Below are positions 1 through 64,000 of a stretch of 64,000 nt of DNA, one piece after another. The notes beneath the pieces were generated by a model. That model was given only the letters and a program-made list of their open reading frames with translations. It ran no database searches and was not told the DNA's origin. The stretch lies in NCBI RefSeq assembly GCF_008831075.1, contig NZ_WBJX01000001.1:540647-604646 (forward strand), in the 5' to 3' direction. This DNA is from Pseudoclavibacter terrae (GTDB taxonomy: Bacteria > Actinomycetota > Actinomycetes > Actinomycetales > Microbacteriaceae). The translations under genes were made by a program, and so were the position numbers. The first letter of the stretch is position 1; every line of letters begins with the position of its first letter.

Positions 1-597
1 ATCGGCCGCCGCCATCCGGCAGTTGATGATCGTCTCGATCTCGAAGCCATCACCCCAGAGCATGAGGTCCGGCTGTGAGGCGCCGGGCTCCGGGAGCTCC
101 AGCACCGGCAGCATGTCGCGCCAGAACGCGTTGTAGCCGTAGCAGAGGTCGGAGAACTTCGTGCCGAAGGCGAGGTTGGCCGTCAGGTTCAGCCCGGCGT
201 TCCCCGCACGGCGAAGCGGGGTGATGTCCTCGCTGCCGCCTCCCGGCAGGAAGCGCGTCCCCTTCGCGAAATCGGCGCCGTCGACGAGCGCGTCGACGAA
301 CAGCGGGATCTCGATCGGGTCGGCCGAGCCGTCAGCGTCGAACATGACGATGACGTCGCCCGTTGCCGCGCCGAAGCCACAGGAGAGCGCGTTGCCCTTG
401 CCTTTGCGGGTCTGAGCGATGAGCGACGCGTCCGGCCGAAGGCGGCGGACCACCTCCGCCGTCCCGTCGCTCGAGTTCGCGTCGACGACGATGATCTCGT
501 GGTCTCGAGGCAGCTGCGGCAGCATGACCTCGAGGTTCGACGCTTCGTTTTTCGCCGGGATGACGATCGTCACCGTGGGCGCAGACGTACGTTCCAT
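1..597 (-). CDS. Family 2 glycosyltransferase, polyprenyl-phosphate sugar transferase type (3' part missing)
   Basis: The 199 codons visible read from an ATG at 597 to the window edge without a stop. The start of a GT-A fold is clear: a beta strand ending in IPAKNEASN (residues 13-21), then IIVVDANSSDGT (35-46), and the metal/nucleotide-binding DXD as MFDADGS (D87 and D89). The order resembles dolichol/undecaprenyl-phosphate mannosyl- or glucosyltransferases (DPM1/GtrB type), which move a sugar from a nucleotide donor to a lipid carrier on the cytoplasmic face. Substrate cannot be read from this fragment. It lies 98 bp downstream of a large membrane protein gene on the same strand, so it probably ends a three-gene surface-glycan operon. 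Whether C-terminal membrane helices follow is unknown because the gene is cut. Confidence 0.85.
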   Translation of the reverse strand, partial: MERTSAPTVTIVIPAKNEASNLEVMLPQLPRDHEIIVVDANSSDGTAEVVRRLRPDASLIAQTRKGKGNALSCGFGAATGDVIVMFDADGSADPIEIPLFVDALVDGADFAKGTRFLPGGGSEDITPLRRAGNAGLNLTANLAFGTKFSDLCYGYNAFWRDMLPVLELPEPGASQPDLMLWGDGFEIETIINCRMAAAD

Positions 598-695
598 CAA
601 GTTCCCCCAAACTTGTCGGTGGTGACGCTCAGTTCCCCCTGCGCGTCGCCATGATCGACCCTAACAGTCGTTTTGGCCCGGGCCAAGAGATGTCG

Positions 696-2879
696 TCAGG
701 AGGCCGTATTGCTGGCGCGCCAGGCCTGATAAGCGCTGACATCTAGCTGAAAGACGACAGTTCCCGACTTCTCGAAGACCGGCTTCCAGTAGCCGGTTCG
801 ACCGAGTGCATCTCGAAGTTCTGCGAACTGAGATTCTGTCTGCAGAGCGTAGGCTTCACCGAAACCGCTCTGTGCTGGAGACCAGAGCGCGTAGACCGGC
901 ACGTCGGCGTCGAAGGGGCCGACGTAGCCATCGAGCGACCGTGTGAGGTCGGCCACATGGGTGTCCATCGAAGCGTCAGGAGCGAGCTGCTGCACGGGGA
1001 ATCCCAGCTCGAGACGCTCGATGAAGTCGCCGTTCTCGTCGTTCGTGCGAGGGGACGTGGGGAGGTCGCCGTCGCCGAGCAGCAGGGTGATCGGGCCGTC
1101 GGCGCGCCCGTTGGAATCTCGGGTCACGAGATTGACGGCCTCGATGTCACTCGGGTGCACGTAGTGGATGCGGTCAAGCGCCGAATACGAGGGCAGCCAG
1201 CACAGGGACAGCGCGAGGGCGAAGGCGACCAGCGTCGATCGCCTGGGCCAGCCGGAGTCGGTGCCGAACGCGGCGACGGCCAGCCCCGCGAGCCATGGGA
1301 TGCCGAAGAGCGCCGCTCGGAAGATGCCCTCCTGCCCGTATGGTGTCAGGACCAGGATGATGAGCCCCGTCGCGGTGGTTGCTGTCGCAGCGAGGCCGAG
1401 CGAGAGCGGTGGCCGGTTCTCACGCTGTCGACCGCGCCGCAGGACCGCGTCGAGCATCCGCTCGAGGATGACCCAGCCAGCCGCCGCGACCAGCAGCAGG
1501 ATGCCGCCGACCAAGCCGTAGACCGACCACGAGACCTCGGGGATGCGGACGAGCGGTATCGACTCGACGGTGCGGGGCGGCAGGAAGTTGCCGGCCCGAC
1601 CGAACTCGTCGAAGTTCAGGAACGCGCTGACGGCACCCGAATGCAGCAGGGTCCAGACGATCGCTGGAGCCAGCACCAGCGCCGGCAGCCACCAGGGCTT
1701 GACGACACGGAACGCCACCAGGACGGCGATCATGAGGCCCACGATGTACGGGCTCAGCTGATGCGTCATGGCGAGCGCGCAGGAGACGGGCAGGATCATG
1801 GCGACCCTCGCGCGGGCCGACGCTGACGACATCACGGCCGCGGCGATCGCGAACGCGAAGCAGTAGCCGAGCGACTGCGGCGAGAAGTAGTCGGCGCCGA
1901 TGGTGTCGACGAGCACGCAGAACGCGACGGCGATCCAGGCGGCGCGAGGGTCCCGCACGATGCGACCCAGGAACTCGCGGAGGACGACGACGCGGATGAG
2001 GCCGATGATGAGCGGCCAGAACCGGGCGAAGGCGACGACGTCCTCCAGGCCGCTCGCCTCGGCGACCCACGCGATCGAGCTGAAGAAGCCGGGCCAGCCG
2101 TTGTAGACGCCGACGGAGGAGTTCGTCGTGTGCGAGGTGAGGATCTGGTCGACGAGGTCGACGTGCTTGACGCTCGACGGCGAGCGGGGGCCCTCGTAGA
2201 GCAGGGCGGTCGTGAGCATGACGACGACCAGCAGGGAGATCGCCGAGACTGCGGAGCTGAGCTCCGTGGCTCGGCGGGAGCAGACGAGGCTGAGGAGCAC
2301 GGCCAGGAAGCCAACCGCCCACGGGAGTCCGAGGACGTGGAGGAAGCCACCGAACTGCGGCTCCACCGGGCCGGTGGCGACAACCGTGCCGATGCAGAGG
2401 GCCGCGCCGAGGATCGCGGTGACCATCAGCACGATCGGGACGGCGCCGGGTGCGTCGTCCGCCGGCTGACCGGCGGCGCGACGAGCGCTCCACGACGTGT
2501 GCAGGGTCAGGTCACGCCGCGCGCGGAACCACGCGAGACCGCCACTCACGGCTGCGGCGGTGGCGAGTGCCGCCGCCGCGGGAGTCGGCACCCAGACAGT
2601 GGTGCTCATCATGAGCATGGACCCGAGCACCAGCACCGTCGGGCCCGTCACGACCGTCAACGTCACGCGGGATTGCGCCGAGAAGCGGGCACCGTGGGCC
2701 CAGACCCCAGCCCCGAGTCCGATGAAGAGGAACGCCACACCCGCGCCGACGCGCACCTCGTCGAGGCCGAGCAGGAGACCCGCCAGGTACGCGAGCGCGG
2801 TGCCGACGGCGATGCACGCGAGCGCTGACCGCACCGGGGCCGAGCGCTTGGCTCTGCGGAGCATCAGCGCATCCGTCAC
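696..2879 (-). CDS. Large polytopic membrane protein of a surface-glycan cluster
   Basis: A 727-residue protein with roughly a dozen or more hydrophobic segments spread over residues 20-590, followed by a soluble C-terminal part of about 130 residues. No catalytic motif that I can name is visible. The architecture (many helices then an extracytoplasmic tail) resembles GT-C fold glycosyltransferases and O-antigen/wall-polymer membrane proteins, but no diagnostic DD or DE motif was found in an early loop, so a glycosyltransferase function is only an inference. The ATG overlaps the stop of the upstream glycosyltransferase gene by four bases (2876-2879), indicating translational coupling, and another glycosyltransferase follows 98 bp downstream. 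The context supports a role in assembling or exporting a cell-surface polymer. Confidence 0.75.
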   Translation of the reverse strand: MTDALMLRRAKRSAPVRSALACIAVGTALAYLAGLLLGLDEVRVGAGVAFLFIGLGAGVWAHGARFSAQSRVTLTVVTGPTVLVLGSMLMMSTTVWVPTPAAAALATAAAVSGGLAWFRARRDLTLHTSWSARRAAGQPADDAPGAVPIVLMVTAILGAALCIGTVVATGPVEPQFGGFLHVLGLPWAVGFLAVLLSLVCSRRATELSSAVSAISLLVVVMLTTALLYEGPRSPSSVKHVDLVDQILTSHTTNSSVGVYNGWPGFFSSIAWVAEASGLEDVVAFARFWPLIIGLIRVVVLREFLGRIVRDPRAAWIAVAFCVLVDTIGADYFSPQSLGYCFAFAIAAAVMSSASARARVAMILPVSCALAMTHQLSPYIVGLMIAVLVAFRVVKPWWLPALVLAPAIVWTLLHSGAVSAFLNFDEFGRAGNFLPPRTVESIPLVRIPEVSWSVYGLVGGILLLVAAAGWVILERMLDAVLRRGRQRENRPPLSLGLAATATTATGLIILVLTPYGQEGIFRAALFGIPWLAGLAVAAFGTDSGWPRRSTLVAFALALSLCWLPSYSALDRIHYVHPSDIEAVNLVTRDSNGRADGPITLLLGDGDLPTSPRTNDENGDFIERLELGFPVQQLAPDASMDTHVADLTRSLDGYVGPFDADVPVYALWSPAQSGFGEAYALQTESQFAELRDALGRTGYWKPVFEKSGTVVFQLDVSAYQAWRASNTAS

Positions 2880-4147
2880 GATCTGCGGAGCCCCGCCTGC
2901 CGTGTCCGGCTGGCCAACCTCGCTCTGGCGTAGAGCACAGGGCCAGCCAGGTAGCCACGCACCTCCTCCTGCCAGGCTCCGGCCGGCGCCTCGACGTGGT
3001 CGAGCATCCGCCCCTCGGTGGCGGTGCGGATGCTCGCCAGCCGCTTGACGCCCGCGAAGAGGCGGCTCACGATGTCGAGCGACGTGGCCGGGTTCGCCAG
3101 GTACTTCGTCAGGAATGCGGTGAGCCCTGTGCCGTAGCCGTACAGCTGGCCTCGGAGCGCGTCATCGTCCGCACGGTGCTGGTGCCAGACGAGCGCGGCG
3201 GGTTCGTATGCGATCGCGAAGCCGGCGCGAAGGACGCGCACGAACATGTCGAGGTCCTCCCCACCCTTCGTCTTCGCGCCGGCGCCGAGCGCCTCGTCGA
3301 ACTCGCCGACACGGTCGACGGCCTCGCGTGCGAGCGCGAGGTTGGCGCCCGTGCCGAAGATGCCGGCCGAGTACGGGTAGAGCGGCGAACCGTCGTTGCG
3401 TCCGCTGAGGTCGTAGCGCTCGGAGGTCATGCGCCCCGACCACGACGGTGAGCGCGCATCGAAGTAGCCTTCGGCGTTCGTCTCGATAGCCGCGGTCGCG
3501 ACCAGACCCGTCACGCAGCCGATGGCCGGCTCGTCCCGGAACGTGCGGGCGATCTCGGTCAGCCAATTGCGGTCGACAAGGACGTCGTCGTCGGTGTACG
3601 CCAAGATCTCGCCGCGCGCCGCCGCAATTCCGGCGTTGCGCGCCGCAGAGAGCCCCGCGCGCTCCTGGCGAAGGTACCGGAACCGGGAATCCAAGGCGCA
3701 GATCGCCGCGAGGAGCTCGCGAGTCTCCTCGGTCGACGGCGCGTTGTCGACGACCAGCACCTCGAAGTCCGGGTAGTCCAGCGCCTGGATGCGGTCCAGG
3801 CAGCTGGTCAGCAGCTCGGTGTGGTCTCGCGTGCAGACGATGACGCTCACGAACGGCGCATCGGCGATCGGTTCGGGCGCATCGGCGTTCACGGAGTCGC
3901 CGAAGGAGTCCACCGATCGAACCCGGATCTCCCGGGAGGAGACGGCGTCCGGCGCGGCATCGAAATGCAGGTAGCCGAGCGGCCTGCCGTGCGCTCGCAC
4001 AAGCACTCGGGTGCGGTGATGCCCCGCGCCTGCATGCCTTGGGCCCCGCAGCCCGTCGTTGTTGAACAGATCGAACTCGCCGCACCAGATACCTGGCGCG
4101 GCGGAACGCGTCGCGTGTGTCATCCCGCCCCGACTCTCGTGAAACAC
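2876..4147 (-). CDS. Family 2 glycosyltransferase
   Basis: A 423-residue enzyme. Residues 1-95 form a non-catalytic N-terminal region. The GT2 domain begins at FVSVIVCTRDH (99-109), followed by VLVVDNAPS (130-138), a donor-binding stretch AGLSAARNAGI (164-174) and the metal-binding DDD in AYTDDDVLV (D186-D188). Further on a GGEDLDMFVR stretch carries the ED typical of the catalytic base region. It should transfer a sugar from a nucleotide donor to a surface-glycan acceptor in the cytoplasm. The start used is GTG at 4147, preceded by a G-rich Shine-Dalgarno; an in-frame ATG at 4123 is the alternative and would remove eight residues. It is the first gene of the minus-strand glycan operon and diverges from a second glycosyltransferase across 62 bp. 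Confidence 0.85.
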   Translation of the reverse strand: MFHESRGGMTHATRSAAPGIWCGEFDLFNNDGLRGPRHAGAGHHRTRVLVRAHGRPLGYLHFDAAPDAVSSREIRVRSVDSFGDSVNADAPEPIADAPFVSVIVCTRDHTELLTSCLDRIQALDYPDFEVLVVDNAPSTEETRELLAAICALDSRFRYLRQERAGLSAARNAGIAAARGEILAYTDDDVLVDRNWLTEIARTFRDEPAIGCVTGLVATAAIETNAEGYFDARSPSWSGRMTSERYDLSGRNDGSPLYPYSAGIFGTGANLALAREAVDRVGEFDEALGAGAKTKGGEDLDMFVRVLRAGFAIAYEPAALVWHQHRADDDALRGQLYGYGTGLTAFLTKYLANPATSLDIVSRLFAGVKRLASIRTATEGRMLDHVEAPAGAWQEEVRGYLAGPVLYARARLASRTRQAGLRRS

Positions 4148-4209
4148 GGCCCCCCGCCGCGAGCCACAGTCTAGTCGGGCGGTTCACTTCTCGCGCTATC
4201 ATCACCCGG

Positions 4210-5364
4210 ATGAGGATGCTCTACGTCGTCGAATCCACGCCCACGATCGACGCCAGGACCGGTGACGGCAGCAGCCTGATCCCGTACCATGTGGCGCTCG
4301 CGATGCCCGCGCACGTGAGCCTGGAGATCGTCACCTTCTCGGGCTCGAATACGGTCGACGAGACATTGCGGGCGAGGGCGAGTCGCATCCACGAGCTCCC
4401 GCAGCGGGGCCTCCGAGACGCGCAGATGCTCTCGCTCGTCGCTCGCGAATCCGTCGGCACCGCCAGGCGCATGACGGCCAGCTCACGACGTGTCGTGCGA
4501 GAGCTCTCCCGTGCCGCTGATGCGACCCTCGTGCACGGGCCGCACCTCCTGTCGCTGCTGGATGCGGTCGTGGGGCCCTGCGCCTACCAGAGCGTCGACC
4601 CGTGGTCGTTCCGGCTGGAGATGGAAGCCGTCGCGGCATCGGGGCCCCGCGCGCTCTACCGGCGGTCGCTGGCCAGAGCGCGCCTCGCCCGCGAGCGTGA
4701 TCTGCCACGGCACATCGCGCTGGCAACCGTCGGCCGGGCTGACGCCGAACGCTGGCGGACCGAGCTCGAGCGCGACGTCGAGGCGATCCCCAACGGCGTC
4801 GCGCGTGGCCCCGGCTCCGAGCAACGGCGAGCCGGGCGCCCGGAGCGCCCCACGCTGAGCTTCACAGGAAGCCTCGACTACACCCCGAACATCGAATCGG
4901 CGACCAGGCTCGTGCGGGAGATCGCCCCCGTCGTGTGGGCTCAGGAGCCCACGGCGCGCATCCTCATCGCGGGCCGCAACCCGGTGGATGAGGTCCTCGC
5001 GCTCGCCTCCGACCGGGTCCAGGTGCTGGCCAACGTCCCGTCCATGTCGGAGGTCTACGCGGCCAGCGACATCGCGGTCTTCGCCGACGTCTCCGGACTG
5101 GGTATCCGCAACTCCGTCTCCGAGGCGCTCGCGGCGGGCACACCGGTCGTGGCGACACCGATCGCCGCCCGAGAGCAGCCGGACCACGCCCTCCTCACCG
5201 TCGTCTCGGAGGCCGAGTCCTTCGGTGGACGAACCCTCGACCTGTTGCGGGCCGTCAGGGCAGCGCCGCGGTCCCGGCATCAGATCGGGGCGAGCACGCC
5301 GATGCGCTCCTGGGAGGACGCGGCGGGGGAGTACCTGGCCATCCTCGGCGCCGCGAGTCGGTGA
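4210..5364 (+). CDS. GT-B glycosyltransferase (GT4/GT1-like)
   Basis: A 384-residue protein with the two-domain GT-B layout. The C-terminal half has the conserved landmarks of family 4 enzymes: LSFTGSLDYTPN (start of the donor domain), a RILIAGRNP strand, VQVLANVPSMSEVY, and the donor-sugar loop ADVSGLGIRNSVSEALAAG followed by TPVVATPIA, where the E of SEALA occupies the nucleotide-sugar binding position. The N-terminal half is the acceptor domain. I chose the ATG at 4210 (MRMLYVVESTP) because this residue begins the first strand of the fold; the open frame continues upstream to 4117 but that part is not protein-like. The gene is divergent from the GT2 gene at 4147 and converges with the phosphotransferase gene, with seven bases between the stops. 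The acceptor and sugar are unknown. Confidence 0.85.
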   Translation: MRMLYVVESTPTIDARTGDGSSLIPYHVALAMPAHVSLEIVTFSGSNTVDETLRARASRIHELPQRGLRDAQMLSLVARESVGTARRMTASSRRVVRELSRAADATLVHGPHLLSLLDAVVGPCAYQSVDPWSFRLEMEAVAASGPRALYRRSLARARLARERDLPRHIALATVGRADAERWRTELERDVEAIPNGVARGPGSEQRRAGRPERPTLSFTGSLDYTPNIESATRLVREIAPVVWAQEPTARILIAGRNPVDEVLALASDRVQVLANVPSMSEVYAASDIAVFADVSGLGIRNSVSEALAAGTPVVATPIAAREQPDHALLTVVSEAESFGGRTLDLLRAVRAAPRSRHQIGASTPMRSWEDAAGEYLAILGAASR

Positions 5365-5371
5365 CCTGAGC

Positions 5372-6895
5372 TCAGCGCCCGTCGCGGGCGAGCCAGGCGA
5401 GTGCATGCTCCCACAGCATCACGTCCCGGTCGGCGGCGATGAGCTGGTCGGCTGTGCCGTCCGCATCGGCGTGCGCCTCGAGGCGATCGGCGAGCGTCGC
5501 GGCCGTTCGCGCCCAGGCGAGCAGCACGAACGCCTCGTCGAAGCCCAGTCCGTGCCGCTCGAGGTGCCGGGCGAGCAGGCGCCTGCCGTGGCCACCGCGC
5601 ACCCACAGCTGTTCGAACGCCGACCGCTGCGCGTCCCGGGTGAACGCACCTCGCGCCGACTCCGCGCAGTACTGCAGGTAGAAGACGAGATCGTGCCCTG
5701 GCAGGCCGTGCTCGCGCGCCCGTTCCCAGTCGAGCACTCGCAGCTCGCCAGCCTCGGCGAGGAGCACGTTGGGGTGGCCGAGGTCGCCGTGCTCGAAGAC
5801 GGCGGGCACGGGGCGCGCACGTACACCGGCGAGTGCGTCGTGCGTGCGCTCCACGAGGCGGGTGATGGACGCCCGCCCGCTGAGCGCAGCGAGGCGGCCG
5901 AGTGGGGTCTCGACGAGCTCGTCGTACCAGTCGGTGTTCTCGGCGGCTTCTCGCGTGCGCGGCATCGCCTCGATGAACCGCAGGCCGATCGTCACGGCCA
6001 GGTCGTGGTCGCGCTCGACCGCCCCCGGGTCGAGGGCGGCCCCGTCGAGCGCCTCGCGAAGCAGATAGCTGGTCGAGCCGATCGTCGCGAGGCGCTCCAC
6101 CCGCGCGATCGAGCTCGCGAGCTCGGGTGCTGCGCCCCGCAGCGCCATCAGCATGTGGCCCTCACGCTGGATGCCAGAATCGTCCCCTGGCTGACGGGGG
6201 ATCTTCGCGACCCACGAGTCGGCCCTGACGGCGCCCTCATGCAGTGCGACGACATGCCTCGAGGTGTCGAAGCGAGGCGTGATGATGATGGGATGCGCGT
6301 CGCCGAAGATCGGATGCGGCGCGCGCGCCCTGCGCACCACGACGTAGCCCTGACGCGCGAACAGCCAGTGCGCGTGCATCCTGGCGCCGAGACGCGCCCC
6401 GAGCGACAGCGCCCGCCGCGTGGGTGATCCGTCGTGCCGCGAGAGCGTCGCGTCGAGCGCCCTGGCATCGTGCATGGGCACGAAGCGCGCCGCGCGACTG
6501 AGGTCTGGGGCGCTCCAGTGTGCGACGGCGAGCGTTCCGGGAATGCGTCTGGCCCGTCGCAGCGTGCGACGGAGTGGAGCCGTCGTGGGGCTCTTGAGCG
6601 GAGACCCGCCGACCTCGATGCACAGGACGCCACCCTCCGAGAGCGCCGCGACGCCCCTCGCGATGTCCAGCGGAGACGAGGAGACGCTGAAGACGAGGTC
6701 GAAGGTGCCGTCGTCGGCGGCCCCCATGCCGCCGACAGCGCGGACATCCGGTTGCAGCAGACGGAGCGCGGCGAGCGCCTCGGGAGAGAGATCACCGACG
6801 TAGCCGAGGTGAGCGGGTTCGAGCACACCCGTCAGGAACCGCCAGTCGTTGCGGCGCCACGCGTGGAGGAGCGGCTCGTGCGAGTCGGCAGTCAC
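5372..6895 (-). CDS. Methyltransferase-like domain fused to an APH-type phosphotransferase
   Basis: A 507-residue protein that appears to have two parts. Residues 1-190 resemble a class I methyltransferase fold in layout (a strand-like DLVFSVSSSPLD near 66-77, then LSEGGVLCIEVGG near 85-97) but no clear S-adenosylmethionine glycine loop is visible. Residues about 200-500 form an aminoglycoside-phosphotransferase/choline-kinase-like domain: the Brenner motif HGDLGHPN (H369, D371, N376) and the metal-binding LDWE (D389). It should phosphorylate a small alcohol or sugar. The start is GTG at 6895, which forms a GTGA overlap with the stop of the P-loop kinase gene upstream, so the two are coupled. 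Being next to glycosyltransferases suggests phosphorylation or modification of a glycan building block; the substrate is unknown. The open frame runs on upstream, but only because of G+C bias. Confidence 0.8.
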   Translation of the reverse strand: MTADSHEPLLHAWRRNDWRFLTGVLEPAHLGYVGDLSPEALAALRLLQPDVRAVGGMGAADDGTFDLVFSVSSSPLDIARGVAALSEGGVLCIEVGGSPLKSPTTAPLRRTLRRARRIPGTLAVAHWSAPDLSRAARFVPMHDARALDATLSRHDGSPTRRALSLGARLGARMHAHWLFARQGYVVVRRARAPHPIFGDAHPIIITPRFDTSRHVVALHEGAVRADSWVAKIPRQPGDDSGIQREGHMLMALRGAAPELASSIARVERLATIGSTSYLLREALDGAALDPGAVERDHDLAVTIGLRFIEAMPRTREAAENTDWYDELVETPLGRLAALSGRASITRLVERTHDALAGVRARPVPAVFEHGDLGHPNVLLAEAGELRVLDWERAREHGLPGHDLVFYLQYCAESARGAFTRDAQRSAFEQLWVRGGHGRRLLARHLERHGLGFDEAFVLLAWARTAATLADRLEAHADADGTADQLIAADRDVMLWEHALAWLARDGR

Positions 6896-7431
6896 GTGGT
6901 GCGAACCAGCTCTCGCACCTCGGTCGCCACGGCGTCCGGCGAGCGCGTGGCGTCGAGCACCGTCGCCCGTTCGCAGCGCCTCGCGAAGGCGAGGTACCGC
7001 TGGCGCTGACGCTCGAGCTGCTCCGGCCCGAACTCCCCGGCACGACTCCACAGCACGCCGCTCGGCGCATCCAGGATGAGCACTCGGTCGAGGGACGGCA
7101 TGAGGCGCGAGCTGGCGCCCCGCAGCAGCCGGCCGCCCAGTGACGGGTCGTCGGAACCGAGGATGACGTGCTCGTTCGCAACCCGGTCGAGCACAACCGT
7201 GCGACCGTGGTACCGGTGCCATCTGGCAGCGAAGGAGCCACGGATGAGTCGGCAGAGGCGAAGCGCGAGGCCGCCTCCCGGCACGCGCTCGAGCGGGCTC
7301 CATCTCGTGCGCGTCCACAGTCCCAGGTGCGCGCTGCGCACGCCCGGTTCGAGCGCGACGAGGCCAGAGATGACCGTCGACTTCCCTGATCCGTCTGGTC
7401 CGAGCACAGCAATGATCCGCCCTCGCGGCAT
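6892..7431 (-). CDS. Small P-loop kinase, thymidylate-kinase-like fold
   Basis: A 179-residue protein beginning with a textbook Walker A loop, GPDGSGKST at residues 11-19. A later DRVANEHV stretch looks like the DR(Y) motif of the thymidylate kinase family, and VLILDAPSGV is a second core strand. It is shorter than normal thymidylate kinases (about 210 residues) and I do not see enough to assign dTMP. Related small kinases occur in surface-polymer clusters beside phosphotransferase-like proteins. It is the first gene of a two-gene minus-strand unit, its stop overlapping the GTG of the fused phosphotransferase (GTGA, 6892-6895). The ATG at 7431 follows GGGGGAATCGCC, an acceptable ribosome site. 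Confidence 0.75.
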   Translation of the reverse strand: MPRGRIIAVLGPDGSGKSTVISGLVALEPGVRSAHLGLWTRTRWSPLERVPGGGLALRLCRLIRGSFAARWHRYHGRTVVLDRVANEHVILGSDDPSLGGRLLRGASSRLMPSLDRVLILDAPSGVLWSRAGEFGPEQLERQRQRYLAFARRCERATVLDATRSPDAVATEVRELVRTT

Positions 7432-7508
7432 GGCGATTCCCCCAAATCGGGCGCCGCGGCGGCGCCTCCCCCGCAGCCAGACTAGTCGCCGGACCGCGTG
7501 CCCTCGAC

Positions 7509-7537
7509 TTCGTCGACAGGCCGTTTTCGCGTATCTT
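7509..7537 (+). promoter_or_regulatory. Candidate promoter for putP
   Basis: TTCGTC at 7509-7514 and TATCTT at 7532-7537 are separated by 17 bases, the usual sigma-70-type spacing, about 90 bases before the putP start. The -35 match is weak and no experiment supports it. The whole 194-base gap between the divergent kinase and putP genes holds no other recognisable element. Confidence 0.3.
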
Positions 7538-7625
7538 CGCTAGTCGTTCACGTTCTCGACAGCAACCCTGAGAAGGTCGTGCATCCACACGGGGAGGCAC
7601 GTCGCTTCCAGAAGGAGTCACCGCC

Positions 7626-9128
7626 ATGTCCGATCTGACCTTCCAGCTCATCGCGCTCGCGATCTACTTCGCGGCCATGGTGGGGATTGGGCTCTACGCC
7701 TTCCGACAGACCAAGGACCACGAGGACTACATGCTCGGTGGCCGCAGTCTGAGCCCGGGGACAGCGGCACTGAGCGCCGGCGCCTCCGACATGTCCGGAT
7801 GGCTCATGATGGGTCTCCCAGGCGCCATCTTCGTCTCCGGCCTCTTCGAGGCTTGGATCGGCATCGGCCTCCTCATCGGCGCCTACCTCAACTGGCGTTT
7901 CGTGGCTCCGCGCCTGCGCGCCTACACGGAGGTCGCCAGCAACTCGATCACCGTCCCGAGCTACTTCGAGAACCGCCTGCACGACAAGTCGCGCGCGCTG
8001 CGCATCGCCAGCGGCGTCGTGATCCTCGTCTTCTTCACGTTCTACATCTCTTCCGGCATGGTCGCAGGTGGCGTGTTCTTCGAGAGCAGCTTCAGCGGTG
8101 ACTACCTGACGGGCATGCTGCTCGTCGCCGGGGTCACACTCGCCTACACCCTCTTCGGCGGCTTCCTCGGCGCGACGTTCACCGACGTCGTCCAGGGCCT
8201 CATGATGCTGGTCGCGCTCATCGCGATCCCGGTCGTCGCGATCATCTCGCTCGGCGGCTTCGGCGGGGTCAGCGAGGCCATCGTCGCCTCGGGCGTCGAC
8301 CACACGGGCCTCATCCCCGAGGAGCTGAGCTGGCCCGTCATCATCGGCATCATCTCGGCGCTCGGCTGGGGCCTGGGCTACGTCGGGCAGCCGCACATCA
8401 TCGTGCGCTTCATGGCGCTGCGCGACTCCCATTCAGCGATCGCCGGTCGTCGCATCGGCATCTCGTGGATGTTCCTCTCGCTCCTCGGCGCGGTCACCGC
8501 AGGGCTCGTCGCCGTCGCCTACGTGCAGGAGAACGGCGTCGATGTCGCAGATCCCGAGACGGTCGTCCTCCTCATGGCGCAGGTCCTCTTCCACCCGCTG
8601 GTCAGCGGGTTCATCCTCGCCGCAGTGCTGGCGGCGATCATGAGCACCATCTCGAGCCAGCTCATCGTCTGCTCGTCTGCCCTCGTCGAAGACCTCTTCA
8701 TGGTGGTCGCCAAGAAGAAGCCGAGCGCGAAGACGCTGGTGCTCGCAGGCCGCGGAGCCGTCCTCGGTGTCGCCCTCGTCGCGGGTCTGCTCGCCATCAA
8801 CCCGTCCGACTCGATCCTCGCGCTCGTGGGCTTCGCCTGGGCTGGCTTCGGTGCCGCGTTCGGCCCGATCATCCTGCTCAGCCTCTACTGGAAGAAGCTC
8901 ACCAACTGGGGTGCGCTGGCGGGCATGGTCGCCGGTGCCGCGACGGTCTTCATCTGGTCAGCGCTCGGCACCGACCTGTACGAGATCATCCCGGGCTTCA
9001 TCCTGAACCTCGTCGTCTCGGTCGTCGTCAGCCTGCTGACGCACAAGCCGGGAAGCGCAACCGATGTGGACGTCGAGCGGGAGTTCGCGGAGACCGGCGC
9101 GCTGGCGGTCGTCAAGCCGCAGAAGTAG
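7626..9128 (+). CDS. putP: Sodium/proline symporter PutP
   Basis: A 500-residue sodium:solute symporter (SSS family) with about 13 hydrophobic helices. The N-terminal signature GGRSLSPGTAALSAGASDMSGWL is that of PutP, and D55 and S57 fall at the positions known to bind Na+ in the E. coli protein. The loop WGLGYVGQPHI and the later FAWAGFGAAFGP helix are also characteristic of the family. It should import L-proline with Na+, for nutrition or osmoprotection. A good ribosome site AAGGAG lies 9 bases before the ATG. It is monocistronic: it diverges from the kinase gene and is followed by a repeat-rich gap facing a convergent amidase gene. A proline transporter and a glycine-betaine importer in one window fit osmotic adaptation. 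Confidence 0.93.
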   Translation: MSDLTFQLIALAIYFAAMVGIGLYAFRQTKDHEDYMLGGRSLSPGTAALSAGASDMSGWLMMGLPGAIFVSGLFEAWIGIGLLIGAYLNWRFVAPRLRAYTEVASNSITVPSYFENRLHDKSRALRIASGVVILVFFTFYISSGMVAGGVFFESSFSGDYLTGMLLVAGVTLAYTLFGGFLGATFTDVVQGLMMLVALIAIPVVAIISLGGFGGVSEAIVASGVDHTGLIPEELSWPVIIGIISALGWGLGYVGQPHIIVRFMALRDSHSAIAGRRIGISWMFLSLLGAVTAGLVAVAYVQENGVDVADPETVVLLMAQVLFHPLVSGFILAAVLAAIMSTISSQLIVCSSALVEDLFMVVAKKKPSAKTLVLAGRGAVLGVALVAGLLAINPSDSILALVGFAWAGFGAAFGPIILLSLYWKKLTNWGALAGMVAGAATVFIWSALGTDLYEIIPGFILNLVVSVVVSLLTHKPGSATDVDVEREFAETGALAVVKPQK

Positions 9129-9156
9129 AGGTTCCGTCGCCGCTTGCCGCGGTGGT

Positions 9157-9319
9157 TGCAGAGTTGTGGGGGGGGGGGGGGGGGGGGGGGGGGGGGGCGG
9201 GGGGGGGGGGCGCGGCGGGCCAGGCGAAGCGAGGGACGGCGGGGGGGGGGGGTGTGGTGGTGTGGGGGGGGGGGGCCGCCCGTGTTGTGGGGCCCCCCCC
9301 CCCCCCCACAACTGTCTGC
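9157..9319. repeat. Palindromic repeat copy A, holding long G and C homopolymers
   Basis: The stretch begins GCAGAGTTGTGG and ends with its near inverse CCACAACTGTCTGC, the termini of a repeat family seen three more times in this window. Inside lie a run of 30 G (9168-9197), then 12 G (9199-9210), 12 G (9241-9252), 12 G (9264-9275) and 15 C (9293-9307). GTTGTGG at 9284-9290 and CCACAAC at 9306-9312 form an inner hairpin around the C run. It lies between the convergent putP and amidase genes. Nothing else in the window has such homopolymers, so part of this may be a sequencing artefact at a hairpin rather than real sequence. Confidence 0.6.
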
Positions 9320-9378
9320 ATTGAGGCGCGGTCGCAGGAGCCGCAGCGGCCGCGGGCTCACGAGACCTCCGGTGCGAT

Positions 9379-11094
9379 TCAGAGTCTGGGCGTGCGCGGA
9401 GGCTCCGTGCGGCGCTCGCCCGTCGCCTCGAAGGCCGCGGCAAGCCGCAGGAGCGCCGTGTCGTCGTAGGCGCGGCCGGCGAAGGTCAGGCCGACCGGCA
9501 TCCCGATGTCGGCCATCGTGCCCATGGGCACGGTCACGGTCGGGATGCCGAGGTGGCGGATGGCGAGGTTGCCGTTCGCGACCCACACGCCGTTGCGCCA
9601 GCCCAGGTCCGCCGACGCTTCGTCGACATCCATGTCGGCCGGCCCCACGTCGGCCACCGCGGGGAAGGCGACGGCGTCGAGGCGCTGCGCGAGCAGCCAC
9701 TCCTCGAGGTCGACGCGACGGGTCTCCTCCAGGCCCCGAACGCCGCCGGCCAGCTCCGGGATGTCGGTGAACGAGGCGACGGGATGCTCGCGCACGTGCT
9801 CGGGGTACGTCGCGATGTCATCGTCGAAGCCCGTGTAGCGGTCGGGGAGTGCGCCGTCGGGGTGCGGGAAGATGCGGGCGCCATCGACCTGCGTGAGCGA
9901 GTTCAGCTTCGGGTCGCCGTTGGCTGCGAGGAAGTCGTCCCAGCCCCACGCCGACAGGTCCACGATCTCGCGCTTCAGGTACTCGGGGGAGACGAGACCG
10001 CGCGTGGAGATCTTCGGGGCTCCGGGTCGGTCGCCCTCGTAGTTGGAGACGGCGGGGAAGTCGACCTCCACGACGGTCGCGCCGGCCGCCTCGAGGTCGG
10101 CGCGCGCGGCCTCCCAGAGCTCGATGATGGATCGACGCGTATCGATCTTCTGGCCGGTCGGCCCTCCGACGCCAGGCTCCTCGGACGTGCCGGCGTCCGG
10201 GTCCGCGTTGATGTACATGCGGGGCACCCCGATGCGGGTGCCGGCGAGCGTGGCGCGGGCATCCGCCTGGTTCGAAGGCAGCAGGGCCGCGTACGAGGCC
10301 GGCCGCACCTCGGAGGCACGGGGGATCCGCACCCAGGGCTGCGCTCGCCAGAAGTCTCCGCGGGTGTCGTGGTCGTCGGCGACGACGACGTCGAGCACCT
10401 CGAGCAGGTCGGCCATCGACCTCGAGTGGGGCACGACGACGTCCATGGTCGGGACGAGTGGCCAGTTGCCTCGCACGGAGATGATGCCCCGTGACGGCGT
10501 GTAGGCGCAGAGCGCGTTGTTGGACGCGGGCGCACGCCCGCTCGACCAGGTCTCCTCGCCGAGGCCGAATGCCGCGAAGCTGGCCGCGGTCGCGGTGCCG
10601 GATCCGTTCGACGACCCCGACCCGAAGGCGCTCGTCAGGAACTGGGCGTTGTACGGGCTCTCGGCCCGGCCGTACTCGCCGCGCTGCATGCCGCCGTTGG
10701 CCATCGGCGGCATGTTCGTGAGGCCCAGGCAGATCGCGCCGCCGGCTCGCAGGCGCTCGATCGTGAACGCGTCCCGTTGCGCGACGAGGTCCGCGAACGC
10801 GGGGCTGCCGGATGCGGCGGTCAGGCCCTCGACGAGGTAGCTGTCCTTCGCCGTGTAGGGGATGCCGTCGAGTGGTCCGAGCAGCTCGCCGGCCGCGCGA
10901 CGTGCATCCGACGCTCGAGCCTCGTCCAGCGCCGCCGGGTTGCTGACGACGACCGAGTTCAGCGCGGGACCCGCCGCGTCGTATGCCGCGATGCGGGCGA
11001 GGTACGCCTCGACGAGCTCCTCGCTCGTGGCCTCGCCGTGCTCAAGGGCGGCGCGCAGCCGCGCGATGCCCGCCTCGACGACGTCGAAGCTCAT
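9379..11094 (-). CDS. Amidase-signature family hydrolase
   Basis: A 571-residue member of the amidase signature family (GatA/FAAH type), which cleaves C-N amide bonds with a Ser-cisSer-Lys triad. Lys83 sits in PYTAKDSYL, the cis-Ser in FGSGSSNGSG (S161/S162) and the nucleophile Ser185 in ETWSSGRAPAS, aligning with the family's GTDTGGSIRxPA. The usual GTDTGG is altered to GEETWS, so it is a divergent subgroup. The ATG overlaps the stop of the agmatine deiminase gene by four bases, indicating a two-gene operon. Agmatine deiminase makes N-carbamoylputrescine, whose next step is normally catalysed by a nitrilase-fold enzyme that is absent here; this amidase may replace it (inference). It is not a GatA: no gatC or gatB is nearby. 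Confidence 0.85.
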   Translation of the reverse strand: MSFDVVEAGIARLRAALEHGEATSEELVEAYLARIAAYDAAGPALNSVVVSNPAALDEARASDARRAAGELLGPLDGIPYTAKDSYLVEGLTAASGSPAFADLVAQRDAFTIERLRAGGAICLGLTNMPPMANGGMQRGEYGRAESPYNAQFLTSAFGSGSSNGSGTATAASFAAFGLGEETWSSGRAPASNNALCAYTPSRGIISVRGNWPLVPTMDVVVPHSRSMADLLEVLDVVVADDHDTRGDFWRAQPWVRIPRASEVRPASYAALLPSNQADARATLAGTRIGVPRMYINADPDAGTSEEPGVGGPTGQKIDTRRSIIELWEAARADLEAAGATVVEVDFPAVSNYEGDRPGAPKISTRGLVSPEYLKREIVDLSAWGWDDFLAANGDPKLNSLTQVDGARIFPHPDGALPDRYTGFDDDIATYPEHVREHPVASFTDIPELAGGVRGLEETRRVDLEEWLLAQRLDAVAFPAVADVGPADMDVDEASADLGWRNGVWVANGNLAIRHLGIPTVTVPMGTMADIGMPVGLTFAGRAYDDTALLRLAAAFEATGERRTEPPRTPRL

Positions 11095-12149
11095 CGCGGG
11101 CCCCCGTCGGCACTCGGGGTGTCGAGGCTCGGCTGCTGCTGGGTGATGCAGTGGATGCCGCCGCCGCGAGCGAACAGCTCTCGCGCATCCACCGACACCA
11201 CCGTGCGGCCAGGGTAGACGGACTCGAGCACTTCTCGCGCCCGTGCATCCGCAGCCTCGTCGTCGAACCCGCAGGCGACGACGCCGTCGTTCGTCACGAG
11301 GTGGTTGACGTAGCTCCAGTCGACGAAGCCGTCTTCGTCGCGCAGGGTGCTCGGTGCGGGGATGCCGACGATCTCGAGCTGGCGGCCGGCAGCATCGAGC
11401 TGGCCGGCGAGATGCTCGCGCAACTCGGCGACCACGGCGTGGTCGGGATGCTCGGGGTCTTGTTGCTCATGCAGCAGCAGGGTGCCGGGAGCGGTGAGCG
11501 TCGCGACGATGTCGACATGGCCGTTCGTGCCGAACTCGTCGTAGTCGCGGGCGAGGCCGCGCGGCAGCCAGATCGTGCGGGTCGCGCCGAGCGTCCGAGC
11601 GAACTCGGCCTCGACGCGCGCCTTGTCGGCGAGCGGATTCCGGCGTGGATCGAGCTGCACCGTTTCAGTCGCGAGGATCGTTCCCTCGCCGTCGACGTGG
11701 ATGCCGCCACCCTCGTTCACGAGGAGCGAGCTCACGAGCTCCGCGCCGCTCGCCTCCGCGACGATGCGGCCGATGCCAGCCGACTTCTGCCACTCGGCCC
11801 AGGCCGGGGCGCCCCAGCCGTTGAAGATCCAGTCGACGGCGCCGAGCACGCCTGGCCGTTCGTCGTCGGCGACGAACGTGGGCCCGATGTCGCGCATCCA
11901 GAACTCGTCGAGGGGTGCCTCGAGGATCTCGATCTCGTCGCCGAGCATGCGGCGCGCTCGGGTGAGCTCGCTGGGGTCGACGACCATCGTCACGGGTTCG
12001 AAGCGCGCGACGGCGTGGGCGACCGCGGTCCAGGCGGCGTACCCGGCCTCGCGCTGTGCGGCGGTGTCGCCGAGCGTGATTCCCTCGCGGGGGAAGGCCA
12101 TCCATGTGCGATCATGCGGCGCCGTCTCAGCGGGCATCTTCCAGGCCAT
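11091..12149 (-). CDS. aguA: Agmatine deiminase
   Basis: A 352-residue member of the bacterial agmatine deiminase/PAD-like guanidino-modifying family, converting agmatine to N-carbamoylputrescine and ammonia. Diagnostic motifs are present in order: WMRDIGPTFV, NEGGGIHVDGEGT, GTNGHVD with the catalytic His, and the C-terminal GGGIHCITQQQP with the nucleophilic Cys at residue 334. Length matches the family (about 350-370). It is the first gene of a two-gene operon with the amidase (4-bp overlap) and diverges from a TetR gene; a perfect palindrome lies between the two starts, so repression by that TetR protein is likely. In Pseudomonas the aguBA operon is likewise controlled by a TetR-type regulator, AguR. 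Confidence 0.92.
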   Translation of the reverse strand: MAWKMPAETAPHDRTWMAFPREGITLGDTAAQREAGYAAWTAVAHAVARFEPVTMVVDPSELTRARRMLGDEIEILEAPLDEFWMRDIGPTFVADDERPGVLGAVDWIFNGWGAPAWAEWQKSAGIGRIVAEASGAELVSSLLVNEGGGIHVDGEGTILATETVQLDPRRNPLADKARVEAEFARTLGATRTIWLPRGLARDYDEFGTNGHVDIVATLTAPGTLLLHEQQDPEHPDHAVVAELREHLAGQLDAAGRQLEIVGIPAPSTLRDEDGFVDWSYVNHLVTNDGVVACGFDDEAADARAREVLESVYPGRTVVSVDARELFARGGGIHCITQQQPSLDTPSADGGPR

Positions 12150-12179
12150 GTCCGGGTCCTCCAGGTTTCGGTGCCACCT

Positions 12180-12201
12180 TTGTTGATCAAGTGATCAACA
12201 A
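12180..12201. promoter_or_regulatory. Perfect palindrome, probable TetR operator
   Basis: Two perfect 10-base inverted arms, TTGTTGATCA and TGATCAACAA, are separated by AG. The site lies 30 bases before the aguA start and 31 bases before the TetR start, in the centre of the divergent intergenic region. Size and symmetry fit a TetR-dimer operator that would control both genes. Confidence 0.8.
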
Positions 12202-12232
12202 GTGCTCGAAGAGTACGTAGACTCGGGACATC

Positions 12233-12868
12233 GTGTCAAGAGCCACCAGGAAGCCAGCCGCCGAGCGCCGCGCCGACATCACCGCGGCCGCGGCCGCCCT
12301 CGCGCTCGAAGAGGGGCTCGCCGGCGTCACCATGCGCGCCGTCGCCAGTCGCATCGGGGTTGCACCGGCCCTGGTCGCCCACTACGAGCCGAACATGGAC
12401 GAGCTCGTCACCTCGACATTCCGCGCAATCGTCGGCGGGGAGCTCGACGAGCTCGAGGTGGAGCTGGCGCCCGTGGGCTCTGCCTCCGCCAGGCTCGACC
12501 TGCTCGTCGCGACGCTCCTCGACGGCAGCCGCGACGCCGTCACCCACGTCTGGGTCGACGGATGGTCGCTCGGGCGTCGCAACGAGACGCTCGCCGAGGG
12601 AGTGCGCGCCGAGATGGACAGATGGCACGCCGCCATCACTCGCATCCTCGTCGCTGGCAGCGCGACCGGAGAGTTCCGCGTCCGCGAGCCGGACGCGGTC
12701 GCGTGGCAGATCCTGGGCATGATCGATGGCCTCAACGCCCACGCGCTCGTCCGCTGGGGGCGGGACGCGGATCGCCCCGACCTGCTTCGTTCAGTGCTTG
12801 ATGCGATACTCAGAGCTGAAACCGCCCAAAATCCTACAGAAACGACTAGTCTAAAGCGTGACTTCTAG
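12233..12868 (+). CDS. TetR family transcriptional regulator
   Basis: A 211-residue protein with the TetR plan: an N-terminal helix-turn-helix (residues about 11-57; GLAGVTMRAVASRIGVAPALVAHY is the core, ending in the typical HYF-like segment HYEPNMDEL) and a helical C-terminal ligand domain. The GTG at 12233 is used as start because it immediately precedes the DNA-binding domain. It diverges from aguA-amidase across a perfect palindrome and probably represses that operon and itself, with agmatine or a product as inducer (inference by analogy with AguR). Its 3' end overlaps the start of the downstream helicase gene by 11 bases, so read-through may contribute to helicase expression. Confidence 0.88.
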   Translation: MSRATRKPAAERRADITAAAAALALEEGLAGVTMRAVASRIGVAPALVAHYEPNMDELVTSTFRAIVGGELDELEVELAPVGSASARLDLLVATLLDGSRDAVTHVWVDGWSLGRRNETLAEGVRAEMDRWHAAITRILVAGSATGEFRVREPDAVAWQILGMIDGLNAHALVRWGRDADRPDLLRSVLDAILRAETAQNPTETTSLKRDF

Positions 12869-14675
12869 CAATTCTTCCGTTCAGACCGAGGCCGAGGCTC
12901 CCTCCGAAGAGGCCCAGGCCGCGCCTACATTCGCCGATCTCGGTCTTGACGGGCCCGTCCTCAAGGTCCTCAGCGACGTCGGTTACGAGACCCCGTCCGC
13001 CATCCAGGCCGCGACGATCCCCACCCTCCTCGAAGGCCGCGACGTCGTCGGCCTCGCCCAGACAGGAACCGGCAAGACCGCCGCGTTCGCCCTCCCCATC
13101 CTCGCCCAGCTCGATGTCGACCAGAAGACGCCCCAGGCGCTTGTGCTCGCGCCGACCCGCGAGCTCGCCCTCCAGGTGTGCGAGGCGTTCGAGAAGTACG
13201 CGGCGCGCATGCGCGGCGTGCACGTCCTCCCCATCTACGGCGGCCAGGGCTACGGCGTCCAGCTCTCCGCGCTCCGCCGCGGCGTGCACATCGTCGTCGG
13301 AACACCCGGCCGCATCATGGACCACCTGTCGAAGGGCACGCTCGACCTGAGCGAGCTCAAGTTCCTCGTGCTCGACGAGGCCGACGAGATGCTCAAGATG
13401 GGCTTCGCCGAGGACGTCGAGACGATCCTCGCCGACACCCCGGACACCAAGCAGGTCGCGCTCTTCTCCGCGACCATGCCGTCGCAGATCCGCCGCATCT
13501 CGAAGAAGTACCTCAACGAGCCCGCCGAGATCACGGTCAAGACGAAGACCACGACCTCGTCGACGATCACGCAGCGGTACCTCATCGTGTCCTACGCGCA
13601 GAAGGTCGACGCGCTCACGCGCATCCTCGAGGTCGAGAACTTCGAGGGCATGATCATCTTCGTCCGCACGAAGAACGAGACCGAGGGCCTCGCCGAGAAG
13701 CTCCGCGCACGCGGGTACTCGGCGGCCGCCATCAACGGCGACGTCGCCCAGGTGCAGCGCGAGCGCACCGTCAACCAGCTGAAGTCCGGCAAGCTCGACA
13801 TCCTCGTCGCCACCGACGTGGCGGCCCGTGGCCTCGACGTGGAGCGCATCAGCCACGTCGTGAACTTCGACATCCCGACCGACACCGAGTCGTACGTGCA
13901 CCGCATCGGCCGCACCGGCCGCGCCGGCCGCACGGGCGACGCGATCAGCTTCATCACGCCTCGCGAGCGCTACCTGCTCGGCCAGATCGAGAAGGCCACC
14001 AAGCAGGAGCTCACGCAGATGCAGCTCCCCAGCGTCGACGACGTCAACACGACGCGCCTCACGCGCTTCGACGACGCCATCAGCGAGGCGCTCACGCAGA
14101 GCGACCGTGTCGAGAAGTTCCGCGACATCATCGACCACTACGTGCGCAACCACAACGTGCCGGAGTCCGACGTCGCAGCAGCCCTCGCGATCGTCGCCCA
14201 GGGCGAAACGCCGCTGCTGCTCGACGCCGAGGCCGAGCGCAAGGAGCGCTTCGAGCGCAACCAGCGCGAGCAGGCTGAGCGCAAGGAGCGTCGCGAGCGT
14301 GAAGGCGGCGGCGACAGCCGTGGCGGATCGCGTGGCGACAGCCGTGGTGGCGGAGAGCGCGCACCGCGTCGCTCGCGCTCCAACGGCAAGCCGATGGCCA
14401 TGTACCGCCTCGCGGTCGGCAAGCGCCACAAGGTGGAGCCCCGCCAGATCGTTGGCGCGCTCGCGAACGAGGGTGGCCTGAGCCGCGACGACTTCGGTGC
14501 GATCGACATCCGCCCGGGCTTCTCGCTGGTCGAGCTGCCGGCCGACCTGTCGAACGACGTGCTCGACAAGCTCACCGGCACCCGCATCTCGGGCAAGCTC
14601 ATCGAGCTGACGCCCGACCGTGGCCCGTCGCGCGACTCGGGCGACCGCCCGTACAAGAAGCGCTACGACAGCTAG
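12858..14675 (+). CDS. deaD: DEAD-box ATP-dependent RNA helicase (DeaD/CsdA type)
   Basis: A 605-residue helicase with the full set of motifs: Q motif (GYETPSAIQ), motif I AQTGTGKT (67-74), PTRELA, motif II DEAD (173-176), motif III SAT (204-206), ARGLDV and motif VI HRIGRTGR. A charged, RG-rich linker follows (about 460-505) and then a DbpA-like RNA-binding domain (AMYRLAVGKRHKVEP onward), the layout of CsdA/DeaD proteins that remodel rRNA and mRNA structure in ribosome assembly and at low temperature. It starts at a GTG inside the end of the TetR gene. A long hairpin just after the stop is the probable terminator. The RG-rich tail and acidic N-terminus are normal for actinobacterial members. 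Confidence 0.93.
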   Translation: MTSSNSSVQTEAEAPSEEAQAAPTFADLGLDGPVLKVLSDVGYETPSAIQAATIPTLLEGRDVVGLAQTGTGKTAAFALPILAQLDVDQKTPQALVLAPTRELALQVCEAFEKYAARMRGVHVLPIYGGQGYGVQLSALRRGVHIVVGTPGRIMDHLSKGTLDLSELKFLVLDEADEMLKMGFAEDVETILADTPDTKQVALFSATMPSQIRRISKKYLNEPAEITVKTKTTTSSTITQRYLIVSYAQKVDALTRILEVENFEGMIIFVRTKNETEGLAEKLRARGYSAAAINGDVAQVQRERTVNQLKSGKLDILVATDVAARGLDVERISHVVNFDIPTDTESYVHRIGRTGRAGRTGDAISFITPRERYLLGQIEKATKQELTQMQLPSVDDVNTTRLTRFDDAISEALTQSDRVEKFRDIIDHYVRNHNVPESDVAAALAIVAQGETPLLLDAEAERKERFERNQREQAERKERREREGGGDSRGGSRGDSRGGGERAPRRSRSNGKPMAMYRLAVGKRHKVEPRQIVGALANEGGLSRDDFGAIDIRPGFSLVELPADLSNDVLDKLTGTRISGKLIELTPDRGPSRDSGDRPYKKRYDS

Positions 14676-14688
14676 CTCGCCGCCGCAA

Positions 14689-14740
14689 GCACACGAGAGA
14701 TGCACCTTCGTTTTCGAACGAGGGTGCATTTCTCGTGTGC
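14689..14740 (+). terminator. Long hairpin after deaD
   Basis: Two 24-base arms (14689-14712 and 14717-14740) are complementary except for two G-U-type pairs, with a short loop. The stem begins GCACACGAGA. There is no U tract after it, as is common for actinobacterial terminators. It is unusually long and could also be an RNase III substrate or a mobile palindrome. Confidence 0.65.
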
Positions 14741-14825
14741 CTGTGGAATGCGCCGAGGCGCACTGACGAGGCTCGCTAGAGTGGGCGTGCGCGACGACGC
14801 GCCACCCACTCAGCCAAGGAGCATC

Positions 14826-16262
14826 GTGCCAGAACCAACCACGGCCTCTTCCCCTCGAACCTTCTCCGACGACTTCGTCTGGGGGTCGGCGACCGCCTCC
14901 TACCAGATCGAAGGCGGCGCGGCGGAGGGCGGGAGGACTCCGTCCATCTGGGACACGTTCTCGCACACGCCGGGCAAGGTGCAGGGCGGCGACACCGGTG
15001 ACGTCGCCATCGACCACTACCACCGGTGGAAGGACGACGTCGAGACCATCACGGAGATGGGACTGGATGCCTACCGCTTCTCGATCTCCTGGTCGCGTGT
15101 GCAGCCGGGCGGCTCCGGTGAGTTCAACGAGGAGGGCATCCGCTTCTACTCGGAGCTGCTCGACGCACTCGTCGCGGCCGGTGTGAAGCCCGTCGCAACG
15201 CTCTACCACTGGGACCTGCCCCAGGAGCTCGAAGACGAGGGCGGCTGGGCGAACCGCAACACCGCGTACGCCTTCGCGGAGTACGCGGCCCGCATGGCGG
15301 CAGAGTTCGGCGACCGCGTGCACACGTGGTCGACCCTCAACGAGCCGTTCTGCACGGCCTACCTCGGCTACGCGTCCGGCGTCCACGCCCCGGGTCGCAC
15401 CGAGCCCGCTGCAGCGCTCGCCGCGTGCCACCACCTGAACCTGGCCCACGGTCTCGCGACGCGCGCCATCCGCGCCGCCGTCGGAGAAGACTCCGTCGTC
15501 TCGGTGACCCTCAACTTCCACGTCATCCGCCCAGACGACCCCGACTCGGCCGACGACCTCGACGCGGTCCGCCAGATCGACGCGCTCTCCAACCGCGTCT
15601 TCCTCGGCCCCATGCTCTCCGGACACTACGACGATGACCTCATCCACGACACGCGTCACGTGACCGACTGGTCGTTTGTGCTCCCCGGCGACACGCAGCT
15701 CATCCACCAGCGCATCGACGTGCTCGGCGTCAACTACTACACGACGTTCCGCGTCAAGAAGTACCTGGGTGTGGGGGAGCGCTCGCGCAACGACGGCCAC
15801 GGCGAGTCCGCCGCGAGCCCCTGGGTGGGCGTCACCGACATCGACTTCGTCGACCAGGGCGCGCCATACACCTCCATGGGGTGGAGTATCTTCCCGGATG
15901 GCCTCACCGAGCTGCTGGTCTCGCTCACCGAGCGATACCCCGGCCAGGCGCTCATGGTCACCGAGAACGGTGCGGCGTTTCCCGACGTCGTCGGCGAGGA
16001 CGGCCTCGTGCACGACCCGGAACGCGTCGCCTACTACCGCGACCACATCGCGGCGATCGCGGACGCCATCGACGCCGGCGCCGACGTGCGCGGCTACTTC
16101 GCCTGGTCGCTCTTCGACAACTTCGAGTGGGCGTTCGGCTACAACATGCGCTTCGGCATCCTGCGCGTCGACTACGACACGCTCGAGCGCACGTGGAAGG
16201 ACTCTGGCCGCTGGTACCAGCAGCTCATCGCGACCCGCACCCTGCCAGCGGCCGGTGCATGA
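14826..16262 (+). CDS. GH1 beta-glucosidase
   Basis: A 478-residue glycoside hydrolase family 1 enzyme, retaining mechanism. The N-terminal signature FVWGSATASYQIEGG is intact, the acid/base Glu173 lies in STLNEPFC and the nucleophile Glu380 in MVTENGAAF; WSLFDNFEWAFGY near the C-terminus forms the aglycone side. Length is typical (about 450-480). No signal peptide is present, so it acts in the cytoplasm on an imported beta-glucoside or similar disaccharide. The start is GTG at 14826 with AAGGAG at a proper distance; the frame is open further upstream through the deaD hairpin but that is not coding. Its stop overlaps the ATG of the HAD phosphatase gene, so the two are co-translated. Confidence 0.92.
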   Translation: MPEPTTASSPRTFSDDFVWGSATASYQIEGGAAEGGRTPSIWDTFSHTPGKVQGGDTGDVAIDHYHRWKDDVETITEMGLDAYRFSISWSRVQPGGSGEFNEEGIRFYSELLDALVAAGVKPVATLYHWDLPQELEDEGGWANRNTAYAFAEYAARMAAEFGDRVHTWSTLNEPFCTAYLGYASGVHAPGRTEPAAALAACHHLNLAHGLATRAIRAAVGEDSVVSVTLNFHVIRPDDPDSADDLDAVRQIDALSNRVFLGPMLSGHYDDDLIHDTRHVTDWSFVLPGDTQLIHQRIDVLGVNYYTTFRVKKYLGVGERSRNDGHGESAASPWVGVTDIDFVDQGAPYTSMGWSIFPDGLTELLVSLTERYPGQALMVTENGAAFPDVVGEDGLVHDPERVAYYRDHIAAIADAIDAGADVRGYFAWSLFDNFEWAFGYNMRFGILRVDYDTLERTWKDSGRWYQQLIATRTLPAAGA

Positions 16263-16930
16263 GCGCGGTCGAACTCGTCATCTTCGACTGCGACGGAGTG
16301 CTCGTCGACAGTGAGGTGCTCGCGGTCCGCATCGAGCGCGAGATGCTCGCGGAACTCGGGTGGGAGCTCACGCAGGACGAGCACGTCTCCCGCTTCCTCG
16401 GCACCTCGCAGGCGACCTTCGAGAGGAAGCTGCAGGAGGGCCTCGGCCGGCCCGTGCCGGAAGGATGGTTCGATCTGCAGCGCGAGACGCTCTTCCACGC
16501 GTTCGACACGGAGCTGACAGCGGTCGAGGGCCTGCCGAGGGCGCTCGGCGTGATCCAGGATGAGCTCGGGCTCGCGAGCTGCGTCGCCTCGAGCGGCGAC
16601 CACGCGAAGCTCAGCAAGACGCTCGGGCACACCGGCCTCTACCCGCGCTTCGCGGGGCGCATCTTCAGCGCCACCGAGGTCGAGCACGGCAAGCCGGCGC
16701 CAGACCTGTTCCTCCACGCGGCCGAGCGGATGGGGGTGGACCCCGCGAACTGCGTCGTCGTCGAGGACAGCAGGTACGGGGTGCAGGCGGCAGTGGCCGC
16801 CGGGATGCACGCGTACGGCTTCGCGGGTGGGCTCACGCCGAGTGCGTGGCTCGAAGACGCCGGCGCGGAGACCTTCGAGACGATGGCCGAGCTGCCGGAG
16901 CGCATCCGGGGCCGTCAGGGCAGCGCGTGA
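16259..16930 (+). CDS. HAD family phosphatase/phosphomutase
   Basis: A 223-residue HAD hydrolase of the beta-phosphoglucomutase/GS1-like subfamily. Motif I is FDCDGVLVDSE with nucleophile Asp10 and Asp12, motif II is VASSGD, the conserved Lys lies in EHGKPAPD, and motif III/IV is VVEDSRYG. A helical cap (about 15-85) sits after motif I. It could dephosphorylate a sugar phosphate or interconvert hexose phosphates; the family cannot be resolved by eye. The ATG overlaps the GH1 stop (ATGA, 16259-16262), suggesting it handles a product of the glucosidase. A perfect hairpin terminator follows. Confidence 0.88.
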   Translation: MSAVELVIFDCDGVLVDSEVLAVRIEREMLAELGWELTQDEHVSRFLGTSQATFERKLQEGLGRPVPEGWFDLQRETLFHAFDTELTAVEGLPRALGVIQDELGLASCVASSGDHAKLSKTLGHTGLYPRFAGRIFSATEVEHGKPAPDLFLHAAERMGVDPANCVVVEDSRYGVQAAVAAGMHAYGFAGGLTPSAWLEDAGAETFETMAELPERIRGRQGSA

Positions 16931-16956
16931 CGGCTGACACCGACTGAACGAACGCA

Positions 16957-16989
16957 GGAAGCGGGCTGCTCCATGAGCAGCCCGCTTCC
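16957..16989. terminator. Bidirectional terminator between convergent genes
   Basis: Perfect 15-base arms GGAAGCGGGCTGCTC and its inverse with a 3-base loop, placed between the stop of the HAD gene (plus) and the stop of the glycine-betaine binding protein gene (minus). It can serve both strands. Confidence 0.85.
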
Positions 16990-17006
16990 CGTGTGCAGCG
17001 TGGAAC

Positions 17007-17903
17007 CTACGCGGTGAGCGAGTCCACGTACTCCTGGTTCTCGGAGATCCACTGCTCGACGAGCGGCGCGTAGTCGTCCGTGTCGTTCTCGTTGAACATC
17101 AGGTTCTCGAGCGAGTACAGCTGCTCGGAGTCCATCTTGAAGTTCTGCAGCCAGCCGGCGACCGTCGGGTGCGTCTCCTGGAAGTCAGCCTTGCTGTACG
17201 AGTGGATGCCCTCCGAGTCGCCCAGCAGGCCCTGCGGGTCCTCGAGGTCGCGCACGGGGAACGCGTCGTAGGCCCAGTGTGGGCGCCACAGCGTGACGAC
17301 GATGTTCTCGCCGTTGTTCGTCGCCGTCTGCAGCTCGGTGAGCATGGCAGCGGTGGACGAGGTCTGGTAGTTCATTCCCTCGAGGCCGTAGCCGGGGATG
17401 ACGTCGTCCTGCGTGACGCGCGTGAGGCCGGCACCAGGCTCGATGCCGATGATCGTGTTGCCGAACTGGTCGGCTGCCCCGGCCAGTTCGTCGAGCGAGG
17501 TGATGGGGGAGTCCTCGTTGACGGCGATGGTCAGCGACGCCTCGTCGTTCCACGCACCGAGGTCGACGATGTCATCGCCGTACTCTTCGACGTAGTCGGA
17601 GTGCGTGATGGGGAGCCACGTGTCGAGCGTCACGTCGTAGTCGCCCGTGGAGAGGCCGGAGAACACGGGAGCGGGGTCCGCGTACTCGAGCTCCACGTCG
17701 TAGCCCTTCTCCGTGAGGATCGCCTTCCACAGCTCGGACGCGGCGATGCCCTCGTCCCAGCCGTTGAACACGGCGATCGTGACGTCGGCCTGGTCGCCGT
17801 TCTCGAGCGTCTCGGCGGCGGTGTCGCCGGAGCATCCGGTGAGGGCGAGTGCGGCAGCGGAGGCTGCGGCGATCCCGGTGATGATTCGTTTCTTGGTACG
17901 CAT
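17007..17903 (-). CDS. proX: Glycine betaine/quaternary amine ABC transporter, substrate-binding lipoprotein
   Basis: A 298-residue OpuAC-type binding protein. The N-terminus is a lipoprotein signal, basic start then a hydrophobic stretch ending LALTGC with the acylated Cys at residue 24, so it is anchored outside the membrane. The mature part has features of the family such as TIAVFNGWDEG, LDTWLPITHSDYVEEYGD and the C-terminal VAGWLQNFKMDSEQLYSLE. It captures glycine betaine, proline betaine or a similar osmolyte for the permease and ATPase encoded just upstream. It is the last gene of a three-gene operon, 47 bp after the permease gene, and its own Shine-Dalgarno (GAAAGGA) is good, consistent with high production. 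The exact ligand cannot be decided. Confidence 0.9.
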   Translation of the reverse strand: MRTKKRIITGIAAASAAALALTGCSGDTAAETLENGDQADVTIAVFNGWDEGIAASELWKAILTEKGYDVELEYADPAPVFSGLSTGDYDVTLDTWLPITHSDYVEEYGDDIVDLGAWNDEASLTIAVNEDSPITSLDELAGAADQFGNTIIGIEPGAGLTRVTQDDVIPGYGLEGMNYQTSSTAAMLTELQTATNNGENIVVTLWRPHWAYDAFPVRDLEDPQGLLGDSEGIHSYSKADFQETHPTVAGWLQNFKMDSEQLYSLENLMFNENDTDDYAPLVEQWISENQEYVDSLTA

Positions 17904-17950
17904 GTGCGTCCTTTCGTTTCTGGTTTGGGGAATGGAAGTCGTGGGGCGGG

Positions 17951-18925
17951 TCAGCCCGTGGTGGTGATGGGGGCCCTGGTCGGCATCGAGTGCGTGGCAA
18001 CCGCTTCGCCGGCATCCGCTGCCTCATGCTGCTGGGTGCGCTTCGAGCGGAGGAACGACGGCACGCGTCGCTTCTGCCCGGCGAAGGCGGCCGTCACGCG
18101 GTCGAGGAACATCGCGAGGATCACGACCGCGATGCCTGCCTCGAAGCCGAGCGCGACGTCGATGCGGTTGAGGCTCTGCACGACCTGCGCGCCGAGACCG
18201 CCCGCGCCGACCATGCCGGCGATGACGACCATCGAGAGCGCGAGCATGATGATCTGGTTGACGCCCGCCATGATGGATGGCATCGCGAGGGGCAGCTGGA
18301 TCTGGCGCAGGATGCGGCCGGGGGTCGCGCCGAACGCGCGCCCTGCCTCGACCACTTCCTTGTCGACCCCGCGGATGCCCAGCTCCGTCATGCGCACTCC
18401 AGGTGCCATGGCGAAGATGATCGTCGCGACGATGCCGGGCACGACGCCGACGCGGAACAGGATGAGCGCGGGGATCAGGTATACGAACGCTGGCATGGTC
18501 TGCATGAAGTCGAGGACCGGCTTGATGGCGTTCGAGGCCGCGTCGGACTTCGCGGCCCAGATGCCCAGCGGGATGCTGAAGAGGATGGCGAGCAGGCTCG
18601 CGACCAGCACGAGCGCGAGCGTCGTCATGGCGTTCTCCCACTGGTCGACGCCCACGATGATGAGGAAGCCGATGAGGCTTCCCAGTGCGAGCTTCCAGCC
18701 TTTCGCGAAGAATGCGACCGCCGCGACGACGATGAGGATCGCCCAGAACGGTGGCGTCTCGAGGGCCCAGTAGACGCCCTCGTACATGCCCTGGAAGATG
18801 GTGCGGATCACGGCGAAGAAGCCGTCGAGGGCAGTGGTCAGCCAGTCGACGACCGCCTCTGCACCGTCACCGAGGGGCAGTCGGAACGTGGCGGGCAGGG
18901 TCGTGAGCGCGGTGGCGGCGATCAT
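17951..18925 (-). CDS. proW: Glycine betaine/quaternary amine ABC transporter permease
   Basis: A 324-residue integral membrane subunit (binding-protein-dependent permease, ProW/OpuAB type). It has about six or seven hydrophobic helices; the cytoplasmic EAA loop that contacts the ATPase is visible as EAGRAFGATPGRILRQIQLPLA, with the invariant G. N-terminal residues 1-60 carry an amphipathic extension common in this family. It forms the channel through which the osmolyte passes. The ATG overlaps the stop of the ATPase gene (18922-18925). The last 40 residues are polar and rich in Ala, without known function. Confidence 0.9.
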   Translation of the reverse strand: MIAATALTTLPATFRLPLGDGAEAVVDWLTTALDGFFAVIRTIFQGMYEGVYWALETPPFWAILIVVAAVAFFAKGWKLALGSLIGFLIIVGVDQWENAMTTLALVLVASLLAILFSIPLGIWAAKSDAASNAIKPVLDFMQTMPAFVYLIPALILFRVGVVPGIVATIIFAMAPGVRMTELGIRGVDKEVVEAGRAFGATPGRILRQIQLPLAMPSIMAGVNQIIMLALSMVVIAGMVGAGGLGAQVVQSLNRIDVALGFEAGIAVVILAMFLDRVTAAFAGQKRRVPSFLRSKRTQQHEAADAGEAVATHSMPTRAPITTTG

Positions 18926-20190
18926 GCGTGGCTCCCTTCGAGGGTCTCTGCGATATCCGCCGGGCTGACGCTCGTGACGGGGTCGATGATCGGGAGCAGG
19001 CCCGTCGTGCTGGGGACGTTCGCGAGGGAGGCGAGGATCGTGACGCGGGGAACGACGCCCAGGAGTCGCTGGTTCTCGTCGACGACCGCGATCGGCAGCG
19101 TCGAGTCGACCGACAGCTCGAACAGGTCAGAGAGCGGCGTCTCGGGGGAGACCATCGCGATGTCGCGTTTGATGGCGCTCGCGAGGTCGGGCTGGCCGTC
19201 CTTCACGAGGCGCATGACGTGGCGGTCGATGACGGCGCCTTCGAGCTTGCGGCCGGTGGACGTGATGAACGCCCCGCCGGTCTGCGTGTCGCGCATGACG
19301 CGCAGCGCCCCTCGGGGGCCTGCGCTCTGCGGGACGACGGCGCGGGCGGGCTCCATGACGCTGCCAGCGGTGAGCACACGCGCCCGGTCCACATCCTGCA
19401 CGAACTGCGCGACGTAGTCGTTTGCCGGGTCCGTGAGGATCTCCTCCGGCGTCCCGATCTGCACGATCGCGCCATCGCGCATCACGGCGATCCGGTCGCC
19501 GAGGAACATCGCCTCGTTGAGGTCGTGCGTGATGAAGATGATGGTCTTGCCGAGCTCGGCCTGCAGCTCGACGAGCTCTTCCTGCATCTCGCGGCGGATG
19601 AGCGGGTCGAGTGCGCTGAACGCCTCGTCCATGAGCAGGATGTCGGTCTCGGCCGTGAGTGCGCGGGCGATGCCGACGCGCTGCTGCATGCCTCCGGACA
19701 GCTCCGACGGCAGCGAGTCGGCCCACTGGCCGAGGCTGACGCGGTCGAGGACCTTGCGGGCACGCTCGAGGCGCTCGGCGCGCGGGACGCCCTGCACCTC
19801 GAGGCCGAAGGCGGCGTTCTCGAGCACGGTGCGGTGCGGGAAGAGCGCGAAGTGCTGGAACACCATGGAGACGTGGTTCTGTCGCACGCTGCGCACCTCG
19901 GCGGCGTCGGCCGTCGCGAGGTCGGTGCCGTGGATGACGATGCTGCCGGCGGTTGGCTCGAGCAGGCCGTTGAGCGTGCGGATGAGGGTGGACTTGCCCG
20001 AGCCGGAGAGGCCCATGACGACGAAGATCTCGCCCTGCTTGACGTCGAAGGTGGCGTCGATGACTGCCGCGGTGACCCCGGGGCCGAGTTCGGATCTCGG
20101 CGTTCCGGAGCTCAGTCGCTTCGCGGCTTCCTTGGGCTTGCGCCCGAAGACCTTCGTGAGGCCCTTCACAGACACAGCTGTGTCGTTCAC
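18922..20190 (-). CDS. proV: Glycine betaine/quaternary amine ABC transporter ATPase with CBS domains
   Basis: A 422-residue ATP-binding subunit. Residues about 1-280 are the ABC domain: Walker A GLSGSGKST, Q-loop QHFALFPHRTV, signature LSGGMQQRVGIARAL, Walker B LLMDEAFSALDP and the H-loop FITHDLNEA. The rest contains two CBS-like segments, which in OpuA sense ionic strength and gate transport. Start chosen: GTG at 20190 (VNDTAVSVKGL), preceded by GGGAG at 7-8 bases; the open frame upstream is not protein-like. It is the first gene of the operon, coupled by a 4-bp overlap to the permease. Osmotic control is expected from the CBS domains rather than from any operator seen. Confidence 0.9.
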   Translation of the reverse strand: MNDTAVSVKGLTKVFGRKPKEAAKRLSSGTPRSELGPGVTAAVIDATFDVKQGEIFVVMGLSGSGKSTLIRTLNGLLEPTAGSIVIHGTDLATADAAEVRSVRQNHVSMVFQHFALFPHRTVLENAAFGLEVQGVPRAERLERARKVLDRVSLGQWADSLPSELSGGMQQRVGIARALTAETDILLMDEAFSALDPLIRREMQEELVELQAELGKTIIFITHDLNEAMFLGDRIAVMRDGAIVQIGTPEEILTDPANDYVAQFVQDVDRARVLTAGSVMEPARAVVPQSAGPRGALRVMRDTQTGGAFITSTGRKLEGAVIDRHVMRLVKDGQPDLASAIKRDIAMVSPETPLSDLFELSVDSTLPIAVVDENQRLLGVVPRVTILASLANVPSTTGLLPIIDPVTSVSPADIAETLEGSHA

Positions 20191-20651
20191 GCGTTCTCCC
20201 TGCGGTAGATGGATCGGACGCGAAAGAACGCAGCGGTACGCGACACGGCCTCGGATGAGGAGACGGTCGCGGGGGCGGCGGGTACCGGGCGAGGACTGCA
20301 CCAGAATGACGTTTGGGCGCGGTCATCGCCCCGGGCGCGCGCTGCCGATCGAGATTGCCTCACAGAGGCAGCGGATAAAGCGCACCGGGTTGGTCTTTCG
20401 CGGGGAATCGCGGCGCCGAACCGGTGTGGCGGCGATTGCTCCGGGAGTCAACGCTAGCAAGGTGCCTTCCCCGGGCATCGCCTGAGAGGGTTGATTTTCC
20501 GCCAAACTCGGCCCGTTTGCCAGGTCTCGACCCAGCGTCTGCCCCATGCCTGCGCGGATCGGAGCGCAAGGCGTGATAGTTACCGGAGCGTTACATCACA
20601 CGCGACAAAAGCGCCGAACATCCGTCCAACTTGGCCTGAGAAGATGAGCGA
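20191..20651. other. Gene-free divergent region, 461 bases
   Basis: It separates the osmolyte importer (minus) from the CPBP-like gene (plus) and must carry both promoters, but I see no convincing -35/-10 pair, no palindromic operator and no RNA structure. Short open frames in it are not protein-like. The only repeat noticed is GTTAC twice, 10 bases apart, near 20580-20592. Confidence 0.5.
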
Positions 20652-21494
20652 ATGAGCGAACGAGCGCAGAACCCGCCCGTCACCAGCACCCCGAAACGGG
20701 CATCCGAGGGAGTCAAGCTCCTGCACCTGTTCGCCGCACTTCTGGTCGTGTGCAGCGCGACCGTGCTCTTCGCCTTCGAGAACAACCTCGGCTACCTGCC
20801 GCTCGCCGCCGGAATCGCCCTCGGGTTCCTCGCGGACCGAGGGCTCGGCCGCGACCTGCTGCTCGTCGGAATCGGCATGGGCATCATCAGCCTCCACTCG
20901 ATGAAAGCCGACATCTCGTGGGGCAACATCGTCGTGATGGGCACGGTGCTGTCGCTTGCCGTCGCCGTGCCCTACGCCATCTCGAGGTGGGTCTACAAAG
21001 ACCACGCTGTTCGCTTCCCGCTGCGCCGCGGCACCCCATGGTCGAGGCTCGAGAAGCTCTGGCTCGGCCTCGTCCTCGTTCTCGGCTGGCTCATCCTGCC
21101 GTTCTACTTCATCACCTCCGGCGTCTACCAGAACTGGCCGGCCGTCACGACCGCGTCCGAGATCGGGCGCCTCTTCGTCGGGGTGGGCTTCGTCGGCATC
21201 TGGGACGAGCTGTTCTTCATCTGCACGGTCTTCACGCTCCTCCTCCGCCACTTCCCGTTCTGGGTCGCCAACGCGCTGCAGTCGATCGTCTTCGTCTCCT
21301 TCCTCTGGGAGCTCGGCTACCAGTCGTGGGGGCCGCTGCTCACCCTGCCGTTCGCGCTCATCCAAGGGTGGATCTTCACGAAGACCAAGTCGCTGACGTA
21401 CGTCATCTGCGTGCACCTGCTCTTCGACCTCGTCGTCTTCCTCGTCATCGTCCACGCCCACCACCCCGCCTGGTTGCCGATCTTCCTCTACTAG
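20652..21494 (+). CDS. CPBP-like intramembrane protease family protein (variant motifs)
   Basis: A 280-residue protein with a polar N-terminus of about 20 residues and seven or eight hydrophobic helices. In the second half, WDELFFICTVFTLLLRHFP resembles the EExxxR helix of CPBP (CAAX protease and bacteriocin-processing) proteins but has DE instead of EE and the Arg further on; a later helix HLLFDLVVFL supplies the family's His, and FVSFLWELGY the FxxxH-like helix without its His. The active site therefore looks altered. Some CPBP proteins are proteases and others act in abortive infection or bacteriocin immunity; no partner gene is adjacent. It is monocistronic with its own short leader. The family call is moderate, the function unknown. 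Confidence 0.65.
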   Translation: MSERAQNPPVTSTPKRASEGVKLLHLFAALLVVCSATVLFAFENNLGYLPLAAGIALGFLADRGLGRDLLLVGIGMGIISLHSMKADISWGNIVVMGTVLSLAVAVPYAISRWVYKDHAVRFPLRRGTPWSRLEKLWLGLVLVLGWLILPFYFITSGVYQNWPAVTTASEIGRLFVGVGFVGIWDELFFICTVFTLLLRHFPFWVANALQSIVFVSFLWELGYQSWGPLLTLPFALIQGWIFTKTKSLTYVICVHLLFDLVVFLVIVHAHHPAWLPIFLY

Positions 21495-21703
21495 CCCCCC
21501 CGTCGCATCCCCGCCCGTCCCCCCCCTCACCTCCCCGCCGCCCCTCCGTCGCTGCCAGTCAGATGGCCCTTATCGGGGTGTCAGAGAGGCTCATTGGCTG
21601 GCACCGTTCGGCGACTGGATGCGCGAAAGGGCACTTTGCCTGGCAGAGATCGATCGACCCAGGGACTACAGAGAGAGGCCTGCGCCACTCGGGGGTCAGG
21701 AAC

Positions 21704-21729
21704 CCTGTGGATACGGACTTGTCCACAGG
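21704..21729. promoter_or_regulatory. Inverted pair of DnaA-box-like sequences
   Basis: CCTGTGGATA and its inverse partner TTGTCCACAGG form perfect 8-base arms (21704-21711 and 21722-21729). TTGTCCACA is the preferred DnaA box of actinobacteria, and the left arm read on the minus strand gives GTATCCACA. It lies 50 bases before the disrupted DUF559 gene. A single pair is not an origin. Confidence 0.4.
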
Positions 21730-21778
21730 TGCCGGTCACACCTCGAGTGGCAAGCAGCAGCGAACTTAGCGTCGCGGC

Positions 21779-22716
21779 ATGCGCACTCCTCGACCCCTGC
21801 CGGAGAACCTCACGACGAGCGAGGGATTCTCGACCGCACAAGCCGTCGACAACGGAGTCACGAGGAAGCGGATGAGGGCGCGCGACCTCACGGCGTCGCA
21901 TCACGGCATCCGAGTGTCTGCTCGGGATCTCAGCCCGTATGACCTCGATGAGAGCTTCGCACGGGCGGGGCTCCTCGACGGGCAGGCGCTCGCATGCGCG
22001 TCGGGTGCACGGTGGTGGGGTCTCCCGCTGCCAAGGGCGTTGGAGGATGAGATGGTGACACACGTCGCGGTCGCGCAGCCGGCGCACCCGCCGACTGGCA
22101 AGCGGATACGCGGGTATCGTCTCGACGCGAGGCGCTTCGAGACGTTCGAGCACAGAGGAGTGCTGACCCTCTCGCCAGCGACCCTGCTCGCGCAGCTCGC
22201 AGCGCGGCTCGATCTGACGAGGACGGTGGTGTTCGCGGATGCGCTGCGCACGTCGTTCGACTGCTCTCCGAGTCGAAGCCCCCTCGTCCGGCTTCACCCC
22301 CTCGAAGAGCTTCACGCAGTTGCGCAGCGCTGGAAGGGGCGGCCTGGGGCCGCGAATCTCCGAGCAGCGCTCGAGCTCTCGCGGGAGGGGTCGGAATCCC
22401 CAAGGAGACCGAGCTCCGGCTGCTGATCATGGGCGCGGGGTTCCCCGAGCCGGTCATCCAGTACAAGCTGGATGTGCCCGGATACGGGAACGCGCGCATC
22501 GACCTCGCGTATATCGGGGAGAAGATCGCCATCGAGTACGAGGGCGAGGGTCATTTCTTCGACGCCGCTGCCGCTCGCCGGGCCCTGGAGCGAACCGAGG
22601 CGCTGCAGCGGGCCGGCTGGCGTGTGATCCGGGTGACGGATGCCGACCTCCGTCGGCCTTGGAATCTGTTCGAGAGCATCCGCCGCGCCCTCGCCGAGTG
22701 CGGGGCCCTGCAGTGA
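21779..22716 (+). pseudogene. DUF559/AbiEi-like protein gene, broken by a frameshift
   Basis: Two frames cover one protein: 21779-22426 encodes the N-terminal 200 or so residues (RARDLTASHHGIRV, ARWWGLPLP, LSPATLLAQLA), and a second frame from about 22389 to 22716 encodes the DUF559/Vsr-like nuclease-fold end (VPGYGNARIDLAY, IAIEYEGEGHF, RAGWRVIRVTDADL). The shift falls at the G-rich run GGGAGGGG near 22382-22390; restoring one base would join ELSREG to VGIPKETELRLLIMGAG. The intact paralogue at 34858-35937 aligns throughout, including the residues around this junction (LRDGVESPWETVTRLVL). So this is either a recent pseudogene or a sequencing error in a homopolymer. Function of such proteins is unproven; some act as antitoxin or nuclease-like components. 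Confidence 0.8.
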
Positions 22717-22743
22717 ACGCCGAAGGTCTGGAGCTCACGCGGA

Positions 22744-22783
22744 AACGGCGACGCCGCCTGCAGGTGCAGACGGCGTCGCCGTT
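22744..22783. terminator. Terminator hairpin between convergent units
   Basis: Perfect 13-base arms AACGGCGACGCCG and its inverse, 14-base loop, located between the broken DUF559 gene (plus) and the GH65 gene (minus). No U tract. Confidence 0.75.
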
Positions 22784-22801
22784 CGTGAAGGTGGGGAGTC
22801 G

Positions 22802-25303
22802 CTAGTCGAGGCCCGGGTCGAGGACCGCGTGGTCGACCGAGATCGTGGGAATGGATGCCGTGATGACGGAGCCGTCTTCGCGGATGGAGCCCTCGATGTC
22901 GCTGAGCGTCGGGTACCCCTCGAGCTCCCGGACGGCGCCGAGCTTGACGGTGGTCGGCTCGCCTGGGGCGATCGCGACGCGGCGTCCGCGCACGAACACC
23001 TCGGCGCCCGAACCGGTCTCGGCGGTGAACGTCATCAACTCCTGCTCCAGGTCGACGCGGATGCGCGACCCGCGCAGCGTGAGGTGGAACTCGAGACGCG
23101 GCCAGTCCGCTGGGAGGCGGGGATCGAAGGTGATCTTCCCGCCGTGGTCGCGCATCCCGCCGAAGCCGTAGACGAGCGCGCTCCAGATGCCGCCCGTGGA
23201 GGCGATGTGGATGCCGTCGCTCGTGTTGTGGTGCAGGTTCGCGATGTCGACGAACAGGGCCGTGGAGAAGTAGTGCTCCGCGAGATCCGCGTAGCCGACC
23301 TCCGCCGCGATGATCGACTGCACGACCGCGGAGAGCGACGAGTCGCCCGTCGTGAGCGCGTCGTAGTACTCGAAGTCCTTGCGCTTCTGCTCCGGCGTGA
23401 ACTCGTTGCCCTGCAGGAGCAGCGCGAGTACGACGTCGGCCTGCTTGAGCACCTGGAACCGGTAGATGACGAGCGGGTGGAAGTGCAGCAGCAGCGGGCG
23501 CTGCGACGGCGGCGTGTTCTCGAGGTCCCACAGCTCCTTCTCGAGGAACTGCGCGTCCTGAGGGTGGATGCCGAGCTTCTCGTCGAATGGCAGGTACATG
23601 GCCTCGGCGGCGGCGGCCCACTCGACCAGCTCTTCCTCGGCGAGGTGGAGGCGCATCGTGAGGCGTTCGAAGGAGGCCGGGTCGGTCTCGCGGAGGCGCT
23701 CGCACGCGGTGTAAGCCGCACGCAGGTTCGCCTTGGCCATGACGTTCGTGTACAGGTTGTCGTTGACGACGGTCGTGTACTCGTCGGGTCCGGTGACGCC
23801 GTGGATGTGGAAGTGGTCGTCTCCGCCGGTGCGCCAGAAGCCCAGGTCAGCCCAGAGGCGGGCTGTCTCGACGAGGATGTCGATGGCGCCCTGAGCGAGG
23901 AGCTCGTCGTCGCCCGTGGCTGAGACGTACTGCATGAGGGCATGCGAGATGTCCGCGTCGATGTGGTACTGGGCGGTGCCGGCTGCGTAGTAGGCGGACG
24001 ACTCGAGGCCGTTGATGGTGCGCCACGGGAAGAGCGCGCCCTTCTGGTTCATCTCGTGCGCCCGCTGGCGTGCCGCGTCGAGCATCTGGTGCCGGAAGCG
24101 GAGTGCGTTGCGTGCCACGTTCGGGGCCGTGTAGCTGAGGAACGGGAGGACGTACACCTCGGTGTCCCAGAAGTAGTGGCCGCCGTATCCGGAGCCGGAG
24201 ACGCCCTTCGCGGCGATGCCGCCGCCGTCGGTGCGGGCCGTGGCCTGGGCGAGCTGGAAGAGGTTCCAGCGCGTCGCCTGCTGGTACACGGGGTGGCCGT
24301 GGATGACGATGTCGCTGCGGTCCCAGAAATCGTCGAGCCACTCGCGCTGCCACGTGTACACGTCGTCGACGGGGATCTCGCGCATGCGGTCGAGGGTGCG
24401 GTCGGCGCGGTCGGCGAGCTCGCGCGTGGGCACGCTCTTCGACGTGTGGTACGCGACGTGCTTGATGATGCGCACTGGCATGCCCGGTTCGGCGCGCACG
24501 CGGAAGGCGGTCTCGGCGAAGTCGGCGTCGACGCGGGTCGTCGCATCCCACTCGTTGTCGGTGATGATGTCGTGGTCTGCCGCGACTGCGATGGTCATGC
24601 CCGAGTGCGTGGTGCGGTAGGCGAGCATCGAGCGGAGGCCCTCCTCGCGTGCGATGCGGGACTGGAGGACGCGGTCGGTGAACGATTCCGCCTTGCGCGG
24701 GTCGAACGCGACCTCGGTCTCCTTCTTGCCGCGCTGGAACTCGTCGCCGCCGTCCTGGCGGTTGATGATCTGGCTCGACAGCAGGATGGATGCGCCGCGG
24801 TCGACCATCTCGACCTCGTAGTCGAGGAGCATGTAGTGGCGGTCGGTGAACGACACGAGGCGGTGCGAGCGGATGCGCACGTGCTTGCCCGACGGCGTGC
24901 GCCAGTCGAGCTCGCGGGTCAGGACGCCGTCCTTGAACGAGAGCACGCGCGAGTAGGAGAGCAGGTCTGCTTCGCTGATGACGAGCGGCTCGTCGTCGAC
25001 GAAGAGGCGGATGATCTTCGCGTCTGGGACGTTGACGATCGTCTGCCCGACCTGGGCGAAGCCGAACGCGTCCTCGGCGTGGCGGATGGGCCACGTCTCG
25101 TGGAATCCGTTGATGAAGGTTCCGTACATGTAGCCGTCGCGGCTCTCTTCGAGGTTGCCTCGGAGGCCGAGGTAGCCGTTCCCGGTGGCGAAGAGCGTCT
25201 CGACGAGACCCTGCGAGTTGGCGTCGAATTCGTGCTCGACGAGTGCCCACTCGTCGAGCGGGAACCGGTGCCGGTCCAGCGGGTCTTCCGTGGAGAGGTT
25301 CAT
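22802..25303 (-). CDS. GH65 disaccharide phosphorylase (kojibiose/maltose/trehalose type)
   Basis: An 833-residue inverting phosphorylase of glycoside hydrolase family 65. The N-terminal super-sandwich domain starts WALVEHEFD and includes GNGYLGLRGN; the (alpha/alpha)6 barrel has the conserved GSGYGGHYFWDTE segment near the phosphate site (about 370-382) and the general acid Glu508 in GVTGPDEYTT; the C-terminal sheet domain closes the protein. It splits an alpha-linked glucose disaccharide with phosphate to give beta-glucose 1-phosphate and glucose. Which disaccharide cannot be told by eye. The ATG overlaps the stop of the beta-phosphoglucomutase gene (25300-25303), and AAGGAAGG inside that gene is its ribosome site. 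The partner enzyme turns the product into glucose 6-phosphate, so the pair is a complete cytoplasmic route. Confidence 0.92.
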   Translation of the reverse strand: MNLSTEDPLDRHRFPLDEWALVEHEFDANSQGLVETLFATGNGYLGLRGNLEESRDGYMYGTFINGFHETWPIRHAEDAFGFAQVGQTIVNVPDAKIIRLFVDDEPLVISEADLLSYSRVLSFKDGVLTRELDWRTPSGKHVRIRSHRLVSFTDRHYMLLDYEVEMVDRGASILLSSQIINRQDGGDEFQRGKKETEVAFDPRKAESFTDRVLQSRIAREEGLRSMLAYRTTHSGMTIAVAADHDIITDNEWDATTRVDADFAETAFRVRAEPGMPVRIIKHVAYHTSKSVPTRELADRADRTLDRMREIPVDDVYTWQREWLDDFWDRSDIVIHGHPVYQQATRWNLFQLAQATARTDGGGIAAKGVSGSGYGGHYFWDTEVYVLPFLSYTAPNVARNALRFRHQMLDAARQRAHEMNQKGALFPWRTINGLESSAYYAAGTAQYHIDADISHALMQYVSATGDDELLAQGAIDILVETARLWADLGFWRTGGDDHFHIHGVTGPDEYTTVVNDNLYTNVMAKANLRAAYTACERLRETDPASFERLTMRLHLAEEELVEWAAAAEAMYLPFDEKLGIHPQDAQFLEKELWDLENTPPSQRPLLLHFHPLVIYRFQVLKQADVVLALLLQGNEFTPEQKRKDFEYYDALTTGDSSLSAVVQSIIAAEVGYADLAEHYFSTALFVDIANLHHNTSDGIHIASTGGIWSALVYGFGGMRDHGGKITFDPRLPADWPRLEFHLTLRGSRIRVDLEQELMTFTAETGSGAEVFVRGRRVAIAPGEPTTVKLGAVRELEGYPTLSDIEGSIREDGSVITASIPTISVDHAVLDPGLD

Positions 25304-26139
25304 GCGTTGCCTTCCTTGCTGTCAGAGGCGACAGCCTTGCTGTCTGAGGCGACAGCCTTGCTGTCTGAGGCGACAGTCGTGCTGTCTGAGTTCGTGAACA
25401 CCGGCACGAGCTCTGCGAGGTCATCGACCACGGTGTCGGCCCCGGAGGACATGAGCTCTTCGTGGCTCGCCTCGCGGGACACTCCGATGACCAGGCCGAA
25501 GTCGCCGTCGCGTCCTGCTTGCACGCCGGAGTGGGCGTCCTCGACGACGACGCACTGCGCCGCGGTGAGGCCGAGCAGCTGGGCCGCGTAGAGGTAGGTG
25601 TCCGGGGCCGGCTTGCCGGCGATGCCGTGCTGTGCGGCGACGAGGCCGTCGACGACGGTCTCGAATCGGTCGAGGAGGCCGGCCGCCGTGAGCACGGGTA
25701 CCGCGTTGCGGGAGCTGGAGACGACGGCGACGCGCAGGCCGTGCTCGACGGCGGCGTTCAGGAACTCGACGGACCCGGGGTAGGCCTTGACGCCGGTTTC
25801 GGCGAGTTCCGAGTTGAAGGTGTCGTTCTTGCGGTTGCCGAGGCCGCACACGGTCTCGAGTTCGGGCGAGTCCTCGGGGGTGCCGTCCTCGAGCGTGATG
25901 TCGCGGGAGGCGAGGAACGACCGGACGCCGTCGTAGCGGGGTTTGCCGTCGATGTATCGCAGGTAGTCGTCGTCGGTGTACGCGGGGCCGACGCCTTTGA
26001 GCGTGAGGTAGTCGGTGAAGAGCCTCGCCCATGCGCGCATGTGCACCTCGGCGGTCGGCGTGATGACGCCGTCGAGGTCGAAGAGTATGGCTTGTGAACT
26101 GGTGAGCTGTGTCACGTCTCGAAGACGAGGAGCGATCAT
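25300..26139 (-). CDS. pgmB: Beta-phosphoglucomutase (HAD family)
   Basis: A 279-residue HAD phosphomutase. Motif I is LFDLDGVITPTAEVH (Asp21, Asp23), with the cap residues DYLRYIDGKPRYDGV that are characteristic of the PgmB branch; motif II VVSSSRN, the Lys in GIAGKPAPD and motif III VVEDAHSGVQAG follow. It converts beta-glucose 1-phosphate to glucose 6-phosphate. The ATG at 26139 is preferred over a TTG nine bases upstream because AAGG stands at a proper distance. The C-terminal tail is odd: after VPVFTN it is a repeat of SDSKAVA, encoded by 21-base tandem units, which is not part of the enzyme fold. It is the first gene of the operon with GH65. Confidence 0.9.
   Translation of the reverse strand: MIAPRLRDVTQLTSSQAILFDLDGVITPTAEVHMRAWARLFTDYLTLKGVGPAYTDDDYLRYIDGKPRYDGVRSFLASRDITLEDGTPEDSPELETVCGLGNRKNDTFNSELAETGVKAYPGSVEFLNAAVEHGLRVAVVSSSRNAVPVLTAAGLLDRFETVVDGLVAAQHGIAGKPAPDTYLYAAQLLGLTAAQCVVVEDAHSGVQAGRDGDFGLVIGVSREASHEELMSSGADTVVDDLAELVPVFTNSDSTTVASDSKAVASDSKAVASDSKEGNA
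25314..25390. repeat. 21-bp tandem repeat in the pgmB tail
   Basis: Three full units (25314-25334, 25335-25355, 25356-25376) and a partial fourth, reading CCTTGCTGTCTGAGGCGACA plus G with one change in the first. The unit length keeps the frame, so copy changes would lengthen or shorten the PgmB tail by seven residues. It ends just before the ribosome site of the GH65 gene. Confidence 0.9.
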
Positions 26140-26305
26140 TGCATCCAACCTTGCATCGTTGGGTGGCGCCGTGACGCCGTTCTATGGTGCACGACAGAAT
26201 TCACCGGTGTGCTCCTCCCTCGATGCACACCGCAGATCCCCGGCGCGGTGATCAATATCGTAGGGCGTCCTGGGGGTGGGATGCGTCCATTTTCGGACGA
26301 TCCGT

Positions 26306-26956
26306 TCAGCCTGTTTCGTGGATGTGGCTGCGCTCCGCCTGACGGCTGAAGAGGGAGAGGATCTCGAGGGTCGTCGCGCCGTCGTTGGTCATGGAGTGCG
26401 GTCGGGTCGTGTCGAATTCTGCGGCTTCCCCTGCTTCGAGGATCGTGACCTCCTCGTCGAGCTGCAGGCGGAGTCGGCCTGCTAGGACGTAGCACCATTC
26501 GGTGCCTTCGTGGACGCGCAGCTGGACGGGCTTGCTGCGGTCCGCGGGCTTCTGCGGGGCGACGAGCACTTTGAAGGCCTGCATGCCGTCGGTTGCGCGC
26601 GAGAGCGCGAGGTAGACGCGGTCTCCGCGCTTGACGGGTTTCGGGTGGATGCGCGGGTCGCCGGTGGAGGGGGCGCCGACGAGGTCGTCGAGCGGCACTC
26701 GGTAGCAGCGCGCGAGTGGGAGGAGCACGTCGAGGGAAGGTCGACGTCCGCCGGATTCGAGGCGCGAGAGCGTGCTGACGCTGAGGTCGGTCTCGTCGGC
26801 GACCTCGCTGAGGGTCATGCCCCGCGCTTGTCGGATCTCGCGGAGCCGCGGTGCGACACGGCTGAGCGCTTCGGGGATGCTGGCCGTCTGCTCCGAGGCC
26901 GTGTCTGGTCCGGCCGTGTGGGCGGTGTGGTCTGACCCCTGGTGCACATCCATCAT
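26306..26956 (-). CDS. XRE-family regulator with a C-terminal cupin
   Basis: A 216-residue one-component regulator. After about 25 polar residues comes an XRE helix-turn-helix (about 30-90; MTLSEVADETDLSVSTLSRLE is the core) and then a single cupin barrel (about 125-205; GTEWCYVLAGRLRLQL and the closing RPHSMTN with the cupin His). Such proteins bind a small ligand or metal in the barrel. It is divergent from a thioredoxin-reductase-like gene, an arrangement frequent in actinobacteria, and an imperfect palindrome lies between them. Start is uncertain by one codon (two adjacent ATG). The regulated compound is unknown. Confidence 0.87.
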   Translation of the reverse strand: MMDVHQGSDHTAHTAGPDTASEQTASIPEALSRVAPRLREIRQARGMTLSEVADETDLSVSTLSRLESGGRRPSLDVLLPLARCYRVPLDDLVGAPSTGDPRIHPKPVKRGDRVYLALSRATDGMQAFKVLVAPQKPADRSKPVQLRVHEGTEWCYVLAGRLRLQLDEEVTILEAGEAAEFDTTRPHSMTNDGATTLEILSLFSRQAERSHIHETG

Positions 26957-26966
26957 GTTGCGAACC

Positions 26967-26984
26967 TAGCAAACGGAATTGCCA
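26967..26984. promoter_or_regulatory. Possible XRE operator
   Basis: TAGCAA and TTGCCA, inverted arms matching at five of six positions with a 6-base spacer, lie 10 bases before the XRE-cupin start and 30 bases before the flavoprotein start. Position suits an operator shared by the divergent genes; symmetry is modest. Confidence 0.4.
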
Positions 26985-27014
26985 AAAGCGAGACTCGGCG
27001 CGGAGACTCGACGC

Positions 27015-28001
27015 ATGACACATCAGGATGCGCCGCTGCGAGCGGCAGACACCGAGGCTCAGCTGTGGGACGCCGTCGTGATCGGGGCCGGCCCAGCCGG
27101 GCTGAGCACTGCGCTGACGCTCACGAGGGGGCGCCGGCGCGTCCTCGTGATCGACCACGGGGTCCCGCGGAATCGCTTCACCGACCACATGCACGGGGTG
27201 CTCGGTCACGAGGGGCTCGCGCCTGGCGAGCTGCGCAGAATCGGAAGGGCCGAGGTCGAGGCGCACGAGGGCGTCTTCGAGGACGCCCAGGTCGCGGCGG
27301 TGGACTCGGTCACCGACGGCGACGGCACCCGCGTGCGCATCGCGACGACCGATGGCCGGACCTTCCGGGCGCGGGCAGTTGTGGTGGCGACGGGGCTCCG
27401 CGACGAGCTCCCCAACCTGCCCGGATTGCGTGCGCTCTGGGGTCGTGGCGTGTACGCGTGCCCGTTCTGCGACGGCTACGAGCATCGCGACCGACCGATG
27501 GCCGTGCTCGCGAACGGCGACCATTCAGACATGAAGGCCCACCTCCTGCGCCAATGGAGCGCTGACCTCGTGCTCCTCGTGAACGGGGCGTTTGCGCTCG
27601 GCGAGGCCGAGGCGAGGGCGCTCACCGCGCGGGGGATCCGCATCGAGCGCTCCGGTGTCGACGAGGTGCTCGCGGGTGACGACAACCGTGTGCGGGGCGT
27701 GCGCCTCGCGAACGGCACCGAGCTGGCACTCGAGGCGATCTTCACGAATCCTGCCTTCGTGCCACTGACGGACTTCCTCGAAGGGGTCGAGGTGCGGGGC
27801 ACCGAGCATCCGGACGCCCGCGTCTGGGTCGTCGGCAACGCGGGAGACCCGCGCGCCAACGTGCCCGTCTCGATCGGCCAGGGTGCGACGGCCGGGGGTG
27901 ACGTCGCGTTCGCCCTGCTCATGGATGAGATCGCAGCGGCGACCGCGGACAGCGAACCGTCCGTGGTGGAGAGCGCGGTGTCCGCGGAGGCCGCCGCCTG
28001 A
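27015..28001 (+). CDS. Thioredoxin-reductase-like FAD-dependent oxidoreductase
   Basis: A 328-residue flavoprotein of the low-molecular-weight thioredoxin reductase fold. The FAD loop is VVIGAGPAGLSTA (21-33), VVATGLRDELP closes the first FAD segment, and the redox pair CPFC is at residues 149-152 (the E. coli enzyme has CATC). The NADPH-binding segment after it reads VLANGDHSDMKAH, lacking the usual GGGxxA glycine loop, so pyridine-nucleotide use may be altered. The end has the second FAD motif as VWVVGNAGDPRANVPVSIGQGATAG-like sequence. Start is the ATG at 27015 with GGAG nine bases before it. Divergent from the XRE-cupin gene, which probably controls it. Substrate unknown; not a canonical TrxB because no thioredoxin gene is near. 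Confidence 0.85.
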   Translation: MTHQDAPLRAADTEAQLWDAVVIGAGPAGLSTALTLTRGRRRVLVIDHGVPRNRFTDHMHGVLGHEGLAPGELRRIGRAEVEAHEGVFEDAQVAAVDSVTDGDGTRVRIATTDGRTFRARAVVVATGLRDELPNLPGLRALWGRGVYACPFCDGYEHRDRPMAVLANGDHSDMKAHLLRQWSADLVLLVNGAFALGEAEARALTARGIRIERSGVDEVLAGDDNRVRGVRLANGTELALEAIFTNPAFVPLTDFLEGVEVRGTEHPDARVWVVGNAGDPRANVPVSIGQGATAGGDVAFALLMDEIAAATADSEPSVVESAVSAEAAA

Positions 28002-28047
28002 GTCCAGTCCCTGCCTTGAGGTGCAGCGGTCAGGTCGCCCGGGGCCC

Positions 28048-30453
28048 CTAGTCTCGCAGCGCGTCGCCCTCGCCGGCCTCGGCGGGGCGTTCGCCCCGCC
28101 TGCGGATGGCGGTCGCCGTCGCGAGGGCGCCGGCGGCCAGGACGGCCGCCCCGCCGATAGCCGGAGCGAGCAGCTCACCACCGGTGGATGCGAGTCCGTC
28201 GGGCGTCGCGGTGGGGCTCGGGGATGCCGTGGCCCAGCCCGGTGCCGAGGCGCTCGGCGTGGGAGTCCCGGTCGCGCCTGGCGTGCCAGTGGGAGAGGCG
28301 GTCGGCGTCAGGGATGGGGTTGAGGTCGGTGCGGGCGTTGCTGTCGGGGACACCGTCGGGGTCGGCGGGACCGGCACCTCGACGAGCTGCTCCTTGGGAA
28401 GCACCTGCACGATGGTGGGCCGGGGGCCGGCGAACGAGCCTGCCGGCGCGGGCGTTCCAACGGGGACGAAGTCGGGGAACAGCGAGTTCTGCGTCTCGAA
28501 GGAGCCGTCTTCTCCGGGGTGTTGGACGGCGACGAACACGTGACGCTCGCTGTCGTGGATGACGGGCCCGCACGTCTCGCTCTCGCGAGGCACGGCCAGG
28601 AACTGCTCGACGTTGCCGCGGTCGGGGCCCTCCAGCGTCACGCGGAAGAGGCCGTCGTTGTAGCCGATCGTGCTCGGGGCGCCGTCGGTCGAGATCCAGA
28701 GGTTCCCGACGGAGTCGAACGCGAGGTTGTCCGGGCAGGAGATGGGCGACACCTGCGCCGCGGGGAAGCCGGAGAAGTACGCCGACGAGTTCGTGGCAGG
28801 GTCGCCGCAGAGCAGCAGCAGGTTCCAGGTGAAGCTCGTGGCCGTCTGGTCGCCCCCTGCCTCGGTGATCTCGACGACGTGCCCGTCGCGGTTCTCGGCG
28901 CGCGGGTTGGCCTCGTCGGCACCGGCGCGGCCCGGGGTGCCGCGGTTCGTGTTGTTGGTGCAGGCGACGTAGACCTTCCCGGTGAAGGGGTTCGGCTCCA
29001 CATCCTCACAGCGATCCATCTTGGTGGCGCCTGCGAGGTCTGCGGCGAGGCGAGTGTTGACGAGCACCTGGTCGACCGACATGCCGGCGATCTGGGATGC
29101 CCCGCCGACGACCAGCGGCAGCCAGGTGCCGGTGCCGTCGAAGGCCGCGTCGCTCGGGAGCGCGCCCGACCCCGTGATCTCCGAGGCGGGGGAGTTGCCC
29201 GCGAACTGCGCGACGTAGAGGTCGCCGTTGGCGAGCAGCGTCATGTTGTGGGCGCGGTTGCCTTCGATGTACGTGTCGCGGGACACGAACTTGTACAGGT
29301 AGTCGAAGCGCTCGTCGTCACCGGTGTAGGCCACGACCTTGCCGTTCGCGGCGATCGAGATGTTGGCGCCCTCATGCTTGAGGCGACCCAGCATCGAGTG
29401 CTTTTTCGGTGTGCTCGTCGGGTCGAGCGGGTCGATCTCGATGATCCAGCCGAAGCGGTTGGCTTCGTTCTCGTACCCGGCGTTCCGGGTGTCGAAGCGA
29501 GGCGCATCCAGCTCCCAGCCGCGCGCCGTCTCGCTGTCGGAGAGACCGTACCGCTTGTCCTCCGCGGAGACCCCGGGGGAACGGAAGTAGCCGTTGAAGT
29601 TCTCCTCGCCGGAGAGGATGGTGCCCCACGGGGTTGTGCCGCCCGCGCAGTTGCCGAGTGTTCCCTTGACCCAGCGGCCGGCTGGGTCTTCCACGGTCGT
29701 GAGGAGCGGCGATCCAGCGGCTGGCCCCGTGACCTCGTAGACCGTGTTGAGCAGGAAGCGGCGGTTGCGTTCGGCGCCCACGACGTAGTTCCAGGGGTGC
29801 TCGGCGGAGGTCCGCTCGAGTTCCACGACCGTGAGGCCGTGTGCGGCACGGCTGACGGCCCGCACCCGCGCCTGCTCGTTCTCGAGCTGCGCTGCAGGGA
29901 ACATGATGTTCTCGTTCGTGTACTCGTGGTTGACGAAGAGCACGGCGCGCAGGCCGTCGGTGCCGTCGAGCGGCAGGATGTCGGTGTAGTCGCAGTTGTA
30001 GCCGAACTGTCGGGCCTGCGCCGCCTCCGTCTGGTCCTCCGGGTCGAAGAGCGGGCTGTCGGCGAAGAGCGGGTCTCCCCAGCGGATCAGGGCACGCCAG
30101 TCGTAGCCGTCCGGCACCGTGAACGTGTCGGACATCGCGTCGACGGGCGAGATCGGTGAGAACTCGAGCGGCGAGGCGGCGGGACCGAACGGTGACGCGC
30201 TCGGAGCAGCCTCGGCGCGCGGCGCGCCGCTGAAGGCGAGGGTGATGGCGCCCGCGAGTCCGGCGCTCGCGCCGAGCATCGTGCGGCGTGAGAGCTGCGC
30301 GGACACGATGTCGCGGAAGTAGGCGTTCGACGAGGTGTTGCAGACCTCGCCCGTGCACGCGTTGGCGCACTTGAGGGCGCAGGTCACTGGGCTGCGCTTG
30401 CCCTTCGTGTGCCCGAGCATCGGGAGGAACGTGCGGCGCGAGACATCGGTCAT
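28048..30453 (-). CDS. phoX: PhoX-type alkaline phosphatase, Tat-exported and wall-anchored
   Basis: An 801-residue PhoX/DUF839 protein. The N-terminus contains a twin-arginine signal, LSRRTMLGASAGLAG, near residues 55-69, followed by an Ala-rich stretch ending AEAAPSA. The catalytic region has the family's blocks: FVNHEYTNEN, GTILSGEENFNGYF, YTGDDERFDYLYKFVS, DRCEDVEPNPFTGKVYV and CPDNLAFDSVGNLWIS, supplying ligands for the Fe-Ca centre. PhoX releases phosphate from many phosphomonoesters outside the cell. Unusually, a Pro/Thr/Ser linker of about 58 residues then leads to LASTG (754-758), a hydrophobic helix and a basic tail: a sorting signal of the LAxTG kind used by class E sortases. Good ribosome site (GGAG). 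No pho regulatory gene is adjacent. Confidence 0.93.
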   Translation of the reverse strand: MTDVSRRTFLPMLGHTKGKRSPVTCALKCANACTGEVCNTSSNAYFRDIVSAQLSRRTMLGASAGLAGAITLAFSGAPRAEAAPSASPFGPAASPLEFSPISPVDAMSDTFTVPDGYDWRALIRWGDPLFADSPLFDPEDQTEAAQARQFGYNCDYTDILPLDGTDGLRAVLFVNHEYTNENIMFPAAQLENEQARVRAVSRAAHGLTVVELERTSAEHPWNYVVGAERNRRFLLNTVYEVTGPAAGSPLLTTVEDPAGRWVKGTLGNCAGGTTPWGTILSGEENFNGYFRSPGVSAEDKRYGLSDSETARGWELDAPRFDTRNAGYENEANRFGWIIEIDPLDPTSTPKKHSMLGRLKHEGANISIAANGKVVAYTGDDERFDYLYKFVSRDTYIEGNRAHNMTLLANGDLYVAQFAGNSPASEITGSGALPSDAAFDGTGTWLPLVVGGASQIAGMSVDQVLVNTRLAADLAGATKMDRCEDVEPNPFTGKVYVACTNNTNRGTPGRAGADEANPRAENRDGHVVEITEAGGDQTATSFTWNLLLLCGDPATNSSAYFSGFPAAQVSPISCPDNLAFDSVGNLWISTDGAPSTIGYNDGLFRVTLEGPDRGNVEQFLAVPRESETCGPVIHDSERHVFVAVQHPGEDGSFETQNSLFPDFVPVGTPAPAGSFAGPRPTIVQVLPKEQLVEVPVPPTPTVSPTATPAPTSTPSLTPTASPTGTPGATGTPTPSASAPGWATASPSPTATPDGLASTGGELLAPAIGGAAVLAAGALATATAIRRRGERPAEAGEGDALRD

Positions 30454-30554
30454 GGGAGAACTCCTTCGTCGGGGGACTCGACGAAGGCAAGCAGCGCGCG
30501 AGGAACGGAGGATGGTCGCCGGGTGAATGCCCGGTGAATCCGCGTGAGGGCTGC

Positions 30555-31238
30555 CTAACGCGGGACGGTTGACGGACGCGGGAGGGCTGCCCGCAGCGTG
30601 GCGAGGTGGTGCTCGCGAATCGCGGCCTCGATCTCGGCGTGCGGCGCCCCGGACTCGACGAGCTCGATCTGCCGCTCATGCTCGACGAGTGAGGATCTGG
30701 TGTGCTCCGGCACGAACCCGAGCGTCGAGTGGCGCACCTGGGTGAGCCTGTGCCTGGTCCGTTCGACGAGCTCCAGGAGGTGCGCGTTCGGGCATCGCCG
30801 GTAGAGCACGCGGTGGAAGCGCGCATTCAGGTCCATGAACGCGACGGCGTCGAGGGCGTCGATCGCCTGCCGCATCGACTCGGTGATCTGGCGGGCCTCC
30901 GCGAGGTCGGCCGGCGTCAGGTGCGGGGCCGCGCTCGCGGTTGCGTAGCCCCCGAGCACCGCAAGCGATTCGAGGGTCTGCGAGAAGAGCTCGGGGTTGA
31001 GGCCGGACACCTGCGCGCCGACGTTGCGTTCGAAGGTGACGGCGCCCTCGGCTTCGAGCATCCGGATCGCTTCGCGGACGGGCACGGTGCTCACGCCGAT
31101 CTGGTTCGCGATGGACCCCAGCACGAGGCGGTGGCCCGGAGGGAACGTGCCATCGGAGATGCGCTCGTTGAGGTAGTCGTAGGCGAGGCGCGCTTTGCCG
31201 GGCGCCAGGGTCTCGAGAGTTCGTGCCACAGTCTCCAC
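30555..31238 (-). CDS. GntR-family regulator, FCD (FadR-C) subgroup
   Basis: A 227-residue regulator. The winged helix lies at about 15-78 (GHRLVLGSIANQIGVSTVPVREAIRMLEAEG), and the C-terminal FCD helical domain carries the metal-binding pattern of Asp/His residues (DLNARFHRVLY, EHERQIELV, REHHLATL). Ligands of this subgroup are usually organic acids or amino-acid derivatives. It diverges from an LLM oxidoreductase gene, and two related palindromic sites, ATTCGATTGCAT and ATGCAATTGCAT, stand in the 325-base gap, so it probably controls the LLM gene and the downstream semialdehyde dehydrogenase. The start is a GTG with AGAGG six bases upstream. Confidence 0.88.
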   Translation of the reverse strand: METVARTLETLAPGKARLAYDYLNERISDGTFPPGHRLVLGSIANQIGVSTVPVREAIRMLEAEGAVTFERNVGAQVSGLNPELFSQTLESLAVLGGYATASAAPHLTPADLAEARQITESMRQAIDALDAVAFMDLNARFHRVLYRRCPNAHLLELVERTRHRLTQVRHSTLGFVPEHTRSSLVEHERQIELVESGAPHAEIEAAIREHHLATLRAALPRPSTVPR

Positions 31239-31338
31239 GCTCCACCTCTTGCTTCATTGCCGGGGTAGGAGCGACCATATACGCCGCCGACTCGCGGTTC
31301 GTCCACCTGGGCCGGTGCCGAGGCGAGGCCCGCCTGAG

Positions 31339-31391
31339 TTGACGTGCCCGGGTATTTCTTGGCATCATCATCGAACTTCATTCGATTGCAT
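31339..31391 (+). promoter_or_regulatory. Candidate promoter with operator-like site for the LLM leader
   Basis: TTGACG (31339-31344) and CATCAT (31363-31368) are 18 bases apart. Just downstream, ATTCGATTGCAT (31380-31391) matches 10 of 12 bases of a perfect palindrome found again at 31533-31544. A repressor bound there would block initiation. Promoter strength is a guess. Confidence 0.45.
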
Positions 31392-31443
31392 AGATCGCCG
31401 CCTCGGCCAGACGGGCTCGCAGCGTGGCAGTCGACCACAAGCC

Positions 31444-31488
31444 GCGCCGCCTCGGGGATGCCGTGTTCCCCCGGGGCGGCGCTTTTTT
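31444..31488 (+). terminator. Strong intrinsic terminator in the leader of the LLM gene
   Basis: Arms of 14 bases (31444-31457 and 31469-31482) pair with one G-U, the loop is 11 bases, and six T follow (31483-31488). No plus-strand gene ends before it; it lies 75 bases before the LLM start codon, so it either ends a small RNA of roughly 110 bases or attenuates the LLM transcript. The 5' arm sequence CGCCGCCTCGG is repeated exactly at 31396-31406, offering a competing pairing partner. Confidence 0.75.
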
Positions 31489-31532
31489 GTCCCCGCCGAG
31501 CTTCAGGCGGATGGCTTCCGGCAGTAGAGTTC

Positions 31533-31544
31533 ATGCAATTGCAT
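31533..31544. promoter_or_regulatory. Perfect 12-bp palindrome, probable GntR operator
   Basis: ATGCAATTGCAT, fully symmetric, 20 bases before the LLM start codon. A 10/12 match lies 153 bases upstream. Position between a divergent GntR regulator and its probable target supports an operator. Confidence 0.6.
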
Positions 31545-31563
31545 TGAAATGGATGGAGCTGCC

Positions 31564-32598
31564 ATGACCGGCACGATCGAGTTCGGCCTCAACACCTTCG
31601 GCGACGCGACCAACGACCTCCAAGGGCAGCCGCGTTCGCACGCCCAGGTCATCCGCGACGTCATCGAAGAAGGTGTCCTCGCCGAGCAGGTCGGCATCGA
31701 CGCGTTCGCGGTCGGCGAGCACCACAGGGATGACTTCGCGATCTCGACCCCGGAGACCGTGCTCGCCGCCATCGCCGCCCGCACCGAGCGCATCCGCCTC
31801 GGCAGTGCAGTGACCGTGCTCAGCTCCGACGATCCCGTGCGCGTCTTCCAGCGCTTCTCGACCGTCGACGCCATCTCCAACGGGCGCGCCGAGGTCATGC
31901 TCGGCCGCGGCTCCTTCACCGAGTCCTTCCCCCTCTTCGGACTGAACCTCCAGGACTACGAGGTGCTCTTCGAGGAGAAGCTCGACCTGTTCATGAAGAT
32001 CGCGGCGGGCGGGCCGGTGAGCTGGAGCGGAACCGTTCGGGGCGCGCTCAACGACGTGACCGTGCATCCGCAGCTCGAAGAAGGGCGCCTTCGCACGTGG
32101 GCTGCCGTCGGCGGAACCCCGCAGTCCGTCGTGCGCGCCGCGCAGTACTCGATGCCGCTCATGCTCGCGATCATCGGCGGCGAATCGGCACGCTTTGCAC
32201 CGTTCGCCAACCTCTACCGGAAGGCCAACGAGCAGTTCGGCCAACCCAACGGCCCCATCGGCGCGCACTCGCCCGGGCACATCGCCGAGACCGACGAGCA
32301 GGCGCGCGAGGAGCACTGGCTGAACTACCGGACCATGATGATGCGCATCGGCAAGGAACGCGGCTGGTCGCCTATGCAGTACGAGCAGTACGTGCAGGAG
32401 GCGGGGGAGCGCGGTGCGCTCTACGTCGGGTCGCCGGAGACCGTCGCACGCAAGATCGCCGCGACCGTGCAGGTGCTCGGACTCCAGCGCTTCGACCTCA
32501 AGTACAGCGCGGGCACGCTCCCGCACGAGCACAGCATGAAGGCCATCGAGCTCTACGGAACGAAGGTCATCCCCATGGTGAGGGACCTCCTCGCCTGA
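31564..32598 (+). CDS. LLM class flavin-dependent oxidoreductase (luciferase-like)
   Basis: A 344-residue luciferase-like monooxygenase with the TIM-barrel sequence of the family: IEFGLNTFGD, VGIDAFAVGEHHRDDF, ERIRLGSAVTVLSSDDPVRVFQ, GRAEVMLGRGSF and the C-terminal FDLKYSAGTLPHE. These enzymes use FMNH2 or F420; the EHHR and DDPVR segments resemble the FMN-dependent subgroup with a bulged strand. Two in-frame ATG exist; the one at 31564 has GGAG at a good distance, the other at 31549 has none. It is followed by a semialdehyde dehydrogenase, 139 bases on, and preceded by a leader with a terminator and operator-like palindromes. Substrate unknown. Confidence 0.9.
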   Translation: MTGTIEFGLNTFGDATNDLQGQPRSHAQVIRDVIEEGVLAEQVGIDAFAVGEHHRDDFAISTPETVLAAIAARTERIRLGSAVTVLSSDDPVRVFQRFSTVDAISNGRAEVMLGRGSFTESFPLFGLNLQDYEVLFEEKLDLFMKIAAGGPVSWSGTVRGALNDVTVHPQLEEGRLRTWAAVGGTPQSVVRAAQYSMPLMLAIIGGESARFAPFANLYRKANEQFGQPNGPIGAHSPGHIAETDEQAREEHWLNYRTMMMRIGKERGWSPMQYEQYVQEAGERGALYVGSPETVARKIAATVQVLGLQRFDLKYSAGTLPHEHSMKAIELYGTKVIPMVRDLLA

Positions 32599-32626
32599 TT
32601 GTGCGGATGCACGGCCCCGGGCTTGT

Positions 32627-32660
32627 GGGCTGGGCGAATTGCTCGTGAAGCGCCCAGCCC
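32627..32660 (+). terminator. Hairpin after the LLM gene
   Basis: Perfect 10-base arms GGGCTGGGCG (32627-32636) and CGCCCAGCCC (32651-32660), loop of 14, no U tract. It separates the LLM gene from the downstream dehydrogenase gene and may reduce read-through. Confidence 0.6.
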
Positions 32661-32737
32661 GCACGAGTAGCGTTGGAGCCCGGAGAACGCTTGAGCCCGC
32701 CACACTCGAGCCCGCCAACAACCGAGGAGTTTGCACT

Positions 32738-34207
32738 ATGACGTACCCCAACGAAGCGGAACTGCTTGCGAAGGTCCCCGGCCAGCTGTTCATCGGCGGC
32801 GAATGGGTGGACGGCGCGGACGAGCCCTTCGCGGTCAACGACCCGTCGACCGGCACGGCCCTGAAGCACATCGCCAACGCCAACCCAGAGCAGGGCATTC
32901 AGGCGCTCGACGCGGCTGTCGCCGCTCAGGAGGACTTCGCGCGCATGGCCCCCCGTGAGCGCGGCGAGATCCTCCGCCGCGCCTTCGACATCCTGCAGGA
33001 GCGCCGCGACGAGATGGCGCTCATCATGACGCTCGAGATGGGCAAGCCCCTCGCGGAGGCGCAGGGCGAGGTCACCTACGGTGGCGAGTTCCTGCGCTGG
33101 TTCAGCGAGGAAGCCGTGCGCGTGCACGGCCGCTACGGCACGCAGCCGGAGGGCACCGGACGCATGATCGTCTCGAAGCATCCGGTCGGCCCCGCGTTCC
33201 TCATCACTCCGTGGAACTTCCCGCTCGCGATGGCGACGCGCAAGATCGCGCCAGCGATCGCCGCAGGCTGCACCTCGGTCGTGAAGCCCGCATCCCTCAC
33301 CCCCCTCACCACGCTCTACTTCGTGAAGATCCTCGAAGAGGCCGGCCTGCCCAAGGGGGTAGTGAACGTCATCACGACCCGCAGCACCGCCGCCGTCTCG
33401 TCGCCGATCATCGCCGACCCGCGCCTCCGCAAGATCTCGTTCACCGGCTCGACCGGAGTCGGCCAGGGCCTCATGAAGGAGGCAACGAAGAACGTGCTGC
33501 GCACGTCCATGGAGCTCGGCGGCAACGCGCCGTTCGTCGTCTTCGAGGACGCCGACCTGGACAAGGCCGTCGAAGGCGTCATCGCGGCGAAGTTCCGCAA
33601 CATCGGGCAGGCCTGCACGGCCGCGAACCGCATCCTCGTGCACACGGACGTCGCCGATGAGTTCGCGCGTCGCGTCACCGAGAAGGTGTCGTCGTTCAAG
33701 ATCGGGCGCGGCACCGAGGAGGGTGTCGTCATCGGCCCGCTCGTCGAGGACAAAGCCGTCGACAAGGTCGCGTCGCTCGTCGACTCGGCCGTCGCCGCTG
33801 GTGCCGAGCTGCTCCACGGCGGCAAGCGCGTCGAAGGCGACGGCTCCTTCTACGAGCCGACCGTGCTCAACCGCACCCCATCCTCCAGCGAGATCTTCCG
33901 CGAGGAGATCTTCGGACCCGTCCTCTCGATCACGACGTTCGCCGACGAGGAAGAGGCCATCCGCCTCGCCAACGACACCGAGTACGGCCTCGTCTCCTAC
34001 GTGTTCACCGAAGACCTGAAGCGCGGCCAGCGCCTCATCGACCGCATCGAGACGGGCATGATGGGCCTCAACATCGGCGTGCTCTCCAACGCCGCGGCGC
34101 CGTTCGGCGGCGTCAAGATGTCGGGCATCGGCCGCGAGGGCGGCTTCGAGGGCATCGAGGAGTACCTGTACACCAAGTACACGCTGACCCCGAACCCCTA
34201 CGCGTAA
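32738..34207 (+). CDS. gabD: NAD(P)-dependent succinate-semialdehyde dehydrogenase
   Basis: A 489-residue aldehyde dehydrogenase whose closest pattern is the GabD group. The coenzyme region shows ITPWNFPLAMATRKIAPA and VVKPASLTP, the glycine motif FTGSTGVGQ, the catalytic Glu in MELGGNAPF and the nucleophilic Cys in GQACTAANR; SGIGREGG near the end is typical. It oxidises succinate semialdehyde to succinate, linking 4-aminobutyrate or related degradation to the citric acid cycle. The ATG at 32738 has GAGGAG in front. No GABA transaminase gene is next to it; the neighbours are an LLM oxidoreductase and a GntR regulator, so it could serve another semialdehyde. A strong hairpin follows the stop. 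Confidence 0.88.
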   Translation: MTYPNEAELLAKVPGQLFIGGEWVDGADEPFAVNDPSTGTALKHIANANPEQGIQALDAAVAAQEDFARMAPRERGEILRRAFDILQERRDEMALIMTLEMGKPLAEAQGEVTYGGEFLRWFSEEAVRVHGRYGTQPEGTGRMIVSKHPVGPAFLITPWNFPLAMATRKIAPAIAAGCTSVVKPASLTPLTTLYFVKILEEAGLPKGVVNVITTRSTAAVSSPIIADPRLRKISFTGSTGVGQGLMKEATKNVLRTSMELGGNAPFVVFEDADLDKAVEGVIAAKFRNIGQACTAANRILVHTDVADEFARRVTEKVSSFKIGRGTEEGVVIGPLVEDKAVDKVASLVDSAVAAGAELLHGGKRVEGDGSFYEPTVLNRTPSSSEIFREEIFGPVLSITTFADEEEAIRLANDTEYGLVSYVFTEDLKRGQRLIDRIETGMMGLNIGVLSNAAAPFGGVKMSGIGREGGFEGIEEYLYTKYTLTPNPYA

Positions 34208-34231
34208 GCACCCGCACCTCCCACATCCACC

Positions 34232-34266
34232 GATCCCGCCGTCAGCCTCGTGCTGGCGGCGGGATC
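34232..34266 (+). terminator. Terminator of gabD
   Basis: Fifteen-base arms starting GATCCCGCCG with one G-U pair and a 5-base loop, 25 bases after the gabD stop. No U tract. Confidence 0.8.
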
Positions 34267-34280
34267 GTCGTCTGACGCTC

Positions 34281-34555
34281 CGCGCCTCCCCGTCTCCGCG
34301 TCTCCGCGTCCCCTTGCCTTCGCGCCTCCCCGTCTCCGCGTCTCCGCGTACCGCGCTTCCGCGTCCCCGCGTCCCCGCGTTTTCGAGTCTCCGCGTCCCC
34401 TTGCCTTCGCGCTCTCCGCGTCCCCGTGCCCTCCGCGTCTTCGCGCTTCCGCATCTTCGCGCCCTTCGCGTCCCCGCGTTTTCGAGTCTCCGCGTCCCCT
34501 TGCCTTCGCGCTCTCCGCGTCCCCGTGCCCTCCGCGTCTCCGCGCTTCCGCCTCC
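34281..34555. repeat. C/T-rich minisatellite
   Basis: Degenerate short units around TCTCCGCGTC and CTTCGCG make up about 275 bases with only a handful of A on the plus strand. Two higher-order repeats are exact or nearly so: a 40-base unit (34281-34320, repeated for 29 bases from 34321) and a 99-base unit (34380-34478, repeated for about 70 bases from 34479). Open frames across it, such as Arg/Gly/Asp/Glu-rich ones on the minus strand, merely translate the repeat. No gene is present here. Confidence 0.9.
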
Positions 34556-34607
34556 ACTGCCGCCCGCGCCCCCCTCACCCCACGCCCGCCCCCACCCGCC
34601 CCTGAAG

Positions 34608-34667
34608 CGCAGAGTTGTGAGAAGGTGCTGCTCCGGTGCGGAGGAGCTGCACTTCTCCATAACTGTG
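34608..34667. repeat. Palindromic repeat copy B
   Basis: Begins GCAGAGTTGTGA and ends CTCCATAACTGTG, imperfect inverted termini. Its right half GGAGCTGCACTTCTCCA matches GGAGCTGCAACTTTCCA in copy D. Located between the minisatellite and copy C in the gabD-DUF559 gap, where no gene is seen. Confidence 0.7.
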
Positions 34668-34700
34668 TTTCGCGCGGCAGCGCAGCGTCGGCCAGGGCAA

Positions 34701-34764
34701 GGATCAGCGTTGTGGGAGAACGCTCCTGCGACGCCGCAGAGCGACACCTCGCCACAACTCTCTC
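34701..34764. repeat. Palindromic repeat copy C
   Basis: Begins GGATCAGCGTTGTGG, identical over 15 bases to copy D, and ends CCACAACTCTCTCGG. The outer GTTGTGG/CCACAAC arms are perfect. It lies 93 bases before the intact DUF559 gene. Confidence 0.75.
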
Positions 34765-34857
34765 GGTGCCGCGGCGGGTCGGACCGGGACCGCCGCGGTT
34801 CTCCACAAGCAGAGAGAACGCTCGTCCCAGCGCCCGGAACCCTCATAGCCTCGAGCG

Positions 34858-35937
34858 GTGGATGCAGGCAGCAGGAGCGGCGCGGGCAAGGCCAGCCGAC
34901 GAGGCGACGACGCTGGGCGCGCAACGGGACGCGAGCCGCGCATCCCATTGCCCAGCGAGCTTCGATACTCCGCGTTCAGCGTCGCCGACGCTCGCGCCGC
35001 GGGCGTCTCCCGCGGACGCCTCAGAAACCGGACAGAGGGACGGCCCTTCCACGGCGTGCGGGTTCCAGAGGTCCTGAGCGCTCCGGGAGAGATCGATCGC
35101 CTGCTCGGCCTCCACGGCGCCCGCGATGAGTTCGAGGCGCTCGCCGAGCGGATGCGGGACCTCGATCGCAGCTATGTGCCGATCATGTCCGCCGTTCAGG
35201 CGTTCGGCGGTGTCTCAGCGGTACGTCTCTGCGGCCTCCCGCTGCCGCTCCGTCTGCTTCGGGACCCGACGGTGCATGTCATCGTGCCGAAAGGGCGAAA
35301 TCCGCCGCGGGCGAGGGGCGTCTCGGCGCGATCCGTTCCGGCGAGGTTCTGGAGCGTCCACGCATTGCGCGGCGCCAGCATCGCGTCGCCTGAGCTCCTG
35401 TACTGTCTGCTGGCGCGCGACCTGAGCGTGCGCGAACTCGTTCAGTTGGGCGACGCGCTGGTCTCCGAAGCAGGCAACTATCCTGGCCGCACGCTGCCGT
35501 GGGCGCTCACGAGCAGGGAACGGCTGACTGCGGCAGTCGACGCGTGGGCGGGATGCGCGGGGGCGGCGCCACTCCGAGCCGCCACGGGGCTGCTTCGGGA
35601 TGGCGTCGAGTCGCCGTGGGAGACGGTGACACGTCTCGTGCTGGTTGAATCCGGGTATCCCGAGCCTGCGGTGAACTTCCAGCTCATGTCGGGGATGCGC
35701 AAGATCGCTCGCCTCGATCTCGCCGATCTGCGCGCGCGCATTGCGTACGAGTACGACGGGGACGGCCATCGGAAGGACAAGCGCCAGTGGCGTCTCGATG
35801 TCACGCGCAGTCGTGAGATCCAGGGTGAGCGCTGGAGCCACGTCCGCCTCACGGTGGCTGATCTGGAGCCGGCCACCGGTTTGGAGACCTTCACGTCCTA
35901 CGCGCACCGACTCCGAGCCGAGCGGCTTGCCGGATGA
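34858..35937 (+). CDS. DUF559/AbiEi-like protein with Vsr-type nuclease fold
   Basis: A 359-residue protein. The first 30 or so residues are basic; a winged-helix-like segment follows (SVADARAAGVSRGRLRN), then a middle region (MSAVQAFGGVSAVRLCGLPLPL; SPELLYCLLARDLSVRELVQLGD) like AbiEi/DUF2774-type proteins, and a C-terminal DUF559 part of the restriction-endonuclease fold: ARLDLADLRARIAYEYDGDGH, then RWSHVRLTVADLEP. Acidic residues in YEYDGDGH are candidate metal ligands. Related proteins are very common and multi-copy in actinobacteria; role unproven, perhaps antitoxin or nucleic-acid cleavage. A frameshifted paralogue is at 21779. It is flanked by repeat copies C and D. Start is a GTG at 34858; no Shine-Dalgarno is evident, so the true start may be further in. 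Confidence 0.75.
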   Translation: MDAGSRSGAGKASRRGDDAGRATGREPRIPLPSELRYSAFSVADARAAGVSRGRLRNRTEGRPFHGVRVPEVLSAPGEIDRLLGLHGARDEFEALAERMRDLDRSYVPIMSAVQAFGGVSAVRLCGLPLPLRLLRDPTVHVIVPKGRNPPRARGVSARSVPARFWSVHALRGASIASPELLYCLLARDLSVRELVQLGDALVSEAGNYPGRTLPWALTSRERLTAAVDAWAGCAGAAPLRAATGLLRDGVESPWETVTRLVLVESGYPEPAVNFQLMSGMRKIARLDLADLRARIAYEYDGDGHRKDKRQWRLDVTRSREIQGERWSHVRLTVADLEPATGLETFTSYAHRLRAERLAG

Positions 35938-35949
35938 CGTGCGCGCGGG

Positions 35950-36012
35950 GATCAGCGTTGTGGCAAAGCGTCGTCAGTGTTCAGCGGAGCTGCAACTTTC
36001 CACAACTCTGCA
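35950..36012. repeat. Palindromic repeat copy D
   Basis: Begins GATCAGCGTTGTGG and ends CCACAACTCTGCAG; inside, AAAG and CTTT extend the pairing of the arms. It occupies the gap between the convergent DUF559 and nei2 genes, as copy A does between putP and the amidase gene. It may also act as their terminator. Confidence 0.75.
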
Positions 36013-36024
36013 GAGGGTGCGGAT

Positions 36025-36055
<31 letters not shown>

Positions 36056-36829
36056 TCACGGGGCGGGCTGGCAGCTGGGGCACCAGGCGGCGACGCGCTC
36101 CCTGCCCTGCAGGCCGCGGCGGATGCGTGTTCCGCAGCGCAAGCACGGTTTGCCGTACCTGCCGTAGACATACGTTCGCTTCCCCGGACGCAGGTCCCCG
36201 GTCGTCGTCCGCTCCACCCGGTCGCGGTTCGCGACGATGAGCTTGTGGCCCAGCTCGACGAGCCGGTCGAGGTCGCCGGCCCCGGAGACGGGGGTGTGCG
36301 GGTGCAGGCCGCGCAGGAACAGCAGCTCGGTCACGTACACGTTCCCGAGGCCTGCGAGGTTCCGCTGCTCGAGGAGCGCGCCGGCCAGTTCCGCGTCCGG
36401 CTCGCGCCGAAGGTTCTCCACCGCGAGGGCCGCATCCCAGGAGTCGCCGAGCAGGTCGGGGCCGAGGTGGCCGACCGCATCCTCCTCGTCGTCGCGCGAC
36501 AGCATCTCGACAACCGGCAGCTCGAAACCCACGGCGGTTCCGGCGGCGGTGCCGAGGACGACTCTCGCGAGGTAGTCAGGGCGGGGCCACCTCCCACCGA
36601 GCTGCACGAGCTGCCAGCTGCCGTCCATGCCGAGGTGCGTGTGCAGGGTGTGCTCGCCGATGCGCGTCAGCAGGTGCTTGCCTCGCGGCACGACCCCGTC
36701 GACGGTGAGGCCGCTGAGGTCGAGCGCCGCATACTTCGGGACCCGCAGCTCGAAGCGGGTCAGCTGCCGGCCGGCCAGGGCGCGGTTCAGGCGGGTCGCT
36801 GCGCGGTAGACGGTGTCACCTTCCGGCAT
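36056..36829 (-). CDS. nei: Fpg/Nei family DNA glycosylase (endonuclease VIII-like, Nei2)
   Basis: A 257-residue base-excision repair enzyme. The mature N-terminus PEGDTVYRAA, with catalytic Pro2 and Glu3, marks the Nei branch (Fpg has PELPEV). The helix-two-turn-helix is LLEQRNLAGLGNVYVTE, and the C-terminal zinc finger is C-x2-C...C-x2-C (CLRCGTRIRRGL then WCPSC). It removes oxidised pyrimidines and cuts at abasic sites. Start is the ATG at 36829 because the Pro-Glu must follow Met directly. It overlaps the pentapeptide-repeat gene by 14 bases and belongs to the lhr unit; in mycobacteria nei2 and lhr are also neighbours, which supports a shared repair role. Confidence 0.92.
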   Translation of the reverse strand: MPEGDTVYRAATRLNRALAGRQLTRFELRVPKYAALDLSGLTVDGVVPRGKHLLTRIGEHTLHTHLGMDGSWQLVQLGGRWPRPDYLARVVLGTAAGTAVGFELPVVEMLSRDDEEDAVGHLGPDLLGDSWDAALAVENLRREPDAELAGALLEQRNLAGLGNVYVTELLFLRGLHPHTPVSGAGDLDRLVELGHKLIVANRDRVERTTTGDLRPGKRTYVYGRYGKPCLRCGTRIRRGLQGRERVAAWCPSCQPAP

Positions 36830-37508
36830 CACGCACCTCGATGCCGAGGTGTGCCGCGAGGTGGGGAGCAAGCGCCTCGAGCTGGGAGGGCGTCACCGTG
36901 ACGCCGCGGAGCCCCTCGAGACCCGTGATGGTCGAGAACTCCAGGCCGCGCAGGTCGACGTGCTCGAGGCGTGCGCCCGTGACATCGAGGATGCCGGTGC
37001 GACTCTCCGTGAACGCGACGCGCTTCGCCGTGGCGCCGCCCAGGTCGATCTCGTCGAACGCGCAGTCCGCGAACTGCACGTCGGTCAGGGTGGAGCCTCG
37101 CAGGTTCACGTAGCCGAGACGATTGTCGCGGAACTCGACATTCTGGAGGTCGCTCTCGTGGAGGTCGGCCGAGCCGAGCCGCGAGGCCGACCACGAGACG
37201 GAGCGGAACGACTGCCGCTGTCCCTGGACGACGGGCACCTCGACGCGCTCCAGCACGCACTCGCTCACCCGCCCCGAGTGGAGCAGGAGCCTGCGGGCGG
37301 TGAGCCCCTCGATGCGGCACTCGGAGAAGGTCACGCCGGCGGCGTCGATCTCCTCACCCTGCACGTCGACGAAGTGCTGCAGCTCGTGGACCCGCGCTGT
37401 CGCGAAGTCCACGGCACGCGCCTCGTCGAGTTCCGGCAGGAACGGTGCCTCGATCCTCGCCTCGGTGCCGCCTGTCCTGCTTCCTCGTCGTCCGCGTGCT
37501 GCTGCCAA
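36816..37508 (-). CDS. Pentapeptide-repeat protein
   Basis: A 230-residue protein. From about residue 105 the sequence follows the A(D/N)Lxx rhythm: SADLHESDLQNVEFRDNRL, YVNLRGSTLTDVQFADC, then EIDLGGATAKRVAFTES and LDVTGARLEHVDLRG, enough for several coils of a right-handed quadrilateral beta helix. The N-terminal 100 residues are less regular. Relatives such as MfpA and Qnr mimic DNA and bind gyrase, but binding here is not shown. It lies between lhr (30 bases upstream) and nei2 (14-base overlap), suggesting co-expression with DNA repair functions. Confidence 0.8.
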   Translation of the reverse strand: MAAARGRRGSRTGGTEARIEAPFLPELDEARAVDFATARVHELQHFVDVQGEEIDAAGVTFSECRIEGLTARRLLLHSGRVSECVLERVEVPVVQGQRQSFRSVSWSASRLGSADLHESDLQNVEFRDNRLGYVNLRGSTLTDVQFADCAFDEIDLGGATAKRVAFTESRTGILDVTGARLEHVDLRGLEFSTITGLEGLRGVTVTPSQLEALAPHLAAHLGIEVRDAGR

Positions 37509-37538
37509 TGCGTTTCCTTTCCGTCGTGGTGTTGGGGG

Positions 37539-40500
37539 TCAATTGCCGGGGCGCATCCGCAGGCCGCGGGTCGTGAGCGAGAACCCACCCTCCTGCAGCA
37601 TGCTCGCGAGGGGCGTCTCGAGCACGAACGTGCCATCGACGCGCTCGATCACGAGGTTCGGGATGCGTGCGCGCCGCACGGTCTCGGCGAGCGAACGGGC
37701 GGCCGCACGGAGGACGTCGTCCGAGTCGGTGAAGGTGAGCAGCGTCTTCCCGCCGCGTTCGACGTACAGGGCGAGGTCTCCGTCGACCATCGTGACGAGC
37801 CCGCCCGCCTTCCTGCCTGGCCGGTGCTTGGTCTGCGACTCCTCGGCGTCCGGCCAGGCGAGGGCCGCGCCGTACGGGTTCGCGGGGTCGGTGGCGGCGA
37901 GCGTGAGCGTCTGGAAGCGCTTCTCGCCGTCGAGCTCGAGCGTGAAGCTCCGCAGGCGGTCGACGGCGCCGACCGTCGAGAACTGGGCGGCGCCGAGCTT
38001 CTCGATGAAGTACCCGCGCCTGGCCTTGCCGGATTCCTCGAAGCGAGCGAGGACGCGGTACACGAGGGCGAACCCGCCGAGCACCTCTTCGGCCATGACG
38101 CTGCCCCGGGTCACGATGCCGTAGCGATCGAGGAGGAGGTCGCCGATGGCGAGGCCCCGCTCGGTGGCGTCGCTCACGCCGTTCAGCCCGAGGGTCCATC
38201 TGCCGCTCGTGTGCGGCTGGGAGGGGGCGGGGCGCTGGGATGCGAAGGCGGATGCGGTGGGGCTGCCGGTGGAGTCGCTCGGCGCCATGGCGACGCGGCC
38301 GCGGTAGAGCCTGCCGCGGGCGGCGCGGCTCGGGGCTCGGTGCGCGGAGGTGCTGGCAGAGCCGGGACCACCGGAGAGGAGGGCGCGCAGCGGCGCGAGG
38401 GTGTCGTTGGTCACGCGTCCCTGCCAGACGAGCGCCCAGAGGGCGTCGGAGAGCTCGCGGTCGCTGATCGACTCGGGTTCGAGCATCAGGCGGACGTGCC
38501 TCGACAGCTGGGGGAAGAAACCGGGGCCCGAGCCGGCGAGCGCGTCGAGGAGGTGCCGGCCGCGCGCATCCGGCTCGCCCTCGGGCTGGTCGGGAAGCGT
38601 GAGGTGCGCCGTGTCTGCCAGGTGCAGGCTGATCCATCCATCGCTCGAGCCGATGGCTCCGTGCCCTCGCCACAGCACCTCGCCGGCGGTTGTGAGCTCG
38701 TCGAGCATGCTGGGGTGGTAGTCCCGGACCCGGGCGGGCAGGATGAGCGTCTCGAGTGCGGATGCGGGGACGGGTACTCCCGCGAGCTGGTCGATGACGG
38801 TGATGAGGCCGTCGATGCCGCGCAGGTCGCCGCCGACGTGCTGCCAGGCTGGCAGGAATCTGGCGAAGGCGGAGTGGTCGACCGGTTCGATCTCGCTGCG
38901 GAGCGCGGCGAGGGAGCGGGCCCGGAGTCGTTTGAGCACGGTCTCGTCGACCCACTCGGAGCCCTCGCGGTCTGGGCGGAACTCGCCCTCGACGACGCGG
39001 CGGGCCAGCTCGAGACGGGTGAGCGCCTCACGCACGACGGCCTGCCCGGTGCCGTAGCGCTCTGCGACCTCGGCGACGGAGAATGGCCCGTGCGAGCGCG
39101 CGTAGCGGGAGACGAGATCGCCGACCGGGTCGTCGACGGGGTCGATGAAGGCGACAGGGACACCGATCGGCAGCGCCACTCCGAGCGCGTCGCGGAGCCT
39201 GCTGGCGTCCTCGATCGCGGCGATGCGCTCGACGCCGGCGATGCGCACACGGAGGGCGCGCTTGGCGCTGATGAGCTCCGCCGCGTACTGCTCGGCGACC
39301 TCGATGCTCGCGCCGGGCCGTGTCTCGCCGGCCGCTTCGCTCTCCTCCCGTTCCTCGTCGTGCTCGCCGCCCGGCGCCTCGAGCTCGTCGGTGCCCCGAA
39401 GGTCGTCGCCGAGCAGACGCTCGGCGATCTCCTCGACGCTGATGGGCCCGAGCACACGCAGCAGGTCGGCGACGCCTTCAGCATCGCGGGCCCGCCGGTC
39501 CGGTGCCGTGCGCTGCAGCTCAGCCTCGAGTCTGGCGATGACATTGGCGTCGAGGAGCTCGCGCAGCTCGACTCGACCGAGCAGGTCTGCCAGGAGGCTC
39601 GTGTCGAGTGCCAGCGCGGCCGCCCGGCGCTCCGCGAGTGGGCTGTCGCCCTCGTACATGAACGCACCCACGTAGCCGAACAGCAGCGTTCGCGCGAACG
39701 GCGAGGCCTGCTCCGTGGTGACGTCGACGAGGCGGACCTCGCGCCCGGCGATGCGCTTGGCGAGATCGACCAGCGCGTCGAGGTCGTAGACGTCGTGCAG
39801 CACCTCTCGAACGGCTTCGAGGATGATCGGGAACGTCGGGTACTGCTTGGCGACGTCGAGCAGCTGTGCCGCCTTCTGTCGCTGCTGCCAGAGCGGGGAA
39901 CGCTTGCCGGGGTTGAGCCGGGGGAGCAGCAGCGCCCGGGCCGCGGCCTCGCGGAAGCGCGAGGCGAAGAGCGCGGAGCCGCCCACCTCGCGTGCCACGA
40001 TCTGCTCGATCTCGTCGGCTTCGAGGGCGAACAGCTCGGCTCCGGGCGGTTCGGCGTCGCCTTCGGGGATGCGAACGATGATGCCGTCATCGCTTGCGAC
40101 GACTCCGCCGTCGAGTCCGTACTGGTCCCGGATGCGCGCGGCGACGATGAGACCCCACGGCGAGTGGACGGGGGAGCCGTACGGGGAGTGCAGGATGATG
40201 CGCCAGTCGCCGAGCTCGTCCCGAGTGCGCTCGACGATGAGCGTGTGGTCGCTCGGCACCTGCCCCGTCGCGTCCTGCTGCTCGCGAACGTAGGCGACGG
40301 CGTTCTGCACGGCGTTGTCGTCCATGAGCGTCGAGAGCGCTTCCGGCACGCGCCCCTTGGCGGCGATCTCGCGGGTGATGGCGCCGATGGCCTGTCCGAG
40401 CTCGGAGGGGCGTCCGAGTGCGTCCCCGGTCCAGAAGGGCAGTCGCCCCGGCTGGCCGTAGGCGGGGGTCACGAGGACACGATCGAACGTGATCTCGGCG

Positions 40501-42461
40501 ATGCGCCAGCTCGTCGCGCCGAGGGCGAAGATGTCGCCGACTCGCGATTCGTAGACCATCTCCTCGTCGAGCTCGCCGACGCGGCGCGGGCCGCGCTGCG
40601 CGTCGGCGTCTTCGGACCCGGCGAGGAAGACCCCGAAGAGCCCTCGGTCTGGGATGGTGCCGCCCGAGGTCACCGCCAGCCGGGCGGCGCCCGGTCGGCC
40701 CGTGAGTCGACCGAGATCGCGGTCCCACACGAGGCGGGGCCGCAGCTCGGAGAACTGGTCGGACGGGTACTTGCCGGAGAGGAGGTCGAGCGTCGCCTCG
40801 AACAGGGGGCGCGACAGCGAGGCGAACGGGGCCGAGCGGCGGACGAGGTCGAACCACTCCTCGACGTCGAGGTCCTCGATGGCGGCGGCCGCGATGGTCT
40901 GCTGGGCGAGCACGTCGAGCGGGTTGGCGAGCACGCGCATCCGCTCGATCTGCCCTGTCACCATGCGGGAGGCGAGCACGGAGGAGTGCAGTACGTCTGC
41001 CCGGTGCTTGGGGAAGATCGTGCCCTCCGAGGTCTCGCCGACCTGGTGCCCGGCGCGGCCGACCCGTTGGAGGCCGCTCGCGACCGACGGCGGCGACTCG
41101 ACCTGCACGACGAGGTCGACGTCGCCCATGTCGATGCCGAGCTCAAGGCTCGAGGTCGCGACGACGCAGCGCAGCGTGCCGCTCTTGAGCGCGTTCTCGA
41201 CCTCGGCGCGAGACTCCTTCGAGACGGAGCCGTGGTGGGCGCGTGCAAACGACAGCGGGGCGCCGGCGGACTGGCCTGCCTGTCCCATCGCCTCTGCAGG
41301 CGGCCGCTTCGGGTCTGGCTTGGGCTTGGCGCTGTGGTCGCCGGAGGACCAGCGCACACCGGGTGCCGCGGCACCGTACGGGGCGTCGGCCTGGGCGGCC
41401 TCGATCGACGGGGCGTCGACCGCCGCGCGCTCCTCCGCGATCTCGTTGAGCCGCGCCGTGAGGCGCTCGGCGAGTCGCCGTGAGTTGACGAACACGATCG
41501 TGGAGCGGTGCGACTCGACGAGGTCGGCGATGGACTCCTCGATGTGCGGCCACACGGAGCCGCTCTCCTCTGCGTCGACCTTCGGATCCCGCAGGGTCCC
41601 CGCGGCGGCGCCCGCTTCGAAGTCGGCGAACGGGTCGGCGTCGCCGATGGCACCGGATGCGTCGGCGGAGGTCGGCGTGGCAGCCCCTGCCCTGGTCATC
41701 CCGATGTCGCTGAGGTCTTCGACCGGGACGCGCACCTCGAGCTTGAACGTCTTCGTGCTCGGCGGCGCGACGACCTTGACGGGCGCGTTGCCGGCGAGGA
41801 AGCGCGACATCTCGTCGAGCGGACGCACGGTCGCCGAGAGCCCGATGCGCTGCGCCGGCTTGTCGAGGAGCGCGTCGAGCCGCTCGAGCGTCAGCGCCAT
41901 GTGGGCTCCGCGCTTGCTCGAGGCGACGGCGTGCACCTCATCGATGATGACGGTGGTCACGCCGGTGAGCGTCTTCCGCGCCTGGGAGGTGAGCATGAGG
42001 TAGAGCGACTCTGGCGTCGTGATGAGGATGTCTGGCGGGTTGCGCAGCTGCTGCCTGCGCTCGGCCGGGGTCGTGTCGCCGGAGCGCACGCCCACGCGGA
42101 TGTCTGGAGCGATGGCACCGAGCCGCCTCGCCGTCTGCGTGATGCCGACGAGCGGCGAGTGCAGGTTGCGTTCGACGTCGACGCCGAGGGCCTTGAGGGG
42201 AGACAGGTACACGACTCGGGTGCGACGCTCGGCGTTCGGCTCCGAACTCTGCGCGCCGCGTTCGGCGGCCAGCTGGTCGATCGCCCAGAGGAACGCGCTG
42301 AGCGTCTTGCCCGAACCGGTCGGTGCCACGACGAGCGTGTGGTGGCCGTCGGCGATCTCGCGCCAGGATGCGTCCTGGACGGCAGTGGGGCCGACGAAGG
42401 CGCCTTGGAACCATTCCCGCGTGGCGGGTGAGAACGCATCCAGCGCGGTCGATTTCGGCAT
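37539..42461 (-). CDS. lhr: Large ATP-dependent helicase Lhr
   Basis: A 1640-residue superfamily 2 helicase. Lhr-Core features lie in the first 900 residues: motif I VAPTGSGKT (46-54), DEVH in IIDEVHAVASSKRGAHM, SAT in GLSATVRPL, then VFVNSRRLAERL, SSLELGIDMGDVDLVVQ and QRVGRAGHQ; winged-helix and beta-barrel segments follow. The remaining 700 residues are the C-terminal extension found in actinobacterial and enterobacterial long Lhr proteins, which also associates with glycosylase-like activity in some. It translocates 3' to 5' on DNA and unwinds RNA:DNA hybrids. The ATG at 42461 (MPKSTALDAF) is preferred; one at 42491 is possible. First gene of a repair unit with the pentapeptide gene and nei2. 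Confidence 0.93.
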   Translation of the reverse strand: MPKSTALDAFSPATREWFQGAFVGPTAVQDASWREIADGHHTLVVAPTGSGKTLSAFLWAIDQLAAERGAQSSEPNAERRTRVVYLSPLKALGVDVERNLHSPLVGITQTARRLGAIAPDIRVGVRSGDTTPAERRQQLRNPPDILITTPESLYLMLTSQARKTLTGVTTVIIDEVHAVASSKRGAHMALTLERLDALLDKPAQRIGLSATVRPLDEMSRFLAGNAPVKVVAPPSTKTFKLEVRVPVEDLSDIGMTRAGAATPTSADASGAIGDADPFADFEAGAAAGTLRDPKVDAEESGSVWPHIEESIADLVESHRSTIVFVNSRRLAERLTARLNEIAEERAAVDAPSIEAAQADAPYGAAAPGVRWSSGDHSAKPKPDPKRPPAEAMGQAGQSAGAPLSFARAHHGSVSKESRAEVENALKSGTLRCVVATSSLELGIDMGDVDLVVQVESPPSVASGLQRVGRAGHQVGETSEGTIFPKHRADVLHSSVLASRMVTGQIERMRVLANPLDVLAQQTIAAAAIEDLDVEEWFDLVRRSAPFASLSRPLFEATLDLLSGKYPSDQFSELRPRLVWDRDLGRLTGRPGAARLAVTSGGTIPDRGLFGVFLAGSEDADAQRGPRRVGELDEEMVYESRVGDIFALGATSWRIAEITFDRVLVTPAYGQPGRLPFWTGDALGRPSELGQAIGAITREIAAKGRVPEALSTLMDDNAVQNAVAYVREQQDATGQVPSDHTLIVERTRDELGDWRIILHSPYGSPVHSPWGLIVAARIRDQYGLDGGVVASDDGIIVRIPEGDAEPPGAELFALEADEIEQIVAREVGGSALFASRFREAAARALLLPRLNPGKRSPLWQQRQKAAQLLDVAKQYPTFPIILEAVREVLHDVYDLDALVDLAKRIAGREVRLVDVTTEQASPFARTLLFGYVGAFMYEGDSPLAERRAAALALDTSLLADLLGRVELRELLDANVIARLEAELQRTAPDRRARDAEGVADLLRVLGPISVEEIAERLLGDDLRGTDELEAPGGEHDEEREESEAAGETRPGASIEVAEQYAAELISAKRALRVRIAGVERIAAIEDASRLRDALGVALPIGVPVAFIDPVDDPVGDLVSRYARSHGPFSVAEVAERYGTGQAVVREALTRLELARRVVEGEFRPDREGSEWVDETVLKRLRARSLAALRSEIEPVDHSAFARFLPAWQHVGGDLRGIDGLITVIDQLAGVPVPASALETLILPARVRDYHPSMLDELTTAGEVLWRGHGAIGSSDGWISLHLADTAHLTLPDQPEGEPDARGRHLLDALAGSGPGFFPQLSRHVRLMLEPESISDRELSDALWALVWQGRVTNDTLAPLRALLSGGPGSASTSAHRAPSRAARGRLYRGRVAMAPSDSTGSPTASAFASQRPAPSQPHTSGRWTLGLNGVSDATERGLAIGDLLLDRYGIVTRGSVMAEEVLGGFALVYRVLARFEESGKARRGYFIEKLGAAQFSTVGAVDRLRSFTLELDGEKRFQTLTLAATDPANPYGAALAWPDAEESQTKHRPGRKAGGLVTMVDGDLALYVERGGKTLLTFTDSDDVLRAAARSLAETVRRARIPNLVIERVDGTFVLETPLASMLQEGGFSLTTRGLRMRPGN

Positions 42462-42587
42462 GGGGACAACAGAACCACACACCACCGACATCAGCCTTCA
42501 GGAGGACCGGATCAACCCCGCGGAGGACGATCATTCAGCCGTGATGGGTGAAGCTGGGTGCACCACATTCTGAAGGAGTGATCTCAC

Positions 42588-42767
42588 ATGAAGCGTCTTG
42601 TCCGCCCCCGCCGGGGCCGCATGATCGCCGGTGTCTGCGCGGGTATCGCGCAGCGATTCGGCTGGTCGCCGTTCGTCGTCCGCCTGCTCACCGTCCTGTC
42701 AATCCTCATCCCGGGCCCGCAGGTCATCATCTACCTGGCGCTCTGGCTGCTCATCCCGAACGACTAG
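42588..42767 (+). CDS. Small PspC-domain membrane protein
   Basis: A 59-residue protein: MKRLVRPRRGRMIAGVCAGI is the PspC signature (RxxxgrmIaGVcaGia), followed by AQRFGWSPFVVRLLTVLSIL and a hydrophobic helix ending YLALWLLIPND. PspC domains occur in phage-shock envelope-stress proteins and, as stand-alone single-helix proteins, widely in actinobacteria, where they sit in the cytoplasmic membrane. GAAGGAG lies 11 bases before the ATG. It diverges from lhr and its end overlaps the stop of the convergent hydrolase gene by 17 bases. Confidence 0.88.
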   Translation: MKRLVRPRRGRMIAGVCAGIAQRFGWSPFVVRLLTVLSILIPGPQVIIYLALWLLIPND

Positions 42768-43485
42768 CGACGGTCTGGGACGAGACCTGGCCGAGCACCC
42801 GCTCGAGGAACGCCGCCATGAGCGGCAGCTCGGTCTCGGAGACGGCGTGACCGAGGCCCGCCTCGACGTACTTCTCGACGTCGGCGTGGGCCTCCAGCCA
42901 TGCCCCCGTGTGCTCGACGGCGAGCGCTGGGATGACGGTGTCGGCGTCGCCGCGCCCCCAGAAGACGGGCGGACGCGACTGGGCGAGCTCAGCATCCCCC
43001 GGCAGCGTGCCGACGGCGACGAGCCCGGAGATCAGGAGCGCGCCCGCGAACGACCCGGGTCGCTGACGGAGCGCCTGCATGGCGACGATGCTGCCCTGCG
43101 AGTAGCCGAGCAGGGCGATCGGTGCACCCGAGGAGAAGACGCCGAGCCCGTCGAGCAGCTCGAGCAGCGCTGACGCCGCGTCGTTCGCGCCGCGCTCGAG
43201 GCCGAGCTGCGCGTCGGCATCGACGGCGACTTCGCCGGTCATCGGGTCGGCGAAGCGCAGCGGGAACCACTCGCGTCCGCCCTCCGGCTGGACGTGCGGG
43301 GCAGGGACAGAGACGTAGCGGTAGTCGTGCGGCAGCTGGCCGGTGAGGCTCAGGATGTCGGTGCCGTCCGCGCCGTATCCGTGGAGTCCCACGACCAGCG
43401 GGGCCCTGCTCGTGGCCGCCGTCTCGGCGTCGCCGCCGCGCCAGAGGAGTGTCGTGGGGTCGATACCTGTGGATGCAGTGCTCAC
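42751..43485 (-). CDS. Alpha/beta hydrolase of the phospholipase/carboxylesterase family
   Basis: A 244-residue serine hydrolase. LVVGLHGYGADGTD supplies the oxyanion loop, LLGYSQGSIVAMQ the nucleophile elbow GxSxG, FWGRGDADTVIP the Asp, and EAGLGHAVSETEL the His of the triad. The layout is that of YpfH/carboxylesterase Est family proteins, acting on short acyl esters in the cytoplasm. Start is uncertain: GTG at 43485 or ATG at 43500; neither has a strong ribosome site. Divergent from the DUF4916 gene with about 30 bases between starts. Natural substrate unknown. Confidence 0.85.
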   Translation of the reverse strand: MSTASTGIDPTTLLWRGGDAETAATSRAPLVVGLHGYGADGTDILSLTGQLPHDYRYVSVPAPHVQPEGGREWFPLRFADPMTGEVAVDADAQLGLERGANDAASALLELLDGLGVFSSGAPIALLGYSQGSIVAMQALRQRPGSFAGALLISGLVAVGTLPGDAELAQSRPPVFWGRGDADTVIPALAVEHTGAWLEAHADVEKYVEAGLGHAVSETELPLMAAFLERVLGQVSSQTVASRSG

Positions 43486-43516
43486 CCGGGAAACATACAT
43501 GGTCCACAATGGGGTC

Positions 43517-44053
43517 ATGACGGTGCGCACTCCTGATCCTGAGTCCGGCTGGATGAACGACGACGAGCTCGCGCTCGTCAGGCGTCGCGTGCCGATGCTG
43601 TATGTCGAGGCCATCCCGGTGCGTGTCGACGCCGCGGGGAAGGTCGAGCATCTCGGCGTGCTGCTGCGCGCGGACAACCAGGGCGTCATGACGCGTTCGT
43701 TCGTCTCGGGGCGGGTGCAGTACGGCGAGTCGATCAGGGATGCGCTGCTGCGCCACCTGGAGAAGGACCTCGGCACGATGGCGTTCCCCGCGCTGCCGCA
43801 GGCGCTCGCGCCGTTCACGGTCGCGGAGTTCTCGCCGATGCCGGGCTCCGGCCTGTTCGATTCGCGGCAGCACGCGGTGGCGCTCGAGTTCATCGTGCCG
43901 GTCGCGGGGGAGTGCAACCCGCGCCAGGATGCGCTCGAGATCACGTGGCTGACGCCGCAGCAGGCGCTCGACCCCGACCTCCTCGAGGAGCTCGAGGGTG
44001 GGCGTGGCCATGTGCTGCGCACTGCCATCGGTCACCTCGGCCTCTGGCCCTAG
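43517..44053 (+). CDS. Nudix-like DUF4916 protein
   Basis: A 178-residue protein matching, from memory, the actinobacterial DUF4916 family, which has a Nudix-like fold. It contains WMNDDELALVRRRVPMLYVEAIPVR at the start, FVSGRVQYGESIRDALLRHLEKDLG where the Nudix box would be (the REUxEE motif is degenerate: RDALLRHLEKDLG), and EFIVPVAGE later. Catalysis is therefore doubtful. It may hydrolyse or bind a nucleoside diphosphate derivative. A small gene group with the EVE protein (27 bases downstream). Confidence 0.8.
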   Translation: MTVRTPDPESGWMNDDELALVRRRVPMLYVEAIPVRVDAAGKVEHLGVLLRADNQGVMTRSFVSGRVQYGESIRDALLRHLEKDLGTMAFPALPQALAPFTVAEFSPMPGSGLFDSRQHAVALEFIVPVAGECNPRQDALEITWLTPQQALDPDLLEELEGGRGHVLRTAIGHLGLWP

Positions 44054-44080
44054 CCTCGGCCCCTGCCGGGCTCCGCGCTC

Positions 44081-44617
44081 ATGGCCATCCGCTACTGGCT
44101 CGTCGTGCAGCCCTTCGATCGTGCCCTCGCGATGGTCGAGGGCGGTTTCGTGCAGGCCCCCTGGGGTGCGCTCGAGAGGGTCGAGCAGATGCGCGTGTCC
44201 GACGGCGTGGTCATCTACTGCCCGCGCGAGGTGAACCCTGACGGCGAGCCCATGCGCAGCGTGGTGCAGGCAGGGTACGTGCTCGACGATGAGCCGTACC
44301 GTGCTGGCGGTCGGGGCTCGTCGCCGTGGCGGCGGGAGGTGCAGTGGATGCGCGAGGCGCGACCCGCGCCCATCCGTCCGCTGCGGGAGCTGCTCGACCT
44401 GACGCGCAACGACAGGTACTGGGGTGAGCGATTGCGAGCCGGCTGGCTGGAGCTGTCCCGTCGCGACTTCGAGATCTTCGAGGATGCCGTCAGACGGCCG
44501 TCGCCCGAGCCGAGTGCGTTGGGGATGGGCCTCATTCGCGACACCGGCCTCGGTCGGGCTGCGGAGTCATCCGGGGTCGAGCGGGACGCTGAGGACCCGT
44601 ACGCAACCAGGTTCTGA
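44081..44617 (+). CDS. EVE (PUA-like) domain protein
   Basis: A 178-residue protein opening with IRYWLVVQPFDRALAMVEGGFVQ, then RVSDGVVIYCPRE, the EVE-domain pattern of PUA-like folds that recognise modified bases in DNA or RNA. The middle (VQAGYVLDDEPY; PWRREVQWMREARPAPIRPL) and GWLELSRRDFEIFEDA complete the usual length of about 150. The last 30 residues are polar. Some EVE proteins act with restriction or RNA-modification systems; none is adjacent here. It follows the DUF4916 gene closely and lacks a clear ribosome site. Confidence 0.8.
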   Translation: MAIRYWLVVQPFDRALAMVEGGFVQAPWGALERVEQMRVSDGVVIYCPREVNPDGEPMRSVVQAGYVLDDEPYRAGGRGSSPWRREVQWMREARPAPIRPLRELLDLTRNDRYWGERLRAGWLELSRRDFEIFEDAVRRPSPEPSALGMGLIRDTGLGRAAESSGVERDAEDPYATRF

Positions 44618-44631
44618 CGGCGCAACCGCCG

Positions 44632-44650
44632 AACATGTGACACATTAGTG
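44632..44650. promoter_or_regulatory. Hydroxyproline-regulon operator, site 1 (before the GntR gene)
   Basis: AACATGTGACACATTAGTG; its core ATGTG-A-CACAT is a perfect palindrome around a central base. Read on the minus strand it is CACTAATGTGTCACATGTT, matching sites 2 and 3. Lies 10 bases before the regulator start, so autoregulation is likely. Confidence 0.8.
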
Positions 44651-44660
44651 AGTGGGCGTG

Positions 44661-45398
44661 ATGGACACCGCTGAGGTGAGCTTACGCGTCTCGACCACAG
44701 TGAGCTCGATGAACGGGGTGCCCATGATCGACGCGTTGGACTTCAGGCCGGCCGCGCAGCAGTCGAACCTGCGAGCCACGATCGAGGACTCGGTCGCCGC
44801 GGCCATCGTGTCCGGCGGGCTGGCGGCGGGGACCCTCGTCTCCGTGCCGGCGCTCGCGGCACGCTTCGAGGTCTCGGCGACTCCGGTTCGCGAGGCCATG
44901 CTGAACCTCGAGAAGCTGGGCTTCGTGGAGCCCGTGCGGAACAAGGGCTTCCGCGTCACGCACGTCTCTGTGGAGGAGCTTCGGCAGATCGTCGAAGTCA
45001 GGCAGATGCTCGAGGTGCCCGTCGTCCGGGAGCTCGCTGCCGATTTCCCTGATGCACCCCGGACCGAGCTCCGTGACCTGGCGACACGGATCGATGCCGC
45101 GTCGGCGGCAGGCGACCTGCCTCTGTATCTCGCTGTCGACATCGAGTTCCACGAGCGGCTGCTCAGTCTGTCTGGCAATGCCCGGCTCGTGTCGATCGTG
45201 ACCGCGTTGCGGCGACAGACGAGGCTCACGGGGCTTACCGAGATGCTCGGGTCCGAAGAGCTCACCGCTTCGGCGCGCGAGCACGCCGACCTCCTCGTGC
45301 TGCTCGAGGCCGGCAAGGCGGATGAGGCTGCCGAGCTCATGCACCGCCACATCGGCCACGTCGTCGGCTGGTGGGCTGGCCTACCCGAAGAGGCTTAG
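44661..45398 (+). CDS. GntR-family (FCD) regulator of the hydroxyproline genes
   Basis: A 245-residue regulator. The winged helix spans about 35-100 (AAGTLVSVPALAARFEVSATPVREAMLNLEKLGF), and an FCD ligand domain follows with the usual acidic/His pattern (DIEFHERLLSLSG, AREHADLLVLLE, MHRHIGHVV). A 19-base palindromic motif occurs before this gene, before the ABC transporter operon 150 bases downstream and before the catabolic operon, so it most probably represses all three until a hydroxyproline-derived inducer binds. The start is uncertain: GTG 44652, ATG 44661 or ATG 44709 are all open; none has a strong ribosome site. FCD-type GntR regulators are known for amino-acid and hydroxyproline catabolism. 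Confidence 0.88.
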   Translation: MDTAEVSLRVSTTVSSMNGVPMIDALDFRPAAQQSNLRATIEDSVAAAIVSGGLAAGTLVSVPALAARFEVSATPVREAMLNLEKLGFVEPVRNKGFRVTHVSVEELRQIVEVRQMLEVPVVRELAADFPDAPRTELRDLATRIDAASAAGDLPLYLAVDIEFHERLLSLSGNARLVSIVTALRRQTRLTGLTEMLGSEELTASAREHADLLVLLEAGKADEAAELMHRHIGHVVGWWAGLPEEA

Positions 45399-45415
45399 CA
45401 AGCCCTCCACACAGC

Positions 45416-45441
45416 GAAACACTTTGTAACAACTGTGTTTC
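45416..45441. promoter_or_regulatory. AT-rich palindrome after the GntR gene
   Basis: GAAACAC and GTGTTTC flank a small inner palindrome TTGTAACAA. The stem is too weak for a good terminator. It lies between the regulator stop and operator site 2 and might be a binding site of another regulator. Confidence 0.4.
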
Positions 45442-45478
45442 AAGGGTGTTGAAAGGTCTTCTGCGGTCGTCCGCCGAA

Positions 45479-45497
45479 CAGTAATGTGTGACATCCC
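45479..45497. promoter_or_regulatory. Hydroxyproline-regulon operator, site 2 (before the ABC transporter)
   Basis: CAGTAATGTGTGACATCCC, 51 bases before the start of the binding-protein gene. Matches site 3 read on the minus strand (CAGTAATATGTCACACACC) and site 1 (CACTAATGTGTCACATGTT). Confidence 0.8.
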
Positions 45498-45548
45498 ATC
45501 ACCGGAGATGGTCCGGCGATTCTGACGTCTGTTCGGAAGGAACTCACC

Positions 45549-46748
45549 ATGACTGCACGTCGTTCCACCAGCCCTCGGGGTGCTGGCCTCTGGAAGAGGG
45601 TGCTCCTGCCTGGAGCCCTCCTCGCAACTGCCGCACTGGCCCTGACCGGATGCTCCGGAGGTGTCGCCGGAGGTGGGGACACCGCGTCCGAGGACGGACC
45701 GATCAAGCTGGGACTCGCGGCCCCCTTCTCGGGATCCGAGTCGGCCTTCGGCCCATACATGGAGAACGGCGCGAAGATGGCGATCGACGAGCTCAACGAG
45801 GCCGGTGGCGTCCTCGGCCGCCAACTCGAGCTGGTCACCGCCGACGACGCCTGTGACGCGACGAGCGCTACCGCCGCGGCGAACAAGCTCGTCACCGACG
45901 GGGTCGTCGCCTCGGTCGGCGGCTACTGCTCCGGAGCGACGCTCCCGACGCTGCCGATCTTCAACACGGCCGAGATTCCCATGGTGATCCCAGCGGCCAA
46001 CTCGAACCAGCTCGTCGCCGCCGGCCTCGACAACGTGTTCCTCATCAACGGAACCGGCACCCAGCAGGCTCAGGCCATGCTCACGTACGCCGAGAAGCAG
46101 GGCGTGAAGACGCTCGCGCTCGTCGACGACAACACGGACTACTCGACGGACCTCGCGAAGTCCGCCTCCGAGCAGGCCAAGGAGCTCGGCATCGAGGTCG
46201 TCCTCGAGGAGTCCGTCAACGCCGGTGAATCCGACTACGCGGCCAACGTCAACAAGGTCGTCTCGGCGAACCCGGACATGATGTATTGGACCGGCTACTA
46301 CCAGGAGGGCGGCCTGATCACGCAGCAGCTGCGTGCCGCCGGCTACACGGGCAAGGTCATGGTCGCCGACGGCTCGGTCGACGCGAAGTTCGCTGAGATC
46401 GCCGGCAGCTCCTCCGAGGGTGTGCTCGGCACGTTCACGCAGACCCCAGACATGCTCGAGGGTGCAACCGAGTGGATCGACGCCTACACCGAGAAGTTCG
46501 GTGCGGCCCCCGGCCCGTACTCCACGCAGAGCTACGACGCCGTCCGCGTCGTCGCCCAGGCGATCGAGGATGCAGGAAGCACTGAGGGGCCCGCGGTCAT
46601 CGAGGCGCTCAACGCGCTCGACGGCTTCGACATCTTCTCCGGCCCCCTCACCTTCACGGAAGAGGGCACGCTCACCGAGGGCGGATTCGCCATCGTCACC
46701 GTCGGACCCGACGGCACCTTCATCCTCGAGGATGACCTGAAGAGCTAG
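45549..46748 (+). CDS. livK: Branched-chain-type ABC transporter, substrate-binding lipoprotein
   Basis: A 399-residue periplasmic-binding protein of the LivK/type I fold. The N-terminus is a lipoprotein signal (basic, hydrophobic, then LALTGC with Cys at about residue 36), followed by a Gly-rich linker. The ligand cleft begins IKLGLAAPFSGSESAFG, then MAIDELNEAGGVLGRQLELV, VGGYCSGATLPTLPI and ALVDDNTDYSTDLA. A strong ribosome site (GGAAGGA) precedes the ATG. It should bind the nitrogen source handled by the adjacent catabolic genes, presumably trans-4-hydroxyproline or a related imino acid (inference). First gene of a five-gene importer operon under operator site 2; a hairpin separates it from the membrane genes. 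Confidence 0.9.
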   Translation: MTARRSTSPRGAGLWKRVLLPGALLATAALALTGCSGGVAGGGDTASEDGPIKLGLAAPFSGSESAFGPYMENGAKMAIDELNEAGGVLGRQLELVTADDACDATSATAAANKLVTDGVVASVGGYCSGATLPTLPIFNTAEIPMVIPAANSNQLVAAGLDNVFLINGTGTQQAQAMLTYAEKQGVKTLALVDDNTDYSTDLAKSASEQAKELGIEVVLEESVNAGESDYAANVNKVVSANPDMMYWTGYYQEGGLITQQLRAAGYTGKVMVADGSVDAKFAEIAGSSSEGVLGTFTQTPDMLEGATEWIDAYTEKFGAAPGPYSTQSYDAVRVVAQAIEDAGSTEGPAVIEALNALDGFDIFSGPLTFTEEGTLTEGGFAIVTVGPDGTFILEDDLKS

Positions 46749-46757
46749 TCAGCCACG

Positions 46758-46785
46758 GCGGGCGGGGAGGGAACTCCCCGCCCGC
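46758..46785 (+). terminator. Attenuating hairpin between livK and livH
   Basis: Perfect 12-base arms GCGGGCGGGGAG and inverse with the tetraloop GGAA, 10 bases after the livK stop. No U tract. It likely lowers expression of the membrane subunits relative to the binding protein by partial termination or by protecting the livK mRNA. Confidence 0.7.
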
Positions 46786-46805
46786 TTCTGCAGTCAGGAA
46801 CCACT

Positions 46806-47696
46806 GTGATTCAACTCATCATCGACGGGCTCTTCGTCGGATCCTTCTACGCGCTCGTCGCGCTCGGGTACAGCATGGTGTACGGCATCATCAAGCTGCT
46901 CAACTTCGCGCACGGCGACGTCTACATGGTCGGCGCGTTCGCCGGCCTCACGATCTTCTCGGCCTTCTCCGGCCTCGCCGGGGGCGGCATCCTCTCGATC
47001 CTGCTCGTCATGCTGCTCGCGATGATCTTCACGGGCATCCTCGGCGTGACGATCGAGCGGGTCGCCTACCGTCCGCTGCGCTCGAGCCCTCGACTCGCGG
47101 TGCTCATCACCGCGGTGGGCATGTCGTTCATCCTCGAGTACGGCGTGCGCCAGATCTTCGGGCCCGACCCGAAGGTGTACCCGACGCGTCTCGAAGGCGA
47201 GACGCTCGACCTCCTGGGCGGCCGCATCACGATGCCGCAGATCGTCATGATGCTCGTCGCGGCCGCCCTCATGTTCGGCCTCAACACCTACATCATGCGC
47301 TCGCGCGACGGGCGAGCCATGCGCGCCATCGCGCTCGACCCCACCGCCGCGCAGCTCATGGGCGTCAACGTCAACAAGGTCATCTCGCGCACCTTCTTCA
47401 TCGGCTCCGCCCTCGCAGGCGCCGCCGGCGTCATGGCGGGTGCCTACTACGGCACGATCGACTTCCTCGCGGGCTTCGTCATCGGGTTGAAGGCGTTCAC
47501 CGCAGCCGTCATCGGCGGCATCGGGAACCTCTACGGCGCCATGCTCGGCGGTCTCGTGCTCGGCCTGCTCGAGGCGTTCGGCACCCACTGGCTCGGCGGC
47601 GAGTGGCGAGACGTGTTCTCGTTCGCGTGCCTGATCCTCTTCCTGTCCTTCAGACCGACCGGCATCCTCGGTGCCCGCGTCGTGGAACGGATGTGA
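46806..47696 (+). CDS. livH: Branched-chain-type ABC transporter permease LivH
   Basis: A 296-residue LivH-type permease with about eight hydrophobic helices. LNFAHGDVYMVGAF in the first third, RAMRAIALDPTAAQLMGVNVNKV in the middle cytoplasmic loop, which contacts the ATPases, and AAVIGGIGNLYGAMLGGLVLG near the end are family landmarks. It starts at GTG 46806 and follows the hairpin after livK. Pairs with the LivM subunit encoded 4 bases downstream. Confidence 0.92.
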   Translation: MIQLIIDGLFVGSFYALVALGYSMVYGIIKLLNFAHGDVYMVGAFAGLTIFSAFSGLAGGGILSILLVMLLAMIFTGILGVTIERVAYRPLRSSPRLAVLITAVGMSFILEYGVRQIFGPDPKVYPTRLEGETLDLLGGRITMPQIVMMLVAAALMFGLNTYIMRSRDGRAMRAIALDPTAAQLMGVNVNKVISRTFFIGSALAGAAGVMAGAYYGTIDFLAGFVIGLKAFTAAVIGGIGNLYGAMLGGLVLGLLEAFGTHWLGGEWRDVFSFACLILFLSFRPTGILGARVVERM

Positions 47697-47700
47697 CCCC

Positions 47701-48831
47701 ATGACCGACATCAGACTCCAGGCGCCAGCGCCCACCGTCGAGCGGCCCACGCCGCGCACCGGCATCCGGAACCCGAAGACCTTCATGAACCTCGTGGGGC
47801 TCGTGCTGTTCCTCTTCGCCTTCCTGCTCCCGTTCATCAACGCGACGCCGTACGTCATCTCCATCGGCACATCCGCGATGATCTACATCATGCTCGCGAT
47901 GGGCCTCAACATCGTCGTCGGCTACGCGGGCCTCCTCGACCTCGGCTACTACGCCTTCTTCGCGGTCGGCGCGTACACGGCGGGCGTACTCAACACGCTG
48001 CTGGACATGCCGCTCATCGCGACGATCCCGTTCGTCATCGTGGCGTGCATCCTTGCCGGGCTCATCATCGGCGGGCCGACGCTGCGCCTGCGCAGCGACT
48101 ACCTCGCGATCGTCACGCTCGGCTTCGGCGAGATCATCCGGCTCACCGCGAACAACCTGGAGGTCACGGGCGGACCGTCGGGCATCTCCGGCATCGACAC
48201 GTTCGAGTTCTTCGGCTGGTCGTTCGCCGACGGCCTCACGGTCGGCGGCATCGAGTTCAACGGCAAGATCCTGCTGTACTTCCTCTGCGTCATCATCGCG
48301 GGAGGCGCCGCGATCATCGCGGCCTCTCGGCTCGGCAAGGGCAAGATGGGTCGCGCCTGGCGCGCCATCAAGGACGACGAGGACGCCGCAGAGGCGATGG
48401 GCGTCAACACCTACACGACGAAGCTCGGCGCGTACGTGCTCGGCGCGGTGTTCGGCGGCCTCGCCGGCGTGCTCATGGCGGCCCACCAGACGGCCATCAG
48501 CCCGACCTCGTTCGTGTTCCTCAACTCGGCGCTGCTGCTCATGGCGGTCGTGCTCGGCGGCATGGGCTCGATCCCGGGCGTCATCGTCGGCGCCCTGCTC
48601 GTCTCGCTGCTGCCCGAGATCCTCCGCGACTTCTCCGACTGGCGCTTCCTCGTCTTCGGCGTGCTGCTGGTGGTCATGATGATCTTCCGGCCGCAGGGCA
48701 TCTGGCCGGCGACCGCCATCCTGCCGTTCCTCAAGTCGCGGGCCAAGGGCGAGCCGCCGTCCCCGAAGGACGGGTTCTCCGCCCATGAGGCGCCGGATGC
48801 CAACATCGACCTCTCGAAGGAGCAGGCATGA
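47701..48831 (+). CDS. livM: Branched-chain-type ABC transporter permease LivM
   Basis: A 376-residue permease with a polar N-terminus of 30 residues and about nine helices. GLNIVVGYAGLLDLGYYAFFAVGAY, LRLRSDYLAIVTLGFGEIIRL and WRAIKDDEDAAEAMGVN are typical LivM sequences. ATG at 47701 is four bases after the livH stop; its own stop overlaps the livG ATG (48828-48831). Forms the heterodimeric channel with LivH. Confidence 0.92.
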   Translation: MTDIRLQAPAPTVERPTPRTGIRNPKTFMNLVGLVLFLFAFLLPFINATPYVISIGTSAMIYIMLAMGLNIVVGYAGLLDLGYYAFFAVGAYTAGVLNTLLDMPLIATIPFVIVACILAGLIIGGPTLRLRSDYLAIVTLGFGEIIRLTANNLEVTGGPSGISGIDTFEFFGWSFADGLTVGGIEFNGKILLYFLCVIIAGGAAIIAASRLGKGKMGRAWRAIKDDEDAAEAMGVNTYTTKLGAYVLGAVFGGLAGVLMAAHQTAISPTSFVFLNSALLLMAVVLGGMGSIPGVIVGALLVSLLPEILRDFSDWRFLVFGVLLVVMMIFRPQGIWPATAILPFLKSRAKGEPPSPKDGFSAHEAPDANIDLSKEQA

Positions 48832-49829
48832 GCCAGGGTTCAGGCACGGGCGAGGTCTACGGGACCGCGCCCATCGATGTGCCGAAGACGGAGTCGGTGA
48901 CCGCGGTCGCCGAGGAGTTCAGGCGGGCGCACGAGGGGGAGCCGCTGCTCTCCGTCCGCGACCTGCGCCTGCAGTTCGGTGGTGTGAAGGCCGTCGACGG
49001 CACGTCGTTCGACGCCTACGCGGGCGAGATCATCTCGGTGATCGGCCCGAACGGGGCCGGCAAGACGAGCGCGTTCAACTGCATCACGGGCTTCTACCGG
49101 CCGACGTCGGGCACGATCACCTTCGACGGCGTCGACATCATGCGCAAGCAGCCGTCGTCGATCACGCGCCTCGGGCTGAGTCGCACGTTCCAGAACGTGC
49201 GCATGTTCCGCGACATGTCGGTCATCGACAACGTGAAGACCGCCATGCACGCGCGCATCCGGCAGAACGTGTTCCAGACGATGCTGCACACGATCGGCTA
49301 CAAGAAGATCGAGGCGCAGGCGCTCGAGGACGCGCGCGGCTGGCTCGACTTCGTCGGCTACTCGCTCGACGACGACCTGCTCGCGTCGCAGCTGCCCTAC
49401 GGCGAGCAGCGGCGCGTGGAGATCGCCCGCGCGCTGGCCACGCAGCCCAAGCTGCTGCTGCTCGACGAGCCCGCGGCCGGTCTCAATCACAACGAGAAGC
49501 AGGAGCTGATCGCCCTCATCCGCAAGATCAGGGACCTCGGGGTCGGCATCGTGCTCATCGAGCACGACATGGGCCTCGTGATGGAGATCTCCGAGCGCGT
49601 GATCGTGCTCAACTTCGGCCGGGAGATCGCCGACGGCCTGCCGGAGGACGTCAAGAACGACCCGAGGGTCATCGAGGCGTACCTGGGGGTCGAGGACCCG
49701 GAGGACGAGGTCGCGGAGGAGGTCGCCGAAGAGCGGCTCGATGCTCCCGGACGGCCACGCGCCCTCCACGACCGGATCGACGAAGCGGACATCGCGGAGC
49801 AGGGCTCCGCGGGGGAGGAACGGTCATGA
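48828..49829 (+). CDS. livG: Branched-chain-type ABC transporter ATPase LivG
   Basis: A 333-residue ATP-binding subunit. Walker A GPNGAGKTSAFN, the LivG-type insertion TRLGLSRTFQNVRMF, ABC signature region LPYGEQRRVEIARAL, Walker B LLLLDEPAAGLNH and the H-loop IEHDMGLV are present. It has an unusual N-terminal extension of about 40 residues and an acidic C-terminal extension of about 50 (DEVAEEVAEE) not needed for the fold. Overlaps livM and livF by four bases each. Confidence 0.92.
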   Translation: MSQGSGTGEVYGTAPIDVPKTESVTAVAEEFRRAHEGEPLLSVRDLRLQFGGVKAVDGTSFDAYAGEIISVIGPNGAGKTSAFNCITGFYRPTSGTITFDGVDIMRKQPSSITRLGLSRTFQNVRMFRDMSVIDNVKTAMHARIRQNVFQTMLHTIGYKKIEAQALEDARGWLDFVGYSLDDDLLASQLPYGEQRRVEIARALATQPKLLLLDEPAAGLNHNEKQELIALIRKIRDLGVGIVLIEHDMGLVMEISERVIVLNFGREIADGLPEDVKNDPRVIEAYLGVEDPEDEVAEEVAEERLDAPGRPRALHDRIDEADIAEQGSAGEERS

Positions 49830-50536
49830 GCGCTGAACTCGAGGTGAAGGACGTCGACCTCTTCTACGGGCGTGTGCAGGCGCTGCGGGGGCTGTCGATC
49901 GAGGTGAACGAGGGTGAGGTCGTCTCGCTGCTCGGCAACAACGGTGCTGGCAAGACCAGCACGCTCACGATGCTCTCCGGGCTCGCCAGAGCAAAGAGCG
50001 GCACGATCACCTGGCGCGGCAAGGACATCTCGAGCGCCAAGCCGTGGGACCTCGTGCGCGACGGGCTCATCCACGTGCCTGAGGGGCGTCGGATCTTCTC
50101 GACCATGTCGGTGCACGAGAACCTCCTGCTCGGCGGCTACCAGGTCAAGGACCCGAAGGTCGTGGCCGATCGTGTCGAGGAGTGCTACGAGCTCATGCCG
50201 CGGCTGCTCGAGCGGCGCACGCAGCAGGGCGGCACCCTCTCGGGTGGCGAGCAGCAGATGGTCGCGATCGCGCGAGCGTACGTCGGCGGCCCGAAGCTGC
50301 TGCTGCTCGACGAGCCGTCGATGGGACTGGCGCCGCTTGTCGTGAAGCAGGTGATGGAGCTCATCGGGCGCATCAACGAGCGTGGCGCGACGGTGCTGCT
50401 CGTCGAGCAGAATGCGCGGGCGGCGCTCAAGGTCGCGCACCGCGCGTACGTCATCGAGCACGGGCATGTGACACTCTCCGGGCTCGCGTCCGATCTGGCG
50501 AAGGACAAGGCGGTCATCGAGGCCTACCTGGGCTGA
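49826..50536 (+). CDS. livF: Branched-chain-type ABC transporter ATPase LivF
   Basis: A 236-residue ATP-binding subunit: Walker A GNNGAGKTSTL, the LivF marker VPEGRRIFSTMSVHENLL, signature LSGGEQQMVAIARAY, Walker B LLLLDEPSMGLAP and VEQNARAAL. Last gene of the importer operon, coupled to livG by ATGA; a terminator hairpin follows six bases after its stop. Confidence 0.93.
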   Translation: MSAELEVKDVDLFYGRVQALRGLSIEVNEGEVVSLLGNNGAGKTSTLTMLSGLARAKSGTITWRGKDISSAKPWDLVRDGLIHVPEGRRIFSTMSVHENLLLGGYQVKDPKVVADRVEECYELMPRLLERRTQQGGTLSGGEQQMVAIARAYVGGPKLLLLDEPSMGLAPLVVKQVMELIGRINERGATVLLVEQNARAALKVAHRAYVIEHGHVTLSGLASDLAKDKAVIEAYLG

Positions 50537-50542
50537 CCACGA

Positions 50543-50574
50543 CCTGGCCCGTCCCGGATGCGGGGCGGGCCAGG
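50543..50574 (+). terminator. Terminator of the transporter operon
   Basis: Fourteen-base arms beginning CCTGGCCCG with one G-U pair and the loop GATG, just after the livF stop and before operator site 3. It isolates the importer from the catabolic operon. Confidence 0.8.
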
Positions 50575-50589
50575 CTTGCACGACCAACT

Positions 50590-50608
50590 GGTGTGTGACA
50601 TATTACTG
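50590..50608. promoter_or_regulatory. Hydroxyproline-regulon operator, site 3 (before the catabolic operon)
   Basis: GGTGTGTGACATATTACTG, 15 bases before the first catabolic start codon. The core TGTGTGACAT is identical to site 2, and the outer CAGTAAT of site 2 is present here as its inverse ATTACTG, so the full palindrome is CAGTAAT...ATTACTG. Confidence 0.8.
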
Positions 50609-50623
50609 TGATGGAGGTGCGGG

Positions 50624-51808
50624 ATGAGCAGCTACGACGTCGTCGTGATCGGCGGTGGCATCGTGGGCGCTGCCTGCGCGGCTGAGCTCGCCGGCCGAGG
50701 CCGGCGCGTGGCGCTCGTCGAGCGCGGTCGCGTCGCGAGCGGCACCAGCGCGCACTGCGAGGGCAACCTCCTCGTCTCCGACAAGGGGCCCGGCGCCGAG
50801 CTCGAGCTCTCGAAGCTCGCGAACGCCGCCTGGTCCAAGCTCTCGGGCAGCTTCCGCGAGGAGCTCGGCGACGACTTCCCAGACATCGAGTTCGAGGCCA
50901 AGGGCGGCCTCGTCGTCGCGACGACCGATGGGGGAGCGTCCGCGCTCCTCGACTTCGCGGCCACGCAGCGCACCGCCGACGTCGCGGCCGAGCCGGTCAC
51001 GATCTCCGAGGCGCGCAGGCTCGAGCCGTGGCTCACCGATCGCATGACCGCAGCCGTCTGGTACCCGGGCGACAGCCAGGTGCAGCCGACCATCGCGACC
51101 GAGGCGCTCGTCGCCCTCGCGCACCTGCGCGGGGCGAGCATCCTGGAGCACCACGAGGTGACGGGCGCCCTCCGCGACGGCGGCAGGCTCGTCGGCGTTC
51201 GCACGACTGCGGGAGACGTGCACGGTCGTGACGTCGTCGTCGCCGCCGGACCCTGGTCGGGTGAGGTGTCGGCGCTCCTTGGCGCACCGCTGCCCGTCCG
51301 GCCGCGACGGGGCGTTGTGCTCGTCACGGCGAAGATGCCGCAGCGGGTGTTCCACAAGGTCTACGACGCCGACTACGTCGGTGCCGTCGGTTCCGGTGAC
51401 GTCGCCCTCATGACCTCGAGCGTCGTGGAGTCGACACCGGGCGGCACGGTGCTCATCGGCTCGAGCCGCGAGCAGGTGGGCTTCGACGACGCGTTCCGCG
51501 CCAATGTGCTGAGCGAGCTCGCGAGGAAGGCCATCTCGATCTTCCCGTTCCTCACCGAGACGGCGATCATCCGCAGCTACTCCGGGTTCCGCCCGTACAT
51601 GCCCGATCACCTGCCCCTCATCGGTGCCGATCCACGACTTCCGGGTCTGTGGCACGCGACGGGCCACGAGGGGGCCGGCATCGGCCTCTCGCTGCCAACG
51701 GCCACGCTCATCGGCGACCTTATGGACGGGGCGCCGACGCAGATCGACGCCACCCAGTTCGCTCCGTCTCGACCGACCCTCGCCGCCGAGTTGGAGGCCG
51801 TCGCATGA
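50624..51808 (+). CDS. FAD-dependent oxidase/dehydrogenase subunit (DadA/SoxB-like), probable D-hydroxyproline dehydrogenase
   Basis: A 394-residue flavoprotein of the DAO/sarcosine-oxidase-beta group. The FAD loop is VVVIGGGIVGAACAAELAGRG (6-26), RGRVASGTSAHCEGN continues the binding site, and SYSGFRPYMPDHLPLIG with GHEGAGIGLSLPTA near the end is characteristic of amine and imino-acid oxidising members. It is coupled (4-bp overlap) to a small 2Fe-2S protein and a second FAD protein, the three-subunit plan of D-hydroxyproline dehydrogenases and related octopine/nopaline-type enzymes, which oxidise cis-4-hydroxy-D-proline to Pyr4H2C. GGAGG stands before the ATG. Membership of the hydroxyproline route is inferred from the neighbours. 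Confidence 0.87.
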   Translation: MSSYDVVVIGGGIVGAACAAELAGRGRRVALVERGRVASGTSAHCEGNLLVSDKGPGAELELSKLANAAWSKLSGSFREELGDDFPDIEFEAKGGLVVATTDGGASALLDFAATQRTADVAAEPVTISEARRLEPWLTDRMTAAVWYPGDSQVQPTIATEALVALAHLRGASILEHHEVTGALRDGGRLVGVRTTAGDVHGRDVVVAAGPWSGEVSALLGAPLPVRPRRGVVLVTAKMPQRVFHKVYDADYVGAVGSGDVALMTSSVVESTPGGTVLIGSSREQVGFDDAFRANVLSELARKAISIFPFLTETAIIRSYSGFRPYMPDHLPLIGADPRLPGLWHATGHEGAGIGLSLPTATLIGDLMDGAPTQIDATQFAPSRPTLAAELEAVA

Positions 51809-52083
51809 GCGAACGTGCAGTCCGGGGCGACGGGGTCGAGAAGCCCGTCCGCATCACGGTCGACGGCGAGCCCGTCGAGGGCATCGCGGGGCAGAGCATC
51901 GCGGGTGTCCTCCTCGGCTCCGGCCGCGTCGCCTGGCGCGAGACGGCGGTCGCGGGCAGGCCCCGCGGACTGTTCTGCGGCATCGGTGTGTGCTTCGACT
52001 GCCTCGTCACCGTCGACGGGGTTCCGGATGTGCGCGCCTGTCAGCGACGCGCGTGCGACGGGGACGAGGTGAGCTCGCAATGA
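51805..52083 (+). CDS. Small 2Fe-2S ferredoxin-like subunit
   Basis: A 92-residue protein with the cysteine ligand pattern C-x4-C-x2-C-x12-C in LFCGIGVCFDCLVTVDG followed by VRACQRRA, after a short beta-grasp start (VRITVDGEPVEG). It is the small electron-transfer subunit between the two FAD proteins of the dehydrogenase. The ATG overlaps the preceding stop, and its stop overlaps the next ATG (52080-52083), so all three are made together. Confidence 0.9.
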   Translation: MSERAVRGDGVEKPVRITVDGEPVEGIAGQSIAGVLLGSGRVAWRETAVAGRPRGLFCGIGVCFDCLVTVDGVPDVRACQRRACDGDEVSSQ

Positions 52084-53564
52084 CCTCGACGCAGCGTGGA
52101 CGGCGCCACGTCGCCGTCGTCGGCGGGGGACCAGCTGGTCTCGCGGCCGCAGTGGCCGCAGCCGAGCACGGCGCCCGCGTGACGCTCATCGAGTCGGGTC
52201 GCGAGCTCGGCGGCCAGTACTGGCGACACCTGCCGGGCGAGCGCGACGGTCACGGTCAGGCCGTTCTGCACCACGGCTGGTCGACCTACCAGGACCTTGA
52301 GCGTCGAGTTCGCTCGACCCCCGACATCACCGTGCTGGCCGAGACCAGCGTGTGGGCCGTGGATGCGCCGACTGCGGCGGGTCACGGTGCCGGCCTCGGC
52401 ATCCCGACGCTCCAGCTGCTGACCGGTCCTGCGGATGCCGCGACACGCGTTCCGTCGACGCTCGGGCCGGACGCCATCGTCATCGCGACCGGTGCCCACG
52501 ACCGCACCCTCCCGTTCCCGGGCTGGGACCTGCCCGGGGTCTCCACGGGCGGGGCTGCCCAGGCCTTCGCGAAGAGCGAGCGCATCGCGGTCGGCGGCAA
52601 CGTCGTCGTCGCGGGTGCCGGCCCGTTCCTGCTGCCCGTCGCTGCGTCCCTCGCGCAGGTGGGTTCGCGCGTCATCGAGGTCGTCGAAGCCAACCGCATC
52701 CCGCGCCTCGCCTCCGGCTGGCTGCCCAGGCCGTGGCAGCTGGCCGGTGCGCCGGGCAAGGTGAGCGAGCTCTTCGGCTACGTGGCAGGTCAGCTGCGTC
52801 ACCGCATCCCGTACCGCGTCGGCGAGGCCGTCGTGGAGGCGCACGGCGACGGCCGAGTCGAGCGCGTGACGATCGCCAGCGTCGACGCCGAGTGGCGGCC
52901 GATCCCGGGTAGTGAGCGGCAGGTGGCCTGCGACGCCGTGTGCGTCACCCACGGGTTCACGCCCCGCCTCGAGGTCGCGATCGCGGCCGGCTGCGCGCTG
53001 GGCGATGACAGATTCGTGGTCATTGACGAGTCGTGCGCGACGAGCGCGGGAGGCGTCTACGCGGCCGGGGAGGTGACCGGCATCGGGGGCGTCGACCTCT
53101 CGCTCGCGGAGGGGCGAGTCGCGGGGCACTGCGGCGCCGGCGGGTCGTCCAGGGACGCTCAGGTCAGCGACGCTCAGCGCAAGCGCGCGGTCTTCGGCGC
53201 GTTCGCCGCGCGCATCGATGCCGCCCATGGAGTGCGCCCGGGCTGGCAGGACTGGCTCCGCGACGACACGATCGTGTGCCGATGCGAGGAGGTCACCGCG
53301 GGCCAGCTCCGCCGGAAGGCTGCCGCCACCGGCTCACGCAGCCTGCGCTCCCAGAAGCTCGCCACCCGCGCCGGCCTGGGCATCTGCCAGGCACGCATCT
53401 GCGGCCGCAGCGCCGAAGAGCTGCTGCAGGCCGCGACAGGCTCAACCGGTGAACTCGACGAGGGCATCGTCGACCGCCGCCCCATCCAGACCCCCATCCG
53501 GCTCGCAGAGCTGGCAGGCATCTCAGAAGAGCAGCATCCCCTGACAGGAAGGCAAGACCCATGA
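52080..53564 (+). CDS. FAD/NAD(P)-binding subunit with C-terminal 2Fe-2S (BFD-like) domain
   Basis: A 494-residue flavoprotein (HcnB/octopine-oxidase-alpha type). The N-terminal FAD loop is AVVGGGPAGLAAAVAAAEHG; a second Rossmann loop reads VVVAGAGPFLLPVAA; VYAAGEVTGIGGVDLSLAEG closes the FAD site. The last 100 residues form a bacterioferritin-associated-ferredoxin-like domain with CRCEEVT and GLGICQARICG, cysteine ligands for another 2Fe-2S cluster. It is the large second subunit of the predicted D-hydroxyproline dehydrogenase, passing electrons onward. Translationally coupled at both ends. Confidence 0.88.
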   Translation: MTSTQRGRRHVAVVGGGPAGLAAAVAAAEHGARVTLIESGRELGGQYWRHLPGERDGHGQAVLHHGWSTYQDLERRVRSTPDITVLAETSVWAVDAPTAAGHGAGLGIPTLQLLTGPADAATRVPSTLGPDAIVIATGAHDRTLPFPGWDLPGVSTGGAAQAFAKSERIAVGGNVVVAGAGPFLLPVAASLAQVGSRVIEVVEANRIPRLASGWLPRPWQLAGAPGKVSELFGYVAGQLRHRIPYRVGEAVVEAHGDGRVERVTIASVDAEWRPIPGSERQVACDAVCVTHGFTPRLEVAIAAGCALGDDRFVVIDESCATSAGGVYAAGEVTGIGGVDLSLAEGRVAGHCGAGGSSRDAQVSDAQRKRAVFGAFAARIDAAHGVRPGWQDWLRDDTIVCRCEEVTAGQLRRKAAATGSRSLRSQKLATRAGLGICQARICGRSAEELLQAATGSTGELDEGIVDRRPIQTPIRLAELAGISEEQHPLTGRQDP

Positions 53565-54502
53565 CCGAAGCAGCTTCCACGCACCTCGACCTCGGCGGCG
53601 TCGTCGTCGCGACGGCCCTCCCATACAAGGAGGACGCCTCGGCACCCGCCGGACTCGCCGTCGACTACGACGCGTACGCCGAGCACTGCAACTGGCTCAT
53701 CGAGAACGGCTGCCGGGGTGTCGGCCCGAACGGCTCGCTCGGCGAGTACTCGTCCCTCACCGACGAGGAGCGACGCAAGGTCGTGCAGGTGGCCGTCGAG
53801 ACCGTCGGCGACCGCGGCATCGTCGTCGCGGGCGTGCACGGACCCGGCTGGCACCAGGCCCAGCACTGGACGCAGCTCGCGAAGGAGGACGGCGCCCACG
53901 GCGTGCTCTGCCTCCCGCCGACCATGTACCGCTCGGCGGACGCCGACGTCGTCGAGCACTTCGCGAAGGTCGCGGAGGTCGGCCTGCCCGTCATGATCTA
54001 CAACAACCCGCTGGACACGAAGGTCGACATCACGCCGAACCTCGTCGCCGAGATCGCGAAGATCGACGGCATCGTCGCCGTCAAGGAGTTCTCCGGGGAC
54101 GTGCGGCGCGCGTTCGAGATCCAGGAGGCCTGCGAGGCGGCCGGGTCGAGCATCGACATCATCGCGGGCAGCGACGACGTGCTCTTCGAGCTCATGATCG
54201 ACGGCGCGACGGGCTGGTTCGCGGGCTACCCCAACGTGTTCCCCGCGGAGGCCGTCGCGATCTACGACAACATGGCCGCTGGCCGCTACGTCGAGGCGCG
54301 CGAGATCTACAAGAGCCTCATCGCCGCCTTCCGCTGGGACTCGCGCCCGGAGTTCGTGCAGGCCATCAAGCTCGGGATGGACATGGTCGGCCGCAACGGC
54401 GGGCCCTGCCGTCCGCCGCGCGCGGCGCTCACGCAGGCCATGGAGGCGCAGGTGCGCGCCGACACGCAGCGCGCCCTCGACGCCCTCGCCGCCCTCCAGT
54501 AG
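53561..54502 (+). CDS. DapA-family lyase, probable 1-pyrroline-4-hydroxy-2-carboxylate deaminase
   Basis: A 313-residue dihydrodipicolinate synthase/N-acetylneuraminate lyase family protein. The Schiff-base Lys is in GIVAVKEFSGD, the Tyr in VMIYNNPLD, and GVGPNGSLGEYSSLTDEER corresponds to the GTTGE loop region (here GSLGE). In the hydroxyproline pathway the family member converts Pyr4H2C to 2-oxoglutarate semialdehyde with loss of ammonia; position between the dehydrogenase and the semialdehyde dehydrogenase makes this the best assignment. It overlaps the previous gene by four bases. Confidence 0.88.
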   Translation: MTEAASTHLDLGGVVVATALPYKEDASAPAGLAVDYDAYAEHCNWLIENGCRGVGPNGSLGEYSSLTDEERRKVVQVAVETVGDRGIVVAGVHGPGWHQAQHWTQLAKEDGAHGVLCLPPTMYRSADADVVEHFAKVAEVGLPVMIYNNPLDTKVDITPNLVAEIAKIDGIVAVKEFSGDVRRAFEIQEACEAAGSSIDIIAGSDDVLFELMIDGATGWFAGYPNVFPAEAVAIYDNMAAGRYVEAREIYKSLIAAFRWDSRPEFVQAIKLGMDMVGRNGGPCRPPRAALTQAMEAQVRADTQRALDALAALQ

Positions 54503-54540
54503 GTTCGCACCTTCCACTCCACAGCCTGAGGTCAACTGAC

Positions 54541-55548
54541 ATGCGAGCATCACGAGTCATCTCCGCCGTCGACTCCCACACCGAGGGGATGCCGACCAGG
54601 GTCGTCACGGGCGGAGTCGGGGTGATCCCCGGCGCGACCATGAACGAGAAGCGCCTCTACGTGCAGGAGCACCGTGACGACCTGCGCACGTTCCTCATGC
54701 GCGAGCCGCGTGGGCACTCCGCCATGAGCGGGAGCATCCTGCAACCGCCGACGCGACCCGACGCCGACTTCGGGGTCCTCTACATCGAGGTCTCCGGTCT
54801 GCTCCCGATGTGCGGGCACGGCACGATCGGGACAGCGACGGTGTTGGTCGAGACGGGGATGGTCGAGGTGCAGGAGCCGGAGACGGTGATCCGGCTGGAT
54901 ACGCCGGCCGGCCTCGTGATCGCTCGTGTGGAAGTGTGCGAAGGACGCGCTGTTAGCGTTACCATCGAGAACGTGCCCAGCTTCTGCGAACGCCTCGACG
55001 CCGTCGTCCCGGTGCCGGAACTCGGCATCGACGCGCTCCGGTACTCGCTGGCGTTCGGCGGGAACTACTACGCCATGGTCGACCTCGACGACCTCGACCT
55101 CCCGTTCGACCGAAGCCGCAAGGATGAGATCCTGCGCGCCGGCCTCGCCATCATGGACGCGATCAACACGCACGACGCGCCCCGGCATCCGACGATCGAG
55201 GGCGTCGACCACGTCCACCACGTCGAGTTCATCGCGCCGGGCTCCGACGCGGTCCACTCGCGGCACGCCATGGCGATCTACCCCGGCTGGTTCGACCGTT
55301 CCCCGTGCGGCACCGGCACGTCCGCACGCATGGCGGAGCTGCACGCCAGGGGCGAGCTGCCCCTGCACACCGATTTCGTCAACGAGTCGTTCATCGGCAC
55401 GAGCTTCACGGGCCGGCTCATCGACGAGGTGCAGGTCGGCGACCGCGCGGCCGTGATCCCCACCATCACGGGTCGCGCGTGGATCACCGGCATGGGCCAG
55501 TACCTGCTCGACCCGACAGACCCGTTCCCCGCAGGTTTCGAATTCTAG
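54541..55548 (+). CDS. Proline racemase family, probable 4-hydroxyproline 2-epimerase
   Basis: A 335-residue cofactor-independent epimerase. Both catalytic cysteines are present: MCGHGTIG in the first half and SPCGTGTSARMA in the second, so it is an epimerase/racemase rather than the Cys/Thr dehydratase variant. The start SAVDSHTEGMPTRVV is the family's N-terminal signature. In this operon it should convert trans-4-hydroxy-L-proline to cis-4-hydroxy-D-proline, the substrate of the dehydrogenase upstream. GAGG lies before the ATG; the gap to the preceding gene is 38 bases. Confidence 0.9.
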   Translation: MRASRVISAVDSHTEGMPTRVVTGGVGVIPGATMNEKRLYVQEHRDDLRTFLMREPRGHSAMSGSILQPPTRPDADFGVLYIEVSGLLPMCGHGTIGTATVLVETGMVEVQEPETVIRLDTPAGLVIARVEVCEGRAVSVTIENVPSFCERLDAVVPVPELGIDALRYSLAFGGNYYAMVDLDDLDLPFDRSRKDEILRAGLAIMDAINTHDAPRHPTIEGVDHVHHVEFIAPGSDAVHSRHAMAIYPGWFDRSPCGTGTSARMAELHARGELPLHTDFVNESFIGTSFTGRLIDEVQVGDRAAVIPTITGRAWITGMGQYLLDPTDPFPAGFEF

Positions 55549-55561
55549 ATTGGACTCATCG

Positions 55562-57079
55562 ATGAGCACACCCACCCCGCACACCAGCGACGCCGAGCTC
55601 GAGCAGATCCTCGCGGCATCCGCGCTCGCCGCCCCGGTCTGGGCGGCGACGCCCCCGGCCGAACGTGCGTCGGCGCTCATCGCGGTCGCGGACGCCCTCG
55701 ATCAGGCGGCCGGGGAGCTCATCCCCATCGGCATGCGGGAGACGGGCCTCGCGCAGGCGAGGCTCACGGGTGAGCTGAAGCGCACGACCGTGCAGATCCG
55801 CCTCTTCGCGGACGTCATCCGAGACGGCGCCTACCTCGACGTGCGCCTCGACGAGGCCGACCCCGACTTCGTGCTCGGCCCGCGGCCCGACGTGCGCCGG
55901 ATGCTCGTGCCCGTCGGCGTCGCCGTCAACTTCTCCGCCTCCAACTTCCCGTTCGCCTTCTCGGTGGCGGGCGGTGACTCGGCTGCGGCGCTCGCGGCGG
56001 GCTGCGCGCTCATCGTCAAGGGCCACTCCGGTCACCCGGAGCTCTCGGTCGCGACGGCGCGCGTCGTCGAGGACGCGCTCCGCGCGGCCGGAGCTCCCGA
56101 CGGGGTCTTCGCGCTTGTGCTCGGCCAGCAGGCCGGGGTCACCGTGCTCGAGGACGACCGCGTCGACGTCGGCACCTTCACGGGGTCGATCCGCGTGGGC
56201 CGCCTGCTCGCCGACAAGGCCGCGGCCCGCCCCCGGCCCATCCAGTTCTACGGGGAGCTCGGCAGCGTCAACCCGGTCTTCGTGACCGCTGCCGCGCTCG
56301 CCGAGCGCGGCGAGGAGATCGCGGCAGGCTACGCCGCGTCCGTCGCCGGTTCCGCTGGCCAGCTGTGCACGAAGCCCGGCTTCCTCTGGGTGCCCACGAC
56401 GGATGCCGCCGGCGAGCTCGAGCTGCGCGTCTCGCAGGCGGCCGAGCAGGCCGCGGAGCACCGCCTTCTGAACCCGAGCATCGGCCGGGCCTACCTCCAG
56501 CGCCGCGCCGACGTGCTCGCGGCCGACGGCGTGCGCGTCGTCGCCGAGGGCACCGTGCGCAGCGACGACGATGGCAACGTGTGGGCGACGCCGACGATCG
56601 TGGCCGTGCCCGCGAGCAAGCTCTCGGCGGGCGACGAGACGCTGCTCGACGAGGTCTTCGGTCCGTTCTCCGTGATCGTCGAGTACGACGACGAAGCCTC
56701 GCTCGCGCCCAGCCTCGACGAGCTGTACGTCGGCAACCTCACTGGCACCGTGCACGCCGCCGCGGGGGAGCAGTCGCCAGCGCTGTCATCGCTCGTCGCA
56801 GGGCTGGCGAGGAAGACGGGACGCGTCCTCTTCGGCGGGTGGCCCACCGGGGTCGCCGTCACTCCGGCCATGCAGCACGGCGGCCCGTACCCGGCGACCT
56901 CGAACGACACGTCGACCTCGGTCGGTACCGCCTCCATCTCCCGCTTCCTGCGCGGCGTCGCCTACCAGGGTGCGCCTCAGGAGGCCCTGCCCGAGCCGCT
57001 GCAGGACGCCAACCCCTGGGGTGTGCCGCAGCAGCGCGCGGCAGCAGGACAGTCGGCGAGCTGGGGCTCGCAGCGCTGA
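55562..57079 (+). CDS. 2-Oxoglutarate semialdehyde dehydrogenase (aldehyde dehydrogenase family)
   Basis: A 505-residue aldehyde dehydrogenase of the KGSADH type III group, found with hydroxyproline and sugar-acid routes. The coenzyme site contains VNFSASNFPFAFSVAGGD and VKGHSGHP, the catalytic Glu is in FYGELGSVNPVF and the nucleophile Cys in SAGQLCTKPG. It oxidises 2-oxoglutarate semialdehyde to 2-oxoglutarate with NADP+ (or NAD+), the last step of the pathway. The start used is ATG 55562; a TTG 12 bases earlier is open. It ends the catabolic operon, 18 bases from the convergent LLM gene. Confidence 0.9.
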   Translation: MSTPTPHTSDAELEQILAASALAAPVWAATPPAERASALIAVADALDQAAGELIPIGMRETGLAQARLTGELKRTTVQIRLFADVIRDGAYLDVRLDEADPDFVLGPRPDVRRMLVPVGVAVNFSASNFPFAFSVAGGDSAAALAAGCALIVKGHSGHPELSVATARVVEDALRAAGAPDGVFALVLGQQAGVTVLEDDRVDVGTFTGSIRVGRLLADKAAARPRPIQFYGELGSVNPVFVTAAALAERGEEIAAGYAASVAGSAGQLCTKPGFLWVPTTDAAGELELRVSQAAEQAAEHRLLNPSIGRAYLQRRADVLAADGVRVVAEGTVRSDDDGNVWATPTIVAVPASKLSAGDETLLDEVFGPFSVIVEYDDEASLAPSLDELYVGNLTGTVHAAAGEQSPALSSLVAGLARKTGRVLFGGWPTGVAVTPAMQHGGPYPATSNDTSTSVGTASISRFLRGVAYQGAPQEALPEPLQDANPWGVPQQRAAAGQSASWGSQR

Positions 57080-57097
57080 GCTCTGCGCCGTGCGGCC

Positions 57098-58462
57098 TCA
57101 CCGCTGAGCGGCGAGACGCGAGCGGAGCGTCGGCCTCGCGCCGGCCGAGGGCGTGTCGGGTGCTTCCGAGGCTGCGAGGCGCCCGCGTCTGCGCAGCTCC
57201 GGGACGACGTGCTCGACGAAGTCCTCGAACGAGCCGGGCAGGATGGCCGGGGTCACGACGAAACCGTCGGCGGCTCCGGCATCCTGCCACTCGCACAGCT
57301 CCTCGGCGACGGCCTCGCCGCTGCCCGTCGGTGACGGCGTCAGCTGATCGAGCGACTGCCGCAGCGCCAGGTCTCGGACGCTGAGCCCCTCGCGTCTGCA
57401 CACAGCGGCGAGCATGTCCTCGAAGCCGTCGCTGCCGGTCGCGCCGCGGTGCTCGGCGAGGAAGTCGGCTGCGGGCTCGTCCAGTCGCAGCGTCCCGGCG
57501 TCCGCGTGCATGAGTCGGGCGAGTGAGCGCAGCGCCGATGGTTCATCGATCAACGAGAGCAGCGCATCCCGAGTCCTCGTTGCATCGATCATCGTCGATC
57601 CCGCGACGGGTTGGATGGCCGCGCATACTCGCAGCTCGTCAGGGTCGCGCCCGGCCGAGCGTGCGCGCTCTCGCAGCTCCGCCCTGATCGCGCGATTGCC
57701 CTCGATTCCGTCGGCTGCCACGAAGACCAGCTCGGCCCACTTCGCCGCGAACTCCATCCCACGGGGGGAGGCCCCGGCCTGCATGAGCACCGGATGCCCC
57801 TGCGGGCTCCTCGGCAGGCTCAGTGGGCCGGGAGGTGCGGCGCGCTCGCGTGGGGCTGGGGTGCGCGCGACGCGGCTGGGGTCCGCGAACAGGCCCGTCC
57901 GCTCGTCCTGCACCAGCGCGCCAGGTGCCCAGGTCCTCATGAGCTCGAGCACCTGGCTGACGACCCGGTCGGCTCGGTCGTAGCGCTGCGTCTTCGGCGG
58001 GATGCGCTCGAGGCCCATGTTGCGTGCCTCGGCGTCGGTCGTGGAGGTCACGATGTTCCAGGCCACTCGCCCTTCCGAGAGATGGTCGAGGCTCGCGAGC
58101 GTTCGCGCGATGGCGTACGGCGGCAGGAACGACGTCGAGACGGTCGCGCCCAGCCCGATTCGAGAGGTGGCACCGGCGACCACGCTCAGCACCGTGATGG
58201 GATCGAGGGTCACCGCCCCCTTGCCGCCGCTTGCGAGTGTCGTCGCCACGTCGCCGAGCGCGTCCTCTGGCACGGCGAGCGCGTCCGGGAGGAACATCAG
58301 GTCGAAGCCGCCTCGCTCGAGCAGGCGTGCGATGTCGACGTACGAGCGCGCGCGCAGCCAGTCGCGGCCGGAATCGGGGTGCCGCCACGCGGCGGCGTAG
58401 CGGTGCGTGGGCGGATTCACCATGCCGACGAGCGTGAGCTGGCGACGCGTCCGCTCAGACAA
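57098..58462 (-). CDS. LLM flavin-dependent monooxygenase, NtaA/SnaA/DszA type, last gene of the TPP operon
   Basis: A 454-residue FMNH2-dependent monooxygenase. Family blocks are RRQLTLVGMVNPPTHRYAAAWRHP at the start, FDLMFLPDAL, SRIGLGATVSTSFLPPY, LDHLSEGRVAWNIVTS with RNMGLERIPPKTQRYDRADRV, and HPVLMQAGASPRGMEFAAKWAELVF. It oxygenates or cleaves a small, often heterocyclic or nitrogen compound. The start must lie before RRQLTLV; the TTG at 58462 overlaps the stop of ykoC by eight bases (TTGTCTGA), indicating coupling. It is therefore the fifth gene of the TPP-riboswitch operon. A role in handling thiamine precursors or analogues is a reasonable but untested inference. Confidence 0.85.
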   Translation of the reverse strand: MSERTRRQLTLVGMVNPPTHRYAAAWRHPDSGRDWLRARSYVDIARLLERGGFDLMFLPDALAVPEDALGDVATTLASGGKGAVTLDPITVLSVVAGATSRIGLGATVSTSFLPPYAIARTLASLDHLSEGRVAWNIVTSTTDAEARNMGLERIPPKTQRYDRADRVVSQVLELMRTWAPGALVQDERTGLFADPSRVARTPAPRERAAPPGPLSLPRSPQGHPVLMQAGASPRGMEFAAKWAELVFVAADGIEGNRAIRAELRERARSAGRDPDELRVCAAIQPVAGSTMIDATRTRDALLSLIDEPSALRSLARLMHADAGTLRLDEPAADFLAEHRGATGSDGFEDMLAAVCRREGLSVRDLALRQSLDQLTPSPTGSGEAVAEELCEWQDAGAADGFVVTPAILPGSFEDFVEHVVPELRRRGRLAASEAPDTPSAGARPTLRSRLAAQR

Positions 58463-59240
58463 GCGACAGTCCCGTTCCCGCGGCCGCGCCGGCCGCCGCC
58501 GTGAGCGTGAACGCCGTGAGTACGATGCCGGCGAGGGCGGCGTCTCGCGCATCCAACGCGACAGGGCGCCACACCGTGCGAGGGCCCGCGCCGAGTCCTC
58601 TCGACTCGAGTGCCTGTGCGATCCGCTCGCCTGACCGGATGGAGACGACCAGCAGCGCGAAGGCCGCCGAGCCGAATCCCGTGAGGCCTGTTCGGGGCAT
58701 GCCGTCCCGTCCGAGGGGTGCCCGCACGGCCTGCGCGGCGCGGATGCTCAGCCATTCGCTCGGCAGCAGCTGCAGGAGCCGGAACCCGGCGAGCAGGGCG
58801 TACGCGAATCGCGGGCTGAGCATCGCGTGCTGGGTGAGGCTCGTCATGAGCTCGCGAGGCGGGGTGCTCGCGATGAACGCGATCGACAGCATGCCGATCA
58901 CGGTGGTGCGGAGGGCGAGCGCGACGCCGATGGCGAGGCCTTCGCTGGTGAGCCGAACGGGCAGATCGGGGAGGAGCTCCGTCCCTGGACGGCTGAGGGC
59001 GTTGACGGTGACGAGACCGACGCCGAACGCCACGAAGGGCACGGATGCGGCGAGCAGCTGCAGCGGCGCGAGCCGCGTCGTCGTGAGCACGGCGACGACG
59101 GCGAGCATCGTCAGCACGCCGAGCGTCACCGGGTTGAGGACGAACAGCGTCGCGAGGGAGCAGGCGAACAGCACCGCGAGCTTCACGGTCGGGTTGCGAC
59201 GCTCCAGGTACCGGCCCGCTGGCCGAGTCGTCCCGCTCAC
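58455..59240 (-). CDS. ykoC: ECF transporter T component (YkoC)
   Basis: A 261-residue EcfT-family membrane protein with about five hydrophobic segments. Near the end, ARG-type coupling sequences contacting the ATPases are visible as IRAAQAVRAPLG and AQALESRGLGAG. It couples the two-domain ATPase to the substrate-binding S component for HMP/thiamine uptake. GTG start at 59240 overlaps the ykoD stop (GTGA). Confidence 0.9.
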   Translation of the reverse strand: MSGTTRPAGRYLERRNPTVKLAVLFACSLATLFVLNPVTLGVLTMLAVVAVLTTTRLAPLQLLAASVPFVAFGVGLVTVNALSRPGTELLPDLPVRLTSEGLAIGVALALRTTVIGMLSIAFIASTPPRELMTSLTQHAMLSPRFAYALLAGFRLLQLLPSEWLSIRAAQAVRAPLGRDGMPRTGLTGFGSAAFALLVVSIRSGERIAQALESRGLGAGPRTVWRPVALDARDAALAGIVLTAFTLTAAAGAAAGTGLSLV

Positions 59241-60955
59241 GCGGCCACCTGCACGGCGGCTTCGTCGAGCCTGCGGAGGATCCGCCGCGCGTGCGCTTCC
59301 GGGAGATCCTGCTGGACGAGCCAGGCGAGCAGCGGCGTGCGCTCGAGGCCCGCCGCTTCCAGGAGCGCGGGGTCGCGCAGCAGCTCGAACGGCGTCGTGT
59401 CGGCGAGGAGTCCGCCGTCGCCGAGCACGAGCACGCGATGGGCATGCGCGCACACGGCCCGAAGCTCGTGGCTCGAGAAGAGCACACCGCATCCGGACGC
59501 CGCCGTGCGCTCGAGCTCGCGCATGGCCGCGATGCTCGAGCGCCGGTCGAGGCCGAACCCCGGTTCGTCGGCGAGGAGGAACGGCCGGTCGTGCGCGAGC
59601 ATGGCCGCGATGCTGAGCCGCCGCTGCTGCCCGCCGGAGAGCCGGTAGGGGTTGTGGTCGAGGTAGTGAGTGAGGTCGAAGCGCTCGACGAGCCCGCTGA
59701 CGCGTTCGGCGTCGCCGGGCCCGAGCCCGTGCTCCATCTCCCGCCGGACCGTGGTCTGCGCGAACTGGTGCTCGGGGTTCTGGAAGATGAGGCCGGGGCG
59801 CGGGCCGTGGATGGTCCCGCCAGCCGGTCGTGCCAGGCCGGCGAGGGTGCGCAGCAGGCTCGACTTGCCGCATCCGTTGCGCCCGAGGAGCGCCACGACC
59901 TCGCCCGCGCGGAGTTCGAAGCTCACGTCGCGGAGCACGGCGCCGCTCCCAGCTGCGGCCGCGGCAGCAGTGCGCCTCCGCCTCGGCGCCCCTCCTGCGA
60001 CGACGTCGAGCGACTCCACGCGCAGGGAAGGACCGCAGGCCGCGCTCGATCCTGGGGGCGTGGTGGTCGGGGGCGGTGCGCCTTCCCCGAGCGTGGCGAC
60101 CGCTCCGGCCACGGCCGTGTTCGCGAGACCTCCGCTCAGCCCTGTCGTGGCGGTGAGCTCCGCTTCGAGCGGCAGCCAGCATCCGGACTCCTGGAGTTCG
60201 GCCGCGTTATCGAGCAGCACCTGGGCAGTGGCGCCGTCGTGGGCGATGACCCCGCCGCGGCCGACGACCACCGTGCGAGCGGGCAGACCCGCGATGCCGC
60301 GAGCCCCCGCGAACTCGTCGAGGCGGTGCTCGACGAGCACGACCGTCGATGCATGCGCGGACGCGGCGTCGATGGCTCGGCGGACGGATGCGATGCCCTC
60401 CGGGTCGAGCATGGACGTGGGTTCGTCGAGCACGAGCACCCTGGGCCGGGTGACGACGGCCGCGGCGAGCGCCACCCGCTGCGTCTCCCCGCCGGAGAGC
60501 GTCGCCGACCGCCGGCCGGCCAGCGAGGTGGCTCCGACGAGCTCGAGCGCCGCATTCACGGCAGGCCCGATCGACGGCCGCGGCCACGCATGGTTCTCGA
60601 GCGGGAAGGCGACCTCGTCAGCCACGTCGGGGAGGCACACCGACGAGGCCGGGTTCTGCGCCACGACGGACAGGTTCCGCGAGATCGTCGGCACGTCGTG
60701 CTCCTGCGTGTCCAGGCCGCAGACGCGCATGGTCCCGCTCACCTGTGCTGGCACGGCGTGGGGGATGACCCCGCTCAGCGCCTGCAGCAGCGTCGACTTC
60801 CCGGAACCGGACGGCCCGATGACCAGCACGTGCTCACCCGGCTCGACCCGCAGGTCCACCGGCCCGAGCCCGTCGCCCGAGGAGTGGATCACCTCGAAGT
60901 CGTGTGCCTCGATATCGAGTCCGGAGCTCTCCGTGGGCGAGGCGTCAGGCCGCAC
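59237..60955 (-). CDS. ykoD: ECF transporter ATPase with two ABC domains (YkoD)
   Basis: A 572-residue protein with two fused ABC domains. First: GPSGSGKST, signature LSGGETQRVALAAA, LVLDEPTSML. Second: GRNGCGKSSLL, signature LSGGQQRRLSIAAM, FLLADEPGFGLD. It energises uptake by the YkoE/YkoC pair. The start is GTG at 60955, 11 bases inside the ykoE end; the frame is open further but that sequence is not protein-like. A Gly/Ala/Thr/Pro-rich linker joins the domains. Confidence 0.92.
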   Translation of the reverse strand: MRPDASPTESSGLDIEAHDFEVIHSSGDGLGPVDLRVEPGEHVLVIGPSGSGKSTLLQALSGVIPHAVPAQVSGTMRVCGLDTQEHDVPTISRNLSVVAQNPASSVCLPDVADEVAFPLENHAWPRPSIGPAVNAALELVGATSLAGRRSATLSGGETQRVALAAAVVTRPRVLVLDEPTSMLDPEGIASVRRAIDAASAHASTVVLVEHRLDEFAGARGIAGLPARTVVVGRGGVIAHDGATAQVLLDNAAELQESGCWLPLEAELTATTGLSGGLANTAVAGAVATLGEGAPPPTTTPPGSSAACGPSLRVESLDVVAGGAPRRRRTAAAAAAGSGAVLRDVSFELRAGEVVALLGRNGCGKSSLLRTLAGLARPAGGTIHGPRPGLIFQNPEHQFAQTTVRREMEHGLGPGDAERVSGLVERFDLTHYLDHNPYRLSGGQQRRLSIAAMLAHDRPFLLADEPGFGLDRRSSIAAMRELERTAASGCGVLFSSHELRAVCAHAHRVLVLGDGGLLADTTPFELLRDPALLEAAGLERTPLLAWLVQQDLPEAHARRILRRLDEAAVQVAA

Positions 60956-61535
60956 GGCGCACGGCCATGGGCTTCGTGTCCTGCACGATCGCGAAGTTGT
61001 CGAGCACGCCCGTGCGCACGAGCGAGTCCACGATGAGCTTCGCGAGGAGGCCGCCGAGGATGATGCCGGACGCGAGCTGGATGCCGAAGCGCAGGAAGAG
61101 GATCTCCTGCCCGTACCAGCCTGAGCGGAACGCCGAGTAGAAGAACACGAGGCCAGCACCCAGCGCACCGGAGATGGCGTACCGCAGCCAGCCGTACTTC
61201 CGGTACCGGCCGATCGCGAACGGCAGCTCGCTGCCGATGCCCTGCAGCGCGGCCGCGACGAACAGCAGCGGGCCGACCGCCGAGCCGAGGAACACGACCT
61301 CGATGACCGAGGCGAGCACTTCAGCGATCACGCCGACGAACGGCCGCCGGATGATGGCGATCGCGATGGGCGCGACCAGCAGCCAGCCGCCGAAGAGGAA
61401 GTGCTGGGCGAGGTCGCCCGCAGGCCCCATCGCGATCGAGAGCGCCGTCCAGGCCTGCACCAGCGCCCAGTAGAGGAAGCCGAAGACCGTGCCGAGCACG
61501 ACCATGAGCACGATGTCGCGCAGCTTGAGGCTCAT
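60945..61535 (-). CDS. ykoE: ECF transporter S component for HMP/thiamine precursor (YkoE)
   Basis: A 196-residue membrane protein with about six hydrophobic segments. LRDIVLMVVLGTVFGFLYW at the start and AALQGIGSELPFAIGRYRKYG in the middle match the YkoE family of ECF substrate-binding components, which bind the pyrimidine moiety (hydroxymethylpyrimidine) of thiamine or a relative. The ATG overlaps the ykoF stop (ATGA) and the gene sits in the canonical ykoFEDC order. Confidence 0.92.
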   Translation of the reverse strand: MSLKLRDIVLMVVLGTVFGFLYWALVQAWTALSIAMGPAGDLAQHFLFGGWLLVAPIAIAIIRRPFVGVIAEVLASVIEVVFLGSAVGPLLFVAAALQGIGSELPFAIGRYRKYGWLRYAISGALGAGLVFFYSAFRSGWYGQEILFLRFGIQLASGIILGGLLAKLIVDSLVRTGVLDNFAIVQDTKPMAVRRAA

Positions 61536-62173
61536 GCGTGCGCTCCCGTCTCCGCGCCCGCCGCGTGGCTTGGGCTGTTGAGCGAGACCGTGAGGTGACT
61601 CGTGACATGCTGCACGTGCGCGCCGACCCCAGCCCAGGCCGCGACGACGGTCTCCAGGACTCGGCCGAGGTCCCCGCTGAGCTTCGTGACGAAATGCTCG
61701 GACGCCACGAAGGTGCCGCTCGCCTTCGCCGTATCGATGGCGGCGTAGATCTCCCGCATGTGGTCGGGCGTCCGCTCGTCCGATCCGATGTCCTCGAGCG
61801 GGTAGAGCGCCCATTCTGCGCTCGCGAAGCTCCCAGTGTGGCGACCGCGGGGCGCATCCACCCGCCGAGGGCCCGCCCCGCCCGGCAGCTCGCAGATCGC
61901 CTCACCCGGGCAGCCGCGAGAGAGCAGCACCTGGACGGAGGCGTGCAGTCCGGTCGCCGCCACGTGCTGCGTGAGGTCGGTGAGCCAGCGCAACAGCGCC
62001 TGCTCGTCGCCGCCCGCGTACGTGCTGACGTCACCCGTCTCGAGGATCAGCCCCGTGGAGTCGGCGGCGTCCACCGCAGCGAGGATCACCTCGACGTAGC
62101 GGTCGGACATGACCGAGAGGGTGACCCTCGCCCCCACCCCGAATGCGAGTGGGTCTCGAGTGATGGATTCCAT
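61532..62173 (-). CDS. ykoF: Thiamine/HMP-binding protein YkoF
   Basis: A 213-residue protein with two related alpha/beta halves (about 13-85 and 110-200), as in B. subtilis YkoF, which binds thiamine-related pyrimidines. ARVTLSVMSDRYVEVILAAVD and SAEWALYPLEDIG with ERTPDHMREIYAAIDTAKAS mark the two repeats. First gene of the ykoFEDC operon, directly under a TPP riboswitch 28 bases upstream. Confidence 0.9.
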   Translation of the reverse strand: MESITRDPLAFGVGARVTLSVMSDRYVEVILAAVDAADSTGLILETGDVSTYAGGDEQALLRWLTDLTQHVAATGLHASVQVLLSRGCPGEAICELPGGAGPRRVDAPRGRHTGSFASAEWALYPLEDIGSDERTPDHMREIYAAIDTAKASGTFVASEHFVTKLSGDLGRVLETVVAAWAGVGAHVQHVTSHLTVSLNSPSHAAGAETGAHA

Positions 62174-62200
62174 GTGCGTGCCTTCCGTCGGAGCGTGACG

Positions 62201-62300
62201 GCACGGGTGAGTCGACTCCCTTCGCTGGCATTACCCAGATCAGGTTCAACGGTCGGAGTTCGAGTACTCCCTCTCAGCCCGACTCATCGGGCTCCCGTGC
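62201..62300 (-). promoter_or_regulatory. TPP (THI-element) riboswitch
   Basis: On the minus strand the RNA reads from GCACGGG (62300) to its closing partner CCCGTGC (62201), the P1 helix. The conserved cores are present: CGGGCTGAGAGGGAG and GAACCTGATCTGGGTAATGC followed by CAGCGAAGGGAG, which bind the pyrimidine and pyrophosphate of TPP. The end is 27 bases before ykoF; the ribosome site of ykoF would be sequestered, suggesting translational control as in other actinobacteria. Only 33 bases separate it from the upstream VOC gene, so the promoter must lie in or just before the end of that gene. Confidence 0.96.
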
Positions 62301-62333
62301 ACGGCCACACTGTAGCCCCGGCGGGGCGCGCGG

Positions 62334-62675
62334 CTAGCTCGAGGCGCCCGTGAAGACGACGTGATTGCCCTCCGGGTCGAGCACCTGGAGGATCTGGAAG
62401 TGAGTCGCGTCTTCGATCCCGCCGTGCTCGATCTTCGCCGCGTCGAGCCGCCTGGCGACACTCTCGAGGTCGTCATCGTTGAAGACCACGGTGGATTTCC
62501 CCGAGCGACTCGAGTCGGCCCACAGCTGGAGGCCGGCCTCGCTTGTGAAGTGCCACTCCAGGAGGCCCGGCATCGGATTCTCGTCTGGACCCCGCCCGAA
62601 GAGCCTGCCGTAATATTCCGTAGCCTGAGCCAGGTCTGACACCGTGATCTGCGCGAGTACACCGTTGATAGCCAT
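62334..62675 (-). CDS. VOC superfamily (glyoxalase-like) protein
   Basis: A 113-residue single-domain protein of the vicinal-oxygen-chelate fold: VLAQITVSDLAQATEYYGRLFG at the start, LLEWHFTSEAGLQLWAD in the middle, and LQVLDPEGNHVVFTGAS at the end, the typical beta-alpha-beta-beta-beta pair. Function (dioxygenase, resistance, epimerase) cannot be assigned. It lies upstream of the riboswitch on the same strand and diverges from an LLM gene. Confidence 0.8.
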   Translation of the reverse strand: MAINGVLAQITVSDLAQATEYYGRLFGRGPDENPMPGLLEWHFTSEAGLQLWADSSRSGKSTVVFNDDDLESVARRLDAAKIEHGGIEDATHFQILQVLDPEGNHVVFTGASS

Positions 62676-62797
62676 GCGTCCCAGCATGCGCGACAAGGGT
62701 GCGAGGACCCTCAACGAACATGTCCCCGCGTTTCGACGCGTAACGGGCCGCGACGGGTGCCGTGGACCGAACTCGGGGCGCGGCCTAGCGTCGCACC

Positions 62798-63952
62798 ATG
62801 ACGAACCCCAACCGAATCCACCTCGGCGTCGCACTCGATGGCGCCGGCATCCACCCGGCGGCCTGGCGGGAGCCGAGCGCCCGCCCAGACGAGCTCTTCA
62901 CGCCCGAGTACTGGGTACGGCTCGTGCAGCTCGCCGAGCAGGGCCTCCTCGACTTCGTCACCATCGAGGACTCGCTCGCGCTGCAGAGCAGCGAGTTCCT
63001 CCGCGGCGACAACCGGACCGATGAGGTCCGGGGTCGGTTGGACGCGCTCCTCATCGCCTCCCGCGTCTCGCCCGTCACGGAGCACATCGGCCTCATCCCC
63101 ACCGTCACGACGACGCACACGGAGCCCTTTCACGTCTCGAAGGCCGTCGCAACCCTCGACTACACGAGCCTGGGCCGCGCGGGCTGGCAGGCCCGCGTCT
63201 CGCCGGGGGCGGAGCACTCACACTTCGGCCGTCGGGATGCGCCGCTCGTCGGCGAGCTGTTCGCGGAGGCCAACGACTTCGTCGAGGTCGTGCGCAGGCT
63301 CTGGGACAGCTGGGAGGACGACGCGGAGATCCGGGACGCCTCCACCGACCGGTTCCTCGACGCGGCGAAGGTGCACCGCATCGAGTTCGAGGGCAAGTGG
63401 TTCAGCGTTCGCGGGCCGTCCATCACGCCCCGGCCGCCGCAGGGGCAGCCGATCGTCGCGGCGCTCGGCCACGCTCAGGTGCCGTACGAGTTCGCGGCCG
63501 CCAGTGCGGATCTGCTCTTCGTGACGCCGACCGACGTCGCGTCGGCCGTGCGCATCCTGGGCGAGGTGCGGGCCGCGGAGCAGCAGGTCGGGAGGGACGC
63601 CGAGCTTTCGGTGTTCGTCGACCTCGCAGTGTTCCTCGACGGGCCTGAGGAGACGGCATCCGCCCGCCTCAACCGCCTCAACGCGACGGGGCGCGCGCTC
63701 GGGGAGCCGCCAGCGGTCTTCGCGGGCTCAGCCGAGGAGCTCGTCGAGCACTTCGAGACGCTCGCCGGCCTCGGCTACGACGGCTTCCGCCTGCACCCCG
63801 GCGTCGTGACCGACGACCTGCCGCGCATCGTCACGGACGTCGTCCCGCTCCTGCAGCGCAAGGGCCTCTTCCGGGAGCGCTACGAGGAACGCACCCTGCG
63901 AGGCCTCCTCGGCCTCGAGACCACCGTGCCCAACCGCTACGCCGCCGTCTAG
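62798..63952 (+). CDS. LLM class flavin-dependent oxidoreductase
   Basis: A 384-residue luciferase-like monooxygenase. IHLGVALDGAGIHPAAWR begins the barrel; GLLDFVTIEDSLALQ, EHIGLIPTVTTTHTEPFHVSKAVATLD, GRAGWQARVSPGA and PPQGQPIVAALGHAQVPYEFAA follow. The insertion before residue 200 and the C-terminal GYDGFRLHPG are those of the NtaA-like long branch. It diverges from the VOC gene and is followed after 25 bases by another gene starting MTKKQIIL, probably a second LLM enzyme. No clear ribosome site. Substrate unknown. Confidence 0.88.
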   Translation: MTNPNRIHLGVALDGAGIHPAAWREPSARPDELFTPEYWVRLVQLAEQGLLDFVTIEDSLALQSSEFLRGDNRTDEVRGRLDALLIASRVSPVTEHIGLIPTVTTTHTEPFHVSKAVATLDYTSLGRAGWQARVSPGAEHSHFGRRDAPLVGELFAEANDFVEVVRRLWDSWEDDAEIRDASTDRFLDAAKVHRIEFEGKWFSVRGPSITPRPPQGQPIVAALGHAQVPYEFAAASADLLFVTPTDVASAVRILGEVRAAEQQVGRDAELSVFVDLAVFLDGPEETASARLNRLNATGRALGEPPAVFAGSAEELVEHFETLAGLGYDGFRLHPGVVTDDLPRIVTDVVPLLQRKGLFRERYEERTLRGLLGLETTVPNRYAAV

Positions 63953-63977
63953 ACCAGACCCCGATCAGGAGATCACC

Positions 63978-64000
63978 ATGACGAAGAAGCAGATCATCCT
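63978..64000 (+). CDS. Start of a probable LLM oxidoreductase gene, cut by the window edge
   Basis: Only eight codons are visible (MTKKQIIL), with a good AGGAGA ribosome site 7 bases before the ATG. Such a beginning is common for NtaA-type LLM monooxygenases, and the preceding gene is one, so a tandem pair is likely. Confidence 0.5.

Follow-up and report, generated by a model that had tools for sequence, protein, structure and literature searches.

Plant cell walls and collagen are rich in hydroxyproline. HypR of Sinorhizobium meliloti is reportedly the subject of work by White et al. from 2012. The closest described counterpart of the locus studied here is the regulon of HypR (SCO6294) in Streptomyces coelicolor A3(2) (Kotowska et al. 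2019, PMC6608401), where a GntR/FCD protein that binds zinc represses the genes for hydroxyproline breakdown. That study describes hydroxyproline as a growth substrate, demonstrates the HypR operator and its targets by experiment, with HypR footprinted on one operator, and states that binding in vitro was unchanged by L- or D-hydroxyproline. Proteobacteria such as S. meliloti also place hydroxyproline catabolism under GntR-family control, and the available part of a comparative study (Leyn et al. 2016, PMC5343134) describes frequent autoregulation and transporters that vary between lineages, namely, HypMNPQ (ABC), HypT (MFS), and HypABC (TRAP), with Liv-type, peptide-type, and AGCS transporters not among them.

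The stretch of 64,000 nucleotides analyzed here (the window), from a soil bacterium that belongs to the genus Pseudoclavibacter or stands close to it, very probably contains a three-operator HypR-type regulon for trans-4-hydroxy-L-proline. The genes are those that an earlier note had described, with one for a GntR/FCD regulator, five for a LivKHMGF importer, and six for catabolism. This regulon and that of S. coelicolor (PMC6608401) have in common a GntR/FadR-subfamily FCD regulator, a site before the regulator's own gene, the core ATGTCAC, and the gene order of SCO6289-6293 (dehydrogenase beta, gamma, and alpha, deaminase, epimerase). They differ in that the KGSADH gene lies inside the operon and a HAAT importer lies under the operator here, whereas no collagenase or 2-oxoglutarate dehydrogenase gene lies behind the three operators. 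The operator flanks are TAAT/ATTA-like rather than TGCA/TACA, and the palindrome is clear, while the symmetry of the Streptomyces operator is called not clear in that study. The regulator and the switch are thus known in kind, but the importer type and the plant-cell-wall genes found under the same switch in relatives look new.

The linked catabolic operon, all on the plus strand, encodes a three-subunit dehydrogenase, a DapA-like deaminase, and an epimerase, together with KGSADH. It starts with the FAD-dependent subunit of a predicted cis-4-hydroxy-D-proline dehydrogenase (SCO6289-like, DAO family; 50624..51808), whose substrate is taken from context, followed by a small ferredoxin-like subunit of 92 aa (SCO6290-like; 51805..52083), which lacks an NCBIfam match and lies between the flanking subunits in relatives too, and a pyridine-nucleotide oxidoreductase-like subunit with Fer2_BFD (SCO6291-like, from Pfam; 52080..53564). 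A DapA/DHDPS-family protein (53561..54502) is the probable Pyr4H2C deaminase, given its profile matches, with the substrate again taken from context. The aldehyde dehydrogenase-family gene at the end (Pfam Aldedh; 55550..57079) is the putative 2-oxoglutarate semialdehyde dehydrogenase (KGSADH) gene; its NCBIfam matches are far below the cut-off, so this identity rests on context. Between these two genes lies that of a proline-racemase-family protein, the putative 4-hydroxyproline 2-epimerase (54541..55548), with the active-site motifs PMCGHGTI and DRSPCGTGTSA (two catalytic Cys). It scores 351.3 bits against a cut-off of 556 for proline racemase and 321.4 against 376 for 4-hydroxyproline epimerase (NF010578); because neither NCBIfam equivalog cut-off is reached, motifs and context are the basis of the name. 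Two catalytic Cys do not by themselves separate a 4-hydroxyproline 2-epimerase from a proline racemase. One study gives Cys/Cys for several epimerases and for proline racemase, and Ser/Cys for one characterized epimerase (PMC4113996).

The predicted repressor gene (hypR-like, GntR/FCD, FadR subfamily; 44724..45398, plus strand) encodes a protein with Pfam matches to GntR (PF00392, E = 1.1e-12) and FCD (PF07729, E = 9.1e-24). Residues D139, H143, H187, H209, and H212, the Asp and His positions with which the FCD domain would putatively bind a metal, are invariant in 28 of 28 aligned rows; the alignment left out the regulator on contig 168 of genome G101, an intact gene whose match ran past the normal stop. 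The ATG at 44724 is kept in all four aligned Pseudoclavibacter sequences and the GTG at 44652 in three of them, which makes the ATG the more likely start and places site 1 73 bp upstream, not touching the start codon. Another in-frame GTG, at 44676, is also kept in all four. In a tree of GntR proteins without SCO6294 itself, most Streptomyces rows form a 35-row clade (99/89) apart from the 63-row clade (99/100) that holds the window protein, both lying within one larger group. The window protein probably belongs with the HypR-type regulators of Actinomycetota. A second GntR gene in the genome (C1:767350), found with t3HypD-like and OCD genes, was considered as a member of the regulon and rejected, having no 17-mer match; it appears to belong to a separate system.

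The earlier note had proposed one 19-bp operator before the GntR gene, the importer, and the catabolic operon, and had noticed it nowhere else. The three 19-mers are present at 44632-44650 (minus), 45479-45497 (plus), and 50590-50608 (minus), and both window and genome scans bear out their exclusivity. The consensus 19-mer, with up to 3 mismatches, matches the window exactly three times and 100 shuffles not at all. The 12-bp core TAATRTGTSACA, with up to 1 mismatch, has three window matches, all exact (shuffle mean, 0.04); across the genome (3.91 Mb), it has three exact matches and a single one-mismatch match, against none for the reversed pattern. What had to be revised is the element itself, which is a 17-bp palindrome with unequal arms (consensus TAATRTGTSACAYRTTA) rather than an asymmetric 19-mer, so that the strand of an operator carries little meaning. 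With up to 3 mismatches, this palindrome matches the whole genome at the three window places alone (control, 0). The fourth core match (C1:1281657, one mismatch) fails this 17-mer test and was treated as chance; the two predicted frames downstream of it have no Pfam match at 1e-5.

Operator 1 (TAATGTGTCACATGTTC; 44631-44647, or 44631..44650 with the 19-mer, minus strand) lies upstream of the GntR gene and is proposed as a putative autoregulatory site; its block CATGTGACACATTA is shared by all four aligned Pseudoclavibacter sequences, the flanks of which have diverged. Operator 2 (TAATGTGTGACATCCCA; 45482-45498, or 45479..45498 with the 19-mer, plus strand) precedes livK by about 50 bp; it is identical in loci L109 and L110, and its right arm is poor, with 3 mismatches to the palindrome. 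Operator 3 (TAATATGTCACACACCA; 50589-50605, or 50589..50608 with the 19-mer, minus strand) precedes the catabolic operon by 15 bp, counted to the start codon of the FAD dehydrogenase gene, and its block GGTGTGTGACATATTACT is kept in the same two loci. The core ATGTCAC occurs in site 3 and on the other strand of site 2, and GTGTCAC, one base off, occurs in site 1. A scan of the region for sigma-70-type promoters gave no match.

Among 150 genomes of Microbacteriaceae, 32 carry the GntR gene and 118 do not. The exact core is found in 21 of the former and 3 of the latter (Fisher P = 9e-15), with 39 matches for the core against 8 for its reverse, summed over rows. Thirty-two regions (1.06 Mb) contain 65 palindrome sites, compared with 3 for the reversed pattern. 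Neighborhoods were fetched for 28 of the 32 GntR-positive genomes (G021, G044, G114, and G126 were left out), and genes were called by a simple codon-usage script that sometimes places starts too far upstream, so that one called frame in G129 includes an operator. Sites lie upstream of first genes (DAO, 24/27; GH127, 10/10; AGCS, 3/3; LivK, 4/9) and not of inner ones (PyrRed, 0/28; ProRac, 0/28; Fer2, 0/25; KGSADH, 0/22). This tally is without four isolated-core regions that have no hydroxyproline genes (G000c, G053b, G133, and G104), the addition of which would bring in a few more sites lacking a hydroxyproline gene; the examined set did not extend to the isolated sites at C1:1500970 and C2:280323 of G003 or to those in G036. 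The site precedes 9 of 30 family GntR genes, and autoregulation is therefore not general. Shuffles, reversed-pattern controls, the genome scan, and this family-wide tally together led us to reject a chance origin of the motif. The check that the earlier note had suggested, whether the operator follows these genes in related genomes, was thus run and came out strongly positive.

The palindromes could instead be sites of another regulator, e.g., of the CRP/FNR type or a global factor, with the adjacent GntR gene incidental, and CRP-family regulators also use TGTGN(n)CACA-like cores. We consider this extremely improbable. A global regulator would be expected to have many sites and was rejected on the count of three in the genome, and genomes with the GntR gene tend to be those that have the core. 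Furthermore, ATGTCAC is also the core of the published HypR operators, on one of which HypR was footprinted (PMC6608401). Control of all three units by the GntR protein, as the earlier note had interpreted the arrangement, is supported by this tracking and by the likeness to Streptomyces HypR.

Less expected than the regulator and the switch is the importer, which is of the Liv (HAAT) type. Its composition is complete and on the plus strand throughout: a livK-like substrate-binding protein (Pfam Peripla_BP_6; 45549..46748), proposed to bind hydroxyproline, livH-like (46806..47696) and livM-like (47671..48831) permeases, and livG-like (48828..49829) and livF-like (49826..50536) ATPases. Between the importer operon and operator 3 lies a hairpin (50543..50574, plus strand) with a 14-pair stem that is kept in L109 and L110; the segment 50530-50590 folds at -37 kcal/mol (z = -5.1; 0 of 200 shuffles as low). 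It perhaps marks the end of the liv transcript, and a scan for T-run terminators found none there.

In its five components, their order, and their families, the importer resembles the LivKHMGF systems for branched-chain amino acids, and it could be one of these, in the cluster by chance or for nitrogen supply. The family name and matches to NCBIfam branched-chain amino acid subfamilies point that way, but all five proteins fall short of the cut-offs (in bits: LivK, 225.9 of 477; LivH, 234.6 of 379; LivM, 302 of 366; LivG, 311.1 of 362; LivF, 256 of 441). Against it also stand the positions T102, N103, D121, and E226, presumably the ligand pocket of leucine-binding protein, which are fixed as N, S (one Ala), G, and D in 26 linked LivK proteins (including identical G075 and L130, probably the same assembly). 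Controls comprised 31 extracted binding proteins (29 from given loci and two from the family scan), of which 27 remained after four (L189, L192, L204, and L107) were dropped by eye as misread near contig ends. Among the 20 of these 27 with fetched neighborhoods, one protein carries the signature and likewise lies in a hydroxyproline cluster, as do 0 of the other 19. This signature comparison is not separate from general sequence similarity, as L219 (the region of L194) holds a LivK 61% identical to that of the window. The LivK clade is found in 9 of the 150 family genomes, all 9 being GntR positive with linkage to hydroxyproline genes (3.4e-7, with genomes treated as independent). Placing the importer label on the GntR tree takes at least 17 changes, which means that a single inherited origin does not account for the pairing. 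A branched-chain importer is thus very unlikely. Hydroxyproline as the ligand, which the earlier note had suggested, is backed by co-regulation, phylogenetic profile, and pocket signature, and we infer it from these. The importer is absent from 19 of the 28 fetched GntR-positive genomes, and the pathway therefore does not need it.

A possibility that we hold tentatively is that the regulon stands but that its importer is broad, accepting proline, 3- and 4-hydroxyproline, and perhaps proline betaine, which would refine the importer part and is compatible with the rest. The best PDB match of the window LivK is 3ip5, the structure of Atu2422, which binds GABA and proline, and both have Asp at the position of Glu226 in leucine-binding protein. 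The importer adjoins t3HypD-like genes in Streptosporangium, Microtetraspora, and Nocardia, with an OCD gene as well in the first two. However, among the 150 family genomes, the importer clade is confined to those with the hydroxyproline regulator, and a general proline importer would be expected to have a wider spread.

In 80 named GntR loci that extend beyond the family, scanned with up to 3 mismatches, the palindrome is weaker, preceding 26 of 55 DAO, 14 of 80 GntR, 1 of 7 GH127, 3 of 28 OppF-like, and 1 of 22 KGSADH genes. LivK relatives occur in 17 of these loci, 10 with an upstream operator at the same threshold (shuffles, 0). The published HypR operator TACAATGTCAC stands before the GntR gene in Streptomyces/Kitasatospora loci, including L181, L184, L186, and L187, and TGCAATGTCAC stands immediately before DAO in two of those with a GntR relative (L181 and L186). 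The exact published operator string also precedes livK in Streptosporangium L156 and Microtetraspora L175.

By analogy with the characterized Streptomyces relative, from which binding, repression, and induction are taken, the GntR/FCD repressor would bind the 17-bp palindrome, probably as a dimer, at its own, the importer, and the catabolic promoters and block transcription. Buildup of hydroxyproline or, more likely, of a hydroxyproline metabolite would lift repression. Hydroxyproline taken up by the LivKHMGF-type importer would then be converted by the epimerase to cis-4-hydroxy-D-proline, which the three-subunit flavin dehydrogenase would oxidize; the deaminase would yield 2-oxoglutarate semialdehyde, and KGSADH would complete the route to 2-oxoglutarate.

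In relatives, the operator is linked to other supply modules. One kind combines a GH127 beta-L-arabinofuranosidase, an importer for peptides, and an Xaa-Pro aminopeptidase, and the other is an AGCS symporter; such a GH127 is absent from the window genome. The Bifidobacterium HypBA system, which acts on hydroxyproline-linked beta-L-arabinooligosaccharides, likewise has GH127 and an ABC importer in one cluster, but the GH127 gene of the relatives lies behind the hydroxyproline operator, together with those for the aminopeptidase and a peptide-type importer, as far as the accessible text of the HypBA reports permits comparison (PMC10850190, PMC7263609). Chances are about even that a HypR-type repressor runs the harvest of plant hydroxyproline-rich glycoprotein (extensin) with exchangeable supply modules across Microbacteriaceae and other Actinomycetota. 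One module would consist of GH127 to remove arabinose from hydroxyproline, an ABC importer for peptides, and the Xaa-Pro aminopeptidase, a second of a HAAT importer dedicated to the free imino acid, and a third of the AGCS symporter. All would feed one conserved catabolic core, with the window organism representing the free-hydroxyproline version.

In the open-access literature (subscription journals were mostly uncovered), we found neither a Liv-type hydroxyproline importer nor this palindrome, and we know of no earlier hydroxyproline-specific Liv system. To our knowledge, little is known about hydroxyproline uptake by Gram-positive soil or plant bacteria. The operator offers a simple search handle, as genes behind it are candidates for hydroxyproline acquisition or breakdown, and the palindrome suggests how the symmetry of its Streptomyces HypR counterpart, described as unclear, might be read. 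The operator studied here would also link hydroxyproline-rich proteins with a set of arabinofuranosidases, peptide importers, and peptidases, and it suggests a substrate for a whole importer clade that would otherwise be labeled branched-chain amino acid transporters by default.

The earlier note had placed three 19-mers before the GntR gene (operator 1), before livK (operator 2), and before the catabolic operon (operator 3), and all are found there without a mismatch. It noticed no further copies, and indeed the consensus with up to three mismatches matched nothing else in the window and nothing in 100 shuffles. Judged by its counterparts in relatives, the element is palindromic, 17 bp long, and reads TAATRTGTSACAYRTTA; the strand on which each 19-mer was given is thus of little meaning. 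Across the organism's own genome (3,912,938 bases in 11 contigs), TAATRTGTSACAYRTTA with up to three mismatches matches only at the three operator places, and the 12-bp core occurs in three exact copies and one copy with a single mismatch; the reversed controls gave no matches.

From left to right, the locus comprises operator 1, the gene for the GntR/FCD regulator (so named from its Pfam matches, GntR and FCD), operator 2, livK-livH-livM-livG-livF, a strong hairpin with a stem conserved in two relatives, operator 3, and six catabolic genes. These encode a DAO-type flavoprotein, a 92-aa ferredoxin-like subunit (Fer2), a Fer2_BFD flavoprotein (PyrRed), a DapA-like deaminase, a proline-racemase-family epimerase (ProRac), and an aldehyde dehydrogenase (KGSADH). 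The epimerase has the Cys/Cys motifs that are also reported for several characterized epimerases and for proline racemase (PMC4113996). It lies below every NCBIfam cutoff, and thus its name is decided by context. The best start of the regulator is ATG 44724, which is kept in all four Pseudoclavibacter sequences, as is an in-frame GTG at 44676; the GTG at 44652 is lost in G073, a genome of the same genus. The regulator is 95% identical to its counterpart in Pseudoclavibacter helvolus, which places the window in or next to this genus. In the related loci L109 and L110, each of the three operators is conserved almost without interruption, as is operator 1 in G073. L110 comes from P. helvolus DSM 20419, which has the same cluster. 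The DNA around operators 1 and 3 has diverged in the alignment, while the leader that follows operator 2 is conserved throughout. Contig 27 of G073 (∼167 to 171 kb; L006 and L035) retains the regulator (94%) with the operator that precedes it, as well as the KGSADH gene. The importer and the remaining catabolic genes are absent from the locus, and the genome yielded no epimerase. Here, the regulon appears to have undergone a natural deletion.

The expectation that the motif would follow these genes was borne out among 150 genomes of the Microbacteriaceae, 32 of which have a GntR match with E ≤ 1e-30 and 24 the exact core. The core is present in 21 of the 32 GntR-positive genomes versus 3 of the 118 GntR-negative genomes (Fisher P = 9e-15, a value that serves as a guide, as the genomes are related). 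Of the 32 GntR-positive genomes, 28 supplied neighborhoods, and 32 regions (1.06 Mb in total) contained 65 sites with up to three mismatches versus 3 for the reversed pattern. The sites sit upstream of first genes, i.e., 24/27 DAO, 10/10 GH127, 3/3 AGCS, and 4/9 LivK genes, and are also found upstream of 4/10 t3HypD-like, 9/30 GntR, 1/27 DapA, 1/13 Xaa-Pro aminopeptidase, and 11/441 other genes. In these regions, no site lies upstream of genes for PyrRed, Fer2, ProRac, KGSADH, LivH/M/G/F, OppA, OppB, OppC, OppDF, the hydrolase, or OCD. Four of the five clusters in which livK lacks its own site (G064, G084, G141, and G075) have livK codirectional after the GntR gene and a site with up to three mismatches upstream of that unit, with one extra gene between site and GntR in G075; in the fifth, G047, no site was found upstream of the livK unit either.

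The GntR profile was also used to retrieve 80 named loci, a set that extends well beyond the family. Here, the palindrome (up to three mismatches) precedes 26/55 DAO, 16/62 DapA, 10/17 LivK, 14/80 GntR, 5/14 OppA, 3/28 OppF-like, 3/19 t3HypD-like, 1/22 KGSADH, 1/7 GH127, and 1/2 AGCS genes but none of the 55 PyrRed, 60 ProRac, 17 LivM, or 16 OppC genes. Shuffled sequence gave no sites at this threshold. The lower counts indicate that the motif drifts with distance.

In Streptomyces coelicolor, the zinc-binding GntR/FadR-subfamily protein HypR is reported to leave a footprint on TACAATGTCAC, which overlaps the −10 region of the promoter of its gene, to repress an operon that encodes the same five enzymes, and to be required for hydroxyproline induction (Kotowska et al. 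2019, PMC6608401). In the in vitro binding work described there, neither L- nor D-hydroxyproline altered HypR binding. Among the 80 named loci, exact TACAATGTCAC precedes the GntR gene in Streptomyces/Kitasatospora loci, including L181, L184, L186, and L187, and TGCAATGTCAC lies directly before the dehydrogenase gene in L181 and L186. At ∼15.5 kb in L181, a Streptomyces locus, there are two copies of this published HypR string, inverted and overlapping, which together form one long palindrome; this arrangement fits both a dimer and the palindrome of the window's family. All 28 family rows keep the Asp and His residues that are the predicted metal ligands. The 114 GntR rows were placed in a tree, where one larger group holds both a 35-row clade with most of the Streptomyces rows and a 63-row clade with the window protein. 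On this evidence, we class the window protein as putatively HypR-type.

The LivK clade (59% identity and more) is present in nine of the 150 family genomes, all GntR positive (hypergeometric P = 3.4e-7) and all with livK adjoining the regulator or catabolic genes; two weaker matches (32 to 33%) are both in genomes without the regulator. LivK relatives also occur in 17 of the 80 named loci (57 to 97% identity; 36% in L116), from Pseudoclavibacter, Agromyces, Microbacterium, Cryobacterium, Terrimesophilobacter, Blastococcus, Streptosporangium, Microtetraspora, Actinomadura, and Nocardia. Ten of the 17 genes are preceded by a site with up to three mismatches and 4 more by one with four mismatches; the Streptosporangium (L156) and Microtetraspora (L175) livK genes have exact TGCAATGTCAC before them. 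Mapped onto the GntR tree, the importer label requires 19 changes, at least 17 of them forced by well-supported branches, a count that may be inflated by importers missed in the 10-kb flanks. Label shuffles gave a mean of 23.5 changes, and 1 of 500 was as low as 19. Thus, the importer has been gained or lost many times.

We compared 13 LivK positions, picked because we take them to line or adjoin the ligand site in leucine-binding protein. The signature (YCS 77-79, AANS 100-103, G121, Y150, Y202, D226, and YS 276-277) is common to 26 hydroxyproline-linked LivK proteins (25 distinct), 23 of which are identical at all positions and three of which, L116 among them, have one change. It is missing from 26 of 27 readable controls (26 Peripla_BP_6 proteins and one weak family match, with four misread ones dropped). 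The exception, L194, lies in a region with GntR, LivKHMGF, epimerase, deaminase, and three dehydrogenase subunit genes and a weak KGSADH match; none of the other 19 of the 20 control neighborhoods fetched matched any pathway gene or GntR gene. The signature confirms the link of the clade to hydroxyproline clusters but does not separate the pocket from overall homology, because the LivK of the L194 region is 61% identical to that of the window.

At C1:767000-770000 of the own genome (L089:7354-9985), a second GntR gene stands with an OCD-family reductase gene and a t3HypD-like proline-racemase gene. The palindrome is absent from this locus, which is probably a separate trans-3-hydroxyproline system. 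Members of the t3HypD-like family lie behind the palindrome in four relatives (G064, G075, G084, and G141). These proteins have Cys/Cys motifs, unlike the characterized dehydratases described in PMC4113996.

Other supply modules stand behind the operator in relatives. In 10 fetched family regions it precedes a GH127 beta-L-arabinofuranosidase gene, followed in nine by a peptide-type ABC importer, an alpha/beta hydrolase, and an Xaa-Pro aminopeptidase; G053 is similar but lacks the hydrolase. This run (L051:5199-15500 in G120 and nine further regions) is likely a module for utilization of plant hydroxyproline-rich glycoproteins, on whose beta-L-arabinofuranosides GH127 enzymes are reported to act (PMC10850190, PMC7263609). 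The GH127 clade (58% identity and more) is found in 11 of the 150 family genomes, all GntR positive, and distant GH127 proteins are common (61/150 with a match at E at most 1e-60). An AGCS symporter gene lies behind a site in G100, G085, and G148, the latter two also having the GH127 module. In these two genomes, operator-like sites lie between the divergent GH127 module and a gene for an ∼748-aa protein (L055:5401-7641 and L059:4304-6550, respectively) that ends in an LPXTG-like C terminus and bears an HEFGH zinc-protease-like motif. No Pfam or NCBIfam match was obtained for the G148 protein at the thresholds used. The protein of these two genomes may correspond to the collagenase of the Streptomyces HypR regulon. 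In G033 (L048:3900-9700), an exact core site is followed by a sugar-type ABC importer with a hydantoinase/oxoprolinase gene. In G129 (L063:15345-16873), an operator with one mismatch lies shortly upstream of an Xaa-Pro aminopeptidase domain, within a 1049-aa frame from automated gene calling; the true gene probably starts downstream of the operator.

Overall, the regulator, the operator core, and the catabolic operon are already known in kind. For the window organism, we infer repression, the ligand of the importer, and the inducer. What appears to be new is the class of importer, the clearly palindromic operator, and the set of exchangeable supply modules. The GH127 modules add a further line of support for hydroxyproline as the theme and suggest that extensin-type glycoproteins are its source in the relatives that bear them.
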